This document shows, in pieces, positions 1 through 64,000 of a stretch of 64,000 bases of DNA. Location of the stretch: assembly GCA_017538105.1 (NCBI GenBank), contig JAFYJN010000069.1, positions 1 to 64,000 on the forward strand, given 5' to 3'. A program made the position numbers and the translations under genes. The first letter of the stretch is position 1, and each line of letters opens with the position of its first letter. The notes below the pieces were generated by a model. That model searched no databases. It was not told the DNA's origin and was given only the letters and a program-made list of their open reading frames with translations. This DNA is from Prevotella sp. Its GTDB lineage: Bacteria > Bacteroidota > Bacteroidia > Bacteroidales > Bacteroidaceae.

Positions 1-61
1 CGCCGACACAGGGCGGCCCGCGCCCTTTTCTCGGTTTTCGCTTCTCGCGACGTGTCCCCCA

Positions 62-174
62 TACCGGGTGGTTATCGCGGCGGGGTCCCACCTCTTCCCA
101 TCCCGAACAGAGAAGTTAAGCCCGCTTGCGCCGATGGTACTGCAATGCAATGCGGGAGAGTAGGTAGCCGCCCC
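62..174 (+). rRNA. rrf: 5S ribosomal RNA
   Basis: The conserved 5S core is plain to see: GGTGGTTATCGCGGCGGGG near the 5' end, then CCACCTCTTCCCATCCCGAA, AGAGAAGTTAAGCCCG, GCCGATGGTACTGC and GGGAGAGTAGGTAGCCGCC. Terminal helix GGGTGG/CCGCCC closes the molecule. The exact ends are estimated to within a few bases. It is followed at once by a GC-rich terminator, so it is the last gene of an rRNA operon whose 16S and 23S genes lie to the left of the window. Confidence 0.95.
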
Positions 175-188
175 CTTTTGCAATTCCA

Positions 189-222
189 GGGCGCTCCCCG
201 AACGGGGGGCGCCCTTTCGTTT
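189..222 (+). terminator. Rho-independent terminator of the rRNA operon
   Basis: An 11-bp GC-rich stem (GGGCGCTCCCC paired with GGGGGGCGCCC, one mismatch, loop GAAC) is followed by TTTCGTTTTT. It sits about 15 bases after the 5S gene. Confidence 0.9.
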
Positions 223-262
223 TTGTCGCTTTTGTTGTTTTTGTTGTTTTCCCTGGCTATGG

Positions 263-324
263 CTTCTATAGTAACTATAGCTTCTATAGCAACTATAGCT
301 TTATAGCGTCTATAGCCACTATAG
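263..324. repeat. Imperfect 18-bp tandem repeat with TATAG motifs
   Basis: The unit CTTCTATAGTAACTATAG (263-280) is repeated with one change at 281-298 and then degenerates. CTATAG is self-complementary, so the tract could fold into several short hairpins. It fills the gap between the rRNA terminator and the histidine kinase gene. No function can be assigned. Confidence 0.8.
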
Positions 325-414
325 ATACTTGCAGGCTCTATGTGAATAAAGCCTCTTCTTCCTCCCCTTCCTTGCTTGGGTACAATATTTTTCCCCATTT
401 TTCGTTATTGCATT

Positions 415-1575
415 ATGCAATGGACCGATAGAATAAGGCAGGTGAAAATCCTGCTTGTTTTGGCTGCTGTCATCATAGCTGTGGCATCGTTGGTGGTGTC
501 GCAATATCTGGTGCGTGACCTCTCCGAAGAGGAACGCAACAAAATGGGGGTGTGGGCCGAGGCCATGCATGCGCTTAACCAAGCTGATGAGAACACTGAC
601 CTTGGATTGGTACTCAAGGTCATCGACGAAAATAACACCATCCCTGTGGTCGTGCTCGACAACGATAATAATGCGCTCATATACCGAAATGTTGAAGTAG
701 AGGGAAAGACGTATGAAGACAGTATGGCTTACCTTGCTACCCTTGGGAGGCGTATGAAAGCCAGTGAGCAGTTCATCACCATCAGTGGGGACACTACCAC
801 AGATACACAGTATGTGTGCTACGACGATTCGGTGATGATTAAACGTCTGAGCATGTGGCCGTATGTGCAACTGGGCATTGTGATGATTTTCGTGGTCATT
901 GCCATTTTTGCCTTGCTCACCTCAAAAAGGGCAGAACAGAACAAGGTATGGGTGGGATTGTCGAAAGAGACTGCTCATCAATTGGGCACTCCAATCTCCA
1001 GCCTTATGGCGTGGACGGAGGTGCTCAAGGAGACTTACCCCGATGACGAGCTACTGCCAGAAATGGATAAAGATGTGAAACGCCTGCAGCTCATCGCCGA
1101 TAGATTCAGCAAGATAGGATCGTTGCCTGAACCAGTGCCGTCGAGTCTCAACGAGGTGATGGACCATGTGATTGACTACATGGACCGCCGCACTTCGAAA
1201 AAGGTGGAGATGGTGAAGGATCTGCCCGAAGAGGATATCATCGTGCCTATCAATGCATCGCTTTTCGAATGGGTGATAGAAAACCTGTCGAAGAATGCCG
1301 TCGATGCCATGGGTGCTGAAGGAGGGCGTATCACGCTCCATGTGGAAGAGAATGCCAAGCAGGCCATCATTGAGGTGAGCGACACGGGCAAGGGTATCCG
1401 CAAAAAAGATCTCTCCAATGTGTTCCGACCAGGTTTCACCACCAAGAAACGAGGGTGGGGGCTTGGACTGTCGCTGGCCAAGCGCATAGTAGAAGAATAT
1501 CACCATGGGAAAATCTTCGTGAAAAACTCTGAACTGGGAAAAGGAACTACTTTCCGTATAGAATTGGAGAAGTAA
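415..1575 (+). CDS. Membrane-bound sensor histidine kinase, orphan
   Basis: A 386-residue sensor kinase. Two membrane segments (about residues 11-33 and 148-169) flank a periplasmic sensing domain of roughly 115 residues. The cytoplasmic part has the H-box with phospho-accepting His188 (KETAHQLGTPIS), the N-box (ENLSKNAVDAM, about 289-299), and G-boxes DTGKGI (about 323-328) and GWGLGLSL (about 347-354). ATG 415 is chosen over an in-frame TTG at 376 because it starts just before the first membrane helix. No response regulator or HAMP domain is seen in or next to it, so its partner lies elsewhere. The ligand is unknown. Confidence 0.9.
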   Translation: MQWTDRIRQVKILLVLAAVIIAVASLVVSQYLVRDLSEEERNKMGVWAEAMHALNQADENTDLGLVLKVIDENNTIPVVVLDNDNNALIYRNVEVEGKTYEDSMAYLATLGRRMKASEQFITISGDTTTDTQYVCYDDSVMIKRLSMWPYVQLGIVMIFVVIAIFALLTSKRAEQNKVWVGLSKETAHQLGTPISSLMAWTEVLKETYPDDELLPEMDKDVKRLQLIADRFSKIGSLPEPVPSSLNEVMDHVIDYMDRRTSKKVEMVKDLPEEDIIVPINASLFEWVIENLSKNAVDAMGAEGGRITLHVEENAKQAIIEVSDTGKGIRKKDLSNVFRPGFTTKKRGWGLGLSLAKRIVEEYHHGKIFVKNSELGKGTTFRIELEK

Positions 1576-1629
1576 GTGCCCTTATATGGCTCTATATCAC
1601 CTCTTTTTTTGCAAAAAAAACGAGATTAA

Positions 1630-1661
1630 TTGCGCTATCTCGGAAAAAAGTTGTAATTTTG
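1630..1661 (+). promoter_or_regulatory. Bacteroidetes-type promoter for the DUF177-rpmF-fabH operon
   Basis: A -7 element TAATTTTG (1654-1661) is preceded by TTG at 1630-1632, a 21-base spacing that fits the sigma-ABfr consensus. The element lies inside the upstream reading frame, which decides the start of the next gene at 1670 and leaves only a very short leader. Confidence 0.7.
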
Positions 1662-1669
1662 CAGCCCGT

Positions 1670-2203
1670 ATGTGTGGTCATGAAATCATACAGATAGATC
1701 TCGAGGGGCTGAACGAAGAAATCCACCGCTTTTCCTTTGAGCTCGACGACACTTTTTTCGCGGCTATGGCAGCACAAAGTGAGCGTCAAGCACATAAAGG
1801 GTGTATGGTGGTGGACATAGATGGCTCAAAAGGGACTGGATGCTATGATTTCACCTTTCATGCAGAGGGGACGGTCACTTTACCCTGCGACCGTTGCCTC
1901 GAAGACATGCAACAGCCAGTAAACGCCGACAGCAAACTCGTAGTGAAACGAGGAGAGCGCACCGATGACGATGGTGACGACGTGCTGATGGTCGACGACA
2001 AACAACGTATGGTTGACTTGTCGTGGTTTGTTTATGAATTGGTGGAACTGGCCATACCCATGCAGCACGTTCATCCCGATGGTGAATGCAACCCGCAGAT
2101 GCTGGAGATGTTGGCAAACCACATGGGACGGCGGGAGGATGACAACGACATCGACCCTAGGTGGAAAGATCTGGAAAAATTAAGAACAACAATAAACGAT
2201 TAA
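1670..2203 (+). CDS. DUF177 (YceD family) protein
   Basis: A 177-residue cytoplasmic protein of the YceD/DUF177 family, whose gene sits immediately upstream of rpmF in very many bacteria and which is linked to 23S rRNA or ribosome assembly. Typical features seen are the N-terminal FELDDTFF segment, a CDRC pair around the middle, and an acidic C-terminal region. The gene lies 6 bases upstream of rpmF. ATG 1670 is chosen because a promoter -7 box ends at 1661, making the longer upstream reading (from 1586) untranscribed from this promoter. The mRNA would be nearly leaderless. Confidence 0.85.
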   Translation: MCGHEIIQIDLEGLNEEIHRFSFELDDTFFAAMAAQSERQAHKGCMVVDIDGSKGTGCYDFTFHAEGTVTLPCDRCLEDMQQPVNADSKLVVKRGERTDDDGDDVLMVDDKQRMVDLSWFVYELVELAIPMQHVHPDGECNPQMLEMLANHMGRREDDNDIDPRWKDLEKLRTTIND

Positions 2204-2209
2204 CAAAAA

Positions 2210-2395
2210 ATGGCACATCCTAAAAGAAGACAGTCAAAGACTCGTACCCTCAAGAGAAGAACGCACGACAAGGCCGTGGCTCCCACACTCGCAGTATGCC
2301 CCAACTGTGGCGCTTACTATGTTTATCATACCGTATGCCCCACATGTGGTTACTATCGTGGCAAGGTGGCTATCGTTAAGGCCGAAGTGGAATAA
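2210..2395 (+). CDS. rpmF: 50S ribosomal protein L32
   Basis: A 61-residue large-subunit protein. The basic N-terminus (MAHPKRRQSKTR) and the zinc-binding pair CPNC...CPTC are the family signature, so this is the zinc-containing form. It is sandwiched between the DUF177 gene and fabH, the classic yceD-rpmF-fabH arrangement. Its stop codon overlaps the fabH start by one base (TAATG). Confidence 0.97.
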   Translation: MAHPKRRQSKTRTLKRRTHDKAVAPTLAVCPNCGAYYVYHTVCPTCGYYRGKVAIVKAEVE

Positions 2396-3414
2396 TGGGT
2401 AAGCGAAGAGCGGTCATCACAGGCGTGGGAGGCTATGTGCCTGACTATGTCCTCAACAACGAGGAATTGTCGCGCATGGTCGAAACCAGCGACGAGTGGA
2501 TCATGACCCGCGTGGGCATTAAAGAGCGCCGTATCCTCACTGAAGAGGGACTCGGCACTTCTTATATGGCTCGCAAGGCAGCCAAGCAACTGCTGCAGAA
2601 AACAGGGGTGGACCCTGACACCATCGATGCATTGGTGGTGACAACATCGTCTGCGGACTACCAATTCCCTTCCACCGCTTCTATCGTTCTGGGAAAACTG
2701 GGACTGAAAAACGCCCATGCCTTCGATTTTTGGGCGGCCTGCTGCGGCTTCATCTACACCCTCGACACCGTGTCGTGCATGATTGAGTCGGGACGCTACA
2801 ACCGCGTCATCATCATCGGTGCCGACAAGATGTCGTCGATGGTGGATTATAAGGACAGGGCCACCTGTCCGCTGTTCGGCGATGGAGCAGGGGCTGTGCT
2901 CGTCGAGGCTACGGAAGATGAAGAGGTGGGATACATCGATTCGTATTTCCGCACTGACGGTAAGGGACTGCCTTTCCTTCATTTGAAGGCTGGTGGGTCG
3001 GTATGTCCAGCCTCACATTTCACCGTTGATCACCGACTGCACTATCTCTACCAAGAAGGACGGACGGTGTTCCGCTATGCAGTGACGAATATGAGCGATG
3101 ATTCGCAGCTGATTGCCGAGCGAAACGGATTGAACAAGGACAACATTGATTGGGTGGTGCCTCACCAAGCCAATATGCGTATCATAGAAGCGGTGGCAAA
3201 ACGGTTGGAACTGCCCATGGAGAAAGTTATCGTCAATATCGAGCACTACGGGAACACAAGCGCTGGAACGATACCTCTTGCGTTGTGGGACTATGAGAGT
3301 CGGTTGCATAAAGGTGACAATATGATATTCACAGCCTTTGGCGCCGGATTTGTTCATGGTGCTTCCTACTTGAAATGGGGCTACGACGGAAACACGGTGG
3401 CTTCTCCGAAATGA
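2395..3414 (+). CDS. fabH: 3-oxoacyl-ACP synthase III (KAS III)
   Basis: A 339-residue condensing enzyme that joins acetyl-CoA (or a branched acyl-CoA) to malonyl-ACP to start fatty acid synthesis. The thiolase fold's catalytic triad is visible: Cys116 in AACCGF, His in VPHQANMRI, and Asn in HYGNTSAGT. The start overlaps the rpmF stop by one base, suggesting translational coupling. A terminator follows at 3424-3467, ending the transcription unit. Confidence 0.96.
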   Translation: MGKRRAVITGVGGYVPDYVLNNEELSRMVETSDEWIMTRVGIKERRILTEEGLGTSYMARKAAKQLLQKTGVDPDTIDALVVTTSSADYQFPSTASIVLGKLGLKNAHAFDFWAACCGFIYTLDTVSCMIESGRYNRVIIIGADKMSSMVDYKDRATCPLFGDGAGAVLVEATEDEEVGYIDSYFRTDGKGLPFLHLKAGGSVCPASHFTVDHRLHYLYQEGRTVFRYAVTNMSDDSQLIAERNGLNKDNIDWVVPHQANMRIIEAVAKRLELPMEKVIVNIEHYGNTSAGTIPLALWDYESRLHKGDNMIFTAFGAGFVHGASYLKWGYDGNTVASPK

Positions 3415-3423
3415 TGGCAGAGA

Positions 3424-3467
3424 AAAAAGAAAACGCATCCTTCCTCATCGTAAGAATGCGTTTTTTT
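3424..3467 (+). terminator. Terminator after fabH
   Basis: The arms AAAAAAAGAAAACGCAT and ATGCGTTTTTTT pair around a short loop and end in seven T residues. Confidence 0.8.
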
Positions 3468-3521
3468 ATCCTCCACTCCTCTCCCTGTTAGAACACTTAA
3501 CCCTCAACACCACACATAGTA

Positions 3522-4403
3522 ATGCATAAAGCTGGTTTTGTAAATATTGTAGGTAACCCCAATGTTGGCAAGTCAACGCTCATGAACCAATTGGTGGGCG
3601 AGCGAATCTCGATAGCCACATTTAAGGCGCAGACCACAAGGCACCGCATTATGGGCATCGTTAACACTTCCGACATGCAAATCGTGTTTTCCGACACACC
3701 GGGGGTGCTCAAACCCAACTATAAACTCCAAGAATCAATGCGCGCGTTCTCCGAGTCGGCTCTTGCAGATGCCGATGTGCTGCTTTATGTGACCGACGTG
3801 GTGGAGAGCCCTAACAAAAATGCAGATTTCCTGGAAAAGGTGGGGAAGATGAATATACCCGTGCTGCTGCTCATTAACAAAATCGACCAGAGCAACCAAG
3901 AACAATTGGGACAACTCGTCGAGACATGGCACAACTTGCTTCCCAATGCGGAGATACTGCCCATATCGGCCAAGAACAAGTTTGGCATTGATATGCTTCT
4001 CAAACGCATCCAAGAACTGCTGCCCGACTCACCTCCATATTTCGACAAAGACCAGTGGACAGATAAGCCAGCACGCTTCTTCGTGAGTGAAATCATTCGC
4101 GAAAAAATACTACTTTATTACGACAAGGAGATTCCTTATTCGGTGGAGGTCAAGGTGGAAGAGTTCAAGGAAGACGACAAATGTATCCGTATCCGAGCCA
4201 TCATCTATGTGGAACGTGATTCACAGAAAGGAATTATCATCGGTCATCAAGGTGTGGCCCTTAAAAAGGTAAGTACCGAGGCGCGCAAGTCGCTGGAGCG
4301 CTTTTTCGGAAAGAAAATATACATTGAGACATATGTCAAAGTGGACAAAGATTGGCGCAGCTCGCAACGGGAACTCGACCAGTTCGGTTATAATCCAGAG
4401 TAA
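3522..4403 (+). CDS. era: GTPase Era
   Basis: A 293-residue GTPase that binds the 3' end of 16S rRNA and helps 30S subunit maturation. The G domain has G1 GNPNVGKST (about residues 10-18), G3 DTPG and G4 NKID. The C-terminal KH domain carries the IIGHQGVALKK loop typical of Era and RNA binding. It is followed 46 bases later by a second ribosome-assembly GTPase, der, and probably shares a transcript with it. Confidence 0.97.
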   Translation: MHKAGFVNIVGNPNVGKSTLMNQLVGERISIATFKAQTTRHRIMGIVNTSDMQIVFSDTPGVLKPNYKLQESMRAFSESALADADVLLYVTDVVESPNKNADFLEKVGKMNIPVLLLINKIDQSNQEQLGQLVETWHNLLPNAEILPISAKNKFGIDMLLKRIQELLPDSPPYFDKDQWTDKPARFFVSEIIREKILLYYDKEIPYSVEVKVEEFKEDDKCIRIRAIIYVERDSQKGIIIGHQGVALKKVSTEARKSLERFFGKKIYIETYVKVDKDWRSSQRELDQFGYNPE

Positions 4404-4449
4404 GGTCGGGTGTCTTGGAGCGTTCTTTAACCTTTAAAAAAGTAACGAC

Positions 4450-5763
4450 ATGGGAAATTTAGTAGCTATAGTGGGACGTCCCAATGTGGGCAAGTCAACA
4501 CTTTTCAATAGACTGACCAAAACACGCCGCGCTATTGTAAGCGATGAGGCGGGCACCACACGCGACCGCCAGTATGGTAAATGCGAGTGGAACGGCCGCG
4601 AATTTTCCGTGGTCGATACTGGGGGATGGGTGGTCAACTCCGATGACATCTTCGAAGAGGAGATTCGTAAACAGGTAATCATCGCCACTGAAGAGGCCGA
4701 CTTGGTGCTCTTCCTTGTTGATGTCTTGTCGGGACTCACCGACCTTGATGCCGACGTGGCACAGATATTACGTAAGACAAAACTGCCTGTGATGCTGGTG
4801 GTGAATAAAGTCGATTCCAATGAACAGCAATACGAGGCGGCCGAGTTTTATAAACTGGGTCTGGGAGACCCTTGGTGCATCAGCTCCGCCACAGGCAGCG
4901 GAACGGGTGACTTGCTCGATGAGGTGCTCAACAAACTAAAACCCTCCAACGAAGAGGAGGTGGAGGAGGGTATTCCTCGTTTTGCCGTTGTGGGCAGACC
5001 AAATGCGGGAAAATCGAGTCTCATCAATGCATTCTTTGGTGAGGAACGTAACATCGTCACGGAGATAGCGGGCACCACACGCGATAGCATTTACACCCGT
5101 TACGACAAGTTCGGCTTTGACTTCTACCTTGTTGATACTGCTGGCATTCGACGGAAAAACAAGGTGACGGAAGACCTGGAGTTTTATTCCGTGATGCGCA
5201 GCATCAGGGCTATTGAGCACTCCGACGTGTGTATCCTTATGATTGATGCCACACGTGGCATCGAAGCGCAGGACATGAATATCTTCCAGCTTATTCAGCG
5301 CAATAACAAGTCGTTGGTGGTGGTTGTCAATAAATGGGACTTGGTGGAGGATAAGTCGCAGGTGGCTGTCAAGACTTTTGAACAGGCCATACGCAAAAGG
5401 ATGGCTCCTTTCGTCGACTTCCCCATCATCTTCGCCTCCGCCCTGACGAAACAGCGTATCTTTAAAGTTCTCGAAACAGCCAAACAGGTATACCTGAACC
5501 GAATGACGAAGGTGGGCACGGCGAAACTCAACGAGGTGATGTTGCCGCTCATCGAGGCTTTCCCGCCTCCTTCCATCAAGGGGAAGTACATCAAGATCAA
5601 ATATTGTGCCCAACTGCCGAATACACAGATTCCATCGTTTGTTTTCTATGCCAACTTGCCACAATATGTGAAAGAGCCTTATCGGCGATTCCTGGAAAAC
5701 AAAATTAGGGAAAATTGGGAAATGGCGGGCTGTCCCATCAATGTTTTCATACGCCAGAAATAG
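4450..5763 (+). CDS. der: GTPase Der (EngA), double G domain
   Basis: A 437-residue 50S-assembly GTPase with two tandem G domains. The first has GRPNVGKST and DTGG followed by NKVD; the second has [13 protein letters not shown] and NKWD. The C-terminal KH-like domain follows. Length matches the family. A lipoprotein gene begins 2 bases after its stop codon and is probably cotranscribed. Confidence 0.97.
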
Positions 5764-5764
5764 T

Positions 5765-6160
5765 ATGATAGGGTCAATTCGCGTGGTAGTCGGAGCGTTC
5801 GTCTTGTTGTGCGCAATGGTCTCCTGTTCCAAGAAGCAGGAGAAGACCGACTTGGTTGCTCGTACGGCGGAATTGTATTATGGCTATCTGTTGGCGGGCG
5901 ACATTACGTCATTCGTGGAAGGGACGGATGGGTATTCCCAGTTACCCGATGCATATAAGAAAGAATTGTGCGACAATGCTGCCATGTTTGCCGAACGACA
6001 GCAGAAGACTCATGGTGGCCTGCGTTCGGTGGTGGCACAACGAAGCGATGCCGACAGCACGGTGGCGGAAGTGCTCATGTCGTTCGAATACGGCGACGGT
6101 ACAAAAGAGCAGGTGCTCGTGCCGATGGTCCGACGGCGCGGATTATGGTATATGCGTTGA
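5765..6160 (+). CDS. Small lipoprotein, DUF4878/NTF2-like
   Basis: A 131-residue protein with a lipoprotein signal peptide (hydrophobic residues about 5-20, lipobox AMVSC). The mature part, with alternating helices and strands and a YYGYLLAGD-type segment, recalls the NTF2-like DUF4878 lipoproteins of Bacteroidetes, but this is a resemblance only. ATG 5765 is chosen over an upstream in-frame ATG inside der because the signal peptide starts here. Likely anchored in the periplasm or outer membrane. No function is known. Confidence 0.7.
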   Translation: MIGSIRVVVGAFVLLCAMVSCSKKQEKTDLVARTAELYYGYLLAGDITSFVEGTDGYSQLPDAYKKELCDNAAMFAERQQKTHGGLRSVVAQRSDADSTVAEVLMSFEYGDGTKEQVLVPMVRRRGLWYMR

Positions 6161-6191
6161 AAAAGGGATATTGATGATGTGAGAGGGCTTG

Positions 6192-6959
6192 TCAGGCACG
6201 TTCCTCCTTTTCCACTTCTTTCACTTTCTTGAACAGGTCGGAGGCGAAGACAAGTTCGTTCAGCCGTTTGTTGTTCGATGAAATGACATCATCTTTGTTG
6301 CCTTCCCATTCTTTCTTCCCTTGATAGATAAAAATGATGTTCTCGCCAATGCCCATGACGGAATTCATGTCATGGGTGTTGATGATGGTGGTGGTATTGT
6401 ATTCCTTGGTGATGCTACTTAACAACTCGTCGATGACCAGAGATGTTTTGGGATCGAGACCAGAATTAGGCTCGTCGCAAAACAGATACTGGGGGTTGAG
6501 GGAGATGGCACGGGCAATGGCCACACGTTTCTGCATGCCGCCAGAAAGTTCACCGGGATATTTCTGCTGAGCCTCGATGAGATTCACACGATCCAGACAT
6601 TCGCGGGCACGCTTCACCCGTTCACGGTAGTTCATGCTCGAAAACATGTCGAGGGGGAACATCACGTTCTCCAACACGGTGAGGGAATCGAAGAGGGCTG
6701 CACCCTGGAAAATCATGCCCATTTCCCTACGAAGTCTGATTTTCTCGCGTTTGCTCATGTTTACGAAGTTGCGGCCGTCGTAGAGCACCTCGCCACTAGT
6801 GGGGTCGAGAAGACCTACGATGTTCTTCATCAGCACTGTCTTGCCCGAGCCGCTTTGACCAATGATCAAATTGGTCTTGCCATTTTCGAAACAAGCACAG
6901 ATATTGTGTAGCACTTCCTTGTCATCGAACGACTTGTATAGGTTCTTAACTTCTATCAT
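6192..6959 (-). CDS. mlaF: ABC transporter ATPase, MlaF-like
   Basis: A 255-residue ATPase with Walker A GQSGSGKT, signature LSGGMQKRVAIARA, Walker B LFCDEPNSGLDP and an H-loop in NTHDM. The LSGGMQKR form is characteristic of MlaF/MCE-transport ATPases that move phospholipids between the two membranes. Its permease partner lies just upstream on the same strand (7029-7769). The MCE substrate-binding protein of the complex is not in the window. Confidence 0.85.
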   Translation of the reverse strand: MIEVKNLYKSFDDKEVLHNICACFENGKTNLIIGQSGSGKTVLMKNIVGLLDPTSGEVLYDGRNFVNMSKREKIRLRREMGMIFQGAALFDSLTVLENVMFPLDMFSSMNYRERVKRARECLDRVNLIEAQQKYPGELSGGMQKRVAIARAISLNPQYLFCDEPNSGLDPKTSLVIDELLSSITKEYNTTTIINTHDMNSVMGIGENIIFIYQGKKEWEGNKDDVISSNNKRLNELVFASDLFKKVKEVEKEERA

Positions 6960-7028
6960 TGAGGGATAAGGGTTTAGGGGTATGTGCTTCCGGCGGGTAT
7001 AATTGTTGATTTTGAATTGTTGATATCT

Positions 7029-7769
7029 CTATGACAGCAACTGTGTGAGAAACACATCGCTGAACAGGATGAGCACGCTGCTAGACACCACGGCATTGGT
7101 GCTGGCCTTGCCCACCTCTACAGAACCGCCTTCCACACGGTAACCGAAGAACGACGAAACACTGGAGATGATGAAAGCGAAAAAGATACTTTTGATAATG
7201 CTCATCCACACAAACCATGGATTGAAGTCATGCTGTAGACCGATGGTTAAGTCGTCGGCACTGAGCACGTGTCCCACATAGGCGGTGGCATAGGCTCCGA
7301 CAATACCCATGGCGGCACTGAATATGACCAAGAAGGGCATGATGGTCACCATACCGAGAATCTTCGGCAAAATAAGATAGCTGGCGGAGTTTACACCCAT
7401 GATTTCCAAGGCGTCAATCTGCTGTGTCACTCGCATTGTGCCCAACTCCGAGGCGATGTTCGACCCTACTTTGCCGGCGAGGATAAGGCACATGATAGAC
7501 GAGGAGAACTCTAACAGCATAATCTCGCGCGTGGTGTAGCCAGTGACGAATTTCGGCATCCACGGACTCTGGATGTTCAGTTTCATTTGGATGCATATCA
7601 CAGCACCGATGAAAAAGGAGATGAGAAGCACAATGCCGATGGAGTCGACGCCAAGCGAAGACATCTCCTTCACATATTTCTTCAGAAACATGCGGAAACG
7701 CTCAGGACGACTGAAGGTCTTGCCCATCAGTAGGAGATATTGGCCAAGGGAACGTAAGTGCTTGATCAT
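7029..7769 (-). CDS. mlaE: MlaE family lipid-transport permease
   Basis: A 246-residue inner-membrane permease with about five hydrophobic segments. The conserved MlaE/YrbE motif is present (ELGTMRVTQQIDALEIMG), just before the LILPKILG helix. ATG 7769 (MIKHLRSLGQ) is chosen; a further in-frame ATG lies at 7781, and the longer reading upstream would run through the promoter region. It pairs with the ATPase gene 69 bases downstream and should form the core of a phospholipid transporter. Confidence 0.88.
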   Translation of the reverse strand: MIKHLRSLGQYLLLMGKTFSRPERFRMFLKKYVKEMSSLGVDSIGIVLLISFFIGAVICIQMKLNIQSPWMPKFVTGYTTREIMLLEFSSSIMCLILAGKVGSNIASELGTMRVTQQIDALEIMGVNSASYLILPKILGMVTIMPFLVIFSAAMGIVGAYATAYVGHVLSADDLTIGLQHDFNPWFVWMSIIKSIFFAFIISSVSSFFGYRVEGGSVEVGKASTNAVVSSSVLILFSDVFLTQLLS

Positions 7770-7792
7770 CGATAAGGCCATTGTTTGACTTG

Positions 7793-7800
7793 CAAAAATA
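7793..7800 (-). promoter_or_regulatory. Likely -7 element for mlaE-mlaF
   Basis: Read on the minus strand the box is TATTTTTG, matching TAnnTTTG, about 24 bases before ATG 7769. No good -33 element was found at the usual distance. Confidence 0.45.
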
Positions 7801-7847
7801 ACAAAAAATGAAAAAAAACACGACATCATGGGTGGTTTTTCTCTACC

Positions 7848-7881
7848 TTTGACGTTATTTGCGCCATTTTTGCTAAATTTG
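7848..7881 (+). promoter_or_regulatory. Promoter for lptB
   Basis: TTTG at 7848-7851 and TAAATTTG at 7874-7881, spacing 22 bases, precede the lptB gene. The expected start of transcription near 7888 gives a leader of about 10 bases to ATG 7898 or 37 bases to ATG 7925. Confidence 0.55.
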
Positions 7882-7897
7882 CGGAAAAATTGGAAAG

Positions 7898-8743
7898 ATG
7901 AGTGAGATAAACGAAAAGGTGGCAATGTCAGAGAATACAACGGAAACGGAAGATCAGGTACTCCGCACGGAGGGACTGGTGAAACGCTATGGCAAGCGCA
8001 CCGTGGTAAATGATGTGTCCATACATGTCCGACAAGGTGAAATCGTCGGACTCCTCGGACCTAATGGGGCGGGGAAGACGACATCGTTCTACATGACCAC
8101 TGGATTGATTGTGCCCAATGCTGGACATATCTATATTAACGGAAAAGATATCACTGACTATCCTGTCTATAAAAGGGCACGCGCGGGTATCGGCTATCTG
8201 CCGCAGGAAGCCAGCGTGTTTCGAAAGATGAGCGTTGAGGATAATGTCATGGCGGTGCTCGAGATGACCGACCTCAACCGTAAACAGCGCAATGAGAAAC
8301 TGGAGAGCCTGCTCACGGAATTCCGCTTGAACAAGGTGCGTAAGAACAAAGGCGACCAATTGTCGGGAGGTGAGCGCCGCCGTACGGAGATTGCACGTTG
8401 TTTGGCTATAGACCCAAAGTTCATCATGCTCGATGAACCGTTTGCGGGTGTTGACCCTATCGCTGTTGAGGACATTCAGTATATTGTGTGGAAACTGAAA
8501 TACCGTAACATCGGTATTCTCATCACAGACCACAATGTTCAGGAAACGCTTACTATCACTGACCGTTCGTACCTGCTTTTTGAAGGACGTATCCTTTTCC
8601 AAGGAAAACCCGAAGAACTGGCGGAAAACAATATTGTGCGAGAGAAATACCTTGGCACCAGTTTTGTTTTCCGCAAGAAAGACTTCAGCCGTATCGACGA
8701 GGAACGTCGTGCCCGCGAAGCGGCAGAAGAAGAGGAGAGGTGA
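7898..8743 (+). CDS. lptB: LPS export ABC transporter ATPase LptB
   Basis: A 281-residue ATPase that powers extraction of lipopolysaccharide from the inner membrane with LptF/G. Walker A is GPNGAGKTT, the signature is [13 protein letters not shown], and Walker B is [13 protein letters not shown]; the GGERRR and FAGVDPI forms are specific for LptB. An alternative start at 7925 would give 272 residues. The extra C-terminal tail is rich in Arg and Glu. A strong terminator follows. Confidence 0.92.
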
Positions 8744-8817
8744 GAAAAGACTCCTTGTGGGGATTTGTAGTTCCCCATATGTGATATTCCATCGTCAATT
8801 GAAAAAACGAAGACTAA

Positions 8818-8858
8818 CCAAATTGGGGAAGGCAAACGCCTTCCCCAATTTGGAAAAA
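8818..8858. terminator. Bidirectional terminator between lptB and pyrH
   Basis: A perfect 16-bp inverted repeat, CCAAATTGGGGAAGGC and its complement, encloses the 4-base loop AAAC. It separates two converging operons, lptB on the plus strand and pyrH on the minus strand. The flanking bases are A-rich rather than strongly T-rich. Confidence 0.8.
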
Positions 8859-8874
8859 GAGTAATTGGTCTAAA

Positions 8875-9585
8875 TCAGTGGTGTACAAGAGTCCCTATCT
8901 CTTCGCCAGCCATCACTTTTTTCAAGTTGCCCTTCACATCCATATTGAACACATAGATGGGCAAGTCGTTGTCGTTGCACATGACAACGGCGGAAAGATC
9001 CATCACTTTCAAGCCACGCGCCAACACCTCGTCGTAGGTGATGTCGGTGAATTTTGTGGCTGTGGGGTCTTTCTCTGGATCGGCGGTGTAGATACCATCA
9101 ACACGGGTGCCCTTGAGCATCACATCGGCCTCTATTTCCACACCACGCAACGACGAGCCGGTGTCGGTAGTGAAATAAGGTGAACCTGTCCCTGCGGAGA
9201 AGATGCACACCTTTCCTTCCTCCATCGCCTCGATGGCCTTCCATTTCGAGTAAAACTCACCAATGGGTTCCATGCGGATGGCCGTAAGAACCTTGTTGGG
9301 AACACCTTCCGCGGTGAGTGCCGACGACAGAGCCAGCGAATTGATGACCGTTGCAAGCATTCCCATCTGGTCTCCCTTGACTCGGTCGAAACCTTGCGTG
9401 GCACCACTCAGTCCACGAAAGATGTTGCCACCGCCGATTACGATACCTATTTGCACGCCCATGTCGTACACTTCCTTGATTTGCTGCGCATATTCGGCCA
9501 AATGTTCCGGGTCGATGCCATAGCCTTTCTTGCCCATGAGACTCTCGCCACTGAGCTTTAACAATATACGTTTGAATCTTGCCAT
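8875..9585 (-). CDS. pyrH: UMP kinase
   Basis: A 236-residue amino-acid-kinase-fold enzyme that phosphorylates UMP to UDP. Visible signatures are KLSGESLMG at the N-terminus, the GGGNIFRG phosphate-binding loop, and the GTGSPYFTTDT segment typical of bacterial hexameric UMP kinases. It is the last gene of the yraN-birA-pyrH run on the minus strand, 2 bases after birA. Confidence 0.97.
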   Translation of the reverse strand: MARFKRILLKLSGESLMGKKGYGIDPEHLAEYAQQIKEVYDMGVQIGIVIGGGNIFRGLSGATQGFDRVKGDQMGMLATVINSLALSSALTAEGVPNKVLTAIRMEPIGEFYSKWKAIEAMEEGKVCIFSAGTGSPYFTTDTGSSLRGVEIEADVMLKGTRVDGIYTADPEKDPTATKFTDITYDEVLARGLKVMDLSAVVMCNDNDLPIYVFNMDVKGNLKKVMAGEEIGTLVHH

Positions 9586-9587
9586 AA

Positions 9588-10349
9588 TTATTGGTTGTGA
9601 ATAGTGAATGATGAATTGTTTATAATGAATTCCACCTCCTTGAAGGCATATTGACGTTTCTTGCCCTCTTCATCGCAAAGCAACAGATGTCCATCGGGCC
9701 TTACTTCCACAATATGGGCACGGAACATGTCCCGTGCATCGCGGAACAAATGCCATCCCTCGCGGCGGAACAAGGCAGCATGGTAAGCATTTTGTACCTC
9801 ATCGTATCTTCCCTCATGTACTTGTTGCAAGCGATTCGCCAAACAATCGACAATTTGTGAGAGTAAAACACTGATGTCAACCTTGTGGCCAAGAATTTGC
9901 CATAATGACACGGGATTGGGCGCGTCGCTATGGAACGAACGTTGGTTGACATTGATACCAACGCCGAACACGCAATGCTTGATGTTTCCTGCGGCAAGTG
10001 CCGTCTCAATGAGAGTACCACTGAGTTTGCGGTCGTTCCAATAAATATCGTTGGGCCATTTCAGGGTGATGCCGTCCACCATCGTGTCGAACACGTCCTT
10101 CAAACTCAGGGCACATGCTTCGGAAAGGATAAACTGTTGCGAAGGGGCTACGTCGTGAGGCTGTACCTTGACACTAAAGAGCAGGTTTTTTCCTCGCTCG
10201 CTCTCCCATGTGTTGGACCCCTGTCCTCTACCTGCCGTCTGGTAGTCGGCTACACACACCAACATGTCGACATCTTCTGGTATGTCGAGTTCACGCACGT
10301 AACGGTTGGTTGAATCTACCGTGTCGAGATATATGATGCGATGTGTCAT
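9588..10349 (-). CDS. birA: Biotin-[acetyl-CoA-carboxylase] ligase
   Basis: A 253-residue enzyme that activates biotin with ATP and attaches it to carboxylase carrier proteins. Motifs are DSTNRYV near residue 13, GRGQGSNTWES (biotinyl-AMP binding loop) and KWPNDIYW. No N-terminal winged-helix domain is present, so it is a catalytic-only ligase and not a repressor. ATG 10349 is preferred to a TTG two codons upstream. The last ten residues (about NNSSFTIHNQ) are encoded by a simple-sequence tract like that seen in intergenic DNA here. Confidence 0.92.
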   Translation of the reverse strand: MTHRIIYLDTVDSTNRYVRELDIPEDVDMLVCVADYQTAGRGQGSNTWESERGKNLLFSVKVQPHDVAPSQQFILSEACALSLKDVFDTMVDGITLKWPNDIYWNDRKLSGTLIETALAAGNIKHCVFGVGINVNQRSFHSDAPNPVSLWQILGHKVDISVLLSQIVDCLANRLQQVHEGRYDEVQNAYHAALFRREGWHLFRDARDMFRAHIVEVRPDGHLLLCDEEGKKRQYAFKEVEFIINNSSFTIHNQ

Positions 10350-10360
10350 GCCCAAAGCAA

Positions 10361-10732
10361 TTAGAATTGAGGTGGCAGGAATGCTCCTTCTATATGGTTG
10401 ATGTGTGTTTCTTGTCCTTCGCCTACAACGGTGATGATATCGAAACGCAACTCCATGTCAAGACAAAAGCGTGACATGTATGCAGAGGCTGCCATGGTCA
10501 ACGAGCGTATCTTGCTCCAATCAACGGCTTGCTCGGGTTCGGCGAAGTTGTTGTTTCTTCGGGTTTTCACCTCTACGAAGGCCAAGGTCTGCCCATCGGG
10601 TGTCACAGCCACAATGTCAAGGTCGCGACGTCCGCTTTTCCAGTTACGATGGCGTATGGCATACCCCTTGTTCCTAAGATATTGGGTTGCCAGCTCCTCG
10701 CCCCACTTGCCGTATTCATTGTGCTGAGCCAT
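10361..10732 (-). CDS. yraN: UPF0102 protein YraN (nuclease-fold)
   Basis: A 123-residue YraN family protein with the restriction-endonuclease-like fold: GEELATQYL near residue 12, then RDLDIVAV and FVEVKTRRN, i.e. the acidic and E-x-K residues of the PD-(D/E)xK core. The biochemical role is unsettled in the family. It is the first gene of the yraN-birA-pyrH run; a possible -7 box (TATCTTTG read on the minus strand) lies at 10757-10764. Confidence 0.9.
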   Translation of the reverse strand: MAQHNEYGKWGEELATQYLRNKGYAIRHRNWKSGRRDLDIVAVTPDGQTLAFVEVKTRRNNNFAEPEQAVDWSKIRSLTMAASAYMSRFCLDMELRFDIITVVGEGQETHINHIEGAFLPPQF

Positions 10733-10915
10733 GATGTGTCAATGATATTGATAATGCAAAGATAATGTATTTTTCCTATTTCACGAGAGGTATGGTATTT
10801 TATTTTTCTCCAGAGAAAGATATCGACATCCTTTTTACCCTAATAAAACCCGGGAGAATTAGTCTGGTGTGCAATCGAAAATAGGAAATATTCTAACAGA
10901 AAATAGGGCAAACCC
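10733..10915. other. Intergenic region between yraN and the repeat-rich secreted protein
   Basis: AT-rich divergent intergenic DNA. A minus-strand -7-like box TATCTTTG lies at 10757-10764 for yraN. The rest shows no gene, RNA fold or repeat that I recognise; a short CCCGGGA palindrome occurs near 10848-10855. Confidence 0.5.
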
Positions 10916-10947
10916 TTTGGGTTGTAGGGAAAAATAGATTATCTTTG
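10916..10947 (+). promoter_or_regulatory. Promoter of the repeat-rich secreted protein gene
   Basis: TTTG at 10916-10919 and TATCTTTG at 10940-10947 with a 20-base spacer match the Bacteroidetes consensus; the ATG is 39 bases further on. Confidence 0.7.
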
Positions 10948-10986
10948 TGGGCAGAAACAATTATCAACCACATATAAAAAGAGCTT

Positions 10987-11820
10987 ATGAAAAAACTATT
11001 TACCTTGGCAGTGCTGATGGTGATAGCCGTCTCTGCCCGCGCCATGTCGTTTACTGATGCACAACGTGAGGCGCTGTTCCTCACTGACAAGATGGCGTAT
11101 GAACTGGATCTCAGTCCCGCGCAATTTGAGGCCGTCTACGAGATCAACTTCGACTACTTCTACAGTGTGGGGCATCGCCGCGATATCTACGGTAATTATT
11201 GGAGTCGTCGCGACAGCGACCTACGCTTTGTACTTAGCCCGTGGCAGTATGAACTATATGTAGCTGCAACCTATTTCTATCATCCTCTCTATTGGTATCG
11301 TGGTGCTTTCACTTTTACGATTTATTCGCGTTATACCTCCCGAAACCATTTCTTCTTGCCACGTCCGTCCCGTTACTCTACTTATCGAGGAGGGTATAAC
11401 CGAGGGGTCAGCCGTTACAGGGGACGTTCCTTTAACGCCCCTCCCACACGTCCGAAAACCCATCAGCCCACAAGATCCTTCACCCATGGTAATCCAGGCG
11501 TTTCAGGCAACCGTCCGCGCACTTCTGGCAACAACCCCGGTGGCAACCGTCCACGCACCTCGGGCAACAACCCAGGCGGCAATCGTCCACGCACCTCGGG
11601 CAACAACCCAGGTGGCAACCGTCCAAGCACCTCGGGCAACAACCCAGGTGGCAACCGTCCAAGCACCTCGGGCAACAACCCAAGTGGTAACCGTCCACGC
11701 ACCTCGGGTAACAACCCAGGCAGCAGCCGTCCTCGCACTTCGGGCAGCAGTTCCGGCAGCAGAAGCCCCCATGCAACAGGTAGCATTAAAAGCGGCAGTC
11801 GTGGGGGAGGCCACAGATGA
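10987..11820 (+). CDS. Secreted protein with 12-residue Gly/Asn/Pro/Arg repeats
   Basis: A 277-residue protein with a signal peptide (MKKLFTLAVLMVIAVSARAM). Residues about 20-100 form a compact domain with many aromatic residues, containing LSPAQFEAVYEIN and LSPWQYELYV; residues 100-170 are rich in Arg, Tyr and Ser. The C-terminal third is seven tandem copies of a 12-residue unit, GNRPRTSGNNPG and variants, and is expected to be disordered and basic. It has its own promoter and terminator. I do not recognise the family. It may be an envelope or surface protein; function unknown. Confidence 0.75.
   Translation: MKKLFTLAVLMVIAVSARAMSFTDAQREALFLTDKMAYELDLSPAQFEAVYEINFDYFYSVGHRRDIYGNYWSRRDSDLRFVLSPWQYELYVAATYFYHPLYWYRGAFTFTIYSRYTSRNHFFLPRPSRYSTYRGGYNRGVSRYRGRSFNAPPTRPKTHQPTRSFTHGNPGVSGNRPRTSGNNPGGNRPRTSGNNPGGNRPRTSGNNPGGNRPSTSGNNPGGNRPSTSGNNPSGNRPRTSGNNPGSSRPRTSGSSSGSRSPHATGSIKSGSRGGGHR
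11506..11757 (+). repeat. Seven 36-bp tandem repeats inside the secreted protein gene
   Basis: Seven units of 36 bp encode GNRPRTSGNNPG or close variants (Arg-to-Ser changes in units 4 and 5; unit 7 is degenerate, SSRPRTSGSSSG). The reading frame is kept throughout, so unit number could vary between strains without frameshift. Confidence 0.9.
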
Positions 11821-11854
11821 AAATCTGTTTTTCCTGAACTGTAAAATATAGAAA

Positions 11855-11898
11855 TTGGCCTTTGGTCTCATTCGAGAGACTGAAGGCCAGTTTTTTTT
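11855..11898 (+). terminator. Terminator after the repeat-rich secreted protein gene
   Basis: TTGGCCTTTGGTCTC pairs with GAGACTGAAGGCCAG and is followed by eight T residues. Confidence 0.85.
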
Positions 11899-11923
11899 GT
11901 GTCTTGGAAATAAGATAATTCTT

Positions 11924-11954
11924 TTTGTTTTTTACCCGATTTGAACTACCTTTG
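11924..11954 (+). promoter_or_regulatory. Promoter of the DUF6057-like / haem-propeller operon
   Basis: TTTG at 11924-11927 and TACCTTTG at 11947-11954 with a 19-base spacer; the next ATG is at 11987. Confidence 0.75.
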
Positions 11955-11986
11955 CACCACCATACTTCTTTAACGAAATAAGGACC

Positions 11987-13393
11987 ATGAAAATACCTTC
12001 CATACTAAAACGAAATTGGAAACCATTGCTCACGCTGGGATTTGGGGTTTTGGTATTCCTCTTCTGGATGCTGCGCTATCCTTTCCTACTATTGGGAAAA
12101 GAGGAGGTGACCCTCTTCCTTTGGGACAAGGAGTTTTTGCGTGAGCGACTAGCTGCCCCTGGTGGCTTGGCACATTATATCGGCGACTTCCTTACTCAAT
12201 TTTTCTACGACATCCGACTGGGTGCATTGGTCTTCGCCCTTTTGTTCGTGGTGCAGCAATGGATGGTATGGAGGTTGTGCAAGAGGTGGGAGAAAAAGGA
12301 ACATGCCGAAGGTCATGAACAAGAGACAAAAGCCGCCGGGGTGTATCTCCTTTCATTCATCCCGTCGTTTATTCTGTGGTTCCTCACGGGCGACTTGAAT
12401 GTGGAGATGACCTACATCGTGGCGGTAGTGCTTGCTTCGGCGTTGATGACCATCATACCTGTGAACAAAAAGGCGGGTGTCATCATCCTCGTCATTGCCA
12501 TTCCTCTGACCTATTGGCTTTTGGGTCCGGTGGCGGTGATACTTCCCTTCTGCGTCTTTCTGCAATGTGGCCATACTTGCCGTTCCGCCATCATTACCTT
12601 CGTGGCATTGATGCTACTCGCCATCCTGTGTGTGGTGGGTAGTTGGTGGTTCGCGCCCTATCCGCTTAACCAACTGGTGCAAGGTATCCATTATTGTTTC
12701 TGGGACTCTACGTCCTCGGCCATTGGAGAGTTGCTATTGCTTCTGGCCATCGTTGCCATTCCTTTCTTTTGTGGTAAGATTGGCAACAAGCTTGGCAACA
12801 AGGCGTGTTGGTTCGTTGGCGTGGCATGCTTTCTGCTGGGACTGCTACTCGCCCCCCGTGGCTTCCACGATTCCGACTATGAAGAAGTGGAATACGATGC
12901 CCTCTTGCGTTGTGACTTGTGGCAAACCATCTATGCGAAAGGAAAAACCAACATCCCAGGCACCATGGCCTGTCGGCTGACCTTTGGCGAGGCATTGTGC
13001 CGCAAAGGTGAGGCAAGCAGGAGCGAGATGATGAAGGCACTGACTACTAATGGTGTGATGAATAGCCAACCGTCAGCATTCATCATGAGCGAGTTGTATT
13101 TCATGAACAACATGGTGAACAAGTCGCAATATGCGGCCTTCGAGGCCATGCAGTCGGGCTTTTATTCCAAGAGTGCCAGGGCTCTCCGCCGACTTGTCGA
13201 GACAAACCTCATCACCGGGCATTACAAGGTGGCACTCAAATACATTTCGTTGTTGGAGGAAACGCTCTTCTACCGATCTTGGGCAAAAAAGATGAGAACC
13301 CTGGCCGAGCATCCCGAACACATCGACGACCATCCCACCTACGGCCCGTTGCGCCTGGCCTATTTACAGTCCGAAGACGAGTTGTTCTACTAA
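11987..13393 (+). CDS. Polytopic membrane protein, DUF6057-like
   Basis: A 468-residue protein. About nine hydrophobic segments span residues 12-300 (for example around 14-33, 78-98, 140-158, 163-187, 195-215, 245-265, 275-290), followed by a soluble helical domain of about 165 residues that looks TPR-like. This is the layout of the Bacteroidetes DUF6057 family, whose function is not known. It is followed 24 bases later by the haem-propeller lipoprotein gene and shares its promoter, so the two probably act together in the envelope. The family name is from memory and not checked. Confidence 0.7.
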   Translation: MKIPSILKRNWKPLLTLGFGVLVFLFWMLRYPFLLLGKEEVTLFLWDKEFLRERLAAPGGLAHYIGDFLTQFFYDIRLGALVFALLFVVQQWMVWRLCKRWEKKEHAEGHEQETKAAGVYLLSFIPSFILWFLTGDLNVEMTYIVAVVLASALMTIIPVNKKAGVIILVIAIPLTYWLLGPVAVILPFCVFLQCGHTCRSAIITFVALMLLAILCVVGSWWFAPYPLNQLVQGIHYCFWDSTSSAIGELLLLLAIVAIPFFCGKIGNKLGNKACWFVGVACFLLGLLLAPRGFHDSDYEEVEYDALLRCDLWQTIYAKGKTNIPGTMACRLTFGEALCRKGEASRSEMMKALTTNGVMNSQPSAFIMSELYFMNNMVNKSQYAAFEAMQSGFYSKSARALRRLVETNLITGHYKVALKYISLLEETLFYRSWAKKMRTLAEHPEHIDDHPTYGPLRLAYLQSEDELFY

Positions 13394-13417
13394 TTTTATC
13401 CCATCAAAAATCGTATC

Positions 13418-14929
13418 ATGAGCAAAACCATAGATATGAACCGCCATACCAGCATCGTAAACTCGACATTCAACGTTATTTGGCTGCACGCATTGCTTAT
13501 TCTGTTATTCGCAAGCTGTAACAGCCATCCAGAAAAAGTGAGGGATGTTGACGAATTACCGGTCATTTTCCCCGATTACGTGGGTGTGACCATTCCCGTG
13601 GGAATCGCCCCACTGGACTTTGCCATGGCCGACGACAGCGTCACTATCATCGACGTGGAGGTAACGGGTGAGAAGGGAGGTTCAATCCATTCCAATGGCG
13701 AATATGCTAATTTCGACATCGACGACTGGCATCAGCTTGTCGAGACCAACAGGGGAAGCAAACTGACCGTCAGCGTTTGTGCTGAGAAAGATGGGCAATG
13801 GGTGAAATACCGCGACTTTCCCATTCATGTGAGCAATCATGCCCTTGAGGAATGGGGCGTCACCTACCGTCGAATCGCTCCGGGGTACAGTCTTTACAGT
13901 AACATGGGTATTTACCAACGCGATTTGTCATCGTTTGACGAGGAGGCTCTGCTGCTCAATAGCCAGTCTGATGGTGCCTGCATCAACTGCCATACACCTA
14001 ACCGCACCAACCCCGCGGAATATGTGTTCCATGTCAGGGGGCCACATGGGGCTACTGTCATACACCGAAAGGGTGAAGACGAGATGCTGAAAGCGCGCTC
14101 CGAATTGCTGGGAGGGTCAATGGTTTATCCTTATTGGCATCCTGACGGTAAACATTGTGCCTTCTCCACAAACAAGACATCGCAACAGTTCCACATGTCT
14201 GACAGCAACCGTATCGAGGTTTATGACACCCAGTCCGACGTGTTCGTTTACGACACCGAGACACATCGCATTATTCAGGACTCTTTGCTGGCAAAAAAGG
14301 AGTGGTCGGAAAATATCCCCGTATTCTCTCCCGATGGCAAATGGCTTTATTATATCACGGCTCTTGGGCAGGATTATCCGAAAGATTTCAACAAACAACG
14401 TTACAGTCTTTGCCGCATCGCCTTCGACGTAGAGAAAGGTGAGTTTGGTCATGAGGTGGACACGTTGGTCAAGGCGAGCGTGACAGGGAAAAGTGTCACT
14501 TGGCCCCGTCCATCCTATGACGGACGGTATATTATGTACACGCAGATTGACTATGGGTATTTCTCTGTATGGCACGTGGAGAGTGACCTATGGTTGCTTG
14601 ACCTTCAGACGGGAGAGACAAGACCTGTGGTAGAGGTGAACAGCAACGAGTCAGAGAGCTTCCATAATTGGAACGTGAATAGCCGATGGTTCCTTTTCAC
14701 GTCAAGACGTGATGACGGGCTGTACACCCGTATCTATTTCTCTTCGATAGGTGACGACGGCAAAGCCACCAAACCATTCTTGCTGCCTCAGCGCAATCCC
14801 AAACGGTATTACGCTCGACTGCTCGATTCATACAACACGCCTGAATTCGCGTCGCATCCCATCGACATCGACGCTCGAACTATGGGTTTGCGAATCGACA
14901 GCGACATCAGGGTTGGCGATGGGGAATAG
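13418..14929 (+). CDS. Lipoprotein with one c-type haem motif and a TolB-like beta-propeller
   Basis: A 503-residue exported lipoprotein. The signal peptide ends in a lipobox LLFASC (Cys at about residue 33 of the long reading; a second in-frame ATG at 13436 is possible). Residues 188-192 read CINCH, a CxxCH covalent haem-attachment site, in a short cytochrome-like segment. From about residue 215 on come propeller blades with PDGKHCAFST, SPDGKWLYYI and YDGRYIMYTQ, as in PD40/TolB proteins. The protein should sit on the periplasmic side and may bind haem c if a maturation system is present elsewhere. It is cotranscribed with the membrane protein gene before it. Substrate and partner are unknown. 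Confidence 0.8.
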   Translation: MSKTIDMNRHTSIVNSTFNVIWLHALLILLFASCNSHPEKVRDVDELPVIFPDYVGVTIPVGIAPLDFAMADDSVTIIDVEVTGEKGGSIHSNGEYANFDIDDWHQLVETNRGSKLTVSVCAEKDGQWVKYRDFPIHVSNHALEEWGVTYRRIAPGYSLYSNMGIYQRDLSSFDEEALLLNSQSDGACINCHTPNRTNPAEYVFHVRGPHGATVIHRKGEDEMLKARSELLGGSMVYPYWHPDGKHCAFSTNKTSQQFHMSDSNRIEVYDTQSDVFVYDTETHRIIQDSLLAKKEWSENIPVFSPDGKWLYYITALGQDYPKDFNKQRYSLCRIAFDVEKGEFGHEVDTLVKASVTGKSVTWPRPSYDGRYIMYTQIDYGYFSVWHVESDLWLLDLQTGETRPVVEVNSNESESFHNWNVNSRWFLFTSRRDDGLYTRIYFSSIGDDGKATKPFLLPQRNPKRYYARLLDSYNTPEFASHPIDIDARTMGLRIDSDIRVGDGE

Positions 14930-15128
14930 GCGAATCCCCGGATTACGGGACTAACTCTGATTTATGGGTTTATGGAACATGTAAAATTGGTCAAGGCAAT
15001 CGGGTTGGTAGCATAGATATCCCCCAATGAAGAAGACAGTGTCTTTCGCGGAACTATTCCAAAGAGAGCAAGATGGGTAAAAAAATCAAATTTTTCAATA
15101 TATTTTAGGCATTTACGCCAATTATTCG
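14930..15128. other. Intergenic region upstream of tig
   Basis: About 200 bases without a gene. No terminator with a clear T-tract, tRNA or known riboswitch is seen. It becomes AT-rich towards the tig promoter. Confidence 0.5.
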
Positions 15129-15136
15129 TAATTTTG
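15129..15136 (+). promoter_or_regulatory. -7 element for tig
   Basis: TAATTTTG lies 44 bases before the tig ATG. The -33 element is weak (TTTA at 15104-15107). Confidence 0.5.
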
Positions 15137-15180
15137 CACCCCCAAAAGATTTTTACAACAAATACAGCTAAGAACATAAG

Positions 15181-16554
15181 ATGAAAATTTCATTTGAGAA
15201 TCCCGACAAAATCAACGGTTTGATGACCATAACCGTTGAAGAATCTGATTATCAGGAAAAAGTAGAAAAGAGACTTAAGGATTATCGTAAAAAAGCCAAT
15301 GTGCCCGGTTTCCGTCCAGGGCAGGCGCCGATGGGCATGATACGTAAACAGATGGGTCCTTCGGTGAAGGTGGACGAAATCAATCGTCTCCTCGGAGAGG
15401 AAATGTATAAGTATATCCGTGAAAACAACATACAGATGCTCGGCGAACCAATGCCCTCTGACAAACAGACTCCCCAGGATCTGGAGAAAGAGGGTCCCTA
15501 TACGTTCATGTTCGATGTTGCCGTGGCTCCGGAATTTACCATACAGTTGACCGACAAAGACAAGGTGGAATATATTACCGTGAAGGTTGACGATGAACTC
15601 ATCGACCGTCAGGTGGATATGTATGCTTCTCAACAGGGACATTATGAGAAGGTTGAAGAATATGACGCCGACCAGCGTGACATGCTCAAGGGTGACCTTC
15701 GCCAACTGGATGCAGAGGGGAACACTCTTGAAGGAGGCATTACTGTGGACAACGCTTCGCTGTTGCCGCAATATATTAAGGTGGAAGAACAGAAGACGCT
15801 CTTCGACGGTGCCCACTTGGGTGACATCATTACCTTCAACCCCAAGAAAGCATATCCCGACAACGATGCTGAGATAGCGGCCATGCTCAAACTCAAGAAA
15901 GAAGAAGTGGCTGAACTTACTTCGGACTTCAGCTACCAAATCACTGAAATCAGCCGTTATGTGAAAGCTCCCGTCAATCAGGAACTCTTTGACCGTGTCT
16001 TTGGTGAAGGTGCCGTGGCCAACGAGGAGGAGTTCCGTCAGAAGGTGGCGGGTCAGATTCAGAGCCAGTTGCAAGGTGAGACTGACTATCAGTTCCTGTT
16101 AAACGTGCGCAAGTATACAGAGGAGAAAGTTGGTGACGTCACGTTCCCAGAAGAATTGCTCAAACGAGTAATGAAAAACAACAACAAGGACAAGAACGAT
16201 GACTATGTGGAGAAAAACTTCGCCGGTAGCATACGTGAACTGAAGTGGCACCTCATCAAGGAACAGCTGGTGGCGCAAAGTGGCGTTAAAGTGGCCGACG
16301 AGGATGTGAAGGAAACTGCCAAGGAAGCCGCCAGGCAACAGTTTGCACAGTATGGAATGAATAATGTGCCCGACGAGTACCTCAACAACTATGCCGATGA
16401 TATGCTCAAGAAACGTGAGAATATCGACGGGCTACTTGACCGCACCATTGACCGTAAACTCACACAGGCTCTCAAGGGAATGGTGAAGATGCAAGTGAAA
16501 GAGGTGTCGCTTGACGATTTCAATAAGCTTATCAGGGAGCAAAACGCACAATAA
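15181..16554 (+). CDS. tig: Trigger factor
   Basis: A 457-residue ribosome-bound chaperone. The N-terminal ribosome-binding domain has the signature GFRPGQAPMGMIRKQMG (about residues 42-58; the canonical motif is GFRxGxxP). The middle region aligns only loosely with the FKBP-type prolyl isomerase domain, as is usual in Bacteroidetes, so isomerase activity is doubtful. The C-terminal arms are helical and charged. It precedes clpP and clpX, the widespread tig-clpP-clpX order. Confidence 0.93.
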   Translation: MKISFENPDKINGLMTITVEESDYQEKVEKRLKDYRKKANVPGFRPGQAPMGMIRKQMGPSVKVDEINRLLGEEMYKYIRENNIQMLGEPMPSDKQTPQDLEKEGPYTFMFDVAVAPEFTIQLTDKDKVEYITVKVDDELIDRQVDMYASQQGHYEKVEEYDADQRDMLKGDLRQLDAEGNTLEGGITVDNASLLPQYIKVEEQKTLFDGAHLGDIITFNPKKAYPDNDAEIAAMLKLKKEEVAELTSDFSYQITEISRYVKAPVNQELFDRVFGEGAVANEEEFRQKVAGQIQSQLQGETDYQFLLNVRKYTEEKVGDVTFPEELLKRVMKNNNKDKNDDYVEKNFAGSIRELKWHLIKEQLVAQSGVKVADEDVKETAKEAARQQFAQYGMNNVPDEYLNNYADDMLKKRENIDGLLDRTIDRKLTQALKGMVKMQVKEVSLDDFNKLIREQNAQ

Positions 16555-16557
16555 TCC

Positions 16558-16575
16558 TTTTTTTTCGAAAAAAAA
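16558..16575. terminator. AT-only palindrome after tig, weak terminator
   Basis: TTTTTTTTCGAAAAAAAA is a perfect 18-bp palindrome directly after the tig stop codon. It could act as a weak terminator or simply as a melted AT stretch. Confidence 0.4.
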
Positions 16576-16586
16576 GTAAATTTATA

Positions 16587-16616
16587 TTTGGTTGTCGACT
16601 TTTTTGCTTATCTTTG
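16587..16616 (+). promoter_or_regulatory. Promoter of clpP-clpX
   Basis: TTTG at 16587-16590 and TATCTTTG at 16609-16616 with an 18-base spacer. It lies 60 bases before the clpP ATG, so clpPX can be made independently of tig. Confidence 0.7.
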
Positions 16617-16676
16617 TACTATAAAGAAAAGCAGAAGGGGCGACAACCTCATTTTTTTATCCTTTATTTTCAGACT

Positions 16677-17348
16677 ATGAACGATTTTAGAAAATATGCC
16701 ACAAAGCACCTTGGCATCAACGGAATGGTGCTAGAGGACGTAATCAGTGCACAATCGCAGTATCTTAACCCTTATATCCTCGAGGAAAGGCAACTCAACG
16801 TTACCCAGATGGATGTGTTTTCCAGACTGATGATGGATCGCATCATCTTCCTTGGGACACAAATCGACGACTATACTGCTAACACGCTTCAGGCGCAGCT
16901 GCTTTACTTGGATAGCGTGGACAGTGGAAAAGATATTTCTATCTATATCAATTCTCCAGGTGGAAGCGTTACTGCAGGGCTGGGCATCTATGACACCATG
17001 CAGTTCATTTCCAGCGACGTTGCAACCATCTGCACAGGCATGGCGGCTTCGATGGCGGCCGTGCTCCTCGTGGCGGGAAAGGAAGGCAAACGCTCGGCGC
17101 TCACCCATAGCCGCGTGATGATTCACCAGCCGCTGGGAGGCGTACAGGGACAGGCCTCCGACATTGAAATAGAGGCGAAAGAGATACAGAAATACAAAAA
17201 GGAACTCTATACCATCATCTCCGACCACTCCCACACCCCTTACGACAAGGTGTGGCAGGACTCTGACCGTAACTATTGGATGACGGCCCAGGAGGCAAAA
17301 GAGTATGGCATGGTTGATGAGGTGCTCATCCGCAAGAAGGAACAATGA
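16677..17348 (+). CDS. clpP: ATP-dependent Clp protease proteolytic subunit
   Basis: A 223-residue serine protease subunit that forms the tetradecameric chamber served by ClpX. The catalytic triad is visible: Ser125 in GMAASMAA, His150 in [10 protein letters not shown], and an Asp near 195 (WQDSDR). The hydrophobic-patch Gly/Ser motif NSPGGSV is present. ATG 16677 is used, because the longer reading starts in the promoter region. Its stop overlaps the clpX start by 4 bases. Confidence 0.96.
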
Positions 17349-18565
17349 AAAAAGTATGTAATTTCTGCGGACGTGGCGAACGGGAGGTTAAACTGATTAT
17401 ATCAGGCCTCAATGGGTTCATCTGCGAAGACTGCGTTCAACGGGCCTACGACATCGTGAAGACATCGGGGGTGCTCGATACGGGAAATAACAGCTTTGCC
17501 GACGAGACCTTCGACGTGAAAAAATTGCTTAAGCCCAAGCAGATAAAGGAGCACCTCGACCAATACGTGATAGGACAGGAGGATGCCAAGCGACACTTGT
17601 CTGTGGCTGTCTATAACCATTACAAACGACTCGGACAGAAGGTTGACGATGATGGCGTGGAGATAGAGAAGAGCAACATCATAATGGTTGGCAGTACGGG
17701 AACAGGAAAGACGCTCTTGGCCCGCACTATCGCCAAATTGTTGAAGGTGCCCTTTACAATCGTCGACGCTACAGTGTTCACTGAGGCGGGATATGTGGGC
17801 GAAGACGTGGAGAGTATCCTGTCGCGACTGCTTCAAGTGGCTGACTATAACGTGAAAGCTGCTGAGAGGGGCATCGTGTTCATCGACGAGATAGACAAAA
17901 TTGCTCGTAAGAGCGATAACCCTTCCATTACGCGTGACGTGAGCGGCGAGGGTGTGCAGCAGGGACTGCTCAAACTGCTCGAGGGTACGATGGTTAACGT
18001 GCCACCACAGGGAGGACGCAAGCATCCCGACCAGGAATATATACATGTAGACACACGTAATATCCTTTTCATCTGCGGTGGAGCCTTTGACGGTATCGAG
18101 AGGAAGATTGCGCAACGTCTCAATACGCATGTGGTGGGGTACAACTCGGTGCAGAACGTCAGGAATATCGACAAGGAGGATATGATGAAATATATCTTGC
18201 CACAAGATCTCAAGTCGTTCGGACTCATTCCCGAAATCATCGGACGACTGCCAGTACTCACACACCTCAACCCTCTCGATAGGGATGCGCTGCAACGAAT
18301 ACTCATTGAACCGAAAAACTCCATCATCAAACAATATCAGAAATTGTTCGAGATGGACGGCATAACATTAAAATTCGAAGATGATGCTCTTGACGTCATC
18401 GTCGACAAAGCCATGGAATATAAACTCGGAGCACGAGGGCTCCGCTCCATTGTAGAAAGCATCATGCTCGATGCGATGTTTGAAAAGCCTTCGCAACGTG
18501 TGAAGAAATTCACCGTCACTGCCGACTATGTGCGTAATCAACTGCATGACGTGCACTTCGCTTGA
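17345..18565 (+). CDS. clpX: Clp protease ATP-binding subunit ClpX
   Basis: A 406-residue unfoldase. The N-terminal zinc finger (CNFC ... CEDC, residues about 5-31) recognises adaptors. The AAA+ core has Walker A GSTGTGKT, Walker B FIDEID, the pore loop GYVGEDVE, and RGLRSI in the sensor-2 region. It feeds substrates to the upstream ClpP. ATGA overlap with clpP indicates coupling. Confidence 0.97.
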
Positions 18566-18635
18566 CAGTTGAAAAAGCACACTCCTTACCCCAAACAATA
18601 AAAACCTTGCCTTCAAGGATAACCCCATTCTGAAC

Positions 18636-20813
18636 ATGACAACCGATGTTAATCTGACCGAACAATTAAAAAGACACTTTGGCTTCGACAAGTTCAAAGG
18701 CGACCAAGAGGCTATCATACGCAATGTGCTCGCTGGTAACGATACTTTCGTGCTCATGCCTACAGGTGGCGGGAAATCGCTTTGCTACCAATTGCCCTCA
18801 CTCATTATGGAGGGTACGGCGATAGTCATATCACCGCTCATCGCATTGATGAAAAACCAAGTGGATGTCATCAATGGCATGAGTGAAGAGGAGGGTATGG
18901 CTCATTACCTCAATTCTTCTCTCAACAAGGCGGCGATAGACCAAGTGAAAGCGGACATCTTGGCTGGGAAGACCAAACTGTTGTATGTGGCTCCCGAATC
19001 TCTTAACAAAGACGATAATGTGGAGTTCCTCAAAAGCGTGAAAATATCTTTCTACGCTGTCGACGAGGCTCACTGTATTTCAGAATGGGGACATGACTTC
19101 CGACCAGAATACCGCAATATCCGGCCTACGATCCTGCGCATAGGGGTGGCTCCGGTGATAGCCTTGACGGCTACAGCCACCGACAAGGTGCGAACGGATA
19201 TCAAGAAAAGTCTGGGCATCGTTGATGCTCGGGAATTCAAAAGTTCTTTCAATAGGCAGAACCTGTATTATGAGGTGAGGCCAAAGACAAAGGAAATCGA
19301 CAAACAAATTATCCGATTTGTCAAGCAGAATGCGGGAAAGAGTGGCATCATTTATTGCTTGTCGAGGAAAAAAGTGGAGGAACTGGCGGCCGTACTTGAG
19401 GCTAACGACATTAAGGCGAAGGCATATCATGCAGGTCTCGACTCAGCAACGCGTAACACCACACAGGATGATTTCCTCATGGAAAAAATTGATATCATCG
19501 TCGCTACCATCGCATTCGGGATGGGTATAGACAAACCTGATGTACGCTTTGTCATACATTACGACATACCCAAGAGCTTGGAGGGGTATTATCAGGAGAC
19601 GGGAAGAGCCGGACGAGATGGTGGAGAAGGGAAATGCATCACGTTCTATGCTTATAAGGACTTGCAGAAACTGGAGAAGTTTATGGAGAACAAACCGGTG
19701 GCGGAGCAAGACATAGGCCGACAACTGCTACAGGAGACGGCGGCATACGCAGAGTCGTCGGTATGCAGGAGAAAAATGCTGCTTCACTACTTCGGCGAGG
19801 AATACAACAAGGAAAACTGTGGCAACTGCGACAACTGTTTGCATCCAAAGAAGAAAATCGAGGGACGCGATATCCTGCTCATTGTACTCCAGGCAGTGGC
19901 AGCGCTGAAGGAGAATTTCCGTAGCGAATATGTCATCGACTTCGTCAAAGGACGCAATACCGAGGACATCGTCTCTCACCACCACGATGAATTGGAAGAG
20001 TTCGGTAGTGGTGAGGATGAGGACGAGAAACTGTGGAATCCGGTGATTCGTCAGGCCCTTATCGCTGGTTACCTGAGGAAGGATGTGGAAAACTACGGAC
20101 TGTTGAAACTGACGGCTGCGGGAAAACGTTTCATTAAGAATCCGCATTCGTTCCTCATCGTGGAAGATGCTGAGTTTAACGATGATGACGATGATGAGGG
20201 TGGCGAGGGCCTGGGAAGCGCTCTCGACCCGGAACTGTACGCCATGTTGCGCGATCTCAGAAAGGAGATGTCGAAGAAATTAAAGGTGCCACCCTATGTG
20301 ATTTTCCAAGATCCTTCGCTCGAACAAATGGCGACGATGTATCCTATCAACCTCGAAGAATTGCAGAATATACAGGGGGTGGGTGCAGGCAAGGCCAAGC
20401 GCTACGGTGCTGAATTCTGCAATCTCATCAAACGCTATTGCGACGAGAAAGAGATTGTGCGTCCGGAAGAGTTGAGGGTGCGTACGGTGGCCAAAAAGTC
20501 GATGGATAAGGTGAAAATTATCCAGAACATTGATAGACAGGTGCCTCTCAATGAGATTGCAGCCAGCCTGGGACTCGATTTCGAACAACTGTTGGAAAAC
20601 ATCGAATCCATTGTATACAGTGGCACAAAACTCAATATCGACTATTTCCTCGATGAAGAGATGGACGATGACCTTGTCGATGACATCTACGACTATTTCA
20701 GCGAGAGCGAGACCGACGACCTTGCGGCTGCCATGGAGGAACTGGGAGACGAGGCCGACGAAGACCAAGTGCGGTTGGTGAGGGTGAAATTCCTTTCCGA
20801 AATGGCGAATTAG
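18636..20813 (+). CDS. recQ: ATP-dependent DNA helicase RecQ
   Basis: A 725-residue 3'-5' helicase. Motif I is TGGGKSLCYQLP, motif II DEAH (VDEAHCISEWGHDFR), and motif VI QETGRAGRDG. The zinc-binding region has CRRKMLLHYFGE...CGNCDNC. A winged-helix domain and an HRDC-like domain (about 530-600) follow. The C-terminal extension of about 120 residues is highly acidic (SESETDD, EADEDQ), longer than in E. coli RecQ. It lies about 70 bases after clpX and ends at a terminator. Confidence 0.95.
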   Translation: MTTDVNLTEQLKRHFGFDKFKGDQEAIIRNVLAGNDTFVLMPTGGGKSLCYQLPSLIMEGTAIVISPLIALMKNQVDVINGMSEEEGMAHYLNSSLNKAAIDQVKADILAGKTKLLYVAPESLNKDDNVEFLKSVKISFYAVDEAHCISEWGHDFRPEYRNIRPTILRIGVAPVIALTATATDKVRTDIKKSLGIVDAREFKSSFNRQNLYYEVRPKTKEIDKQIIRFVKQNAGKSGIIYCLSRKKVEELAAVLEANDIKAKAYHAGLDSATRNTTQDDFLMEKIDIIVATIAFGMGIDKPDVRFVIHYDIPKSLEGYYQETGRAGRDGGEGKCITFYAYKDLQKLEKFMENKPVAEQDIGRQLLQETAAYAESSVCRRKMLLHYFGEEYNKENCGNCDNCLHPKKKIEGRDILLIVLQAVAALKENFRSEYVIDFVKGRNTEDIVSHHHDELEEFGSGEDEDEKLWNPVIRQALIAGYLRKDVENYGLLKLTAAGKRFIKNPHSFLIVEDAEFNDDDDDEGGEGLGSALDPELYAMLRDLRKEMSKKLKVPPYVIFQDPSLEQMATMYPINLEELQNIQGVGAGKAKRYGAEFCNLIKRYCDEKEIVRPEELRVRTVAKKSMDKVKIIQNIDRQVPLNEIAASLGLDFEQLLENIESIVYSGTKLNIDYFLDEEMDDDLVDDIYDYFSESETDDLAAAMEELGDEADEDQVRLVRVKFLSEMAN

Positions 20814-20849
20814 CCATGAACGAAAGAATTCCGTTAAATTCAATTAAAT

Positions 20850-20882
20850 AAGGAGAAAAGCCTGCATGGCTTTTCTCCTTTT
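20850..20882 (+). terminator. Terminator after recQ
   Basis: A perfect 13-bp stem, AAGGAGAAAAGCC paired with GGCTTTTCTCCTT, has loop TGCAT and is followed by TT. Confidence 0.85.
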
Positions 20883-20895
20883 GAAAAAATATTGC

Positions 20896-20903
20896 TAATT
20901 TTG
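20896..20903 (+). promoter_or_regulatory. -7 element for guaB
   Basis: TAATTTTG lies 26 bases before the guaB ATG. No convincing -33 box is visible because the terminator stem occupies that position. Confidence 0.5.
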
Positions 20904-20913
20904 CACGCAATAA

Positions 20914-22407
<1,494 letters not shown>

Positions 22408-22519
22408 ATGTCGGACTTGGAGCCTTCAAAAAGGAAATTAAGAATAGATAATTATACAATATGGTTTGGTAACCCGTTCTTCTTTCTTGAACTACCGAAC
22501 TCGTAAAATTCTAATAACA

Positions 22520-23947
22520 ATGAGAATAAAACATCTATTGGGCATGTTGCTCTTGCTCGCTTCGGCTGCCCAAGCTCAAAATGATCCCATAGTCATGACG
22601 GTCAATGGAATGCCTGTCACTCGGTCTGAATTCGAATATTCCTATAACAAGAACAATTCCGAGGGAGTCATCGATAAAAAGACGGTGAAAGAATATGTTG
22701 ATTTGTTCGTCAATTATAAACTGAAAGTAGCGGCAGCGCTTGAAGCGGGAATTGATACTACACAGGCTTTCAAATCGGAATTTGCCATGTACCGCGATCA
22801 ACAGATACGGCCTATGGTCATCAATGACGATGACATTGAGGCTGAAGCGCGACGTATCTACACACGCACACAACGGCAGGTAGACTCGCTGGGTGGAATG
22901 ATTAAACCCGCGCACATATTGCTGGCGGTGAACCAGAACGCCACGAAGGCGGAACAGGAAAAAGCAAAGAACCGAATTGACTCCATCTATGGGGTGATAC
23001 AGCGCGGTGGTGATTTCGCGGAATTGGCAAAACTACACTCCGATGACCGTGGGTCGGCTCTCCAAGGAGGCGAACTGCCATGGTGCCAGCCGGGACAACT
23101 GGTGCAGGAGTTCGAACGCGAGGCCTATGCATTAAAGAAGGGACAGATGAGCCGTCCGTTCCTCAGTCCTTATGGATACCATATTATTTTGATGAAAGAC
23201 CGCAGCATGTTCTTCCCCTATGACTCGTTGCGTACGGATATCATCACCTTTATTGACAGGCGTGGCTTGCGCGAGGGCATCATCGACCATAAATTGGAGG
23301 AAATGGCACAGCAACGGGGTGGTGACGCCACGCCAGCAAGCGTTTTGGCGGAAATGACGGAACAGTTTGCCGCACAGGATGCGGACTTGAACAACCTCAT
23401 TCGTGAATACCACGACGGATTGCTGCTCTATGAAATAAGCAACCGCAACGTGTGGGAAAAGGCCGCAAAGGATGAAAAGGCTCTCGCTGCTTATTTTCAG
23501 AAGCACAAGAAGGATTATAAGTGGGAATCTCCACGCTTTAAGGGTATTGCCTATCATGTTAAGGACAAAAAAGACGTGAAAGCGGTGAAAAAATGTGTGA
23601 AGGGTCTGCCTTTCGACCAGTGGAATGAGAAACTGCGCACGACTTTCAATGCCGACTCGGTGTTACGCATTCGCGTGGAGAAGGGTCTGTTCAAACCTGG
23701 CGATAACCCTTTGGTAGACCGTGAAGTTTTCGGACGCGCAACGACGGTAACTCCAACTCCCGATTTCCCCATCGATGCAACCTTTGGCAAGGTACTTAAG
23801 GCTCCGAAGGAATATACCGATGTGAAAGGACAGGTGACGGCCGACTATCAAGACCAGTTGGAGCGTGAATGGGTGGCTGAACTGCGTAAGCGATATCCTG
23901 TGGTTATCAACCAGGAGGTGCTCGAAACGGTTAACAACCATCAATAA
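22520..23947 (+). CDS. Periplasmic peptidyl-prolyl isomerase, PpiC/parvulin type
   Basis: A 475-residue secreted protein with a type I signal peptide (MRIKHLLGMLLLLASAAQAQ). A SurA-like N-terminal chaperone region is followed by a parvulin domain with the pattern HILLAVN ... GGDFAELAKLHSDD ... GGELPW and FGYH-like PYGYHIILM (about residues 130-235). It is followed 8 bases later by a second SurA-like gene, so both probably help fold outer-membrane proteins. ATG 22520 is chosen for the signal peptide. Confidence 0.9.
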   Translation: MRIKHLLGMLLLLASAAQAQNDPIVMTVNGMPVTRSEFEYSYNKNNSEGVIDKKTVKEYVDLFVNYKLKVAAALEAGIDTTQAFKSEFAMYRDQQIRPMVINDDDIEAEARRIYTRTQRQVDSLGGMIKPAHILLAVNQNATKAEQEKAKNRIDSIYGVIQRGGDFAELAKLHSDDRGSALQGGELPWCQPGQLVQEFEREAYALKKGQMSRPFLSPYGYHIILMKDRSMFFPYDSLRTDIITFIDRRGLREGIIDHKLEEMAQQRGGDATPASVLAEMTEQFAAQDADLNNLIREYHDGLLLYEISNRNVWEKAAKDEKALAAYFQKHKKDYKWESPRFKGIAYHVKDKKDVKAVKKCVKGLPFDQWNEKLRTTFNADSVLRIRVEKGLFKPGDNPLVDREVFGRATTVTPTPDFPIDATFGKVLKAPKEYTDVKGQVTADYQDQLEREWVAELRKRYPVVINQEVLETVNNHQ

Positions 23948-23955
23948 ACGACAAG

Positions 23956-25380
23956 ATGAAAGTGAAAACGATAACTGGCTTGGCGGCTGCCGTGATGACA
24001 TGGGTCGTGATGAGCACCAATGCCCGCATGCCTTATACACCGACTGTCGCTGCTGACAATGACTCGTCAAGAGTGAACGTTCCAGCAACAAATGGCAATG
24101 TGGTCGACGAGGTGGTGTGGGTCGTGGGAGACGAGGCCATTCTTAAATCTGACATCGAGATGATGCGGCTGCAGGCCGAACAGGAGGGGTTGACCTGGAG
24201 CGGTGATCCCGACTGCTCTATCCCTGAACAGTTGGCTGTGCAGAAACTGTTTCTCCATCAAGCTGCCATTGACAGCATCGAGGTGACTGAGAGCGAGATT
24301 ACACAAAGTATAGAAGAGCAACTGAACTACTGGATTCAGATGATTGGCTCCCGTGAAAAACTGGAGGAATATCGCAAACAAAGCATCACGCAGATGCGAC
24401 AGGAGATGCACGATGACTTCAAAAACCGAGAGTTGGTGCAGAAGATGAAGCAAAAACTGGTGAGCGACATCAATGTGTCACCAGCAGAGGTGCGCAACTA
24501 TTTCAAGGATATGCCACAGGATAGCTTGCCCATGATTCCCACCTTGGTGGAGGTGCAGATTATCACAAGCGAACCTAGGGTGACTCAAGAGGAGGTGAAC
24601 CGCGTAAAAAATCAGTTGCGTGAATATACAGAGCGCGTGAACAATGGAGAGACTACTTTCGCTACACTCGCTCGGCTCTATTCTGAAGATGGCTCGGCAC
24701 GACAGGGTGGAGAATTGGGCTATACTCCCAGGGCGGCTCTCGATCCAGCTTTTGCAAGTGTGGCTTTCAACCTTACTGATCCCAAGAAAGTGTCGAAAGT
24801 GGTCGAGACGGAATTTGGATACCATATCATCCAACTCATCGATCGCCGAGGCGATCGTATCAACGTGAGGCATATCCTCTTGAAGCCACGAGTCAGTTCG
24901 GAAGCTATCACAAAGGCCAAAGAGAGACTTGACTCGGTGGCTAACGATGTTCGAGGGGGGAAATTTACGTTCGACGATGCGGCAACTTATATCTCCGACG
25001 ATAAAGACACTAAGAGAAACCACGGACTGATGGCCAATGTCACTGACCAGACACGCACTTCGAGATTCCGGATGCAGGATTTGCCAACAGAGGTGGCTCG
25101 ACAGGTGGAACGTATGCAGGTGGGCGACATATCACCGTCGTTCGAGATGATCAACTCGAAAGGTAAGAGGGTGTGCGCCATTGTGAAACTTAAAAGTCGT
25201 ACGGATAGCCATCGCGCCACCATTACCGAGGATTTTCAGGTGATGAAGGATGTGGTGTTGGCCAAACGACGTGAACAGGCGCTTCATGATTGGGTGGCTC
25301 AAAAATTGAAAAACACCTACGTGAGGATGAATGAACAATATCGCGACTGTAAGTTCGAATATGAGGGTTGGGTGAAATGA
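23956..25380 (+). CDS. surA: SurA-like periplasmic chaperone / prolyl isomerase
   Basis: A 474-residue secreted protein. After a signal peptide (about residues 1-23) come the SurA N-terminal region (VDEVVWVVGDEAILKSDIE, IPEQLAVQKLF) and two parvulin domains: VEVQIITSEP...SARQGGELGY...FGYHIIQLI and INVRHILLKP onwards. The second seems less complete. It most resembles SurA, which escorts beta-barrel proteins across the periplasm. Its stop overlaps the next start (TGATG). Confidence 0.92.
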   Translation: MKVKTITGLAAAVMTWVVMSTNARMPYTPTVAADNDSSRVNVPATNGNVVDEVVWVVGDEAILKSDIEMMRLQAEQEGLTWSGDPDCSIPEQLAVQKLFLHQAAIDSIEVTESEITQSIEEQLNYWIQMIGSREKLEEYRKQSITQMRQEMHDDFKNRELVQKMKQKLVSDINVSPAEVRNYFKDMPQDSLPMIPTLVEVQIITSEPRVTQEEVNRVKNQLREYTERVNNGETTFATLARLYSEDGSARQGGELGYTPRAALDPAFASVAFNLTDPKKVSKVVETEFGYHIIQLIDRRGDRINVRHILLKPRVSSEAITKAKERLDSVANDVRGGKFTFDDAATYISDDKDTKRNHGLMANVTDQTRTSRFRMQDLPTEVARQVERMQVGDISPSFEMINSKGKRVCAIVKLKSRTDSHRATITEDFQVMKDVVLAKRREQALHDWVAQKLKNTYVRMNEQYRDCKFEYEGWVK

Positions 25381-26999
25381 TGTTGTCTTGGTCATGGCTA
25401 AACAGGATGGCGGGCAGGGGCCTGGCGACAGTCTTGCTCTGCCTGGTTTGCATGACCGTATGGGGACAGAAACGTGGAACGGCCGATGACCGTATTTACC
25501 TGGAACACTCCAACGAACTGCGACACGATGAGATGAGCAAACCGGGTGTGCAGATAGTGAAAGGAAATGTGGCCTTTCGACATGCTGGAACGAGACTTAC
25601 GTGCGACAGTGCTTATTTCAACCAAAACAATAATTCTTTCGAGGCTTTCGGACATGTGCGCATGGTTCAGGGTGATACCCTCTCTATGCAGAGCGACTAT
25701 GCTTTCTACGATGGGCGACCGATGGTGGAAATGGTGTATGCCCGCAAAAACGTGGTAGTGGTGCACAGAAAAACGTCTATTCTATATACCGATAGCCTGA
25801 ATTACGACAGAAAATACAATTTCGTCTACTTCGCTGAAGGTGGACACCTCGTTGACAAGAAGAAAAAGGTGGATTTGGTGGGCGATTGGGGTAGGTATAA
25901 TCTCGATAGCCGCGATGCCGTGGTGTATTACGGAGTGGTGCTGAAAAGCCCTGACTACGAAATTCATACGGATACACTGTATTATGACGCTCGTTTGGAA
26001 CGGGCACAGATAGTGAGCCGTTCCACCATTTATTCTCTCAAGGACAATTACCAGATTGTCTCCTCAAATGGCTATTATTACATGGCGGGAGATAAGACGG
26101 AACTTTTTGACCGCTCTACCATTGAAAACCAGCAGCGGATGATTACGGGTGACAGTCTCTTCTACGACAGTGAAAAGAAAAAGAGTAGGGGGGTGGGAAA
26201 CGTGGTCTATGTTGACAAGAAAAATAAAAACAGCTTGACCGCGGGTTCTTTCGTCTATGATGAGAAAACCGGGGAGGGACTGGCAACAAGAAATCCAGTG
26301 TTTATCGACTATTCTCAGAAAGACACATTGTTCCTCCATGCAGACACCATGAGAGTGAAAACGTTCTTTATGGACACCGACTCAATGTACCGCGAGGTAT
26401 ATTGTTATAATAAGGTACGCGCGTATAGAATTGATGTGCAGGCGGTATGTGACTCGATGGTGGTGTGTTCCAAGGATTCTTCGCTTGTGATGTTAAGAGA
26501 CCCAATTGTGTGGAATGATGATAGGCAACTTTTGGGTGACCGTATCACGGTGTTTATGAACGATTCGACGGTACGCGAGGCTTGGGTGGAGGGCAATGCC
26601 TTTAGTGTTGAACTGATGTTCGACGGGGAACACTATAATCAAGTATCCTCGAAAAGGATGAATGCTTATTTCGACAATGCGGGGCACTTGCGGCTTAATG
26701 AGGCGATAGGGAATGTGCAATTGGTGTTTTATCCCATCGACGATAAGGACAGTTCTCTCATCGCCATGATATATAACGAGACGGACACCATGCGTATGTA
26801 TCTGTCGGAACAACGTAAGATGAAGAAGATATGGATGCATGCCTCTGACGGTGTCGTCTATCCACTGACACAGGTGCCTCCGTCCCGTGACAGGCTGCCG
26901 GGTTTCGGATGGTACGATTATGTGAGGCCATTGAACAAGAATGATATATTCATATGGCGTGGTAAACAACGTGAGGCGAAGGAAGGAGGTAAACCATGA
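25380..26999 (+). CDS. OstA/LptA-like organic solvent tolerance protein
   Basis: About 540 residues with an N-terminal signal segment (LATVLLCLVCMTVWGQ). The mature protein is built of LptA/OstA beta-jellyroll repeats, with recurrent turns such as VKGNVAFRH, AFGHVRMVQGD and ADKTEL-type strands, each strand pair ending in an aromatic or charged stretch. Family members bind LPS and bridge the periplasm, or form the N-terminal half of LptD. Either of two adjacent ATG codons (25377, 25380) may be used. It overlaps the surA stop and the next gene's start, so this is an envelope-assembly operon. Confidence 0.88.
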   Translation: MLSWSWLNRMAGRGLATVLLCLVCMTVWGQKRGTADDRIYLEHSNELRHDEMSKPGVQIVKGNVAFRHAGTRLTCDSAYFNQNNNSFEAFGHVRMVQGDTLSMQSDYAFYDGRPMVEMVYARKNVVVVHRKTSILYTDSLNYDRKYNFVYFAEGGHLVDKKKKVDLVGDWGRYNLDSRDAVVYYGVVLKSPDYEIHTDTLYYDARLERAQIVSRSTIYSLKDNYQIVSSNGYYYMAGDKTELFDRSTIENQQRMITGDSLFYDSEKKKSRGVGNVVYVDKKNKNSLTAGSFVYDEKTGEGLATRNPVFIDYSQKDTLFLHADTMRVKTFFMDTDSMYREVYCYNKVRAYRIDVQAVCDSMVVCSKDSSLVMLRDPIVWNDDRQLLGDRITVFMNDSTVREAWVEGNAFSVELMFDGEHYNQVSSKRMNAYFDNAGHLRLNEAIGNVQLVFYPIDDKDSSLIAMIYNETDTMRMYLSEQRKMKKIWMHASDGVVYPLTQVPPSRDRLPGFGWYDYVRPLNKNDIFIWRGKQREAKEGGKP

Positions 27000-27199
27000 A
27001 CTTGTTCCTTGTGCGCAAACCTCGTCCTTTCCACCATGAGATGATCTACCAAGGAAGGATGAAGACGGAGAAGAAAGAAATCTCTCGTCTTCATTTCGCA
27101 ACGGACAAGTCTAAGGTCAATCCCAAACGGGTATTCCTTCTCGAAGTGGCTCTATTGGCTCTATTGGTGGTTTTGTTGGCCTTTTTTTCTTACATTTAA
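26996..27199 (+). CDS. Small single-pass membrane protein
   Basis: A 67-residue protein whose start overlaps the OstA-like stop by 4 bases (ATGA). The N-terminal 45 residues are basic (RKPRPFHHE, RMKTEKKE, KSKVNPKR) and the last 20 are a hydrophobic helix (VFLLEVALLALLVVLLAFF), giving a tail-anchored topology. It is likely a partner of the OstA-like protein or mutL only by operon position. Function unknown. Confidence 0.75.
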   Translation: MNLFLVRKPRPFHHEMIYQGRMKTEKKEISRLHFATDKSKVNPKRVFLLEVALLALLVVLLAFFSYI

Positions 27200-27255
27200 C
27201 GCTCCTTCTAACTTCCTCTTCTATTTAATACCCCTTCTAATTCCTATTTAATCTA

Positions 27256-29052
27256 ATGAGCGACATCATACAACTTTTACCGGATAGTGTGGCAAACCAG
27301 ATTGCCGCTGGTGAGGTAATACAACGACCCGCGTCTGTGGTCAAGGAATTGGTGGAAAATGCTGTCGATGCTGGGGCGAAACATATTCATGTGTCGGTGG
27401 TGGATGCCGGAAGAACCACCATTCAGGTGGTCGATGACGGTACGGGTATGTCGGCCACGGATGCTCGCCTTGCGTTCGAAAGGCATGCCACGTCAAAGAT
27501 CAGGCATGCTGACGACCTTTTCGACCTTCGGACAATGGGCTTCCGAGGGGAGGCTCTGCCTTCTATAGCGGCAGTGGCACAAGTGGAACTGCGCACGCGC
27601 AGAGGTGAAGATGAGTTGGGCACGTTGCTCAATATTTCAGGCTCGCGATTCCTCTCTCAGGAACCGGTGGCTTGCCAACAAGGTTGCAACTTCAAGGTGG
27701 AAAACCTATTCTTCAATGTGCCGGCAAGGAGAAAATTCCTCAAATCAAACGCTACGGAACTGGGAAATGTGCTGGCGGCCTTCGAACGTATCGTGCTGGT
27801 GAACCCGGACATTACGTTCTCTCTCCAAAGTAACGGAACGGAACTGATGAGCTTGCCTGCAACGGGATTGCGACAGCGCATCGTCGATGTATTTGGAAAA
27901 CGGATGAATCAAGACCTGCTTCCCGTGGAGGTGGAAACAGGATTGTGCCGTATCTATGGCTATGTGGGTAAACCTGAAGCGTCGAGGAAAAAAGGGGCGC
28001 AACAGTTCTTCTTTGTCAACGGTCGTTTTATGAGACATGCCTATTTCAACAAGGCTGTTCAGTCAGCATTCGAACGTATCGTGGCTCAGGGTGAACAGGT
28101 GCCCTATTTCATCTATTTCGAAGTGGCCCCTGCTGACATCGACGTGAACATTCATCCTACTAAAACGGAAATTAAGTTCGAAAATGAACAGTCCATTTGG
28201 CAAATCCTTACGGCGGCCATTCGCGATGCCGTGGGACGGTTCAATGAGGTGCCAACCATAGATTTCGATACTGTCGGACGCCCCGACATCCCAGTCTACC
28301 TTGAGAAAGGGGATGCCAAAATACCGAAGACAAATTATAATCCTGGCTATAATCCTTTCGATGGCTGTCCAACGCAAAATAAACAGAAAGTGCCAGAACA
28401 ATGGGAACAACTTTTCCCTGATATGGTAGAAAGGAACGAGGAACCTGGCTTGTTCGGACAGGTGGGCGTTGATGACAACATCATCGACGATAAGTCGACT
28501 GACCACTATCAGTACAAAGGAAGGTATGTCATGACGGCAGTGAAATCGGGACTGATGGTCATCGACCAACATAGGGCTCACTTGCGTATCCTCTTCGAGG
28601 AGTATCTGAAACGCACACAGCATCATCATTGGACGACTCAACGGTTGCTCTTTCCCGAAGAACTGTCGCTCTCGGCTTCGGACAAGGTGGGGTTACAAAC
28701 AGTGGCGAAGGAACTGCGCAACTTGGGCTTCGACTTTGACGATACGGACGAAGGGATGGTGTTGAGAGGAATACCCGCTGGCATCGACGATGTGGCACCG
28801 ACCAAACTGATGGCCGATGTGTTGGCACAGGCGGCATCACTCGAGCAGAGGGCAACGGACAAGATGACGGAAACACTGGTGTTGGGCATGGCACGGAGCG
28901 CAGCTATACCCTATGGGCAAGTGCTTTCCAATGAAGAAATGGATCATCTGGTGAATGGCTTGTTTCGGTGTAGTGATGTGAATATCGCTCCCGACGGCCA
29001 CCGCATTCATTTCATCCTCCAACAGCAGGAAATAGAAAAAATGCTCGGATAA
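27256..29052 (+). CDS. mutL: DNA mismatch repair protein MutL
   Basis: A 598-residue GHKL ATPase that links MutS to downstream excision. ATPase motifs: NAVDAG, DDGTGM, ATSKI and GFRGEAL (N-terminal 100 residues), and KTEIKF near the end of the conserved domain. The C-terminal dimerisation domain is present, but the endonuclease motifs DQHA-x2-E, the Cys motif and CPHGRP are all altered (see findings). It is the last gene in this run. Confidence 0.95.
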   Translation: MSDIIQLLPDSVANQIAAGEVIQRPASVVKELVENAVDAGAKHIHVSVVDAGRTTIQVVDDGTGMSATDARLAFERHATSKIRHADDLFDLRTMGFRGEALPSIAAVAQVELRTRRGEDELGTLLNISGSRFLSQEPVACQQGCNFKVENLFFNVPARRKFLKSNATELGNVLAAFERIVLVNPDITFSLQSNGTELMSLPATGLRQRIVDVFGKRMNQDLLPVEVETGLCRIYGYVGKPEASRKKGAQQFFFVNGRFMRHAYFNKAVQSAFERIVAQGEQVPYFIYFEVAPADIDVNIHPTKTEIKFENEQSIWQILTAAIRDAVGRFNEVPTIDFDTVGRPDIPVYLEKGDAKIPKTNYNPGYNPFDGCPTQNKQKVPEQWEQLFPDMVERNEEPGLFGQVGVDDNIIDDKSTDHYQYKGRYVMTAVKSGLMVIDQHRAHLRILFEEYLKRTQHHHWTTQRLLFPEELSLSASDKVGLQTVAKELRNLGFDFDDTDEGMVLRGIPAGIDDVAPTKLMADVLAQAASLEQRATDKMTETLVLGMARSAAIPYGQVLSNEEMDHLVNGLFRCSDVNIAPDGHRIHFILQQQEIEKMLG

Positions 29053-29226
29053 GCGGTAAATTTTTCAACTTTTTTATAAAAAATGGCATTTTTTTAGAAA
29101 AAAAATGAAAAAATATGAAGAAAAATGGAGAAGTTTTAAAATTTATTATTATCTTTGCCAGCGAATTCGAATTAAATCTCTTCTTAAGAACATTAAATTT
29201 TTTTGATTGTTTAATATAAAAAGGTT
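29053..29226. other. AT-rich leader and promoter region of ompA
   Basis: Very AT-rich. A -7 element TATCTTTG at 29150-29157 puts transcription start near 29163, giving a leader of about 60 bases before the ompA ATG, unusually long for this genome. The leader ends TTGTTTAATATAAAAAGGTT. No hairpin or known riboswitch is obvious. Confidence 0.55.
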
Positions 29227-30402
29227 ATGAAAAAGTTATTCATGGTGCTGGCTTTTGCCGGCGTGTCTGTAGCCTCTATGGCTCAGGATGACGCTGTTAA
29301 TCGTTACAGCGTTGCAACGAATTCCTTCTGGAGCAACTGGTTCATCCAGATTGGTGCCAATTGGAATGCATTCTACACTGACGAAGAGCATGGTGTACGT
29401 GGCGATCTCGACCTTTCGAACAGCCCGTTCGAGAAGGAGCGTTCGAGCATCGGCGCTGCCGTAGCTATCGGTAAGTGGTTCACTCCCGGTATTGGTCTCC
29501 GTACCAAGCTGCAGGGAATCTGGGGCAACATGCCTTATCAGTGGCAGCGTGAGCAGGTGGAAGGCCGCTTCGTTCGTTACTGGACTTTGAGCGAAGACGT
29601 TCTGTTGAACCTCTCCAACATGCTTCTGGGTTATAACCCCAACCGTGTTTGGAACTTCATTCCTTTCTTCGGTGGTGGCATCTCACGTAACATGACCGAC
29701 AACTTCTATGCTATGCATCTGCGTGTTGGTTTGCTCAACGAATTCCGTCTGAGCAAGCGCGTGGCTCTCAACCTCGAAATTGGTTGGAACCGCCACGAGG
29801 AAGACTTCAGCGGTATGTGGGGCAACACTTTGAAGAATGCTCACAATGGCCGTGGATGGGAAGACAAAGACAACACCGTTTACGGTGAACTTGGCTTCAC
29901 TTTCAACCTTGGCAAGGCTACTTGGGATCCCGTGCCCGATGTGGACGCTATCAAGCGCATGTACCAGGCTCAGATCGACGCTCTCAACTCACAGCTCAAC
30001 GATGCTAATGCTGAGATCGCTCGCCTGAACAACCTGATCAAGAACCACAAGTGCCCGACCTGCCCCGATGTGCATGAGTTCATCACAACTCCGGTGTCTG
30101 TGTTCTTCAACCTGAACCGTACCGAGATTGCTTCGCAGAAAGACCTCGTGAACGTTCGCGCTCTGGCCAAGTATGCTGTTGACAACAACTCCAACCTGCT
30201 CGTTACTGGTTATGCTGATAGCGCTACCGGTTCTGTTGACCACAACCAGTGGCTGTCCGAGCGTCGTGCTGAAACCGTCGCCGGTGAGCTCGAAGGTATG
30301 GGCGTAAGCAGCTCGAAGATCACTACTCGCGGCCTCGGTGGTGTTGACACCCTCTCGCCGATTGAGTTCAACCGTCGTGCTACTGTCCAGATCACTGAGT
30401 AA
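29227..30402 (+). CDS. OmpA-family porin
   Basis: A 391-residue outer-membrane protein. Signal peptide (MKKLFMVLAFAGVSVASMAQ), then an eight-strand-type beta-barrel (about 20-235), a coiled-coil linker with IDALNSQLNDANAEIARLNN, a Cys pair CPTC, and the C-terminal peptidoglycan-binding OmpA domain with LVTGYADS and the NxxLSxxRA segment NQWLSERRAETV. Regular use of CGT, AAC and similar codons fits high expression. Such porins are often the major outer-membrane protein of Prevotella. A strong terminator follows. Confidence 0.93.
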   Translation: MKKLFMVLAFAGVSVASMAQDDAVNRYSVATNSFWSNWFIQIGANWNAFYTDEEHGVRGDLDLSNSPFEKERSSIGAAVAIGKWFTPGIGLRTKLQGIWGNMPYQWQREQVEGRFVRYWTLSEDVLLNLSNMLLGYNPNRVWNFIPFFGGGISRNMTDNFYAMHLRVGLLNEFRLSKRVALNLEIGWNRHEEDFSGMWGNTLKNAHNGRGWEDKDNTVYGELGFTFNLGKATWDPVPDVDAIKRMYQAQIDALNSQLNDANAEIARLNNLIKNHKCPTCPDVHEFITTPVSVFFNLNRTEIASQKDLVNVRALAKYAVDNNSNLLVTGYADSATGSVDHNQWLSERRAETVAGELEGMGVSSSKITTRGLGGVDTLSPIEFNRRATVQITE

Positions 30403-30424
30403 TCTGAATAGAACGCAAAGAATT

Positions 30425-30452
30425 AAGCGCCTCCCAAAAGGAGGCGCTTTCT
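30425..30452 (+). terminator. Terminator after ompA
   Basis: AAGCGCCTCC pairs perfectly with GGAGGCGCTT around loop CAAAA and is followed by TCTTG. Confidence 0.85.
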
Positions 30453-30606
30453 TGTTTGTGTTGATGAGATTTGATTCTTTATCGTCTACTACTAAATAAG
30501 GAGGACTGCCAAAGGATTGTGCTATTTTGCTGGAGTTCTAATTACCCTCCATATTGTAGACACAAACCGATCTCGCTAAAGTTCAACGATTTTGTCTTTA
30601 CCTTTT

Positions 30607-31596
30607 TTACCTTTCTCTGAATCCAATAATCCGCCTTACCTCACGCAATGTGGCTTGGGCACTCTCTCTCGCCACTTCAGCTCCTTCGCGGGCTATCTTG
30701 TCCAGCAACTCTTTATTGGCTGAGAATTCCTCGATACGCTCGCGGATGGGACGAACCACAGCCACCAAGTCCTGGGCGATTTGTTTCTTCATGTCACCAT
30801 AACGTAGTGTGCAGTCATTCCACTTCTCATCGAAATAGGCATATGTGTCAGGCGTGGAACAAATCTTCATGAAAGTGAACAGGTTTTCTATCACTTCGGG
30901 CTTCTTGCTGTTTGGTGTCTGAGGGCCAAGGTCGGTAACGGCACGCATCACTTTTTTGGTAATGGTCTTGTCGTCGTCGCGAAGGTAGATACAGTTCCCC
31001 TCGCTCTTGCCCATCTTTCCGCTGCCGTCAAGGCCTGGAATCTTTACGGCTTCAGCATTGAAATAGAAATTCTGTGGTTCGGGAAAGAAGTCAACTCCGT
31101 AGATGTGGTTGAAACGACGGGCACATTTGCGGGCCATTTCCATGTTTTGCTCCTGGTCTTTGCCCACTGGCACCTTCACGGCACGATGCTGCAGAATGTC
31201 GGCGGCCATGAGTGTGGGGTAGGTGAGCAGTCCCGCGTTCACGTTGTCAGGTTGTTTGCGGGCTTTCTCCTTAAAGGTGGTTACTCGTTCCAACTCTCCG
31301 AGATATATGTTCATATTTAAGAATAGGTAGAGTTCCAGTGTTTCTTTCACGTCGCTCTGTATATAAATGGGCGCCTTCTTGGGGTCGATGCCGCATGCCA
31401 GATATTCGGCCATGATTGTCCGCGCGCTCTGTTGGATATCCTCGGGTTTGGGATGGGTGGTCAGACTGTGCCAGTCGGCAATGAAGAACATGCTGTCGTA
31501 TTCATCTTGCATCTTCACAAAGCTCTTCACCGCTCCGAAATAATTACCTAAATGCAGGTTTCCTGTTGGCCTGATGCCACTAACTACTTTTTCCAT
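30607..31596 (-). CDS. trpS: Tryptophanyl-tRNA synthetase
   Basis: A 329-residue class I enzyme that charges tRNA-Trp. The HIGH motif is PTGNLHLGNYFG (residues about 10-21) and the KMSKS-type motif is GKMGKSEGN. ATG 31596 is followed by MEKVVSGIRPTG. A -7-like box for the minus strand (TACTTTTG) lies at 31632-31639. It stands alone between ompA and tRNA-Val. Confidence 0.97.
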   Translation of the reverse strand: MEKVVSGIRPTGNLHLGNYFGAVKSFVKMQDEYDSMFFIADWHSLTTHPKPEDIQQSARTIMAEYLACGIDPKKAPIYIQSDVKETLELYLFLNMNIYLGELERVTTFKEKARKQPDNVNAGLLTYPTLMAADILQHRAVKVPVGKDQEQNMEMARKCARRFNHIYGVDFFPEPQNFYFNAEAVKIPGLDGSGKMGKSEGNCIYLRDDDKTITKKVMRAVTDLGPQTPNSKKPEVIENLFTFMKICSTPDTYAYFDEKWNDCTLRYGDMKKQIAQDLVAVVRPIRERIEEFSANKELLDKIAREGAEVARESAQATLREVRRIIGFRER

Positions 31597-31631
31597 TGTC
31601 GTTTTGGTTGTTCTTGTTGATTTTTTGTTTG

Positions 31632-31639
31632 CAAAAGTA
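31632..31639 (-). promoter_or_regulatory. -7 element for trpS
   Basis: Reads TACTTTTG on the minus strand, 36 bases before ATG 31596. No -33 box was found at the usual spacing. Confidence 0.45.
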
Positions 31640-31720
31640 CTAAAAATCCATGAAAACCTTCTCTTGTTGCTGCTCTAATTATGCTAAAATGCTTTTTGTG
31701 GATAAAAAATGAACGAAAAA

Positions 31721-31752
31721 TTTGTTCATTTCATAAAAACTGTGTACTTTTG
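31721..31752 (+). promoter_or_regulatory. Promoter of tRNA-Val
   Basis: TTTG at 31721-31724 and TACTTTTG at 31745-31752 with a 20-base spacer; tRNA begins 18 bases later. Confidence 0.7.
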
Positions 31753-31769
31753 CAGCGCTTTTACAACAA

Positions 31770-31844
31770 GGGCGTTTAGCTCAGCTGGTTTAGAGCATCT
31801 GCCTTACAAGCAGAGGGTCGGCGGTTCGAATCCGTCAACGCCCA
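31770..31844 (+). tRNA. tRNA-Val (anticodon UAC)
   Basis: A 75-base cloverleaf. Acceptor GGGCGTT pairs with AACGCCC, D-stem GCTC with GAGC, anticodon stem TCTGC/GCAGA with loop CTTACAA (anticodon TAC), and a T-arm with TTCGAAT. The 3' CCA is not encoded: after discriminator A the sequence is CTGGGG, so it must be added enzymatically. Confidence 0.97.
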
Positions 31845-31855
31845 CTGGGGTGATT

Positions 31856-31881
31856 CCCCGTGGTCCTTCGGGGCTGCGGGG
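31856..31881 (+). terminator. Hairpin after tRNA-Val
   Basis: CCCCGTGGTCC and GGGCTGCGGGG pair over 11 bp with G-U wobbles around a stable TTCG tetraloop, 11 bases after the tRNA. The following ATATTTTAT is only partly T-rich. Confidence 0.65.
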
Positions 31882-31964
31882 ATATTTTATATGATAAGAT
31901 GAATGATAAGATAGTAAAAGGATAGAAAAGCCGCATTTCAGGATAAAAAAATGAACCCGTTCAT

Positions 31965-31995
31965 TTTGTTCTACACTCAATTTGCATTATCTTTG
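31965..31995 (+). promoter_or_regulatory. Promoter of the ACT-domain protein gene
   Basis: TTTG at 31965-31968 and TATCTTTG at 31988-31995 with a 19-base spacer. It lies inside the longer reading of the gene, which sets the start at 32023. Confidence 0.75.
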
Positions 31996-32022
31996 CATCA
32001 CAATACCATAAAATCATATAAT

Positions 32023-32448
32023 ATGTTAGCAAAACAGTTATCTATATTCTTGGAGAATAAGTCGGGCCGCCTCACAGAGGTAACCGAAGTGTTGGGACAA
32101 GCAGGAGTGAACCTGTCGGCGCTGAGCATCGCCGATAATTCTGACTTCGGTATCCTTCGTTGTATTGTTAGCAATCCGGAAAAAGCATATAAAGTGCTCA
32201 AAGATGCTCATTTCGCGGTAAAGATTACCGATGTCATCGGATTCACCTGCGCCAACGTGGCGGGGGCACTGTCGAAAGTGCTTCGGCACTTGTCGGAAAA
32301 TGGGGTGTTCATTGAATACATGTATTCTTTCGCTGATGGGGAGATGGCAAATATCATTATCCGCCCGTCCGACCTGGAAAACTGCGAGAAAATACTACAG
32401 ACGTGCGATGTCGGGCTACTCGACGCTTCCGAACTCTACAAGATGTAG
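32023..32448 (+). CDS. Tandem ACT-domain protein
   Basis: A 141-residue cytoplasmic protein made of two ACT domains: residues about 4-70 (LSIFLENKSGRLTEVTEVLG) and 72-141 (IGFTCANVAGALSKVLRHL). ACT domains bind amino acids and related ligands and usually regulate enzymes; here there is no catalytic domain. In Bacteroidetes such proteins are often encoded beside phenylacetate-CoA ligase, but in this window that gene is 10 kb away (42221). Start ATG 32023 follows a promoter. Confidence 0.85.
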   Translation: MLAKQLSIFLENKSGRLTEVTEVLGQAGVNLSALSIADNSDFGILRCIVSNPEKAYKVLKDAHFAVKITDVIGFTCANVAGALSKVLRHLSENGVFIEYMYSFADGEMANIIIRPSDLENCEKILQTCDVGLLDASELYKM

Positions 32449-32497
32449 CTTGGAGGAGTGGAAATAAGGAAGAGTTTGCCTAGAGACATTGAAGAAG

Positions 32498-32540
32498 ATA
32501 AAGGACAATAGCCTGTCATCCACAGGGTAATGTCCTTTAT
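32498..32540 (+). terminator. Terminator after the ACT-domain gene
   Basis: ATAAAGGACA pairs with TGTCCTTTAT, enclosing a second paired segment CCTGT/ACAGG. The stem is symmetric, so it may stop transcription from either side. Confidence 0.65.
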
Positions 32541-32590
32541 CTCCCTCTAACTCTCTTTTCTTCCTCCAATTATAAAACTTTAAGGTTTTA

Positions 32591-32624
32591 TTTGGCGCTA
32601 TTAGCCGATAAATTCGTACTTTTG
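32591..32624 (+). promoter_or_regulatory. Promoter of purB
   Basis: TTTG at 32591-32594 and TACTTTTG at 32617-32624, spacer 22 bases, 23 bases before the purB ATG. Confidence 0.55.
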
Positions 32625-32647
32625 CACTCCAATTACTCGATGATAAT

Positions 32648-33994
32648 ATGATTTTTGACAGATTGACCGCCATCTCACCTATTGATGGGCGTTATAAAGG
32701 TAAAACAGAATGTTTGGCAGGATACTTTTCCGAATGTGCCCTCATTAAATATAGGGTGCGCGTGGAAATCGAGTATTTTATTGCGCTTTGTGAGTTGCCG
32801 TTGCCGCAACTTTCCAATGTCGACTCTTCCAAAAGAGAGTCACTGCGTTCGTTGTATCTTGACTTCACCGAAAAAGATGCATGCAGGGTGAAGGAGATAG
32901 AACAAATCACCAACCACGACGTTAAAGCGGTCGAATATTTTATCAAGGAGAAATTGGACGAAATGGGTGGTTTCGAAGAGGTGAAAGAGTTCATACACTT
33001 TGGCCTCACGTCGCAGGATATCAACAACACATCGATGCCGCTGATGATCAAGGAAGCCCTTGAAGAGGTGTATTATCCAACCCTTGATAAAGTGATAGCG
33101 CTGATGGAGACATATGCCGAACAATGGAAAGACGTGCCCATGTTAGCAAAGACTCATGGACAGCCAGCATCGCCTACGCGATTGGGAAAAGAGTTCAAAG
33201 TGTATGTGTACAGACTGAACGAACAGCTGAAAGCTATGAAGGAAGTGCCCATGACGGCGAAGTTCGGAGGGGCGACGGGCAATTTCAACGCTCACCATGT
33301 GGCTTTCCCGCAATACGATTGGTTAACGATAGCCGACAATTTTGTGGCTGAACATTTGGGATTGAAGAGAGAACGCTTTACCACGCAAATCAGTAATTAT
33401 GATAATCTGGGGGCTCTCTTCGATGCCATGCGACGTATCAATACCATCTTGCTCGATCTTGACCGCGATATATGGATGTATATCTCCATCGACTATTTCA
33501 AACAACGTATAAAAGAAGGAGAAGTGGGTTCGAGCGCCATGCCGCATAAGGTAAACCCCATCGATTTCGAAAATAGCGAGGGCAATCTGGGACTGGCAAA
33601 TGCCATATTGCAGTTCTTGGCGCAGAAATTGCCTGTCAGTAGGTTGCAACGCGATCTCACCGATTCAACAGTGATACGTAATGTGGGGGTTCCCATCGCC
33701 CATTCACTGATTGCTATGGAGAGCACGCTCAAGGGATTGGGAAAACTTATACTCAATGAAGAAGCAATCTCCGAAGACCTCAACAAAAACTGGGCGGTGG
33801 TGGCGGAGGCTATACAAACCATACTCCGCCGTGAGGCTTATCCGCATCCCTACGAGGCGCTGAAGGCGCTCACGCGTACCAATGAGAAGATGACTGCCAA
33901 CACGATACATGCATTCATAGAGCAACTGCAAGTGAGTGAACAAGTGAAAAATGAATTGAGAAATATAACACCTTATAATTATACAGGATTGTAA
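32648..33994 (+). CDS. purB: Adenylosuccinate lyase
   Basis: A 448-residue fumarase-superfamily enzyme acting twice in purine synthesis (SAICAR to AICAR, adenylosuccinate to AMP). The superfamily signature is GSSAMPHKVNP, and HGQPASPT and TSQDINNT carry further active-site residues. It is followed 53 bases later by a pseudouridine synthase gene without a clear terminator between. Confidence 0.97.
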   Translation: MIFDRLTAISPIDGRYKGKTECLAGYFSECALIKYRVRVEIEYFIALCELPLPQLSNVDSSKRESLRSLYLDFTEKDACRVKEIEQITNHDVKAVEYFIKEKLDEMGGFEEVKEFIHFGLTSQDINNTSMPLMIKEALEEVYYPTLDKVIALMETYAEQWKDVPMLAKTHGQPASPTRLGKEFKVYVYRLNEQLKAMKEVPMTAKFGGATGNFNAHHVAFPQYDWLTIADNFVAEHLGLKRERFTTQISNYDNLGALFDAMRRINTILLDLDRDIWMYISIDYFKQRIKEGEVGSSAMPHKVNPIDFENSEGNLGLANAILQFLAQKLPVSRLQRDLTDSTVIRNVGVPIAHSLIAMESTLKGLGKLILNEEAISEDLNKNWAVVAEAIQTILRREAYPHPYEALKALTRTNEKMTANTIHAFIEQLQVSEQVKNELRNITPYNYTGL

Positions 33995-34047
33995 AACTCA
34001 TTAATATCTTTTATTAACCAGCCGTGAGGCTATAACAAACATTTATT

Positions 34048-35421
34048 ATGGAAGAAAACGAAAAATTGCAAGAAGGAATGACTGCCGGAAAGTCTGATGA
34101 TAACCGTGAGGGCTATCGGCCGGCAGAAGAAAATGGAAACTATTCAAGAGACTACAGGGGTGGACAGCGTCCCCAACGTCCACGTATCCACACAAGAGCC
34201 TATTCGTCTGATCAGGGACCAGCTGATGAGGGTGGCTTCCGCCCAGAAGGATTCGGCGCAGGATTGAAAATGGAGGGTGGTGCGCAGCGTCCCTACCGTC
34301 CTCGTTACAATAACAATGGTTACCAGCAGCGTGGCGGTTACCAACAACGTCAGCAAGAGGGATACCGTCCTCGTTATGAGGAACGCCAGGATGGCGAAGG
34401 CGGCTACCAACCGCGTGGCGGTTATCAGCAGCGTGGCGGCTATCAACCGCGTCAGCAGGGTGGTTACCAGCAACGTGGCGGCTACCAGCCGCGTCAGCAG
34501 GGTGGTTACCAACAGCGTGGCGGCTACCAGCCGCGTCAACAGGGTGGTTACCAACAGCGTGGCGGCTACCAGCCGCGTCAGCAGGGTGGTTACCAACAGC
34601 GTGGTGGCTATGGCTATCGGCAACATGCTCCAGGCTATGACCCTTCGGCCAAATACAATTTGAAGAAACGCATTGATTATAAAGAGGTAAACATCGACCC
34701 CAACGCTCCTATCCGTTTGAATAAATTTTTAGCAAATGCCGGCGTGTGCAGTCGTCGCGAAGCTGACGAATTCATACAGGCTGGTGTGGTCAAGGTGAAT
34801 GGTGAGGTCGTTACTGAATTGGGAACCAAGGTGGTGCGCACCGACGAAATACATTTCCATGACCAACTGGTGAGTTTGGAGAAAAAGGTCTATGTGTTGC
34901 TGAACAAACCTAAGGACTGTGTCACTACGAGCGATGATCCTCAGCAGCGTAAGACGGTGATGGATCTGGTGAAGAATGTTTGCCCCGAACGTATCTACCC
35001 CGTGGGACGTCTTGACCGTAATACTACAGGTGTGCTTTTGCTTACCAACGATGGTGACCTTGCCAGCAAACTAACACATCCTAAGTTCTTGAAGAAAAAG
35101 GTGTACCATGTGTTCCTCGACAAGAACGTTACGGCCCACGACCTTCAGCAGATAGCGACAGGAGTGGAACTGGCCGACGGCGAGGTACATGCCGATGCCA
35201 TCGAATATGCTTCCGATGTCGACAAGAGCCAAGTGGGTATAGAAATCCATAGTGGTAAAAACCGTATCGTACGCCGTATTTTCGAACATTTAGGCTATAG
35301 GGTGGTTAAACTCGACCGGGTGCAGTTTGCAGGTCTTACTAAGAAAAATCTGCGTCGTGGCGACTGGCGTTTCCTTACCGAGAAGGAAGTGGAGATGCTC
35401 CGCATGGGCGCTTTTGAGTAA
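34048..35421 (+). CDS. rRNA pseudouridine synthase (RluB/RsuA type) with long low-complexity N-terminus
   Basis: A 457-residue protein. Residues 220-270 form an S4 RNA-binding domain ([20 protein letters not shown]), followed by the RsuA/RluB catalytic domain with the active-site Asp in [17 protein letters not shown]. The first 200 residues are low complexity, rich in Gly, Gln, Arg and Tyr, with a 14-residue repeat [14 protein letters not shown] (residues 124-179). It should modify a uridine of 23S or 16S rRNA; which one cannot be told. The asnS gene begins 12 bases later. Confidence 0.92.
34417..34610 (+). repeat. 42-bp tandem repeat in the pseudouridine synthase gene
   Basis: Four complete 42-bp units and a fifth partial one encode [14 protein letters not shown]. 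Units differ at synonymous positions, so the peptide is conserved more than the DNA. Confidence 0.9.
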
Positions 35422-35433
35422 AATAAAACGAAA

Positions 35434-36846
35434 ATGCAATCAATAAAATCATTGTCTCGTACCAAGGTGGTCGATGTGTTGCGGCGCACCGACTATGGTA
35501 CTGAGGTGTGCGTAAAAGGATGGGTGCGTACGCACCGAAGCAGCAAGGCTGTCGATTTCATCGCTCTCAACGATGGCTCTACCATCAAAAACGTACAGGT
35601 GGTGGTCGACCCAGCTAAGTTCGATGCTGAAATGCTCAAACAAATTACCACGGGATCGTGCATTCGGGCACAGGGAACGTTGGTGGAAAGTCAGGGCGCA
35701 GGGCAATCGTCTGAAATACAGTGTGAAGAACTGGAGATATACGGGTTGTGTGGCAACGACTATCCCATGCAGAAGAAAGGACAGAGCTTTGAATACATGC
35801 GACAGTATGCTCATCTGCGGCTCAGGACAAACACATTCGGGGCGGTTATGCGCATTCGTCACAACATGGCTATGGCCATACACACTTATTTCCATGAGCA
35901 TGGCTACTTCTATTTCCACTCCCCAATCATCACAGCTTCTGATTGTGAGGGGGCGGGAGAGATGTTCCAAGTAACAACAAAGAACCTTTACGACCTGAAA
36001 CGTGATGAAGAGGGACGAATCATCTATGACGACGATTTCTTCGGAAAGATGACTTCACTTACTGTTAGCGGTCAGCTTGAGGGTGAACTGGGGGCGACGG
36101 CTCTCGGAGCTATATATACCTTCGGGCCGACGTTCAGGGCGGAAAATTCCAACACGCCACGACACTTGGCGGAGTTTTGGATGATTGAACCAGAGGTGGC
36201 TTTCATCGATAAAGACGACCTCATGGACTTGGAGGAGGACTTCATCAAGTATTGCGTACGCTGGGCTCTCGACAACTGTAAGGATGACCTTGATTTCCTC
36301 AACAAGATGATTGACAAGACGTTGCTTGAGCGACTCCAGTCTGTTGTGGAGGGCTCTTTCGTCAGGTTGCCGTATACTGAGGGCATCAAGATTTTGGAAG
36401 AGGCGGTCAGCGCAGGACACAAGTTCGAATTCCCCGTGTCTTGGGGTATGGACTTGGCTAGTGAGCATGAGCGTTACCTCGTAGAGCACCATTTTAAGCG
36501 CCCAGTCATCATGACCGACTATCCCAAGGACATCAAGGCGTTCTATATGAAGCAAAATGAAGATGGACGTACCGTACAGGGTACCGATGTGCTGTTCCCG
36601 CAAATAGGAGAGATTATTGGCGGTAGCGTCCGTGAGGAAAACTACGATAAACTTATGACACGTATCCAGGAACTTGACATCCCCATGAAGGACATGTGGT
36701 GGTACCTAGACACGCGTAAGTTTGGCACCTGTCCTCACGGTGGCTTCGGATTGGGCTTCGAGCGTCTTATCCTCTTTGTGACGGGCATGCAGAACATCCG
36801 CGACGTTATACCTTTCCCACGTACACCGAAAAATGCGGACTTTTAG
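35434..36846 (+). CDS. asnS: Asparaginyl-tRNA synthetase
   Basis: A 470-residue class II synthetase. The N-terminal OB-fold anticodon domain is [24 protein letters not shown]-like; class II motif 2 is [20 protein letters not shown], and motif 3 includes GFGLGFERL. The presence of Asn-type residues and lack of an Asp insertion match AsnRS. It is 12 bases after the pseudouridine synthase gene and ends at a strong terminator. Confidence 0.96.
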
Positions 36847-36871
36847 AGTTCTGTAATTTGTCTATATACTT

Positions 36872-36902
36872 TGGGGTGCGCCAATCGGCGCACCCCATTT
36901 TT
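36872..36902 (+). terminator. Terminator after asnS
   Basis: A perfect 11-bp stem, TGGGGTGCGCC with GGCGCACCCCA, around loop AATC and followed by TTTTT. It stands between asnS and the converging CvfB-type gene. Confidence 0.9.
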
Positions 36903-36945
36903 CCATCAATTCCTTTTATTTCTTACCTTACTCTTCTTTCCCTTT

Positions 36946-37794
36946 TTACTTTTTTACCATTCTAATACCTCCCTCTTCTTCCAACGTGATGAGGTGGCGT
37001 TTGTATAGGTCGCCTACACCGCGCTTGAATGTTTTCTTGCTTACGCCGAATGTGTCGCGGATATCCTGCGCATCACTCTTGTCGCCCAAAGGACAGAAAC
37101 CATCGTGTTCTTCCAGATAGAGTAACAGCTGTTCGGCAAAGTCTTCCGTCCCTTGGCGACCATGAGCCTGAAGCGACACATCAATCTTTCCGTCTTCACG
37201 CACCTGACTGATGTATCCCACAGCACGGTCACCACTGTGTATGGAACGGAACACTTGGTTGTCGTAGAGCAGGGCGGGATAGCGGTTTTCTACAATTACC
37301 TTGAAGCCAAGGTCGGTCTTTTGCCATATCAGTAGTTCCACTTGGTCACCGGGATGATAGGGCGGGTAATTGTCGTCAAGAAAGCGTTCCACCTTGGCGG
37401 AGGCGACGATACGGTAGCTTTCGCGGTCCACATGGATATGCACCAGGTAGGAATGGCCTTTCAACATCTTCATCTTCTGCTCGCGGAATGGGCAGAACAG
37501 GTCTTTCATCAGTCCCCAATCTAAGAATGCTCCATACTGATTCACCCATGTACACTCGAGCCAGGCAAAGTCGCCCACTTTGGCCTTGGGGTGCTCGGTG
37601 GTGGCGGTAAGCCGTTCGTCTTGGTCGAGATAAAGGAAAACATCCACCTCGTCGCCTACCTTTAGACCTTGAGGCACATATCGTGCGGGAAGGAGAATGT
37701 CGCCCTCGGGACCGCCGTCGAGGTATATACCAAAGTCTACCTTCCTCGTTACGCGCAGTTGGTTATAATCGCCAAGTCTCAACTTTTCGTTCAT
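36946..37794 (-). CDS. S1-domain RNA-binding protein, CvfB/YitL family
   Basis: A 282-residue protein with several S1-like beta-barrels and a C-terminal winged-helix segment ([18 protein letters not shown]), the layout of CvfB/YitL proteins (COG2996), which bind RNA and affect virulence genes in Gram-positive bacteria. The role in Bacteroidetes is unknown. Its start overlaps the stop of the LolD-like gene by 4 bases; the three minus-strand genes are an operon. Confidence 0.85.
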
Positions 37795-38522
37795 AACGTT
37801 TGCTCCTCTCTATCTTGTTGTTCCATGATGGTGGTTTCAAGTGCTTGCCCTTTGGTGACGGTCTCTGTCGGAGGTACTATCAGACCGTCTTTCAGGTGGA
37901 TGGTACGGTCGGTAAGCTGTGCCAGACTCTCATCATGTGTCACGATGACAAAGGTTTGCCCGAACTGTTCGCGAAGGTCGAAAAACAACTGGTGCAGTTC
38001 AGCTTTGTTCTTGGAGTCAAGACTGCCTGATGGCTCGTCGGCGAGCACCACGGCGGGATTGTTCATCAGTGCGCGTGCCACGGCTACTCGCTGTTTTTCG
38101 CCACCCGACAACTCGTTGGGTTTATGGGTGGCGCGTTCACTTAGTCCCATAAATTCGAGCAATTGTCGGGCTCTTGTGCGGGCTTCTGATGGTGAGGTGC
38201 CGGCAATAAAAGCAGGTATCATGATGTTCTCAATCGCCGTGAACTCTGGCAGTAGCTGGTGGAATTGAAACACGAAACCTAAGTGATGGTTGCGAAACTC
38301 TGCCAACTTCGAGGCTTTCAGCGTGTCGATGGTCACACCGTCGATGACGATGGTGCCACTGTCGGCTTTGTCAAGGGTGCCGATGATTTGGAGCAGCGTA
38401 GTTTTCCCAGCTCCACTGGGGCCTACGATGCTTATTACTTCGCCTTTGTCGATGTGCAGGTCGATGCCTTTGAGCACTTCCAATTGTCCGAATCGTTTGG
38501 TGATGCCTTGAATGGTAATCAT
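37791..38522 (-). CDS. ABC transporter ATPase, LolD/MacB type
   Basis: A 243-residue ATPase with Walker [10 protein letters not shown], signature [14 protein letters not shown], Walker [13 protein letters not shown] and an H-loop in VTHDES. These forms, plus the [11 protein letters not shown] segment, place it with LolD/MacB type ATPases that drive lipoprotein release or mechanotransmission. No permease is adjacent, so its partner lies elsewhere. It overlaps both neighbours by 4 bases. Confidence 0.85.
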
Positions 38523-40663
38523 ATGTTCGTCGATTTGTCTTTTCTGAATAAGTTGCGTAACCAGTAATGGATGGTTTGATAGGCACTTTTCTCCTCTTGG
38601 TGCTGAGGCTCGGCAAAGGTCATGCCGTCCATGCGTTCTCCATATTGGTCGGGGAAGACAATCATGAGGTTCTTGCCGGAGAAGTGTTGCTCAATCTCGT
38701 CGGGCAGACGCTCCAGGGCGGTCTTGTACGACATGGTGCCCTTGCGCGCCGTGACAACCACGAACAGGTGGTCGCTGTTGATGTTGCTTGCCAACTGTGG
38801 CATCTTGTTCCAATGTGGCATGGGCACGTAGCGGGCTCTCAAGTTTGGATGTTGGTGCTTGGTATAATGCTCGATCAGTTGCAAGGTGTTCTCGCGCCCA
38901 TGGAAGTCGATGCGACATTCCAAATTGTCAGCCAAACGTTCCAAACGCTCCAGCCAACGATGGAACCCTGGTTCGAACTCTGAACGAGAAGGAACGGCCA
39001 CTTGTATGCGCCGTAGGGTGTTGAGGGGTTGCTTCAGCCTCACGAAGATAATCTGCCGGTCAAGCCCGTTGTAAAGGCTCTGGGCAAACTCCCCCCAGAA
39101 TTTGGGCGACACCTCTTTGTGGATGTGCATACCCATGACAATCTCGGAGGCATCGAACTCCTTAAAGGCGTGTTTGATGCCATTGGCGATATTGGCGGCC
39201 ACACGTACCTGGGTCTGCATGCGCACGTCCGAGGCGTTGGCTATGCCGACGAGCATGTCCAGCAACTCGCGACCGGCCACTTGGTTTTGCTGGCGCTTCT
39301 CGTCGTCGTAGACAACGTTCAAAGCCACCATGCCCCGGTTGAGCTTGGCATTGCGCATGAGTATGGCTGTGTTAATCAGTTTGTCGGCCACATCTCTATA
39401 TTTCACGGGGATGAGAATTTTCTCATCGTCGGTTTGGTCTAATTTCTGGGGCTGGGCCTTGGCAGCCAAAATGAGTCGCTTGGAAATACGCTCTGTTATT
39501 ATCGTACTGATGATGCAAGTGAAGAGGACCATGATGACCACACCGTTGAGCATGTCGTCGCTCACCAGGAATTCGCCGGGCGACGTCTCCAACCTACGAC
39601 CAACCATCACCATAGCAATGGCTCCTGCGGCATGGGCCGAGGTAAGCCCAAACATCATATGGCCTGATGTGAGGGGCAGACGAAGACTGATGCAAGTGAC
39701 ATAAGCCGCAATGCCCTTGCCGAAGGTGCCTACTAACACAAAGAGTAGGACGACCCATATGATGGCTCCGCCCTCAAACAGGATGCGAACATTGATGAGC
39801 ATGCCCACGCCTATGAGGAAATAGGGAATGAAAAGAGCATTGCCGATGAACTCGATGCGGTTCATCAATGGCGATAGGCGGGGGATGTATCTATTGAGGA
39901 TGATGCCTGAGAGGAACGCTCCGAAGATGCCTTCCAGTCCCACCAGTTCGGAGAGGAATGCACTCAGGGTAAGCTCAGCCAGTATAAATATAAACTGCAT
40001 CACGGCATCGGAGTAACGCCGTAGGAACCAACGGGTGAGGCGGGGCACAAGCATCACCATACCTACCACATACAATGCGAGCTTGACGATGAACCATAAC
40101 CAAAATAATGCACCGCCGCCGTGTTGATAGGAACCGGCTATGGAAGCCAGCACTACGAGGGCCATAAACAGGGCAACCATGGTGCCGCCTACGCTGAGCA
40201 CCACGCTGGAGTGGCGTTGCAACCCATAACGGCCTACGATGGGATAGGCAACGAGGGTGTTCGACGACATGATACAGCCAAGAATAAGCGAAGCGGCAAT
40301 ACCGTAATGCAATGTGGTGGTGCCTAGGAAAAAGGTGATGATGAAGGGGATGGCGAAAGTGGTCAGCCCGAAGACCACCATGCGCCACATGTTTTTCTTC
40401 AAATTCTCCAAATCCATCTCCAGACCAGCCAGGAACATGATATAATAAATGCCAACCTGACCGAACAACTCAAAGGAGTCGTCGCGCTGAAGAATGTTAA
40501 GACCATATTGGCCGATGAGCACACCGGCAAGCACCATGCCCACAATGTGCGGTATTCGCAACTTGCCCATGATGATGGGCGCGAAGAGAATAATGCACAA
40601 CACCACGAAGAATATGGCCGTGGGGTCGGTGATGGGGAAATAGTAGGCAATGTCAAGAAACAT
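38519..40663 (-). CDS. Cation:proton antiporter (CPA2) with C-terminal universal-stress-like domain
   Basis: A 714-residue protein. The first 400 residues are a twelve-helix-type Na+/H+ or K+/H+ exchanger domain ([20 protein letters not shown] near the start; the conserved acidic pair region in [17 protein letters not shown]). Residues about 405-690 carry a soluble domain with adenine-nucleotide-binding USP-like segments ([30 protein letters not shown]). Such fusions are common in Bacteroidetes. It starts the minus-strand operon, with a -7 box at 40684-40691. Confidence 0.88.
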
Positions 40664-40683
40664 GGTTCAGCCAATCTACGTTG

Positions 40684-40691
40684 CAAAATTA
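40684..40691 (-). promoter_or_regulatory. -7 element for the antiporter operon
   Basis: Read on the minus strand, TAATTTTG, 21 bases before ATG 40663. Confidence 0.5.
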
Positions 40692-40818
40692 GCCAAAAAA
40701 CCTGAAAAAGGGGGATACAAATGCGTTTTTCTTGTTCTTCTGGTAGGGGAATAACGTCATATTGATAGGATTTTCAGAAAAAAAGTGACATCTGTGGCCT
40801 TTATAGAATGAAAAGTTG

Positions 40819-40826
40819 TAATTTTG
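40819..40826 (+). promoter_or_regulatory. -7 element for asd
   Basis: TAATTTTG, 39 bases before ATG 40865, in the same AAAGTTGTAATTTTGCAGCC context as the DUF177 promoter. A -33 box is not clear. Confidence 0.5.
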
Positions 40827-40864
40827 CAGCCAGAGAAATAATATAAAGAATAAAACAACAAGAG

Positions 40865-41878
40865 ATGAAAGTAGCAATTGTTGGTGCCAGTGGTGCCGTG
40901 GGACAGGAGTTCCTTCGAGTGTTGGATGAAAGACGTTTTCCTATCGATGAACTGGTGCTCTTCGGCTCAATGCGCAGTGCAGGCAGGCATTATGAGTTCC
41001 AAGGAAAGGATTGTGAAGTACGTCTGTTGCAACACAATGATGATTTCAAGGATGTGGACATTGCCTTTACTTCTGCCGGTGCGGGGACCTCTAAGGAATT
41101 TGCAGAAACCATCACACGCTATGGCGCGGTGATGATCGACAATTCCAGCGCATTCCGCATGGACGACGATGTGCCTTTGGTGGTGCCTGAATGTAATGCC
41201 GAAGATGCTTTGGACAGACCAAGGGGTATCATTGCCAATCCCAACTGTACTACCATCATGATGGTAGTATGTCTGCAACCGCTGGAACGGCTGTCACACA
41301 TCAAGCGAATCCATGTTGCCAGTTACCAAAGCGCCAGTGGCGCCGGTGCCGCCGCTATGGCTGAATTGGAACAGCAATACCGCGAATTGATTGAAGGAAA
41401 GCCGGTCACCGTGAATAAATTCCCTCACCAACTGGCTTATAATGTCATCCCTCAAATCGATGTTTTCCAAGACAATGGCTATACCAAGGAAGAGATGAAA
41501 ATGTACAACGAGACACGAAAAATCATGCATTCCGACGTATGCTGTTCTGCCATGTGTGTCAGGGTGTCATCGCTCAGGGCGCATTCCGAAAGTGTATGGG
41601 TGGAAACGGAACGACCGATCACAGTCGCTGAAGCCCAGAAAGCGTTTGCCGAAGCTTCGGGTGTGACGCTCCATGATGATCCTACACAATTGGTTTATCC
41701 CATGCCATTGGAGACTGCTGGCAAAGATGATATATTCGTAGGTCGTGTGCGCAAAGATTTGGCCAACGAATGCGGCCTCACCTTTTGGCTCAGTGGCGAC
41801 CAAATACGCAAGGGCGCAGCCCTCAATGCAGTGCAGATTGCTGAATATCTGTTAAAGGTGAATAATGTAAAAGGATAA
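40865..41878 (+). CDS. asd: Aspartate-semialdehyde dehydrogenase
   Basis: A 337-residue NADP-dependent enzyme of the lysine, threonine and methionine branch. The Rossmann start is [11 protein letters not shown], the active-site Cys lies in NPNCTTIMM, and the substrate residues include SYQSASGAG. It stands alone with its own -7 box, and a hairpin (41942-41971) lies downstream. Confidence 0.96.
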
Positions 41879-41904
41879 AATTAGCCTAAAGAACAACATT
41901 TCCG

Positions 41905-41934
41905 TTCCCTTCTTTGGAAAAGGGTCGGGGGTGG
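41905..41934 (+). repeat. Copy A of a dispersed GC-skewed repeat
   Basis: Reads TTCCCTTCTTTGGAAAAGGG followed by TCGGGGGTGG. Similar sequences occur at 59395-59430 and 60684-60712, each in an intergenic position, with the same orientation. Confidence 0.6.
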
Positions 41935-41941
41935 ATAAAAA

Positions 41942-41971
41942 AGAAAGAGCTTCCTCACGGTAGCTCTTTCT
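41942..41971. terminator. Inverted repeat downstream of asd
   Basis: AGAAAGAGCT and AGCTCTTTCT are perfect complements around a 10-base loop TCCTCACGGT. No T-tract follows; it may still slow or end transcription. Confidence 0.5.
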
Positions 41972-42157
41972 CTCGTTATCAAATTTCTGAGGGGTAATTT
42001 TGACGATAATACACCCCTGTTTATGAATGAATTCATTTTCTTGCAAATGGTCGTGGAAGGTTCTCCTGCTGCTACTATATAATGGATATTTTTATGGATG
42101 ATACCATTGCAAATGTAACTTCTATTTTGCCAAATTACTAACAATTTGTTACCTTTG
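41972..42157. other. Intergenic region before paaK
   Basis: AT-rich, no gene, RNA or repeat recognised. A second possible -7 box (TACCTTTG, 42150-42157) lies just upstream of the better promoter. Confidence 0.5.
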
Positions 42158-42189
42158 TTTGCCAATTTGATAAAAAATGTGTACTTTTG
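42158..42189 (+). promoter_or_regulatory. Promoter of paaK-panE
   Basis: TTTG at 42158-42161 and TACTTTTG at 42182-42189 with a 20-base spacer; the ATG is at 42221. Confidence 0.7.
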
Positions 42190-42220
42190 CCCAACTTTTT
42201 TCACGGAAACATTATACAAT

Positions 42221-43519
42221 ATGATTTGGAACGAGAACATCGAATGTATGAATCGCGAGCAACTCAGGGATTTGCAGGGCAAGCGACTCAAAAAAATGGC
42301 AGAATACGTGTACCACAATACTCCTTTCTATCGCAAGAAATTTCAGGAGATGGGGCTTGAGCCCGGCGACATACAGGGACTTGACGATTTGCACAAGTTG
42401 CCTTTTACCAATAAACTTGACTTGCGTGATACTTATCCATATGGACTTGCTGCCGTTCCCATGAGCCAAGTGGTGCGTATCCACGCTTCAAGCGGAACAA
42501 CGGGGAAACCTATAGTAGTGCTCAACACGCGCAAAGACTTGGCGATGTGGGCAGAGTCCATCTCACGTGCGTTCTACGCCTATGGGGCATCTAAAGACGA
42601 CTTGTTCCAGATAAGCTATGGATATGGATTGTTCACTGGAGGTCTCGGCGCACACGATGGCGCCACGAACATTGGCGCTGGCGTCATCCCCATGTCTAGC
42701 GGGAATACTCAGAAACAAATCACGCTTATGCATGACTTGGGAGCCACGGTGCTCTGTTGCACACCATCTTACGCGATGTTCCTTGGCGAGGCTCTGCGTG
42801 AGTCGGAGTGGCCCCGCGAGGAATTCCGCCTGCGCATTGGCGCTTTTGGTGCGGAACCGTGGACAGAAGAGATGCGCGAAAAATTGGAAGATACGCTGGG
42901 GCTTAAGGCATATGATATTTATGGACTGAGCGAGATGGCGGGCCCAGGTGTTGGCTATGAGTGCGAATGTCAGCATGGCACACACCTTAACGAGGATTAT
43001 TTTTATCCGGAGATTGTCGACCCCATTACTGGCGAACAACTTCCTGAAGGCACTTTCGGCGAACTCACTTTCACGCATCTCACCAAGGAGGCGATGCCGC
43101 TGCTTCGCTATCGTACTCATGATCTCACGGCATTGCATTATGAGAAATGCGCCTGCGGACGTACACTGGTGCGTATGGAACGTATTTTGGGACGTTGCGA
43201 CGACATGCTTATTATCCGTGGCGTCAATGTGTTCCCGTCGCAGATTGAGGCGGTCATCTTGTCGTTGCAGGAGTTCGAGCCGCATTTCCTCTTGGTGGTC
43301 GACCGGGTGAACAATACCGACACGAGCGAACTGCGTGTGGAGGTGCGTGAAGAGTATTACACCGACGAGATGGGACAGATGGTGGGGCTGCAACGTAAGC
43401 TCGAACAGGAACTGCGCTCGGTTATCGGCCTTGGCTTCAAGGTGCGATTGGTGGAACCCAAGGGCATCGAACGCTCTGAGGGGAAAGCACGCCGCGTCAT
43501 CGACAAACGAAAACTATAA
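42221..43519 (+). CDS. paaK: Phenylacetate-CoA ligase
   Basis: A 432-residue adenylate-forming enzyme. The AMP-binding motif is SSGTTGKPIV, with YGLSEMAGPG and the C-terminal domain hinge GRCDDMLIIRGVNVFPSQIE. In Bacteroidetes it activates aryl acids from aromatic amino acid fermentation, often beside an indolepyruvate ferredoxin oxidoreductase and an ACT-domain regulator; neither is adjacent here. ATG 42221 follows the promoter; the longer reading would include it. A ketopantoate reductase gene begins 15 bases later. Confidence 0.92.
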   Translation: MIWNENIECMNREQLRDLQGKRLKKMAEYVYHNTPFYRKKFQEMGLEPGDIQGLDDLHKLPFTNKLDLRDTYPYGLAAVPMSQVVRIHASSGTTGKPIVVLNTRKDLAMWAESISRAFYAYGASKDDLFQISYGYGLFTGGLGAHDGATNIGAGVIPMSSGNTQKQITLMHDLGATVLCCTPSYAMFLGEALRESEWPREEFRLRIGAFGAEPWTEEMREKLEDTLGLKAYDIYGLSEMAGPGVGYECECQHGTHLNEDYFYPEIVDPITGEQLPEGTFGELTFTHLTKEAMPLLRYRTHDLTALHYEKCACGRTLVRMERILGRCDDMLIIRGVNVFPSQIEAVILSLQEFEPHFLLVVDRVNNTDTSELRVEVREEYYTDEMGQMVGLQRKLEQELRSVIGLGFKVRLVEPKGIERSEGKARRVIDKRKL

Positions 43520-43534
43520 CCCTCAATATTTATA

Positions 43535-44443
43535 ATGACATACGCAGTAGTTGGCACGGGTGCCATCGGAGGCTATTATGGCGGACGTCTGGCACATGCG
43601 GGCAAGGAGGTGCATTTCTTGTTGCATAGCGATTACGACTATGTGTGTGAACATGGATTGCAAGTGAATTCTTGCGATGGTGATTTTCATCTTGACCACG
43701 TCAATGCATATAACGATGTGAACGTAATGCCCAAAGTAGATGTGGTGATTGTTGCTTTGAAAACCACGCGTAACCATCTCTTGCCTACACTCTTGCCTCC
43801 GCTGTTGCATGAGTGCTCGTTGGTGTTGCTCATACAGAATGGCATTGGCGTGGAACAGGATGTGCAGGCTATGTTTCCCGATGTGGCGTTGGCGGCGGGA
43901 TTGGCTTTCATCTGTAGTGCCAAGGCGGGCCCAGGACTTGTCTCCCACCAGTGTTATGGGAGTATCAACATCGGCAATTTCTCCTGTCAGGATAGTGCGA
44001 TGGTGGAAGCCTTGGCCGATGATTTCCGCGAGGCAGGTATCCAGACGGGTTTGGTGGAATATCACGAGGCACGTTGGAAAAAAGCGGTGTGGAACATGCC
44101 TTTCAACGGCATGACGGTAGCACTGCATACGCAGACCGACCAGTTGTTGGCCCATCCCGCCACCGAACGACTCATCCACGAGCAGATGATGGAGGTGATA
44201 GGAGCCGCTCATGCAATGGGTGTGACCGGCATTGATTCCTCTTTTGCTGACCAGATGATTGTCACCACCAAGGCCATGGTGCCATATTCACCCAGCATGC
44301 GCCTCGATTACGATTTCCATCGTCCCATGGAACTGGAATATCTCTATCACCGGCCTATCCGCATGGCTGCTGAAGCTGGTTTTCACATGCCCAAGCTCTC
44401 CATGCTAGCCGACGAATTGGAATTCTTGTCTGCTCATATTTAG
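43535..44443 (+). CDS. panE: 2-dehydropantoate 2-reductase
   Basis: A 302-residue NADPH-dependent enzyme making pantoate for pantothenate and CoA. The Rossmann motif is GTGAIGGYYGGRLAHAG (residues 7-23), followed by the conserved helix with KKAVWNMPFNGMTVA carrying the catalytic Lys and Asn. It is cotranscribed with paaK, a CoA-using enzyme, which may or may not be functional. Confidence 0.92.
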   Translation: MTYAVVGTGAIGGYYGGRLAHAGKEVHFLLHSDYDYVCEHGLQVNSCDGDFHLDHVNAYNDVNVMPKVDVVIVALKTTRNHLLPTLLPPLLHECSLVLLIQNGIGVEQDVQAMFPDVALAAGLAFICSAKAGPGLVSHQCYGSINIGNFSCQDSAMVEALADDFREAGIQTGLVEYHEARWKKAVWNMPFNGMTVALHTQTDQLLAHPATERLIHEQMMEVIGAAHAMGVTGIDSSFADQMIVTTKAMVPYSPSMRLDYDFHRPMELEYLYHRPIRMAAEAGFHMPKLSMLADELEFLSAHI

Positions 44444-44543
44444 GGCTTTTTTTGTGTGTCTTGTGTCATAGGCCGCTATCGTACTCAACGGACCGCCTAT
44501 GCCTCTCCTTTTTGTTAACAAGGAATAAAAAAGCACTGCTTTT

Positions 44544-44574
44544 TTTGTGGTGTGTACTAATTGTGGTATTTTTG
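44544..44574 (+). promoter_or_regulatory. Promoter of the C1 peptidase gene
   Basis: TTTG at 44544-44547 and TATTTTTG at 44567-44574 with a 19-base spacer; the ATG is at 44610. Confidence 0.7.
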
Positions 44575-44609
44575 TAAATCCCTTTGAAAAAATACCCATT
44601 ACAATCAAT

Positions 44610-46007
44610 ATGAGAAAATTCTTTTTCACTCTTTTCTTCGTGGCTGCGGTAATTAGTAATGCCCAAACCAACGATGGGGGTATCTCCGCGCAGATGCTCC
44701 AACAGATTCAACGTTCGCAAAAGAGCGGCACTACCGATCGTGCGCTGTTCAACGCCATAGCCGCAAATTCCATCGACAACCTGGCGCAGAACTTCACCAA
44801 CCAAGGTCCCGTGGACACCTATTTCAGCGTGGAGACAAAGAAACAGTCCATCCACGACCAAAAGAGCAGCGGACGATGCTGGCTGTTCAGTGGCCTGAAT
44901 GTGTTGCGTTCCAACTTCGCATTAAAAACCGACTCGCTCACGGTGGAGTATTCACAGGCTTATCTATTCTTCTATGACCAGTTGGAGAAGGCGAACCTGA
45001 TGTTGCAAGGATGTATCGACCATGCTCGAAAACCCATCGACGACCAGCGTGTGCAGTTCTTTTTCAAAAACCCCATTGGCGACGGAGGCACGTTCTGTGG
45101 AGTGGCCGACCTAGTGGAGAAATATGGATTGGTACCCATGAGTGTGATGCCCGAAACATATTCGGCGGAGAATACGAGTCGTATGGCGAAAATCGTTTCT
45201 TCCAAACTGCGTGAATATGGATTGGAACTGCGGCAGATGGTGGCCGATGGAAAGAAGGCTTCCGCTCTCAAAGAACGAAAGACGGAGATGCTTGCCACCA
45301 TATACCATATTCTTTCCATCACCATCGGCGAACCGGTGAAGGAGTTTACCTATGCCTTCAAAAACAAAGATGGCAAACAGATAGGTGAGGCTAAAAAGTA
45401 CACACCGCTGTCGTTCTATCAAGAGACGGTGGGCGGTCCCATCAACGGCACGTTCATCATGGTGATGAACGACCCGCGACGCGAATACTACAAGACCTAT
45501 GAGGTGGAATACGACCGCCACACCTACGACGGACACAACTGGAAATACCTCAACCTGCCCATGGAGGATATCGAAAGTATGGCTATCGCTTCACTCAAGG
45601 ATGGACACAAGCTCTATTCCTCATACGACGTGGGTAAACAACTCGACCGCAAACGTGGGTTCCTCGACTTGGAGAATTACGACTATGAATCGCTCTTCGG
45701 AACCACTTTCTCCATGGACAAGGCAGAACGCATCTCTACCTTCGACAGTGGGTCCACACATGCTATGACGCTTACGGCGGTGGATCTTGACGAGGCAGGC
45801 AAAGCTAAGAAATGGAAGGTGGAAAACTCCTGGGGACCCACTTATGGGCAGGCGGGATGTTTCATCATGACAGAACGGTGGATGCGCGAATACATGTTCC
45901 GTTTGGTGGTCGACAAGAAATATGTGCCGGAGAGACTTCTCGAGATGGAGAAACAGAAGCCTGTGATGGTGATGCCCGAAGACCCCTTGTTCCAGATGGA
46001 CGAATAA
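44610..46007 (+). CDS. Secreted C1-family cysteine peptidase (aminopeptidase C / bleomycin hydrolase type)
   Basis: A 465-residue papain-fold peptidase. A signal peptide (MRKFFFTLFFVAAVISNAQ) exports it, unlike the cytoplasmic PepC of lactic bacteria. Active-site Cys is in SSGRCWLFSGLNVLRS, His in STHAMTLTAV, and Asn in VENSWGP. It probably removes N-terminal residues from peptides in the periplasm. It converges with the radical SAM gene, with 19 bases between and no clear terminator. Confidence 0.92.
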   Translation: MRKFFFTLFFVAAVISNAQTNDGGISAQMLQQIQRSQKSGTTDRALFNAIAANSIDNLAQNFTNQGPVDTYFSVETKKQSIHDQKSSGRCWLFSGLNVLRSNFALKTDSLTVEYSQAYLFFYDQLEKANLMLQGCIDHARKPIDDQRVQFFFKNPIGDGGTFCGVADLVEKYGLVPMSVMPETYSAENTSRMAKIVSSKLREYGLELRQMVADGKKASALKERKTEMLATIYHILSITIGEPVKEFTYAFKNKDGKQIGEAKKYTPLSFYQETVGGPINGTFIMVMNDPRREYYKTYEVEYDRHTYDGHNWKYLNLPMEDIESMAIASLKDGHKLYSSYDVGKQLDRKRGFLDLENYDYESLFGTTFSMDKAERISTFDSGSTHAMTLTAVDLDEAGKAKKWKVENSWGPTYGQAGCFIMTERWMREYMFRLVVDKKYVPERLLEMEKQKPVMVMPEDPLFQMDE

Positions 46008-46026
46008 TCAGGTTGTGGGGTAATCG

Positions 46027-46659
46027 TCACATACTCCTTTTGTACGTTTCCACGTCTTTTATATAGGTGAAACGCTCGAAGTCATGCAGTCCCATGGCTT
46101 CGAGTTTTTCTTGGCTTTTGTCCACATCGGCAGAAGTGTTGTAGTCAGGAATCTCTGGCAGTCGGACGCATATCCTGTCGGCCATGTCTTGCTCGACGAG
46201 CCACTGCAGGTTCTTGATTGTCCGTACATTGTCTTTTCCTGTATAGGTTCGGTAGATGGTGGGGTTCATGTCCTTCACGTCGATAATGTATTGTTTGACG
46301 AAAGGAAACACCTGTCGTAGATGCCTGCCATCCACGTTGAGGCTTGTTTCCACGGCGATGTTCCACTCCGTTGGCGCTATATGGCAGAATGCTTCGATAA
46401 ACGCACTCCGAAGGAGCGGTTCTCCACCACCGAACGTGATGCCGCCTCCTGTGGCTTGGAAATAGAGGTCATCGATGCGTGTTTCTTCCAACAGCTGTTC
46501 GGGGGTGATGGTGCGCAGCACGCCATCGGGTTCAAGACATTGACGATTCAAGCAATAGCGACAACGCAAAGGACAGCCATGGAAGGCCACCAGCGTAGTG
46601 ATGCCCTTGCCATCAACCATGATACGGTGCCGACTGATGCCTATGAGCGGTGCTTCCAT
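46027..46659 (-). CDS. Radical SAM protein, glycyl-radical-activase-like
   Basis: A 210-residue enzyme with the Cx3Cx2C iron-sulfur motif CPLRCRYC (Cys29, Cys33, Cys36) and GGGEPLL for SAM binding. The HGCPLRCRYCLN context is close to pyruvate-formate-lyase-type activases, but no glycyl radical enzyme is nearby. It lacks extra cluster Cys runs (no ferredoxin insert). ATG 46659 overlaps the SusD stop by one base (TGATG), so it is translated with susD. The substrate may be a peptide or protein and is not known. Confidence 0.85.
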   Translation of the reverse strand: MEAPLIGISRHRIMVDGKGITTLVAFHGCPLRCRYCLNRQCLEPDGVLRTITPEQLLEETRIDDLYFQATGGGITFGGGEPLLRSAFIEAFCHIAPTEWNIAVETSLNVDGRHLRQVFPFVKQYIIDVKDMNPTIYRTYTGKDNVRTIKNLQWLVEQDMADRICVRLPEIPDYNTSADVDKSQEKLEAMGLHDFERFTYIKDVETYKRSM

Positions 46660-48302
46660 CAATAACCTGGATTCTGGCGGTTGTTGGGGTTGAGTGCCAC
46701 TACTCGGACGGGGATGGGGAACACGATGGTGTGGCGGTCCACCTCACTTGCCAACTGTGGACGTTGGTCGTACGCTTGATGGAATCTGTCGAAACGGATG
46801 AGATCCTGCCTGCGCCATCCTTCCCACGCCAGTTCCATGAGACGTTCGTCAAGGATATTGTCAAGTGTGGCCGGCCGGTCTTCCATGTCTACACGATTGC
46901 GGACCTTGTTCAGTTCTGCTGAGCCATCCTGGCCATTACGTACCTTTGCTTCCGCCTTCATGAGCAACACGTCTGCATAACGGAAAAGAACGATGTCATT
47001 GTCCTGTAACTTGCCATCGGAGAGTGCGGTACGGTCCACTTCGTATTTGCTCATACGTGCTCCTGCCGTATCTTCGTAGGGAAGCCCTGTTAGGTCAAGT
47101 TCCACAGCCAACGGGTCATAGTATAGTGGTTGTCCATTGTCGAGAGTAACCAACTGGCCGTCGACCCACACTTGGCCAGCGTAGAAATTGAAGTTGAAAC
47201 GTCTGTCCACATAATCCGTTCCATAGCCATAAGTCTTTACGGTGGATACTGTGGCAGAGGTGCCGTTTTCCGAGGCCATGCCCAAGGCGGCTCCATGGTT
47301 GTAGTGGCGTGATCGGAACAGATAGTTGAATTCGTTGGTGTACGTGTTTGGTTCCGTGGGAATAACAAAGATATTCTCCACCGATTTGGAGTTGTGGACG
47401 GAGAAATTCGTGTTGTAATCCTTTTCCAATTCATAGAAATATGAGATGGACAACATGTCGCACCAGTAGATACAGCCTTCCCACGCTTTCATCCCATCGG
47501 GTAAAACGAGAGTTTTGCCGTCGGGACGAACATTATCAGTCCAGTTGTCATCCATCCACACTTCGGCGTTCAGCGCCATCTTGGCCAGCAAGAAACTTAC
47601 CACAGGTTGGGTTATCCGACCATAGTACTCGCCCTTGAGGTTGCTGTGTGTTGGTGATAGCTTCGGCAACACGTCTGTCAATTCCATGTAGATGGCTTTG
47701 AATAAGTCGCTGCGTTCCATCTGTGTGGCTTCGGCGAAGTCGATATTGGTTGAGGTGATGTAGGGCACCCGTCCATATAGGTCGAGTAGGTAACAATAAT
47801 ACATGGCACGTAAAGCCCTTACCTCAGCATTCAAGGCTTCGTATTGTTTGTCGGTGAGCAATGAGCGGTATTTCTCTAAATGTTCCAGTGACTGATTGCA
47901 CAGCACGATGACCTTGTAAAGGTAAAACCAGGTGTCGTTGGTGGCAGAACAGCCGGCATTCCATGTATGCAGGTACAGACTTTGCCACAGACCGCCGTCG
48001 TACCAGTCTCCGCCGCGCCTGGGCAGCATGGCCTCGTCGGAGGAGAACGTTTGCAGGTCATACACACCGCGGTCAGTGCCCTGCAAACCCTGGCTGTCAC
48101 TGTTGCCGCCGATATGGTTGTATAGCGTGGCCACTGCATTGATGAACAGGTTTTCGGCACTGTTGAAAGCCTCGTCTTCGGTCAAACGGTCACGGGGATT
48201 CTCTTCAAGACAACTAGTCAGTTGGCAGGTGCCTAAAAACAACAAAAGCAACCCTGCCGTCTTCTTCGATATTGATAATAACTTGGAAATCATATTCTTC
48301 AT
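46659..48302 (-). CDS. SusD/RagB-family outer-membrane lipoprotein
   Basis: A 547-residue nutrient-binding lipoprotein. Lipobox LTSC near residue 32 follows a hydrophobic signal. The SusD fold features are helices of the TPR-like type with NAEVRALRAMYYCYLLDLYGRVPYI, and the C-terminal RagB segment with ELAWEGWRRQDLIRFDRF. It caps the TonB-dependent barrel encoded just upstream (48323). No glycoside hydrolase or other PUL gene lies beside the pair, so the substrate is unknown. Confidence 0.93.
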   Translation of the reverse strand: MKNMISKLLSISKKTAGLLLLFLGTCQLTSCLEENPRDRLTEDEAFNSAENLFINAVATLYNHIGGNSDSQGLQGTDRGVYDLQTFSSDEAMLPRRGGDWYDGGLWQSLYLHTWNAGCSATNDTWFYLYKVIVLCNQSLEHLEKYRSLLTDKQYEALNAEVRALRAMYYCYLLDLYGRVPYITSTNIDFAEATQMERSDLFKAIYMELTDVLPKLSPTHSNLKGEYYGRITQPVVSFLLAKMALNAEVWMDDNWTDNVRPDGKTLVLPDGMKAWEGCIYWCDMLSISYFYELEKDYNTNFSVHNSKSVENIFVIPTEPNTYTNEFNYLFRSRHYNHGAALGMASENGTSATVSTVKTYGYGTDYVDRRFNFNFYAGQVWVDGQLVTLDNGQPLYYDPLAVELDLTGLPYEDTAGARMSKYEVDRTALSDGKLQDNDIVLFRYADVLLMKAEAKVRNGQDGSAELNKVRNRVDMEDRPATLDNILDERLMELAWEGWRRQDLIRFDRFHQAYDQRPQLASEVDRHTIVFPIPVRVVALNPNNRQNPGY

Positions 48303-48322
48303 TGTTCAATATTATTCAATCT

Positions 48323-51028
48323 TCAGAAACTGATGCTCACCCCCATGCTGTAGGAGCGGTAGACGGGATAAGTACGCTTGTCGTCGACACCCAGGGTGTT
48401 GTTCGCTACGAAACTGTTGATCATCGGCGTCAGACCGCAGTAACTCGTGATGGTACCGAGGTTGTTCACGCTGAGCGAAAGACGTAGCGAACTGACGAAT
48501 CGGGAACGCAAAGGTACGTTGTAACCTAGCGTCAGATAATCGAAATTCAAGTAGTTGCCACTCTCCAACCAGTAGTCAGAGGGGGTCTGGTCGTAAATCT
48601 GTTGCTCTGGAGCTCCCTTCATGACATTGTAGTCGGGGAATGAACCCATGTTCATGAACGTGTTGGCGGTACCGTTGTAAATCTTATGACCGAAGGCTCC
48701 GTTCATCTGCAATGATACATCGAAACGTTTGTAACGGAAACTGATGTTTGAACCCATTGTCATCTTCGGCGTGGCTTGGCCGCAGATGTGCTTCTCGGGA
48801 GTGCCGTCGCCGTCAGCATCTTCCAATTCATAGTATTTGCCTCCGTCGGCAAATTCTCCCAGTCCCGTGCAGTGAGGAAGGTAGAACACGCCGAGCGGCT
48901 CTCCAACGATACGGAACACCACGTCGCTGTTGCCGTGGAAGCCGGCACCGTTGAGACTACCGATAGAGGTGATGTTGTCGGCGGTGATGTATTGGTCTTG
49001 GTAGTAACCAGAGAGTGATATGAGTTTATTGTGCTGCCACGACATGTTCACGTTCACGTTCAGTTCCATGTCTTTGGTCTGTATCGGGGTGATACCCATG
49101 CCTAACTCGAAACCGTCATTGCTCATCGAGCCTAGGTTGGCCAGCAGTTTGTTGTAGGCAAAGGGAGGTACACTCACGTCGTACATATAGAGCATGTCGG
49201 TGGTCTTCGAATAGTAATACTCTGCTGTCATCACAAAACGGTTGTTCCATACACCCAGGTCCACACCGATGTTAAACGACGAGCGTGACTCCCACTTCAG
49301 GTCGGGATTGGCGTTTTGGGTGTAGCCCAAGGTGACGACAGATGCTCCGTTTACGGGTACTACTCCTGTGGGTTGGAGCATCTGCAGCGAATAAAACGAA
49401 GCGATACCTCCCAGATTGCCGGAGATACCATAACCGCTGCGGAGTTTCAGTTGGGTGAGCCAGTCCACATTGACCATGAACGGTTCTTTCTTGATGTCCC
49501 ACTCGCCAGAGATGGAAGGGAAGAACCCCCACCGGTCGTTCTCGCCCATCATCGACGAACCGTCACAACGAGCGTTAACGCTTAAAGTGTAACGGTCCAT
49601 CAAAGTATATTTTGTACCTGCCATGAAAGAGATGAGTATAGGCCTCTCGTAACTTGAGCCCGTGCCTCCGTAGGGACGGAGTGCACCAGCCAACAAGTTA
49701 TTGTAGCCGAAATTGTTGGTTGTGAACCCTTTCACAGTGGTATAGAACCCGGAGAGGTTGTTCTGCTGGTATTCTCCCATGGCGGTGAGTTGCAATTGGT
49801 GGATACCCCACGTGTGGGAGTAGTCTAATTTGAGGTTGGCTAACCAGTCCTCTGCCTTTTTCTCACCACGGTAGGCCTGTCCCTGTGCCCATACCCATGT
49901 GGGGAAATACTGCATGTTTTCGGTGGAGTTGAAGGAATAGGAGCCGAAAGCAATTGCTTTCAGTCCGGGAAGGATGTCGAAGGTCAACTGCAAGTGACTG
50001 TTGAAACTAAGCATCTTATCATGGTCTTTCTTAGCTAGAACGGCAAAGGGATGGTTGATCCATAGTGCTGTTGTGTTCTTCTTCCATGAACCGTCTGTCA
50101 TACTCTCTGAATAAGTCGGGTTCTGTGCAGCAGTTGAATAGAACAGATCTTGTTGATCAACAATGTATTTGTTGCGTTGCGACGAACCGAACACACCGAG
50201 GTCTATGGTCAGGCGGTTATCGAATGCTTTCTGTGTCAGGTCGAGCTTGGCAACGAAATTGTTGAACGAACGGTCGCGAATCACCGTCTGGTGATCCATC
50301 AGACCTATTGAGGCACGGTAGTTCGATTGTTCGGTGCCGCCGCTGAAAGCTACGTGGTGGTTCTGCACGATACCTGTGCGAGTAATGGCCGAGGGGAAAT
50401 CTGTGTCAAAACCGCCGTCGTTGTAGTATAACCCCAGGTCTTTAGCTGTCTGGATATAGCCGGCACGATCCAGCATCTCCATGTTCTTGTACACCGACTG
50501 GATACCGATATTACCATCGTATGAGATATGGAACTGTCCGCCATGGCCGGTCTTCGTCTTCACCTGGATAACACCCGAAGCACCACGTGAACCGTATTGT
50601 GCCGTCTCAGAGGCATTCTTAAGGATGGTGAAACTCTCGATGTCGGCAGGGTAGATACTCGACAGTGTAGCCAGGTCAGCTGTCACACCGTCGATGACCA
50701 CCAACGGATCATTGCCGCCGGTAAGTGAGGTGGTACCACGCACACGCACGCTTGACAACATGGCCATTCGATTGTCAGCATTGCTGACGTTCACACCGGC
50801 CGCCTGACCGCTCAGGGCGGAGATGGGGTTGGTGATAAGACCTTTGTTCATTCGTTCCTCGGTCACTTGGTTCACTGAACCGTTTCTAATCATGCGTTCT
50901 GTTCTCAGACTGTCATTTCCTGTACGTGACTCTGCATTTTGAGCATGGACTGGTATTGGGAGGAACGGACATAACAATAGTAAGGTAAAAACCTTCTTTG
51001 TTACGTTCTTGATGGTAATACTTTTCAT
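48323..51028 (-). CDS. SusC/RagA-family TonB-dependent outer-membrane transporter
   Basis: A 901-residue barrel. Signal peptide (about residues 1-30), then almost directly the plug domain (GLITNPISALSGQAAGVNVSN, VRVRGTTSL, PLVVIDGV) and a long 22-strand-type barrel ending in phenylalanine (YSMGVSISF). The usual N-terminal carboxypeptidase-D-like domain is missing. ATG 51028 is chosen; the longer reading crosses the promoter. It imports an unknown ligand with the lipoprotein encoded 20 bases downstream. Confidence 0.92.
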   Translation of the reverse strand: MKSITIKNVTKKVFTLLLLCPFLPIPVHAQNAESRTGNDSLRTERMIRNGSVNQVTEERMNKGLITNPISALSGQAAGVNVSNADNRMAMLSSVRVRGTTSLTGGNDPLVVIDGVTADLATLSSIYPADIESFTILKNASETAQYGSRGASGVIQVKTKTGHGGQFHISYDGNIGIQSVYKNMEMLDRAGYIQTAKDLGLYYNDGGFDTDFPSAITRTGIVQNHHVAFSGGTEQSNYRASIGLMDHQTVIRDRSFNNFVAKLDLTQKAFDNRLTIDLGVFGSSQRNKYIVDQQDLFYSTAAQNPTYSESMTDGSWKKNTTALWINHPFAVLAKKDHDKMLSFNSHLQLTFDILPGLKAIAFGSYSFNSTENMQYFPTWVWAQGQAYRGEKKAEDWLANLKLDYSHTWGIHQLQLTAMGEYQQNNLSGFYTTVKGFTTNNFGYNNLLAGALRPYGGTGSSYERPILISFMAGTKYTLMDRYTLSVNARCDGSSMMGENDRWGFFPSISGEWDIKKEPFMVNVDWLTQLKLRSGYGISGNLGGIASFYSLQMLQPTGVVPVNGASVVTLGYTQNANPDLKWESRSSFNIGVDLGVWNNRFVMTAEYYYSKTTDMLYMYDVSVPPFAYNKLLANLGSMSNDGFELGMGITPIQTKDMELNVNVNMSWQHNKLISLSGYYQDQYITADNITSIGSLNGAGFHGNSDVVFRIVGEPLGVFYLPHCTGLGEFADGGKYYELEDADGDGTPEKHICGQATPKMTMGSNISFRYKRFDVSLQMNGAFGHKIYNGTANTFMNMGSFPDYNVMKGAPEQQIYDQTPSDYWLESGNYLNFDYLTLGYNVPLRSRFVSSLRLSLSVNNLGTITSYCGLTPMINSFVANNTLGVDDKRTYPVYRSYSMGVSISF

Positions 51029-51435
51029 CCGAAAATAGGTAAGTTCGTAAAACGCGTTTAAAGCGGATTTATGATAATTAGTGTCCAAAGGTAATAGAGT
51101 ATTCAGTACACGTTATGTTTTTTTCGCTTTTTTTCATCAACTTGTTGCGACAAGATGTGCTTTTTTGCTACAAATTTAAGCACCCCCTTCATCTATTGTC
51201 GTATAGGACATGTACTACATTCAAATAAGCCAATAGATATAAATGGCTAAGAGATGGCAATTATCATAAAGGTTCTTTCTAAATGATTCTTTGCGTCTTT
51301 ATCTCGTAGGCAAAGATACTACTTTTTTTGATAACATAGAAAAAAACGGTCAAAAGAACGTGTTTTCCGAAAAATTCACTATATTTGCAGTTGACATGGA
51401 ATGTCTTGATGCTTAACCATTAACCTTTTACTGAC
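51029..51435. other. Divergent intergenic region between susC and the ATPase/DUF4435 pair
   Basis: 407 bases, AT-rich. Minus-strand -7-like boxes: TACCTTTG at 51086-51093 (for susC), TAAATTTG at 51171-51178 and TATCTTTG at 51311-51318. A small hairpin CTTGT-TGCG-ACAAG is at 51142-51155. On the plus strand TATATTTG at 51380-51387 lies 49 bases before the ATPase ATG. No gene, tRNA or regulator is seen. Confidence 0.5.
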
Positions 51436-52257
51436 ATGCAGAAATACGCGGAATATATTCAGGAAATTGAGATTGACTCGCTGTGGAGCGGAAAAAAACA
51501 TATTAAGTGGCGGCTTGACCGCAGGGTGAATATTCTCAGCGGCGTGAACGGCATGGGAAAGAGCACCATCATCAATAAAGTGGTGAAAGGACTTTCCGCA
51601 GGTGGCGAATTTCCTTCGCACATGCTCAAAGGGGTTCACTTGAAAGTTTTTCCCGCCGAAGCGAAGTGGATACGCTATGATGTGATACGTTCTTTCGACC
51701 GTCCGCTCATGAGCAACGACATGATAGGGAAGATGGACTTGTCATTGGCTACGGAGCTTGACTGGCAGTTGTTTAAGCTGCAGCGCAAATATCTCGACTA
51801 CCAAGTGAATATGGGTAACCGAATTATCCAGGTACTGCAGAGTGGAGATCCTGATGCGGCACAACAGGCGCAGGCCATCTCCGAACCGAAAAAGCGCTTC
51901 CAGGATATCATGGATGAACTGTTCGCCGATACGGGAAAGAAAATAGTGCGTTCGGAGAATGAGATACGCTTTTCGCAAATAGGCGAGACATTGGTGCCTT
52001 ACCAACTCTCCAGCGGCGAAAAACAAATCCTGGCCATCATGCTCACCGTGCTGGTGCAGGATGGGGAAGATTATGTGCTGTTCATGGACGAGCCAGAGGT
52101 GAGCCTGCATGTGGAGTGGCAGAAACGACTCATCGACCTGGTGCTGGAGCTGAATCCTCATGTGCAAGTTATCCTGACCACACATTCGCCAGCCATCATC
52201 ATGAATGGATGGATAGACAGCGTGACGGAAGTGTCGGACATTACTGACGTTGATTGA
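51436..52257 (+). CDS. AAA/ABC-type ATPase, partner of a DUF4435 protein (PARIS AriA-like)
   Basis: A 273-residue ABC-like ATPase. Walker A GVNGMGKST (residues 36-44), a C-loop signature LSSGE (191-195), Walker B LFMDEP (215-220) and an H-loop His250 in TTHSPAII are intact, with a helical insert between about 95 and 165. It fits the AAA_15/OLD class. Next to a DUF4435 gene, with stop and start overlapping by one base, it resembles AriA of the PARIS phage-defence system, but AriA is, from memory, clearly longer than 400 residues. Function is inferred from the pair only. Confidence 0.82.
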   Translation: MQKYAEYIQEIEIDSLWSGKKHIKWRLDRRVNILSGVNGMGKSTIINKVVKGLSAGGEFPSHMLKGVHLKVFPAEAKWIRYDVIRSFDRPLMSNDMIGKMDLSLATELDWQLFKLQRKYLDYQVNMGNRIIQVLQSGDPDAAQQAQAISEPKKRFQDIMDELFADTGKKIVRSENEIRFSQIGETLVPYQLSSGEKQILAIMLTVLVQDGEDYVLFMDEPEVSLHVEWQKRLIDLVLELNPHVQVILTTHSPAIIMNGWIDSVTEVSDITDVD

Positions 52258-53324
52258 TGGGAAAGAGACTGGGCGACAACCTATCGTCGGAATATATCAG
52301 CGCGGCCAACAAGATGAAGTCGAAACAGGCGCGCCGGCGTATCGTGGCTTATGTGGAGAGCTACGAGGATATATTCTTTTGGCGTATGGTGCTCAGTGAG
52401 TTCGAAAACGACAAACGTTATTTTGAGGTGATGCTCCCCTCAAAAATCAATCTGGCTAAAGGAAAGAAACAGGTGCTCATGAACCTGGTCAAGGATAAGG
52501 TGGGGCGCGACATGATTGCCTGTGTTGATGCCGACTACGACTATCTCCTCCAAGGTGTCACGGCGATGTCGAGACAAGTCATTGAGAATCCATATGTGTT
52601 TCATACCTACGTGTATGCCATCGAAAACTACCAGTGCTATGCGCCCTCGCTTCACGACGTGTGCGTGATGGTGACGCTCAACGATCATGTAATGGTTGAT
52701 TTCGAGGAGTATTACAAACTGTTCTCACAAGCTATCTTTCCACTCTTCGTCTGGAACATCATGCTCTATCGTACCAGCCATTACGCCGACTTCACCATGA
52801 CCGATTTTAATCGGGTGATAGAAACGGGCAATTTCAACATACAAGACCCTCTGCGCGGCATCATGAATGTTCGCAAAAAGGTGGGAAGAAAGGTGAGGAT
52901 GCTTCAAGAGGAGTATCCAGATGCCAAAGAGCGTTTTTTGGCCACCAAGGAAAGCCTGAAAGATTTGGGGGTGACGGCCGACACGGCTTATCTCTATATC
53001 CAGGGACACCATCTATTCGACAAGGTGACGCTTCCGATGATGAACAAGATTTGTGATAAGTTGCGCCGTGACCGCGAGATGGAGATACGCCGTAAGGCAG
53101 TACATTCCACTCAGATGCACAACGAATTGTCGTGTTACACGCACAGTATAGAACAAGTGATTTCGATGCTCAAGAAAAACACAGGCTATTTCCAATCGGA
53201 ACCTTATCTCCGGCTCAAAGAAGATATCAAACGTTTCCTTGAAGGAAAAGGAAAGAGCCCATCGGCCAAGGAAAAGGCATCCATTGCAGTCGCCGACCTT
53301 TCGTCAACATTGGATGCCTTGTAG
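52257..53324 (+). CDS. DUF4435 protein with TOPRIM-like motifs (PARIS AriB-like)
   Basis: A 355-residue protein. Residues 29-42 (VAYVESYEDIFFW) carry a Glu at 34 and a later DxDxD (CVDADYDY, residues 89-96); these are the acidic motifs of TOPRIM-type nucleases. The AIENYQCY segment is typical of DUF4435. The C-terminal 150 residues are helical and charged. ATG 52257 overlaps the ATPase stop by one base; a TTG at 52254 is less likely. In PARIS, the DUF4435 subunit AriB is a toxic nuclease released on phage attack. Here the role is an inference. Confidence 0.82.
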   Translation: MGKRLGDNLSSEYISAANKMKSKQARRRIVAYVESYEDIFFWRMVLSEFENDKRYFEVMLPSKINLAKGKKQVLMNLVKDKVGRDMIACVDADYDYLLQGVTAMSRQVIENPYVFHTYVYAIENYQCYAPSLHDVCVMVTLNDHVMVDFEEYYKLFSQAIFPLFVWNIMLYRTSHYADFTMTDFNRVIETGNFNIQDPLRGIMNVRKKVGRKVRMLQEEYPDAKERFLATKESLKDLGVTADTAYLYIQGHHLFDKVTLPMMNKICDKLRRDREMEIRRKAVHSTQMHNELSCYTHSIEQVISMLKKNTGYFQSEPYLRLKEDIKRFLEGKGKSPSAKEKASIAVADLSSTLDAL

Positions 53325-53349
53325 TGTAAAGCGTTTGGGGCTGGGTGCC

Positions 53350-54309
53350 TTAAACGTACGTTTCCAAGAATTTCACAGTGCCTTCTACCTCCACAGTCTG
53401 TGTGGTGGCGGGGAGCAGTAAGGTGTCGCCCATGTGGAATGATGTTTTGTTGCCCTCATCGTCGGTCAGTGTGCCCTCGCCACGCAGGGCGATGAGGATG
53501 ACGAAACTGTCTAACTCGCTGTAGTCAAGAGTCATTGGCTCGTCAAGGTCATAGATGGCGGTGCTGAAGTGGGGACATTGAACCAGTGTGACACCTTGGT
53601 TTTTGCGGGGCACATACTCGGTTCGATAATTCTTCTCCACATGGTAGTCGATGCATTTGGCTGCCTCTTGGGTGTGCAACTCACGATACTTGCCGTCTTT
53701 ATCTTTGCGTTTGTAATCGTAGATACGGTAAGTTACATCACTTGTCTGCTGTATCTCGGTGAGAAAAATGCCGGCACCGATGGCATGGATACGCCCTCCG
53801 GGTAGGAAGAACACGTCGCCCTCTTTCACCTTGTATTTGGCGATGGCATCGATAATCGTGTCGTCTGCCACCATTTTCTCGTATTGCTCCGGCGTGATAG
53901 CCTGTTGTAAGCCGTTGAATATCTGGGCATCCGGCTCGCTTTCCATAATATACCACATCTCGGTCTTTCCATGGCTTTTGCCTTGGAGGTGCGCAATCTC
54001 GTCGGAAGGATGTACCTGGATGGACAGGTCTTGGTGGGCGTCTATGAATTTGATGAGCAGGGGAAATTCGTTGCCGAAGCGACGGTAGTTGTCGGTTCCT
54101 AGCAGTTGACTCTTCATCTCAAGCAATAGGCTGTTCAAGGTCTTGCCTTTATGGTAACCTTCGCTAACGATGGTTTCGCTGCCTTCCACACCGGAAATTT
54201 CCCAACTCTCGCCCACCTGTTGCTGGTCGCTCTCCAAATGTTTGAATGGCACGATTTTGTCGCCTCCCCAAAGAGTGGACTTCAATAATGGTTTAAATCT
54301 GATAAACAT
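53350..54309 (-). CDS. manA: Mannose-6-phosphate isomerase, class I
   Basis: A 319-residue cupin metalloenzyme interconverting fructose-6-P and mannose-6-P. Zinc ligands sit in QVHPSDEIA, and EMWYIM; the catalytic region is GRIHAIGAGIFLTEIQQ with SDVTYRIYDY. It supplies GDP-mannose and allows mannose use. The gene lies 127 bases downstream of trkH on the same strand. Confidence 0.95.
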   Translation of the reverse strand: MFIRFKPLLKSTLWGGDKIVPFKHLESDQQQVGESWEISGVEGSETIVSEGYHKGKTLNSLLLEMKSQLLGTDNYRRFGNEFPLLIKFIDAHQDLSIQVHPSDEIAHLQGKSHGKTEMWYIMESEPDAQIFNGLQQAITPEQYEKMVADDTIIDAIAKYKVKEGDVFFLPGGRIHAIGAGIFLTEIQQTSDVTYRIYDYKRKDKDGKYRELHTQEAAKCIDYHVEKNYRTEYVPRKNQGVTLVQCPHFSTAIYDLDEPMTLDYSELDSFVILIALRGEGTLTDDEGNKTSFHMGDTLLLPATTQTVEVEGTVKFLETYV

Positions 54310-54315
54310 ATATAT

Positions 54316-54348
54316 AGTTATGAGTTACGAGTTATGAATTACGAATTC
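54316..54348. repeat. Short degenerate repeat upstream of manA
   Basis: AGTTATGAGTTACGAGTTATGA and following bases repeat a GTTAYGA-type unit about four times. Related simple sequence forms the 3' end of birA (9588-9620). No role is evident. Confidence 0.5.
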
Positions 54349-54436
54349 TTCATTGATCAATCTTCATCGCCAAGCGACAATTTTTCGACATATGTCTCAA
54401 CAACTCGTCAAAATTCAACATTCAAAATCCACATTC

Positions 54437-55894
54437 TCAATTGTCTTTCCAGAACGAACGGGTAAAGAGCACTATCACGCTGAATATTTCCAAACGTCCC
54501 ATGAGCATGAGCAGGGAGCAGATCCATTTCACCAGTGCCGGCAAAGCGCTCCAGGTGAAATCGGGACCTATGACATCGAGGGGTAGTCCCACATTGCTGA
54601 TGCAACTGAGCGAGATGACCATCGAGTTGGCACTGTCCAATCCGATGCCGGTCATCAGCGCTGCGGTGGCAAAGCAGGCAATGACATATAAGGCAAGAAA
54701 GGCCAGCAGGTTGTTGATTTGTGCTCCGGGGATGCCCTGCCCGTTGATTTTCACAGGCAACACGGCACGGGGATGGAGTATACGGCGCAACTCGTTCTGA
54801 AGCACACGGAGAATCATCAGGGCGCGCACACTCTTGAAACCGCCGCTCGTACTTCCGGCACAGGCTCCAATGAACATCACGATGGCCAGGATGAGCCAGG
54901 TGAGATGAGGCCACAAACCTACATCGTCACAGAAAATGCCAGTGGTGGTAATGAACGACACCACCTGGAAGAGTGAACTGCGCAGGGCATGCTCCACATC
55001 GTAACCATTGTGAATGAGCAGCAGGATGCATATCGATACTGTGGCCACCAACAAGAGCATACAGTAAAATTTCAACTCTGAATTGTGGAGTAACTGCTTG
55101 ATTTTGCCCTTGAAGATGGTCATGTAGATGACGGTGAAATTGATGCCGGCAAGGAACTGGAACAATATGCCGATATATTCAATCAAGGGTGACTGGAAGT
55201 GGCCTATGCTGTCGTTGTGGATGGAGAAACCTCCGGTGGCCGTGGTGGTCATGGCGTAATTGATGCTGCTGAACCAGTCCATACCCCCAAAGAAGAAAGC
55301 AAGACAGCAGGCCACGGTGAGTACTAGGTAGACAGTCCAAATCCATTTGGCGTTTGTGCTCAGACGTGGGTGCATCTTCGCGCGCATGGGACCGGTAGCC
55401 TCGGCAGAGAACACCTTCATGCTCCCGCCCACCATCGAGGGGAGCACGGCAATGGTGAAGAACACAATTCCCAAGCCGCCCACCCACTGCGACAGCGAAC
55501 GCCAGAACAGGATGGAGTGGGAGAGGGAGTGTTCCACATCGTTGATGACCGACGCTCCGGTGGTGGTGAAACCCGACATGGTCTCGAAGAAGGCATCGGT
55601 GGGGTTGACAAGGATGCCGCTGAGCATATAGGGTATGGAACCAAAGATACTGAATACCAACCATGTGAGTGTCACCACTAGATAGGCGTCGCGACGGTTC
55701 ATGTCGTTGGTGGCGTCCTTACCACGGTATTTCATCAACATGCCTATCGTCGCCGTCACCAAGGTGGAGACGAGAAAGGGGATGGCCTCGCGTTCACCAT
55801 AGCAGAAAGCCATGATGACACACCAACTCATGAACACGGCTTCCAACAGGAGCAGTGAACCAAGTACTTTGTATATGAGGCGGCCGTTAATCAT
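54437..55894 (-). CDS. trkH: Potassium uptake protein TrkH
   Basis: A 485-residue K+ transporter subunit with about ten membrane segments. The four selectivity-filter loops are visible as TTTGASV, TTATGGF, TTTGIF and SNVGLPL. Partner trkA lies directly upstream (1 base apart). The protein imports K+ through the inner membrane under control of TrkA. Confidence 0.95.
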   Translation of the reverse strand: MINGRLIYKVLGSLLLLEAVFMSWCVIMAFCYGEREAIPFLVSTLVTATIGMLMKYRGKDATNDMNRRDAYLVVTLTWLVFSIFGSIPYMLSGILVNPTDAFFETMSGFTTTGASVINDVEHSLSHSILFWRSLSQWVGGLGIVFFTIAVLPSMVGGSMKVFSAEATGPMRAKMHPRLSTNAKWIWTVYLVLTVACCLAFFFGGMDWFSSINYAMTTTATGGFSIHNDSIGHFQSPLIEYIGILFQFLAGINFTVIYMTIFKGKIKQLLHNSELKFYCMLLLVATVSICILLLIHNGYDVEHALRSSLFQVVSFITTTGIFCDDVGLWPHLTWLILAIVMFIGACAGSTSGGFKSVRALMILRVLQNELRRILHPRAVLPVKINGQGIPGAQINNLLAFLALYVIACFATAALMTGIGLDSANSMVISLSCISNVGLPLDVIGPDFTWSALPALVKWICSLLMLMGRLEIFSVIVLFTRSFWKDN

Positions 55895-55895
55895 C

Positions 55896-57242
55896 TCAGT
55901 CCTTGAAATATTTCTCTATCTTCTTCATGTTCACCTCGTGGCAGAACACCACCACCGTGTCACCGGCTTCTATCTGGGTGCCGCCGCTCACCAACTGTCC
56001 CACGCCATTGCGCACCAAACCGCCGATGGTGGCTCCCTTGGGAAGTCCCAACTCGAACACCCGCTTGCGGGTTACCTTGGAACCTTGTTGGGCCGTAAAC
56101 TCGGCCACGTCGGCATTGGCGGTCATCAGGAAACGGATGTTCTGTACGTCCACATCGAGCATCATCTGATAGATATAACTGGCGGCCAGCGCCTTTTTGT
56201 TGACGATGGTGCCGATGTCGAGGCTCTCGGCCATGCTCACATAGTCAAAATTCTCCACCATGGCAACAGTCTTGCGCACTCCCAGCCGCTTGGCGGTGAG
56301 ACAGGCAAGGATATTGGCTTCGGCATTGCCGGTGAGGGCCACGAATGCTTGGGTGTTCTTGATGCCTTCTTCCATGAGCAACGACAGGTCACGGCCGTCG
56401 CCGCAAATCACCATGGCATGGTCGGTGTCTATCTCTTCATTCAGACGGTGGCATTGCTCTTCGTCGCTTTCGATAATCTTCACGTCCATGTATTCGGGCA
56501 TGGTGGTAGCGGCACGTATGGCGGTTTTGCCCCCACCCATCATCATCACGTTCTTCACATCGACATAATGTTCTTTTCCCACGATTTTCCGGATATATGG
56601 AATATAGTTCTTCGTGGTCATGAAATAAGCCAAGTCGTAAAGTTTCAACTCGTCGTCGCCACCGGGGATGATCGTGTCGGCACCACGTTTGATGGCCACG
56701 ATGTGATAGGGGTCTTGTGGGCCACACAGCTGTTTGAGAGGTTGGTTCAGTATCTCGCAACTCTCGCGAAGTTTGATGCCGAGCATGACCAAGGCGCCAT
56801 CATGCACGTCCCATCGTTGGCGCACCCAACTCATCTTCAGACCGTTGGTGATATCGCGGGCGGCCAGTATCTCGGGGTAGATGAGCGAGTCAACGCCCAA
56901 TTGCTTGAAAAACTCCTTGAAACTGTCGTTGGCATATTCGTAGTTGTCCATACGGGCTACCGTGCGTTTCGCTCCCACGGCGTGGGCGAGGATGCAGCTG
57001 TTCAGGTTGACACTCTCATCGAGGGTGACGCCAATGAACAGGTCGGCATCTTCGGCGCCAGCTTCCTTGAGGGCTCTCACGCTGGTGGGCGAGGCATGGA
57101 GCGTCATGAGGTCGTAGTCTCCGCTCACGCTGGCCAGACGTTCCTCATCGTCGTCGATGAGCACCACGTCTTGGTTGGTGCGTGAGAGTAACTTGGCCAA
57201 ATGGCTTCCTATGGCGTGTGCGCCTGCAATGATGATTTTCAT
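55896..57242 (-). CDS. trkA: Trk system potassium transporter TrkA
   Basis: A 448-residue regulatory subunit made of two RCK_N NAD-binding domains ([17 protein letters not shown] at the start; [15 protein letters not shown] near residue 230) each followed by an RCK_C domain. It gates TrkH by binding NAD(H) or ATP. Its start overlaps the dxs stop by 4 bases, making trkH-trkA-dxs one minus-strand operon. The first loop has GAHAIGSH instead of the usual GAGxxG form. Confidence 0.95.
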
Positions 57243-59131
57243 AATCGCGCGATTTCGTTCTTGATATGTTGCTTGTCGATTCCCACAATGTCGCGCAACT
57301 CGGCCACGGTGCCGTGTTCCACAAAGGCGTCAGGCAGTCCCATGCGACAGACGGGGGTGTTCAGACCATGGTCGGATAGCCATTCCACGACGGCACTGCC
57401 CAGACCGCCGTTTCTCACACCGTCTTCCACGGTGATGATGCGCTGGCAGCGTGATGCTTCGTCGAGGATGTTCTCGTCAATGGGTTTGAGGTAACGCATG
57501 TCGTAGTGGGCGATGGAGAGGGTGCATCCCTCCTCGCGGAGCTCGTCGATGGCGGCGGTCACTTCGTTGCCAATGGCACCGAGACTCAGCACGGCCACGT
57601 CATGTCCTTGGCGCAGGCAACGTCCCTTGCCCACTTCCATCTCCTTCATCTCGCACCGCCAGTCGGTGAGCACACCGCGTCCCCGGGGGTAGCGGATGAC
57701 GAAAGTGCCCTTGTCGGGCAGCTGTGCCGTATACATCATGGAGCGCAGTTCATGCTCGTCAAGGGGCGCGGCGATGGTCAGGTTGGGGATGGGGCGCAGA
57801 TAGGCCAGGTCGAAGGCGCCATGGTGCGTGGGGCCGTCTTCACCCACCAGTCCGGCCCTATCGAGGCAGATGACCACAGGCAACTGCAGGATGGCGGCAT
57901 CGTGGATAATGTTGTCGTAGGCGCGTTGGGCAAAGGCACTGTATATATTGCAGAAGGGCAATAGTCCTTCTTTGGCCAGTCCGGCGGCGAAGGTAACTGA
58001 GTGTCCTTCGGCAATGCCCACGTCGAACGCCCGTTCGGGCATCTTCTCCATGAGGATGCTCATCGAACATCCCGTGGGCATGGCGGGGGTGATGCCGACA
58101 ATTTTTTCGTTCTTTTCGGCCAGTTCCAACAGGGTTTCTCCAAAAACATCCTGGAACTTCGGCGGTTGGTTGTTGTCGCTACTCACGCTGCGTTCACCTG
58201 TCTGCACGTCGAATTTTCCGGGGGCATGCCAAGTGGTGGCCGCCTTCTCAGCAGGTTTGTAGCCTTTGCCTTTCGTGGTGTGCAGGTGTAGCATCTTCGG
58301 CCCTTTCATGTTCTTCAACTGGCGCAGCAGACGCACGATGTTCTTCACGTCGTGACCGTCGAAGGGACCAAAATAGCGGATGTTCATTCCCTCGAACACG
58401 TTCTGCTGGTGACTGATGGCCGACTTGAGGGCGTTGTTAAGGCGTATCAGACCATGGCGACGGTCGTCACTCATCATGCCCCGTTTGTTGAGCCATTTCG
58501 ACACCTTGAAACGAACTTTGTTGTAGGTCTCATTGGTGTTCAGACTGAGCAGGTATTGCTTCATGCCTCCGACGGAGCGGTCGATGCTCATATTGTTGTC
58601 GTTGAGGATGATGAGGATGTCGTTGGGGGTCGACGATACGTTGTTCAGTCCCTCGAAGGCCAGACCGCCGCTCATGGCGCCGTCGCCGATGACGGCTACC
58701 ACATGACGCTCTTCTTTCTTCAGCTCCGTCGCCACGGCCATGCCCAAGGCTGCCGAGATGGAGTTGGAGGCGTGGCCGCAGATGAAAGAGTCGTAGTCGC
58801 TCTCTTCTGGCGAAGGGAAGGGACGCAGACCGTGCAACTTACGGTTGGTGTTGAAGGTGTCGCGTCTACCTGTTAGAATCTTATGGCCATAAGCTTGGTG
58901 TCCCACATCCCACACAATACGGTCGTGAGGGGTATCGTAGACATAATGAAGGGCAACGGTAATCTCGATGGTACCAAGACTGGAAGCCAGGTGGCCGGGG
59001 TTCACCGACAGCTCTTCCACAATGTCTTGCCGCAACTCCTTACACAGGGTTGGCAATTGGTCCACCTTCAGCTTCTTCAGGTCGGCAGGGGTGTTTATGT
59101 CGTTGAGTAAGGTGTATTTTTCTTGTTCCAT
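57239..59131 (-). CDS. dxs: 1-deoxy-D-xylulose-5-phosphate synthase
   Basis: A 630-residue thiamine-pyrophosphate enzyme, first step of the MEP isoprenoid pathway. Features: [20 protein letters not shown], the TPP motif [16 protein letters not shown] to NDNNMS, and the transketolase pyrimidine domain with the active [15 protein letters not shown]. It is the first gene of the dxs-trkA-trkH operon, with a promoter at 59195-59226. Confidence 0.97.
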
Positions 59132-59194
59132 TATTCATGGGTCATGAACAACATCGCCCAAGGGTTTCATTTTTAGTAAAGGGCATAAACCATG

Positions 59195-59226
59195 CAAAAA
59201 TAAACATTTATTCCGAATTGGCCAAA
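59195..59226 (-). promoter_or_regulatory. Promoter of dxs-trkA-trkH
   Basis: On the minus strand TTTG (59223-59226) and TATTTTTG (59195-59202) with a 20-base spacer. Confidence 0.7.
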
Positions 59227-59444
59227 TCTTTCGGGTAAATGTTGTTTTCGGAAGGGATGGCTCTCGAATGTTCGTAAAAAAAACGACAAAAAGTTTTTTA
59301 TACCATATTATTTTACGTATTTTTGCAATCTCAATGATTATTCCCTTTAAGCTTTGGTTTTGTAACTGATACTTAACCTAATTACTTATCCTTTCTCTCG
59401 CCTTCTCTTAGGAGAGGGCAGGGGGAGGTTCCAAACCTCAAAAT
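59227..59444. other. Intergenic region between dxs and the small membrane protein
   Basis: AT-rich, with a plus-strand -7 box TATTTTTG at 59318-59325 and copy B of the dispersed repeat (59395-59430) directly before the next ATG. No gene is seen. Confidence 0.5.
59395..59430 (+). repeat. Copy B of the dispersed GC-skewed repeat
   Basis: Reads CTCTCGCCTTCTCTTAGGAG followed by AGGGCAGGGGGAGG. The left part can pair with the right part (CTCTC... with GGAGAG), a small hairpin. It sits 15 bases before ATG 59445. Confidence 0.6.
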
Positions 59445-59825
59445 ATGAATATTTTACGTTGGATTTTGGCCATTCCCCTGGCTGTGGCAATTGGCGTAGG
59501 TGTGTGGTTTTTGTTCTTCTTGTTGATAACCAATTTCAATATGTATGGACCACTGCTTTATTTTGCCGTACCTGTTATAGGCGGGTTCCTGTCAGGACTT
59601 GCATACATGAGCGTGGGCTGTGGTGTTGCTCCGTCGCATAAATGGCAGATAGGTTGGGTGCTCACCCTTCTCATGGCATGCACCCTGGCATATTTCCTCT
59701 ACTTTACCAACTTCCAATCTATCGACTCGATGCTTAGACCAGAAATTTGTATATCGGGAGCGGCGCTGGTGGCTTGCCTACTCAAAATGCTCGTTAAAAG
59801 TTTCCGTCGTAGAAAAGAAGCATAA
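59445..59825 (+). CDS. Small four-helix membrane protein
   Basis: A 126-residue protein with about four hydrophobic segments: residues 5-30, 36-57, 67-86 and 98-114, ending in a basic tail (KSFRRRKEA). It is short and has no motif I recognise. A -7 box is about 120 bases upstream; the repeat just before the ATG may influence translation. Function unknown. Confidence 0.7.
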   Translation: MNILRWILAIPLAVAIGVGVWFLFFLLITNFNMYGPLLYFAVPVIGGFLSGLAYMSVGCGVAPSHKWQIGWVLTLLMACTLAYFLYFTNFQSIDSMLRPEICISGAALVACLLKMLVKSFRRRKEA

Positions 59826-59853
59826 TCTAGTATTTAGTAGATGAATAAACATA

Positions 59854-59903
59854 TAGACGAGTAAACAAGCCAATAGCATACATATCACTTGTTTACTCGT
59901 CTA
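59854..59903. terminator. Long perfect inverted repeat between converging genes
   Basis: TAGACGAGTAAACAAG (59854-59869) and its exact complement (59888-59903) enclose an 18-base spacer. A related degenerate copy, GATGAATAAACA, precedes it. It separates two converging genes and can serve as a bidirectional terminator. Confidence 0.65.
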
Positions 59904-59922
59904 CTTGTTAACTAACAATAAA

Positions 59923-60588
59923 CTAAATAATGCCAATCACCTTCTGCCAATTCCCAGGCAGTTGTTTGCGGTTGTTGGTCCGTTTGATTACCTTGTCATT
60001 GGCGTTCTTCAGCGTGTAGGCATGGCTCTTCCTGCTCTCGGGGAAGACACGGTTGTAGTCGTTGAGGTTGGTCACATATTCCAATGTCTCCACCGTCACC
60101 AACTTTTTGCCGCGCCATACCGACTTGGCGTAGAACATCTCCCAGGCGCTGTTTGAACCGCCCGTGTAAACGGTCTTGTCTTGCGGCGAGAATACGGGAT
60201 TTTGCCAATTCGGCCCGTCTTCCATCAGTTCAAAGCGGTTGGTTGCGGGATTCCACAGCAACACGCTGTTGGCGGTGCGCGAGCCACCCACACCGATGAA
60301 GAGGTCGGGGTGACCGTCATAGTTGATATCCACGAAATGCACCAGATCCTGTGCGTCCTGTTCGTACCAGTCGGTGCAGAGACCGTCTTCGCTGCTGACC
60401 GTCTGCATCAGTTGACCATTCTTCATGATGCGGGCCTCCGTGGCCATCATGCCGTCTTTGGTCAGTTCAACACGCATGCCGTTGGCCGTATGGGGCATGT
60501 CGGCAAGAGTCTGTAGTGGCTTGTTCTGTGCATTGGCACAAACAGCCGTAAGGGCGATGAAGCCCAGGGATAAAATAATCTTTTTCAT
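59923..60588 (-). CDS. Secreted VCBS/FG-GAP-like protein
   Basis: A 221-residue protein with a type I signal peptide (MKKIILSLGFIALTAVCANAQ). The central segment VDINYDGHPDLFIG is a DxNxDGxxD calcium-binding loop as in FG-GAP/VCBS propeller repeats, though only one copy is clear. The rest is beta-rich. It is probably exported to the periplasm or surface. No close family is recognised beyond the loop. Confidence 0.75.
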   Translation of the reverse strand: MKKIILSLGFIALTAVCANAQNKPLQTLADMPHTANGMRVELTKDGMMATEARIMKNGQLMQTVSSEDGLCTDWYEQDAQDLVHFVDINYDGHPDLFIGVGGSRTANSVLLWNPATNRFELMEDGPNWQNPVFSPQDKTVYTGGSNSAWEMFYAKSVWRGKKLVTVETLEYVTNLNDYNRVFPESRKSHAYTLKNANDKVIKRTNNRKQLPGNWQKVIGII

Positions 60589-60683
60589 ACTGTTTATGGT
60601 TTTTATGTATTAATAATTCATTTCTTAAGTGTCACAGTCATCTGTCACCGAATAAAATACTCTCCATTTCACTTCCTTTCTTC

Positions 60684-60712
60684 CTCTCCCTTTGGGAGGG
60701 GTTGGGGGTGGG
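60684..60712 (+). repeat. Copy C of the dispersed GC-skewed repeat
   Basis: Reads CTCTCCCTTTGGGAGGGG followed by TTGGGGGTGGG, so the first 18 bases form a short hairpin. It ends 2 bases from the stop codon of the LRR gene on the minus strand. Confidence 0.65.
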
Positions 60713-60714
60713 TC

Positions 60715-63162
60715 TTACTTGATCGCTTGTGCCTTGGTCTCCAGATAGTAGTACTCGCGGAGGAAGCGTTCGGAATAGGCTTTGAACGTGCCCTCGGGCA
60801 GGTATATCGTGGCGTGGTTGAGATAAGCGCCGGGAATGCCGATGCTGCCTTTTGGGGGAGTGATGGCGCGGACAGTCAGTTTCTTGAGCTTGTTGACATT
60901 CACGAACGCGTCGCGTCCCAGTTCTTTCAGTGTGGATGGCAGGTCGATGGCTTCCAGTGCCCAGCAGTATTCGAAACAGTGGATGCCCAGCGTGTCGACC
61001 CCTTCCGGCACGACAATCTCGCGAAGCGTCTCACAATGCGAGAAGGCATAGTCGCCGATGTTGGTCAGCGTCGACGGAAGGGTGATGCCTTGCAGCGACG
61101 TGCAGCCACGGAAAGTGCCGTTGTTGATGGCTGGCAGTCCCAGGGGCAGTGACACCTCAGCCAATTGGTGACAATTATAAAACACGTATTTGCCGAGATG
61201 TTTCACATGCGATGGTATGGTTATCGTTGTGAGACCACTCTCCGAGAACGCATAGTCCATGATGCTATCCGTCGCCACCGGAATCTCAATATGTTGCAAG
61301 GCGCTGCATTTTGTTGCCATGTATGACGGGATGGTACGAAGACCGGATGGTAGCGTCAGTTGGCTCAGCGAACTGCATCCCGTGAAGGCGGCATCTCCGA
61401 TGACCCTCACCGACGAGGGTAGCGTGATGGAGGGCAGCGACGAACAGTCTTGGAATGTACGCTCGCCCAATTCGGTGATGCCCAGGGGCAGCTGCACTTT
61501 CACCAGACTCTTGCAATCGCGGAACAGGCCTTGGGGCAACTGTTTGACACCTGTGGGAATGGTGATCTCCGTGAGCGAAGCGTTGTTGTCGAAAGCATAT
61601 TCGCCGAGAGTCCTCAGCGTAGATGGTAATTGATAGGTGGTCATCTGCTCGCAGTCGTTGAAGGCCCATTTGCCGATGGTCTCCACACGCTCCGACAACA
61701 CCAACCGTGTCATGTATTTGCACCCGGAGAACGCGCCTTCGTCGATGACCGTCACCGTGTTGGGCATCACCACCTCGGTGATGCTGTCGCAGGGAGAGAA
61801 GGCATGGTCGCCGATGCGTTTCACGCCGTCTCTCACGCAATATGCTCCCGTCTTGTCATGGCGCACCAGGATCAAGGTGGTCTTCGCGGCATCATAGATA
61901 TCGCCGTCCACCATGGTGAGATGCTTGCTGCCCGGGGCAAGGCGCAGGTCGGTGAGCGAGTCGCAGAGGAAGAACGCGGAGCCACTCATTGAACGGAGCG
62001 AGGCGGGGAGTGTCACATGGTTGAGCTTGGGACAGCGGCGGAAAGCCTCGCGATAGAGGGTGTCCAGCCCTTCGCTGAGATGGACAGTTCTCAACTGCTC
62101 ACACTGTCCAAAGGCGTTGTTGCGAATGACCTTCACCGAGGAGGGGATGGTCACCTCTTCAATGGCACAGTTGAGGAACATCATCTCGCCCACTTCGCGC
62201 AGGGTGGGGGGCAGCGTCAGGGGTCCTTTCAGGCCCAATGGCACGAAAAGGATGGTCGTCTTCCGCTTGTCCATAAGAATACCTTGGTGCGAGGCATAGG
62301 TGGGGTTGGCACCACTCACCTCAATAGCCTCGGTCTTCGTGCTATGGAACGACCAATCCGAGATGTTCTTGAGCGAGGCGGGAAGAATTGCCTTTTTGAT
62401 GGCGGCTCCATCGAAGGCAAAGTCTTCGATGGTCTCCAAATGTGAGGGGAAGATGCCGTTCTCAACGGCGGTGTCTTCAAAGGCATGTGAAGCAACGACC
62501 CTTAACTGCGCGGGCCAGTTGACCATGGTCAGCGCTTCGCAGCCGCCGAAAGCACGTTGGCCTATCTCGCGGACGCTGTTGCCCATCTTCACCTCTTTCA
62601 GTGTCTTGGTTCCTAAACACATCTCTTCGGGCAGCTTTGTAACACCGTCGTTGATGGTAAGTGTCTCCAACGCGCGGGAATATTCGCAGATATTCTTGCC
62701 CATCTCTCTCACGGTGCCAGGGATGGTCAGCGACTTCAGTTCGGAAGAGGCGAATGCCTCTTCTTCGATGGCTTGCAGTCCCTCCGTCAGTTGGATATCG
62801 ACGATGGGGCAATGGTAAAAGGCGCGTTTCCCGATGCGTTTCACCGTGGCAGGCACCACGACGCTGAATTTACCCTCGCCCTGGCCATTGAGAACAAACG
62901 CTTCTTCGCCGATTTCGGTCACCGTATAAGTCTTCCCGTCATCGGTGGTCACCGACGAGGGGACAGTATATTTGTTATAATAATAGGTGAAGGGTCGGGG
63001 CCTGTCGGGTCTCCGTGTCTCAATGCCGACAATCTTGACCGTCGTGGCCGAGGTCATTTCACACTGGAAATAACCATACCGGAATTGATTGGAACTCCTT
63101 TGTGCCATCGCCGCGCTGGCGACGAGCAGGAAAAGCAGTGACAGAAGACAAAAACGTTTCAT
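60715..63162 (-). CDS. BspA-like leucine-rich-repeat surface protein
   Basis: An 815-residue secreted protein. Signal peptide MKRFCLLSLLFLLVASAAMAQ, then about thirty tandem LRR_5 (BspA) repeats of 22-24 residues with the pattern LTEITIPTGVKQLPQGLFRDC, running nearly to the C-terminus; the last 30 residues (HATIYLPEGTFKAYSERFL) are the usual cap. BspA proteins bind fibronectin or fibrinogen and promote adhesion in oral Bacteroidetes. No C-terminal secretion-sorting domain is seen. ATG 63162 is chosen; the longer reading adds 11 residues before the signal. Confidence 0.9.
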   Translation of the reverse strand: MKRFCLLSLLFLLVASAAMAQRSSNQFRYGYFQCEMTSATTVKIVGIETRRPDRPRPFTYYYNKYTVPSSVTTDDGKTYTVTEIGEEAFVLNGQGEGKFSVVVPATVKRIGKRAFYHCPIVDIQLTEGLQAIEEEAFASSELKSLTIPGTVREMGKNICEYSRALETLTINDGVTKLPEEMCLGTKTLKEVKMGNSVREIGQRAFGGCEALTMVNWPAQLRVVASHAFEDTAVENGIFPSHLETIEDFAFDGAAIKKAILPASLKNISDWSFHSTKTEAIEVSGANPTYASHQGILMDKRKTTILFVPLGLKGPLTLPPTLREVGEMMFLNCAIEEVTIPSSVKVIRNNAFGQCEQLRTVHLSEGLDTLYREAFRRCPKLNHVTLPASLRSMSGSAFFLCDSLTDLRLAPGSKHLTMVDGDIYDAAKTTLILVRHDKTGAYCVRDGVKRIGDHAFSPCDSITEVVMPNTVTVIDEGAFSGCKYMTRLVLSERVETIGKWAFNDCEQMTTYQLPSTLRTLGEYAFDNNASLTEITIPTGVKQLPQGLFRDCKSLVKVQLPLGITELGERTFQDCSSLPSITLPSSVRVIGDAAFTGCSSLSQLTLPSGLRTIPSYMATKCSALQHIEIPVATDSIMDYAFSESGLTTITIPSHVKHLGKYVFYNCHQLAEVSLPLGLPAINNGTFRGCTSLQGITLPSTLTNIGDYAFSHCETLREIVVPEGVDTLGIHCFEYCWALEAIDLPSTLKELGRDAFVNVNKLKKLTVRAITPPKGSIGIPGAYLNHATIYLPEGTFKAYSERFLREYYYLETKAQAIK

Positions 63163-63203
63163 AATGGCTCCCTTTGGTGAATACTCTTGTTGCAATGATG
63201 ATG

Positions 63204-63234
63204 CAAAGATAAGGCATTATTTCTATGCGACAAA
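63204..63234 (-). promoter_or_regulatory. Promoter of the LRR protein gene
   Basis: On the minus strand TTTG (63231-63234) and TATCTTTG (63204-63211), spacer 19 bases, 42 bases before ATG 63162. Confidence 0.7.
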
Positions 63235-63338
63235 TGAAAAGGCACGGAAACTACACCAAAGGGGGCGTTTTATGGATGAATTGCTGGGGTTGTGTGGGTG
63301 AAAACATTAAGGTGGGGGACATGCAGCCCCCCACCACC

Positions 63339-64000
63339 TTATATCTCAATTCCGAACGAGATGGACTGGAATTTCGGTCCCCAGTCACTTTGCAGCACGT
63401 TCATCGGACTGTATTTCACATAGAATGTGATGCTGGGATTGTAGAAGTGTAACATCCAGTCGATGGTGAACGGATTTTGGTGGATGCGTTTGTCAAGGTC
63501 TTTCATGGTGCCTCCATCGGTCTTGTATTTCGTCTTTATACTGCCATAGACATTCCAGTTGAGCACAGGACCGATGCCGAAGCCGAAATGACGGTTAAAC
63601 TGATAGCAATACTCGATGGGAAAGGAGAGACTGAGCACTTTGATACGTGAGAACTTGGGCCGGGCTCCTTCGGGATAACCGGTCGCAATAATATGCCCGT
63701 CGGCATCTTTGTCAAAACGAGTGGTGCCTGTCATGCGGTAGTTGCGCCAGTCGAGGGCGAAACCGGTCGATAGGCGATGGTGCCCCTCGGCATCTAAATA
63801 GTGATTATATTGCGCTATCGTCCACATGAGTTCAAATGAACTACTGGTGCTAAAGTCAAGTGGTTCTGGCGCGTTGAGCACGGCATTCATGCCTACACCG
63901 AATTTCATCGCAATCTCATTCCTGCTTGTGATGTCTCCACGGAAGCCACGCAACCCCCAGGTCCAGCGCACAGGATCGATGGTCGTCTGGCTCACATAGT
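63339..64000 (-). CDS. Outer-membrane beta-barrel protein, truncated at the window edge
   Basis: The last 220 or so residues of a protein whose start lies to the right of the window: the frame stays open through the last base, and the GTG at 63995 is probably internal. Amphipathic strands with alternate aromatic residues (for example SLSFPIEYCYQFNRHFGFGIG, WMLHFYNPSITFYVKY) and a terminal SISFGIEI mark an outer-membrane barrel of the Bacteroidetes PorT/OmpA-like kind. The exact family is not clear. No signal peptide can be seen. Confidence 0.7.
   Translation of the reverse strand, partial: YVSQTTIDPVRWTWGLRGFRGDITSRNEIAMKFGVGMNAVLNAPEPLDFSTSSSFELMWTIAQYNHYLDAEGHHRLSTGFALDWRNYRMTGTTRFDKDADGHIIATGYPEGARPKFSRIKVLSLSFPIEYCYQFNRHFGFGIGPVLNWNVYGSIKTKYKTDGGTMKDLDKRIHQNPFTIDWMLHFYNPSITFYVKYSPMNVLQSDWGPKFQSISFGIEI

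Follow-up and report, generated by a model that had tools for sequence, protein, structure and literature searches.

The question raised by this locus is whether a compact ATPase gene and the DUF4435 gene that follows it form an acquired anti-phage system of the PARIS kind or a core part of the chromosome. The pair lies in the window, which is the whole 64,000-nucleotide stretch of Prevotella sp. DNA analysed here. The first-pass annotation took it for a possible small relative of PARIS and offered a core gene pair with another role as the alternative. Judged by its sequence, the pair is real and intact: an AriAB-like module that is best described as a core variant of the PARIS type with a predicted function. 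The features of the locus are:

51380..51387, + strand: Bacteroidetes-type -7 promoter motif TATATTTG (TAnnTTTG), 56 bases before the ATPase start
51436..52257, + strand: compact AriA-like ABC ATPase, 273 aa (ORF list, Pfam, PADLOC, AriA profile match, Foldseek)
51541..51564, + strand: Walker A GVNGMGKS, residues 36-43 (GVNGMGKST is 36-44; alignment of 42)
51754..51933, + strand: helical-hairpin arm between the ABC halves, residues 107-166 (AlphaFold2 model, insert lengths, profile gaps in L086-L089)
52006..52026, + strand: ABC signature LSSGEKQ, residues 191-197 (alignment of 42)
52075..52098, + strand: Walker B VLFMDEPE, residues 214-221 (MDEPE is 217-221; alignment of 42)
52183..52185, + strand: H-loop His250 (identical in 42 of 42)
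52257..53324, + strand: AriB-like DUF4435 protein with an N-terminal TOPRIM-like fold, 355 aa from ATG (ORF list, Pfam, PADLOC, AlphaFold2 model, Foldseek)
52356..52358, + strand: TOPRIM Glu34, counterpart of the catalytic E26 of AriB (alignments via L230; 42 of 42)
52527..52541, + strand: D91-A-D93-Y-D95, in which D91 and D93 correspond to the D-R-E of AriB (alignments via L230; 42 of 42)
53004..53009, + strand: G250-H251 motif (alignment A4: G250 in all 12 DUF4435 proteins, H251 in at least 90%)

The two open reading frames and their TGATG overlap, both described at first pass, are confirmed by the ORF coordinates; the frames share one base, with TGA at 52255-52257 and ATG at 52257-52259. 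A TTG one codon before this ATG is also a possible start. The translational overlap is present in the window but proves to be local: by raw ORF coordinates, 0 to 54 bases separate the two genes in 41 of 53 loci. The one-base overlap occurs again in L031 and in the divergent L058; eight further loci have larger overlaps, some of them from upstream start choices. In the window and in 53 of 54 fetched loci, the ATPase and DUF4435 genes adjoin, share a strand and are no more than 357 bases apart. The exception is L062, where the partner falls below threshold and a 205-aa open frame is found. The window's own genome has one DUF4435 match.

The upstream motif has the form TAnnTTTG, which we take to be the Bacteroidetes -7 consensus. 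Of 35 core loci examined (from 51 in all), 28 have it in the 150 bases before the ATPase, against 3.7 expected from a mononucleotide shuffle. The genes flanking the window pair on both sides are on the minus strand; from reading their sequences, the upstream neighbours are presumably of the SusC/SusD type, and the downstream neighbours are presumably ManA, TrkH, TrkA and Dxs. The same reading finds no mobile gene between 46659 and 59131, an interval over which the earlier picture of a pair alone on the plus strand, between minus-strand genes and without mobile genes, holds.

The ATPase matches AAA_21 (4.7e-20, 73.3 bits), AAA_15 (59.1 bits) and SMC_N (2.6e-10) in Pfam, and AriA in PADLOC (PDLC04164, 1.5e-55, positions 4-251 of the 253-position model); nothing is above the curated cut-off among the 25 NCBIfam matches listed. 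The Walker A, signature, Walker B and H-loop motifs reported at first pass are present, and their key residues are identical in 42 of 42 sequences (G36, N38, G39, G41, K42, T44, L191, S193-Q197, M217-P220 and H250, together with S223 and H225 of the D-loop). S43 (39/42), S192 and E221 (both 41/42) are nearly invariant; V37 and M40 are variable. The 42 sequences, which are aligned for the nuclease (A1) and the ATPase (A2), comprise the window, 21 same-genus loci and one locus each from 20 other genera, out of 51 core sequences. Near-redundant same-genus loci are left out (L036, L038, L040, L043, L045, L047, L049, L053 and L064); L058, L059, L061 and L062 are also excluded.

The AlphaFold2 models of the two proteins have mean pLDDT values of 89.7 and 88.4. 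Among the 50 Foldseek matches listed against the PDB, AriA chains are best (8v45_C, 3.8e-12), and Septu and retron PtuA are interleaved with AriA from rank 8. Profile A2 finds AriA 8ux9_B at 1.4e-20, with the ABC halves at 7-54 and 190-265 in the ATPase and at 5-51 and 364-437 in AriA. The insert between the halves is about 135 residues in the ATPase and about 312 in AriA; this explains the smaller size of the ATPase (273 versus 464 residues), which the first-pass annotation had also remarked.

The partner matches DUF4435 in Pfam at 4.5e-55 (187.4 bits) and is matched in PADLOC by AriB PDLC02983 (5.3e-64) and by PDLC04165 (3.8e-32); NCBIfam has no family for it. Residues E34, D38, D91, D93, D95, E123, G250, H251 and E290 are identical in 42 of 42 sequences, and residue 68 is K or R in all of them. 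Searches of the PDB with phmmer, with profile A1 or with three plasmid DUF4435 proteins as queries find no AriB, so the sequence link to AriB is reached only through L230. This Pseudoalteromonas AriB matches PDB AriB 8ux9_A at 6.2e-70 and bridges the window protein, to which it is about 12% identical overall, to the tested enzyme. With AriB numbering counted from the alignment of L230 with 8ux9_A, E26, D30, D-R-E, the E of ENY and the G of RGH correspond to E34, D38, D91-x-D93, E123 and G250 in the window protein; residue 68 aligns with K64, and K60 falls in a gap. The TOPRIM site proposed earlier, Glu34 plus a DxDxD, stands as far as E34, D91, D93 and D95 are concerned within the core clade, but D95 is conserved only there; L230 has D-x-E where the window has D91-x-D93, and no clear counterpart of D95.

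TOPRIM domains carry acidic residues after the first and third strands. The AlphaFold2 model of the partner begins strand-helix-strand-helix-strand, with E34 just past strand 1 and D91 just past strand 3. Its best Foldseek match in the PDB is AriB 8ux9_A, which is weak (E 7.8e-3, probability 0.98, TM 0.31/0.35, rmsd 16) and is the sole PARIS chain among the 50 matches listed. In the available text of PMC12409363, E26A inactivates AriB, and mutations K60A and K64A prevent defence.

A DUF4435 match is found in 245 of 247 same-genus genomes that are at least 90% complete, with a weakest best E of 6.6e-67; G012 and G259 are without one, and 21 of the 247 list two matches, some of which are perhaps split genes. 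In the family, profile A1 at E 1e-40 detects a DUF4435 protein in 117 of 121 genomes. It is of the core type in 116, all at 4.0e-135 or better; G288 has a divergent copy only (1.7e-66). At the same threshold no DUF4435 protein is found in G325, G367, G375 and G390, and two of these four pair-less genomes are single-contig assemblies. The ATPase is detected at E 1e-30 in 116 of 121 family genomes, in five of them in pieces; four of the five are shortened ATPases beside a core-type partner, and the fifth (G342) is near full-length. Since the pair is missing from four family genomes and DUF4435 from two in the genus, the pair is not essential; it is dispensable.

Outside the family, DUF4435 is patchy and heterogeneous (23 of 107 genomes). 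The order-level sample has it in 25 of 109 genomes, 24 of them above the Pfam cut-off; eight open frames of 525-545 aa in this sample match both DUF4435 and the ATPase profile, consistent with fusions. An earlier mixed sample has DUF4435 in 36 of 60 genomes, the window's own included, with two weak matches among 24 genomes of other families. Among the genomes searched, the core type occurs in one family only. The best 80 named loci (of more) comprise 76 from Prevotella or Prevotellaceae, the rest being from Hoylesella buccalis, Marseilla massiliensis, a Bacteroidaceae bacterium and an uncultured bacterium. We take the family to be the Bacteroidaceae of GTDB, because core-type genes occur in records of Prevotella, Hoylesella, Marseilla, Bacteroides finegoldii and Phocaeicola massiliensis. 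The pair has no match in the phage collection at E 1e-3, and the literature available in part for this work yields no report of a family-wide core ATPase-DUF4435 pair.

The pair looks vertically inherited and slowly evolving from sequence comparison. Mean within-genus identity over shared pairs is 0.752 for the ATPase and 0.758 for Dxs, and 0.625 for the DUF4435 protein and 0.601 for TrkH. Distances correlate with those of Dxs and TrkA, at a Mantel rho of 0.75-0.79 (n=22, p 0.001), to the degree that TrkA correlates with Dxs (rho 0.75, n=21); within-genus correlations alone are weaker (rho 0.26-0.63). Against the sister locus L031, the ratio of second-position to four-fold-site change is 0.023 for the ATPase, 0.023 for TrkA and 0.066 for Dxs, and 0.133 for the DUF4435 protein and 0.146 for ManA. 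With the more distant L032 as reference, the ATPase has 0.166, Dxs 0.188 and TrkA 0.244; no other gene compared reaches the value of the DUF4435 protein (0.315), and TrkH is at 0.270.

In a DUF4435 tree of 59 rows, from which short or duplicate fragments were removed by script, 36 core rows lie on one side of a branch (99/96), including the four with shortened ATPases. The 12 genus core rows form one clade (100/100). The tested-type AriBs L230 and L231, the plasmid relatives and three viral-contig relatives fall outside the core clade, where placements are unsure because there are many long branches. Inherited by almost every sampled relative, the pair behaves as a standing part of the chromosome and not as a mobile defence island. 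The small acquired defence system suggested at first pass is therefore not supported, given near-universality in genus and family, vertical-looking distances and slow rates; the alternative put forward with it, a core gene pair, matches the distribution.

The surroundings recur without being constant. Upstream of the pair, and on the other strand, 14 of 51 core loci (seven in the genus, seven outside) have a gene of one BLAST cluster; the cluster's members in L066 and L067 match a B. finegoldii transporter that is EamA in Pfam. This cluster (cluster 5) initially mixed the real transporter with antisense ORFs (L042, L071) and one of two L068 ORFs, and the 14 are the loci kept. A Dxs-cluster gene is nearby in 22 core loci (18 in the genus, 4 outside). 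L041 joins both settings, with A2M, DUF1573 and MeaB, then a class II tRNA synthetase, FKBP, the transporter, the pair, TrkH and Dxs. Several same-genus loci have none of the window's flanking genes nearby, so the site is not fixed. Presence across relatives, a check set at first pass, thus extends to nearly all species sampled but not always to the same site.

In L066 and L097 the pair sits in the interval between the DMT transporter and MscS genes. G325 has an empty site, on a 4.3-kb contig of a 320-contig assembly, with these two genes 150 bases apart and no pair between them. In G367, G375 and G390, TCA-cycle genes lie between the same flanks, and no pair is detected at the thresholds applied. 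This 5-kb stretch at first suggested replacement by a different defence system; the genes are aconitase, isocitrate dehydrogenase and citrate synthase (by Pfam on L222, with the same ORF lengths in the other two genomes), and the defence-slot idea is dropped for this reason. Residence of accessory copies among defence genes is likewise not borne out by the neighbours of L061, L062, L227 and L229. Pfam matches eight of ten such neighbours, mostly as metabolic genes, with one HipA-type and one RNase III; PADLOC finds none in the five of these ten that were scanned.

Variation in the pair is found on the ATPase side, which is presumed to be the sensor. In G305, G336, G310 and G368, a core-type nuclease (46-48% identity) lies beside an ATPase without most of the helical arm; three of these ATPases have 224-227 aa, and the fourth, an open frame of 292 aa, shows this gap too. 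Identity in G008 is 42% for the ATPase and 55% for the nuclease. ATPase divergence or arm loss beside an orthologous nuclease is what sensor turnover would look like, and this sensor-side change is the main argument here, on the sequence side, for an immune or stress-sensing role.

The pair is somewhat probably a vertically inherited core representative of the wider AriA/AriB (PARIS) superfamily, with a TOPRIM ribonuclease that is restrained by the ATPase and freed by a trigger. By homology with PARIS, the ABC ATPase would bind the TOPRIM protein and hold it inactive until ATP-dependent sensing of some trigger, phage or stress, altered the ATPase. The freed or activated enzyme, in which E34 and D91/D93 would hold two metal ions, would then cut RNA, most likely tRNA anticodon arms; complex formation, RNase activity and tRNA as target are all inferred from that homology. 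Counted against this explanation are the identity to L230 of about 12%, the weak AriB Foldseek match, the absence of AriB from the matches to profile A1 and an ATPase in which more than half of the AriA insert is missing.

A target for AriB-like cleavage could exist in the host. In the available text of PMC12409363, the AriB cut site in E. coli tRNA-Lys(UUU), the main target, has a UAAUC-A stretch. The host tRNA-Lys(CUU) and tRNA-Asn(GUU) keep this stretch. Sequence patterns which would match an E. coli-like arm do not recover a host tRNA-Lys(UUU), a result that also counts against the main explanation; a second tRNA pattern gives 71 matches, and no tRNA is found in the eight followed as loci.

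A fixed immune or stress guard and a housekeeping RNase are close rivals. The latter, which is possible though less probable, would be a non-immune, ATPase-gated TOPRIM RNase (or DNase) of shared PARIS ancestry that serves in the maturation of RNA, in its decay under stress or in repair. An immune system would not usually be so nearly universal or evolve so slowly; these two features count against the guard and fit housekeeping, as do the conservation of the ATPase at the level of Dxs and of the DUF4435 protein at that of TrkH, the ATPase ratio against L031 (equal to that of TrkA), and a clade separate from plasmid and viral relatives. PADLOC also finds no match in the five genes flanking the window copy. 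In the portion of PMC12409363 available, the active site of the tested AriB is likened to that of RNase M5, which is a maturation enzyme. The housekeeping reading is less easily reconciled with the four family genomes out of 121 in which the pair is not found, a fifth that has only a divergent copy, the two genus genomes without a DUF4435 match, the restriction of the core type to one family among the genomes searched, sensor-side divergence in five genomes, and the DUF4435 ratio against L032. We lean slightly towards the fixed immune or stress guard, because the gene is dispensable and the ATPase has diverged or lost its arm in five genomes that keep an orthologous nuclease.

It is improbable that this is PARIS in its ordinary form, an anti-phage system of the standard kind that spreads horizontally and lies at this locus by chance. 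The published detection rule asks for adjacent genes encoding an AAA_15 or AAA_21 protein and a DUF4435 protein, with scores above 32/27/27 bits (PMC9122126, available in part). The window pair scores 59.1, 73.3 and 187.4 bits; PADLOC names its proteins AriA and AriB, and divergent plasmid-borne pairs exist. The distribution, the congruent distances and the recurring neighbourhoods contradict such a system, and sequence reading places no mobile gene beside the window copy. The phage-collection search is also negative, and the three viral-contig relatives are outside the clade. An OLD/RecF-type DNA repair or recombination accessory acting on DNA is very improbable: an SMC/RecF-type ABC head with a TOPRIM partner makes up what we take to be the parts of an OLD nuclease, but the closest folds are AriA (Septu and retron PtuA close behind) and AriB, and the basic residue of the AriB RNA loop is retained.

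The choice between guard and housekeeping enzyme matters because the published rule calls the pair PARIS, which is read as an accessory immune system. The Pfam DUF4435 model, in the copy used here, matches the three core members scanned at 9.6e-49 to 4.5e-55 and does not report L230 or L231, which stand in for the tested AriB type, at E 1. PADLOC AriB PDLC02983 matches 42 of 42 core members (best 1.3e-75) and L230 only at 2e-10. Counting against such a model bias, NCBI records label the L230 and L231 proteins DUF4435, so other models catch them. Since the Pfam model fits the core clade and misses L230, most of what is called PARIS in gut Bacteroidales may be the core ATPase-DUF4435 pair. In a Bacteroides phage study, the available text lists PARIS among the transcribed predicted defence systems of its strain (PMC12135933). 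It is possible, though less probable, that the family-wide operon is a non-immune core ATPase-gated TOPRIM ribonuclease, the source or sibling of mobile PARIS, and that the reported abundance of PARIS in gut Bacteroidales is for the most part an annotation of this operon. If the PARIS signal is the core operon of one family, gut prevalence figures, 'second-line defence' arguments and PARIS-phage ecology need revision. Fixed immunity would make this an abortive-infection module that, unusually, an entire family has retained; a housekeeping role would give major gut bacteria a previously undescribed RNA enzyme and PARIS a possible origin. The pair-less lineages, one with an empty site, make functional comparison practical.

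Among known systems, PARIS (AriA plus AriB of E. coli; PDB 8ux9, 8v45-8v49) is the closest. It is triggered by Ocr-like anti-restriction proteins, and tRNA cleavage and growth arrest follow. AriA forms a hexamer that sequesters AriB (PMC11455837). The window pair shares with PARIS the order of ATPase then DUF4435/TOPRIM gene, as in the near relative L230, the ABC motifs, the counterparts of E26 and D-x-E, and the top Foldseek match for both partners, which is weak for the nuclease; the relation to AriA and AriB drawn at first pass is upheld by these matches, by the Pfam scores and by profile A2. It differs in its smaller ATPase with a short arm and in its nuclease, distant even from the near relative of tested AriB. 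PARIS is patchy, at 5.2% of genomes in the text available of PMC9122126, whereas the window pair is chromosomal and core in one family; the accessory, mobile distribution that is usual (not strictly defining) for PARIS is not seen (245/247 in the genus, 116/121 in the family).

Plasmid-borne pairs from Klebsiella, E. coli and Psychrobacter (L211, L212 and L213) have the same gene order, and the two scanned (L211 and L212) give AriA and AriB matches in PADLOC. They differ in their longer ATPases (325-343 aa), nuclease identity of 18-19%, plasmid location and position outside the core clade. The Septu and retron PtuA ATPases have the same ABC head as the window ATPase, but PtuA is longer and its partner is an HNH nuclease, not TOPRIM; the partner here is DUF4435, with no HNH domain among the Pfam matches listed. 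OLD and Gabija combine ATPase and TOPRIM in a single chain; in the window the two functions are carried by separate genes, and the TOPRIM is of the AriB type.

In five sampled genomes with the core AriA/AriB-like pair of Bacteroidaceae, the ATPase has diverged or is missing most of its arm. In genome G008, the ATPase (L051:8016-8861) shares only 42% identity with the window ATPase; its DUF4435 partner shares 55%. Judged from sequence, this may reflect replacement or acceleration on the presumed sensor side. Four further ATPases (L086 in G336, L087 in G310, L088 in G368 and L089 in G305) lack most of the arm, the helical hairpin between the ABC halves (window residues 107-166); their DUF4435 partners are core-type. 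Three of the four are 224-227 aa long; the fourth lies in an open frame of 292 aa that shows this gap too. These loci belong to two genera, which the tree places apart from each other.

G030 contains a divergent second ATPase adjoining a 205-aa DUF4435 open frame (L062, G030:C15) besides its core pair; this is possibly an accessory pair undergoing decay. Eight open frames of 525-545 aa (L183, L185-L189, L192 and L207) match both Pfam DUF4435 and the profile built from core ATPases; none matches A4, the profile from 12 aligned DUF4435 proteins. They are apparently ATPase-DUF4435 fusions from other families of the order.

In G375, G390 and G367 (L222, L223 and L224), transporter and MscS genes enclose an aconitase-isocitrate dehydrogenase-citrate synthase operon (Pfam scan run on L222). 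The same transporter and MscS genes border the ATPase-DUF4435 pair in the congeneric locus L066.

Core-type genes are also present in two plasmid-labelled records, H1 and H2 (OY726067.1 and NZ_OY725943.1; L214 and L097). The Bacteroides finegoldii record carries an annotated pair surrounded by ordinary chromosomal-type genes; the Phocaeicola massiliensis record carries at least a core-type DUF4435 gene (52%). Both may be mislabelled chromosomal contigs.
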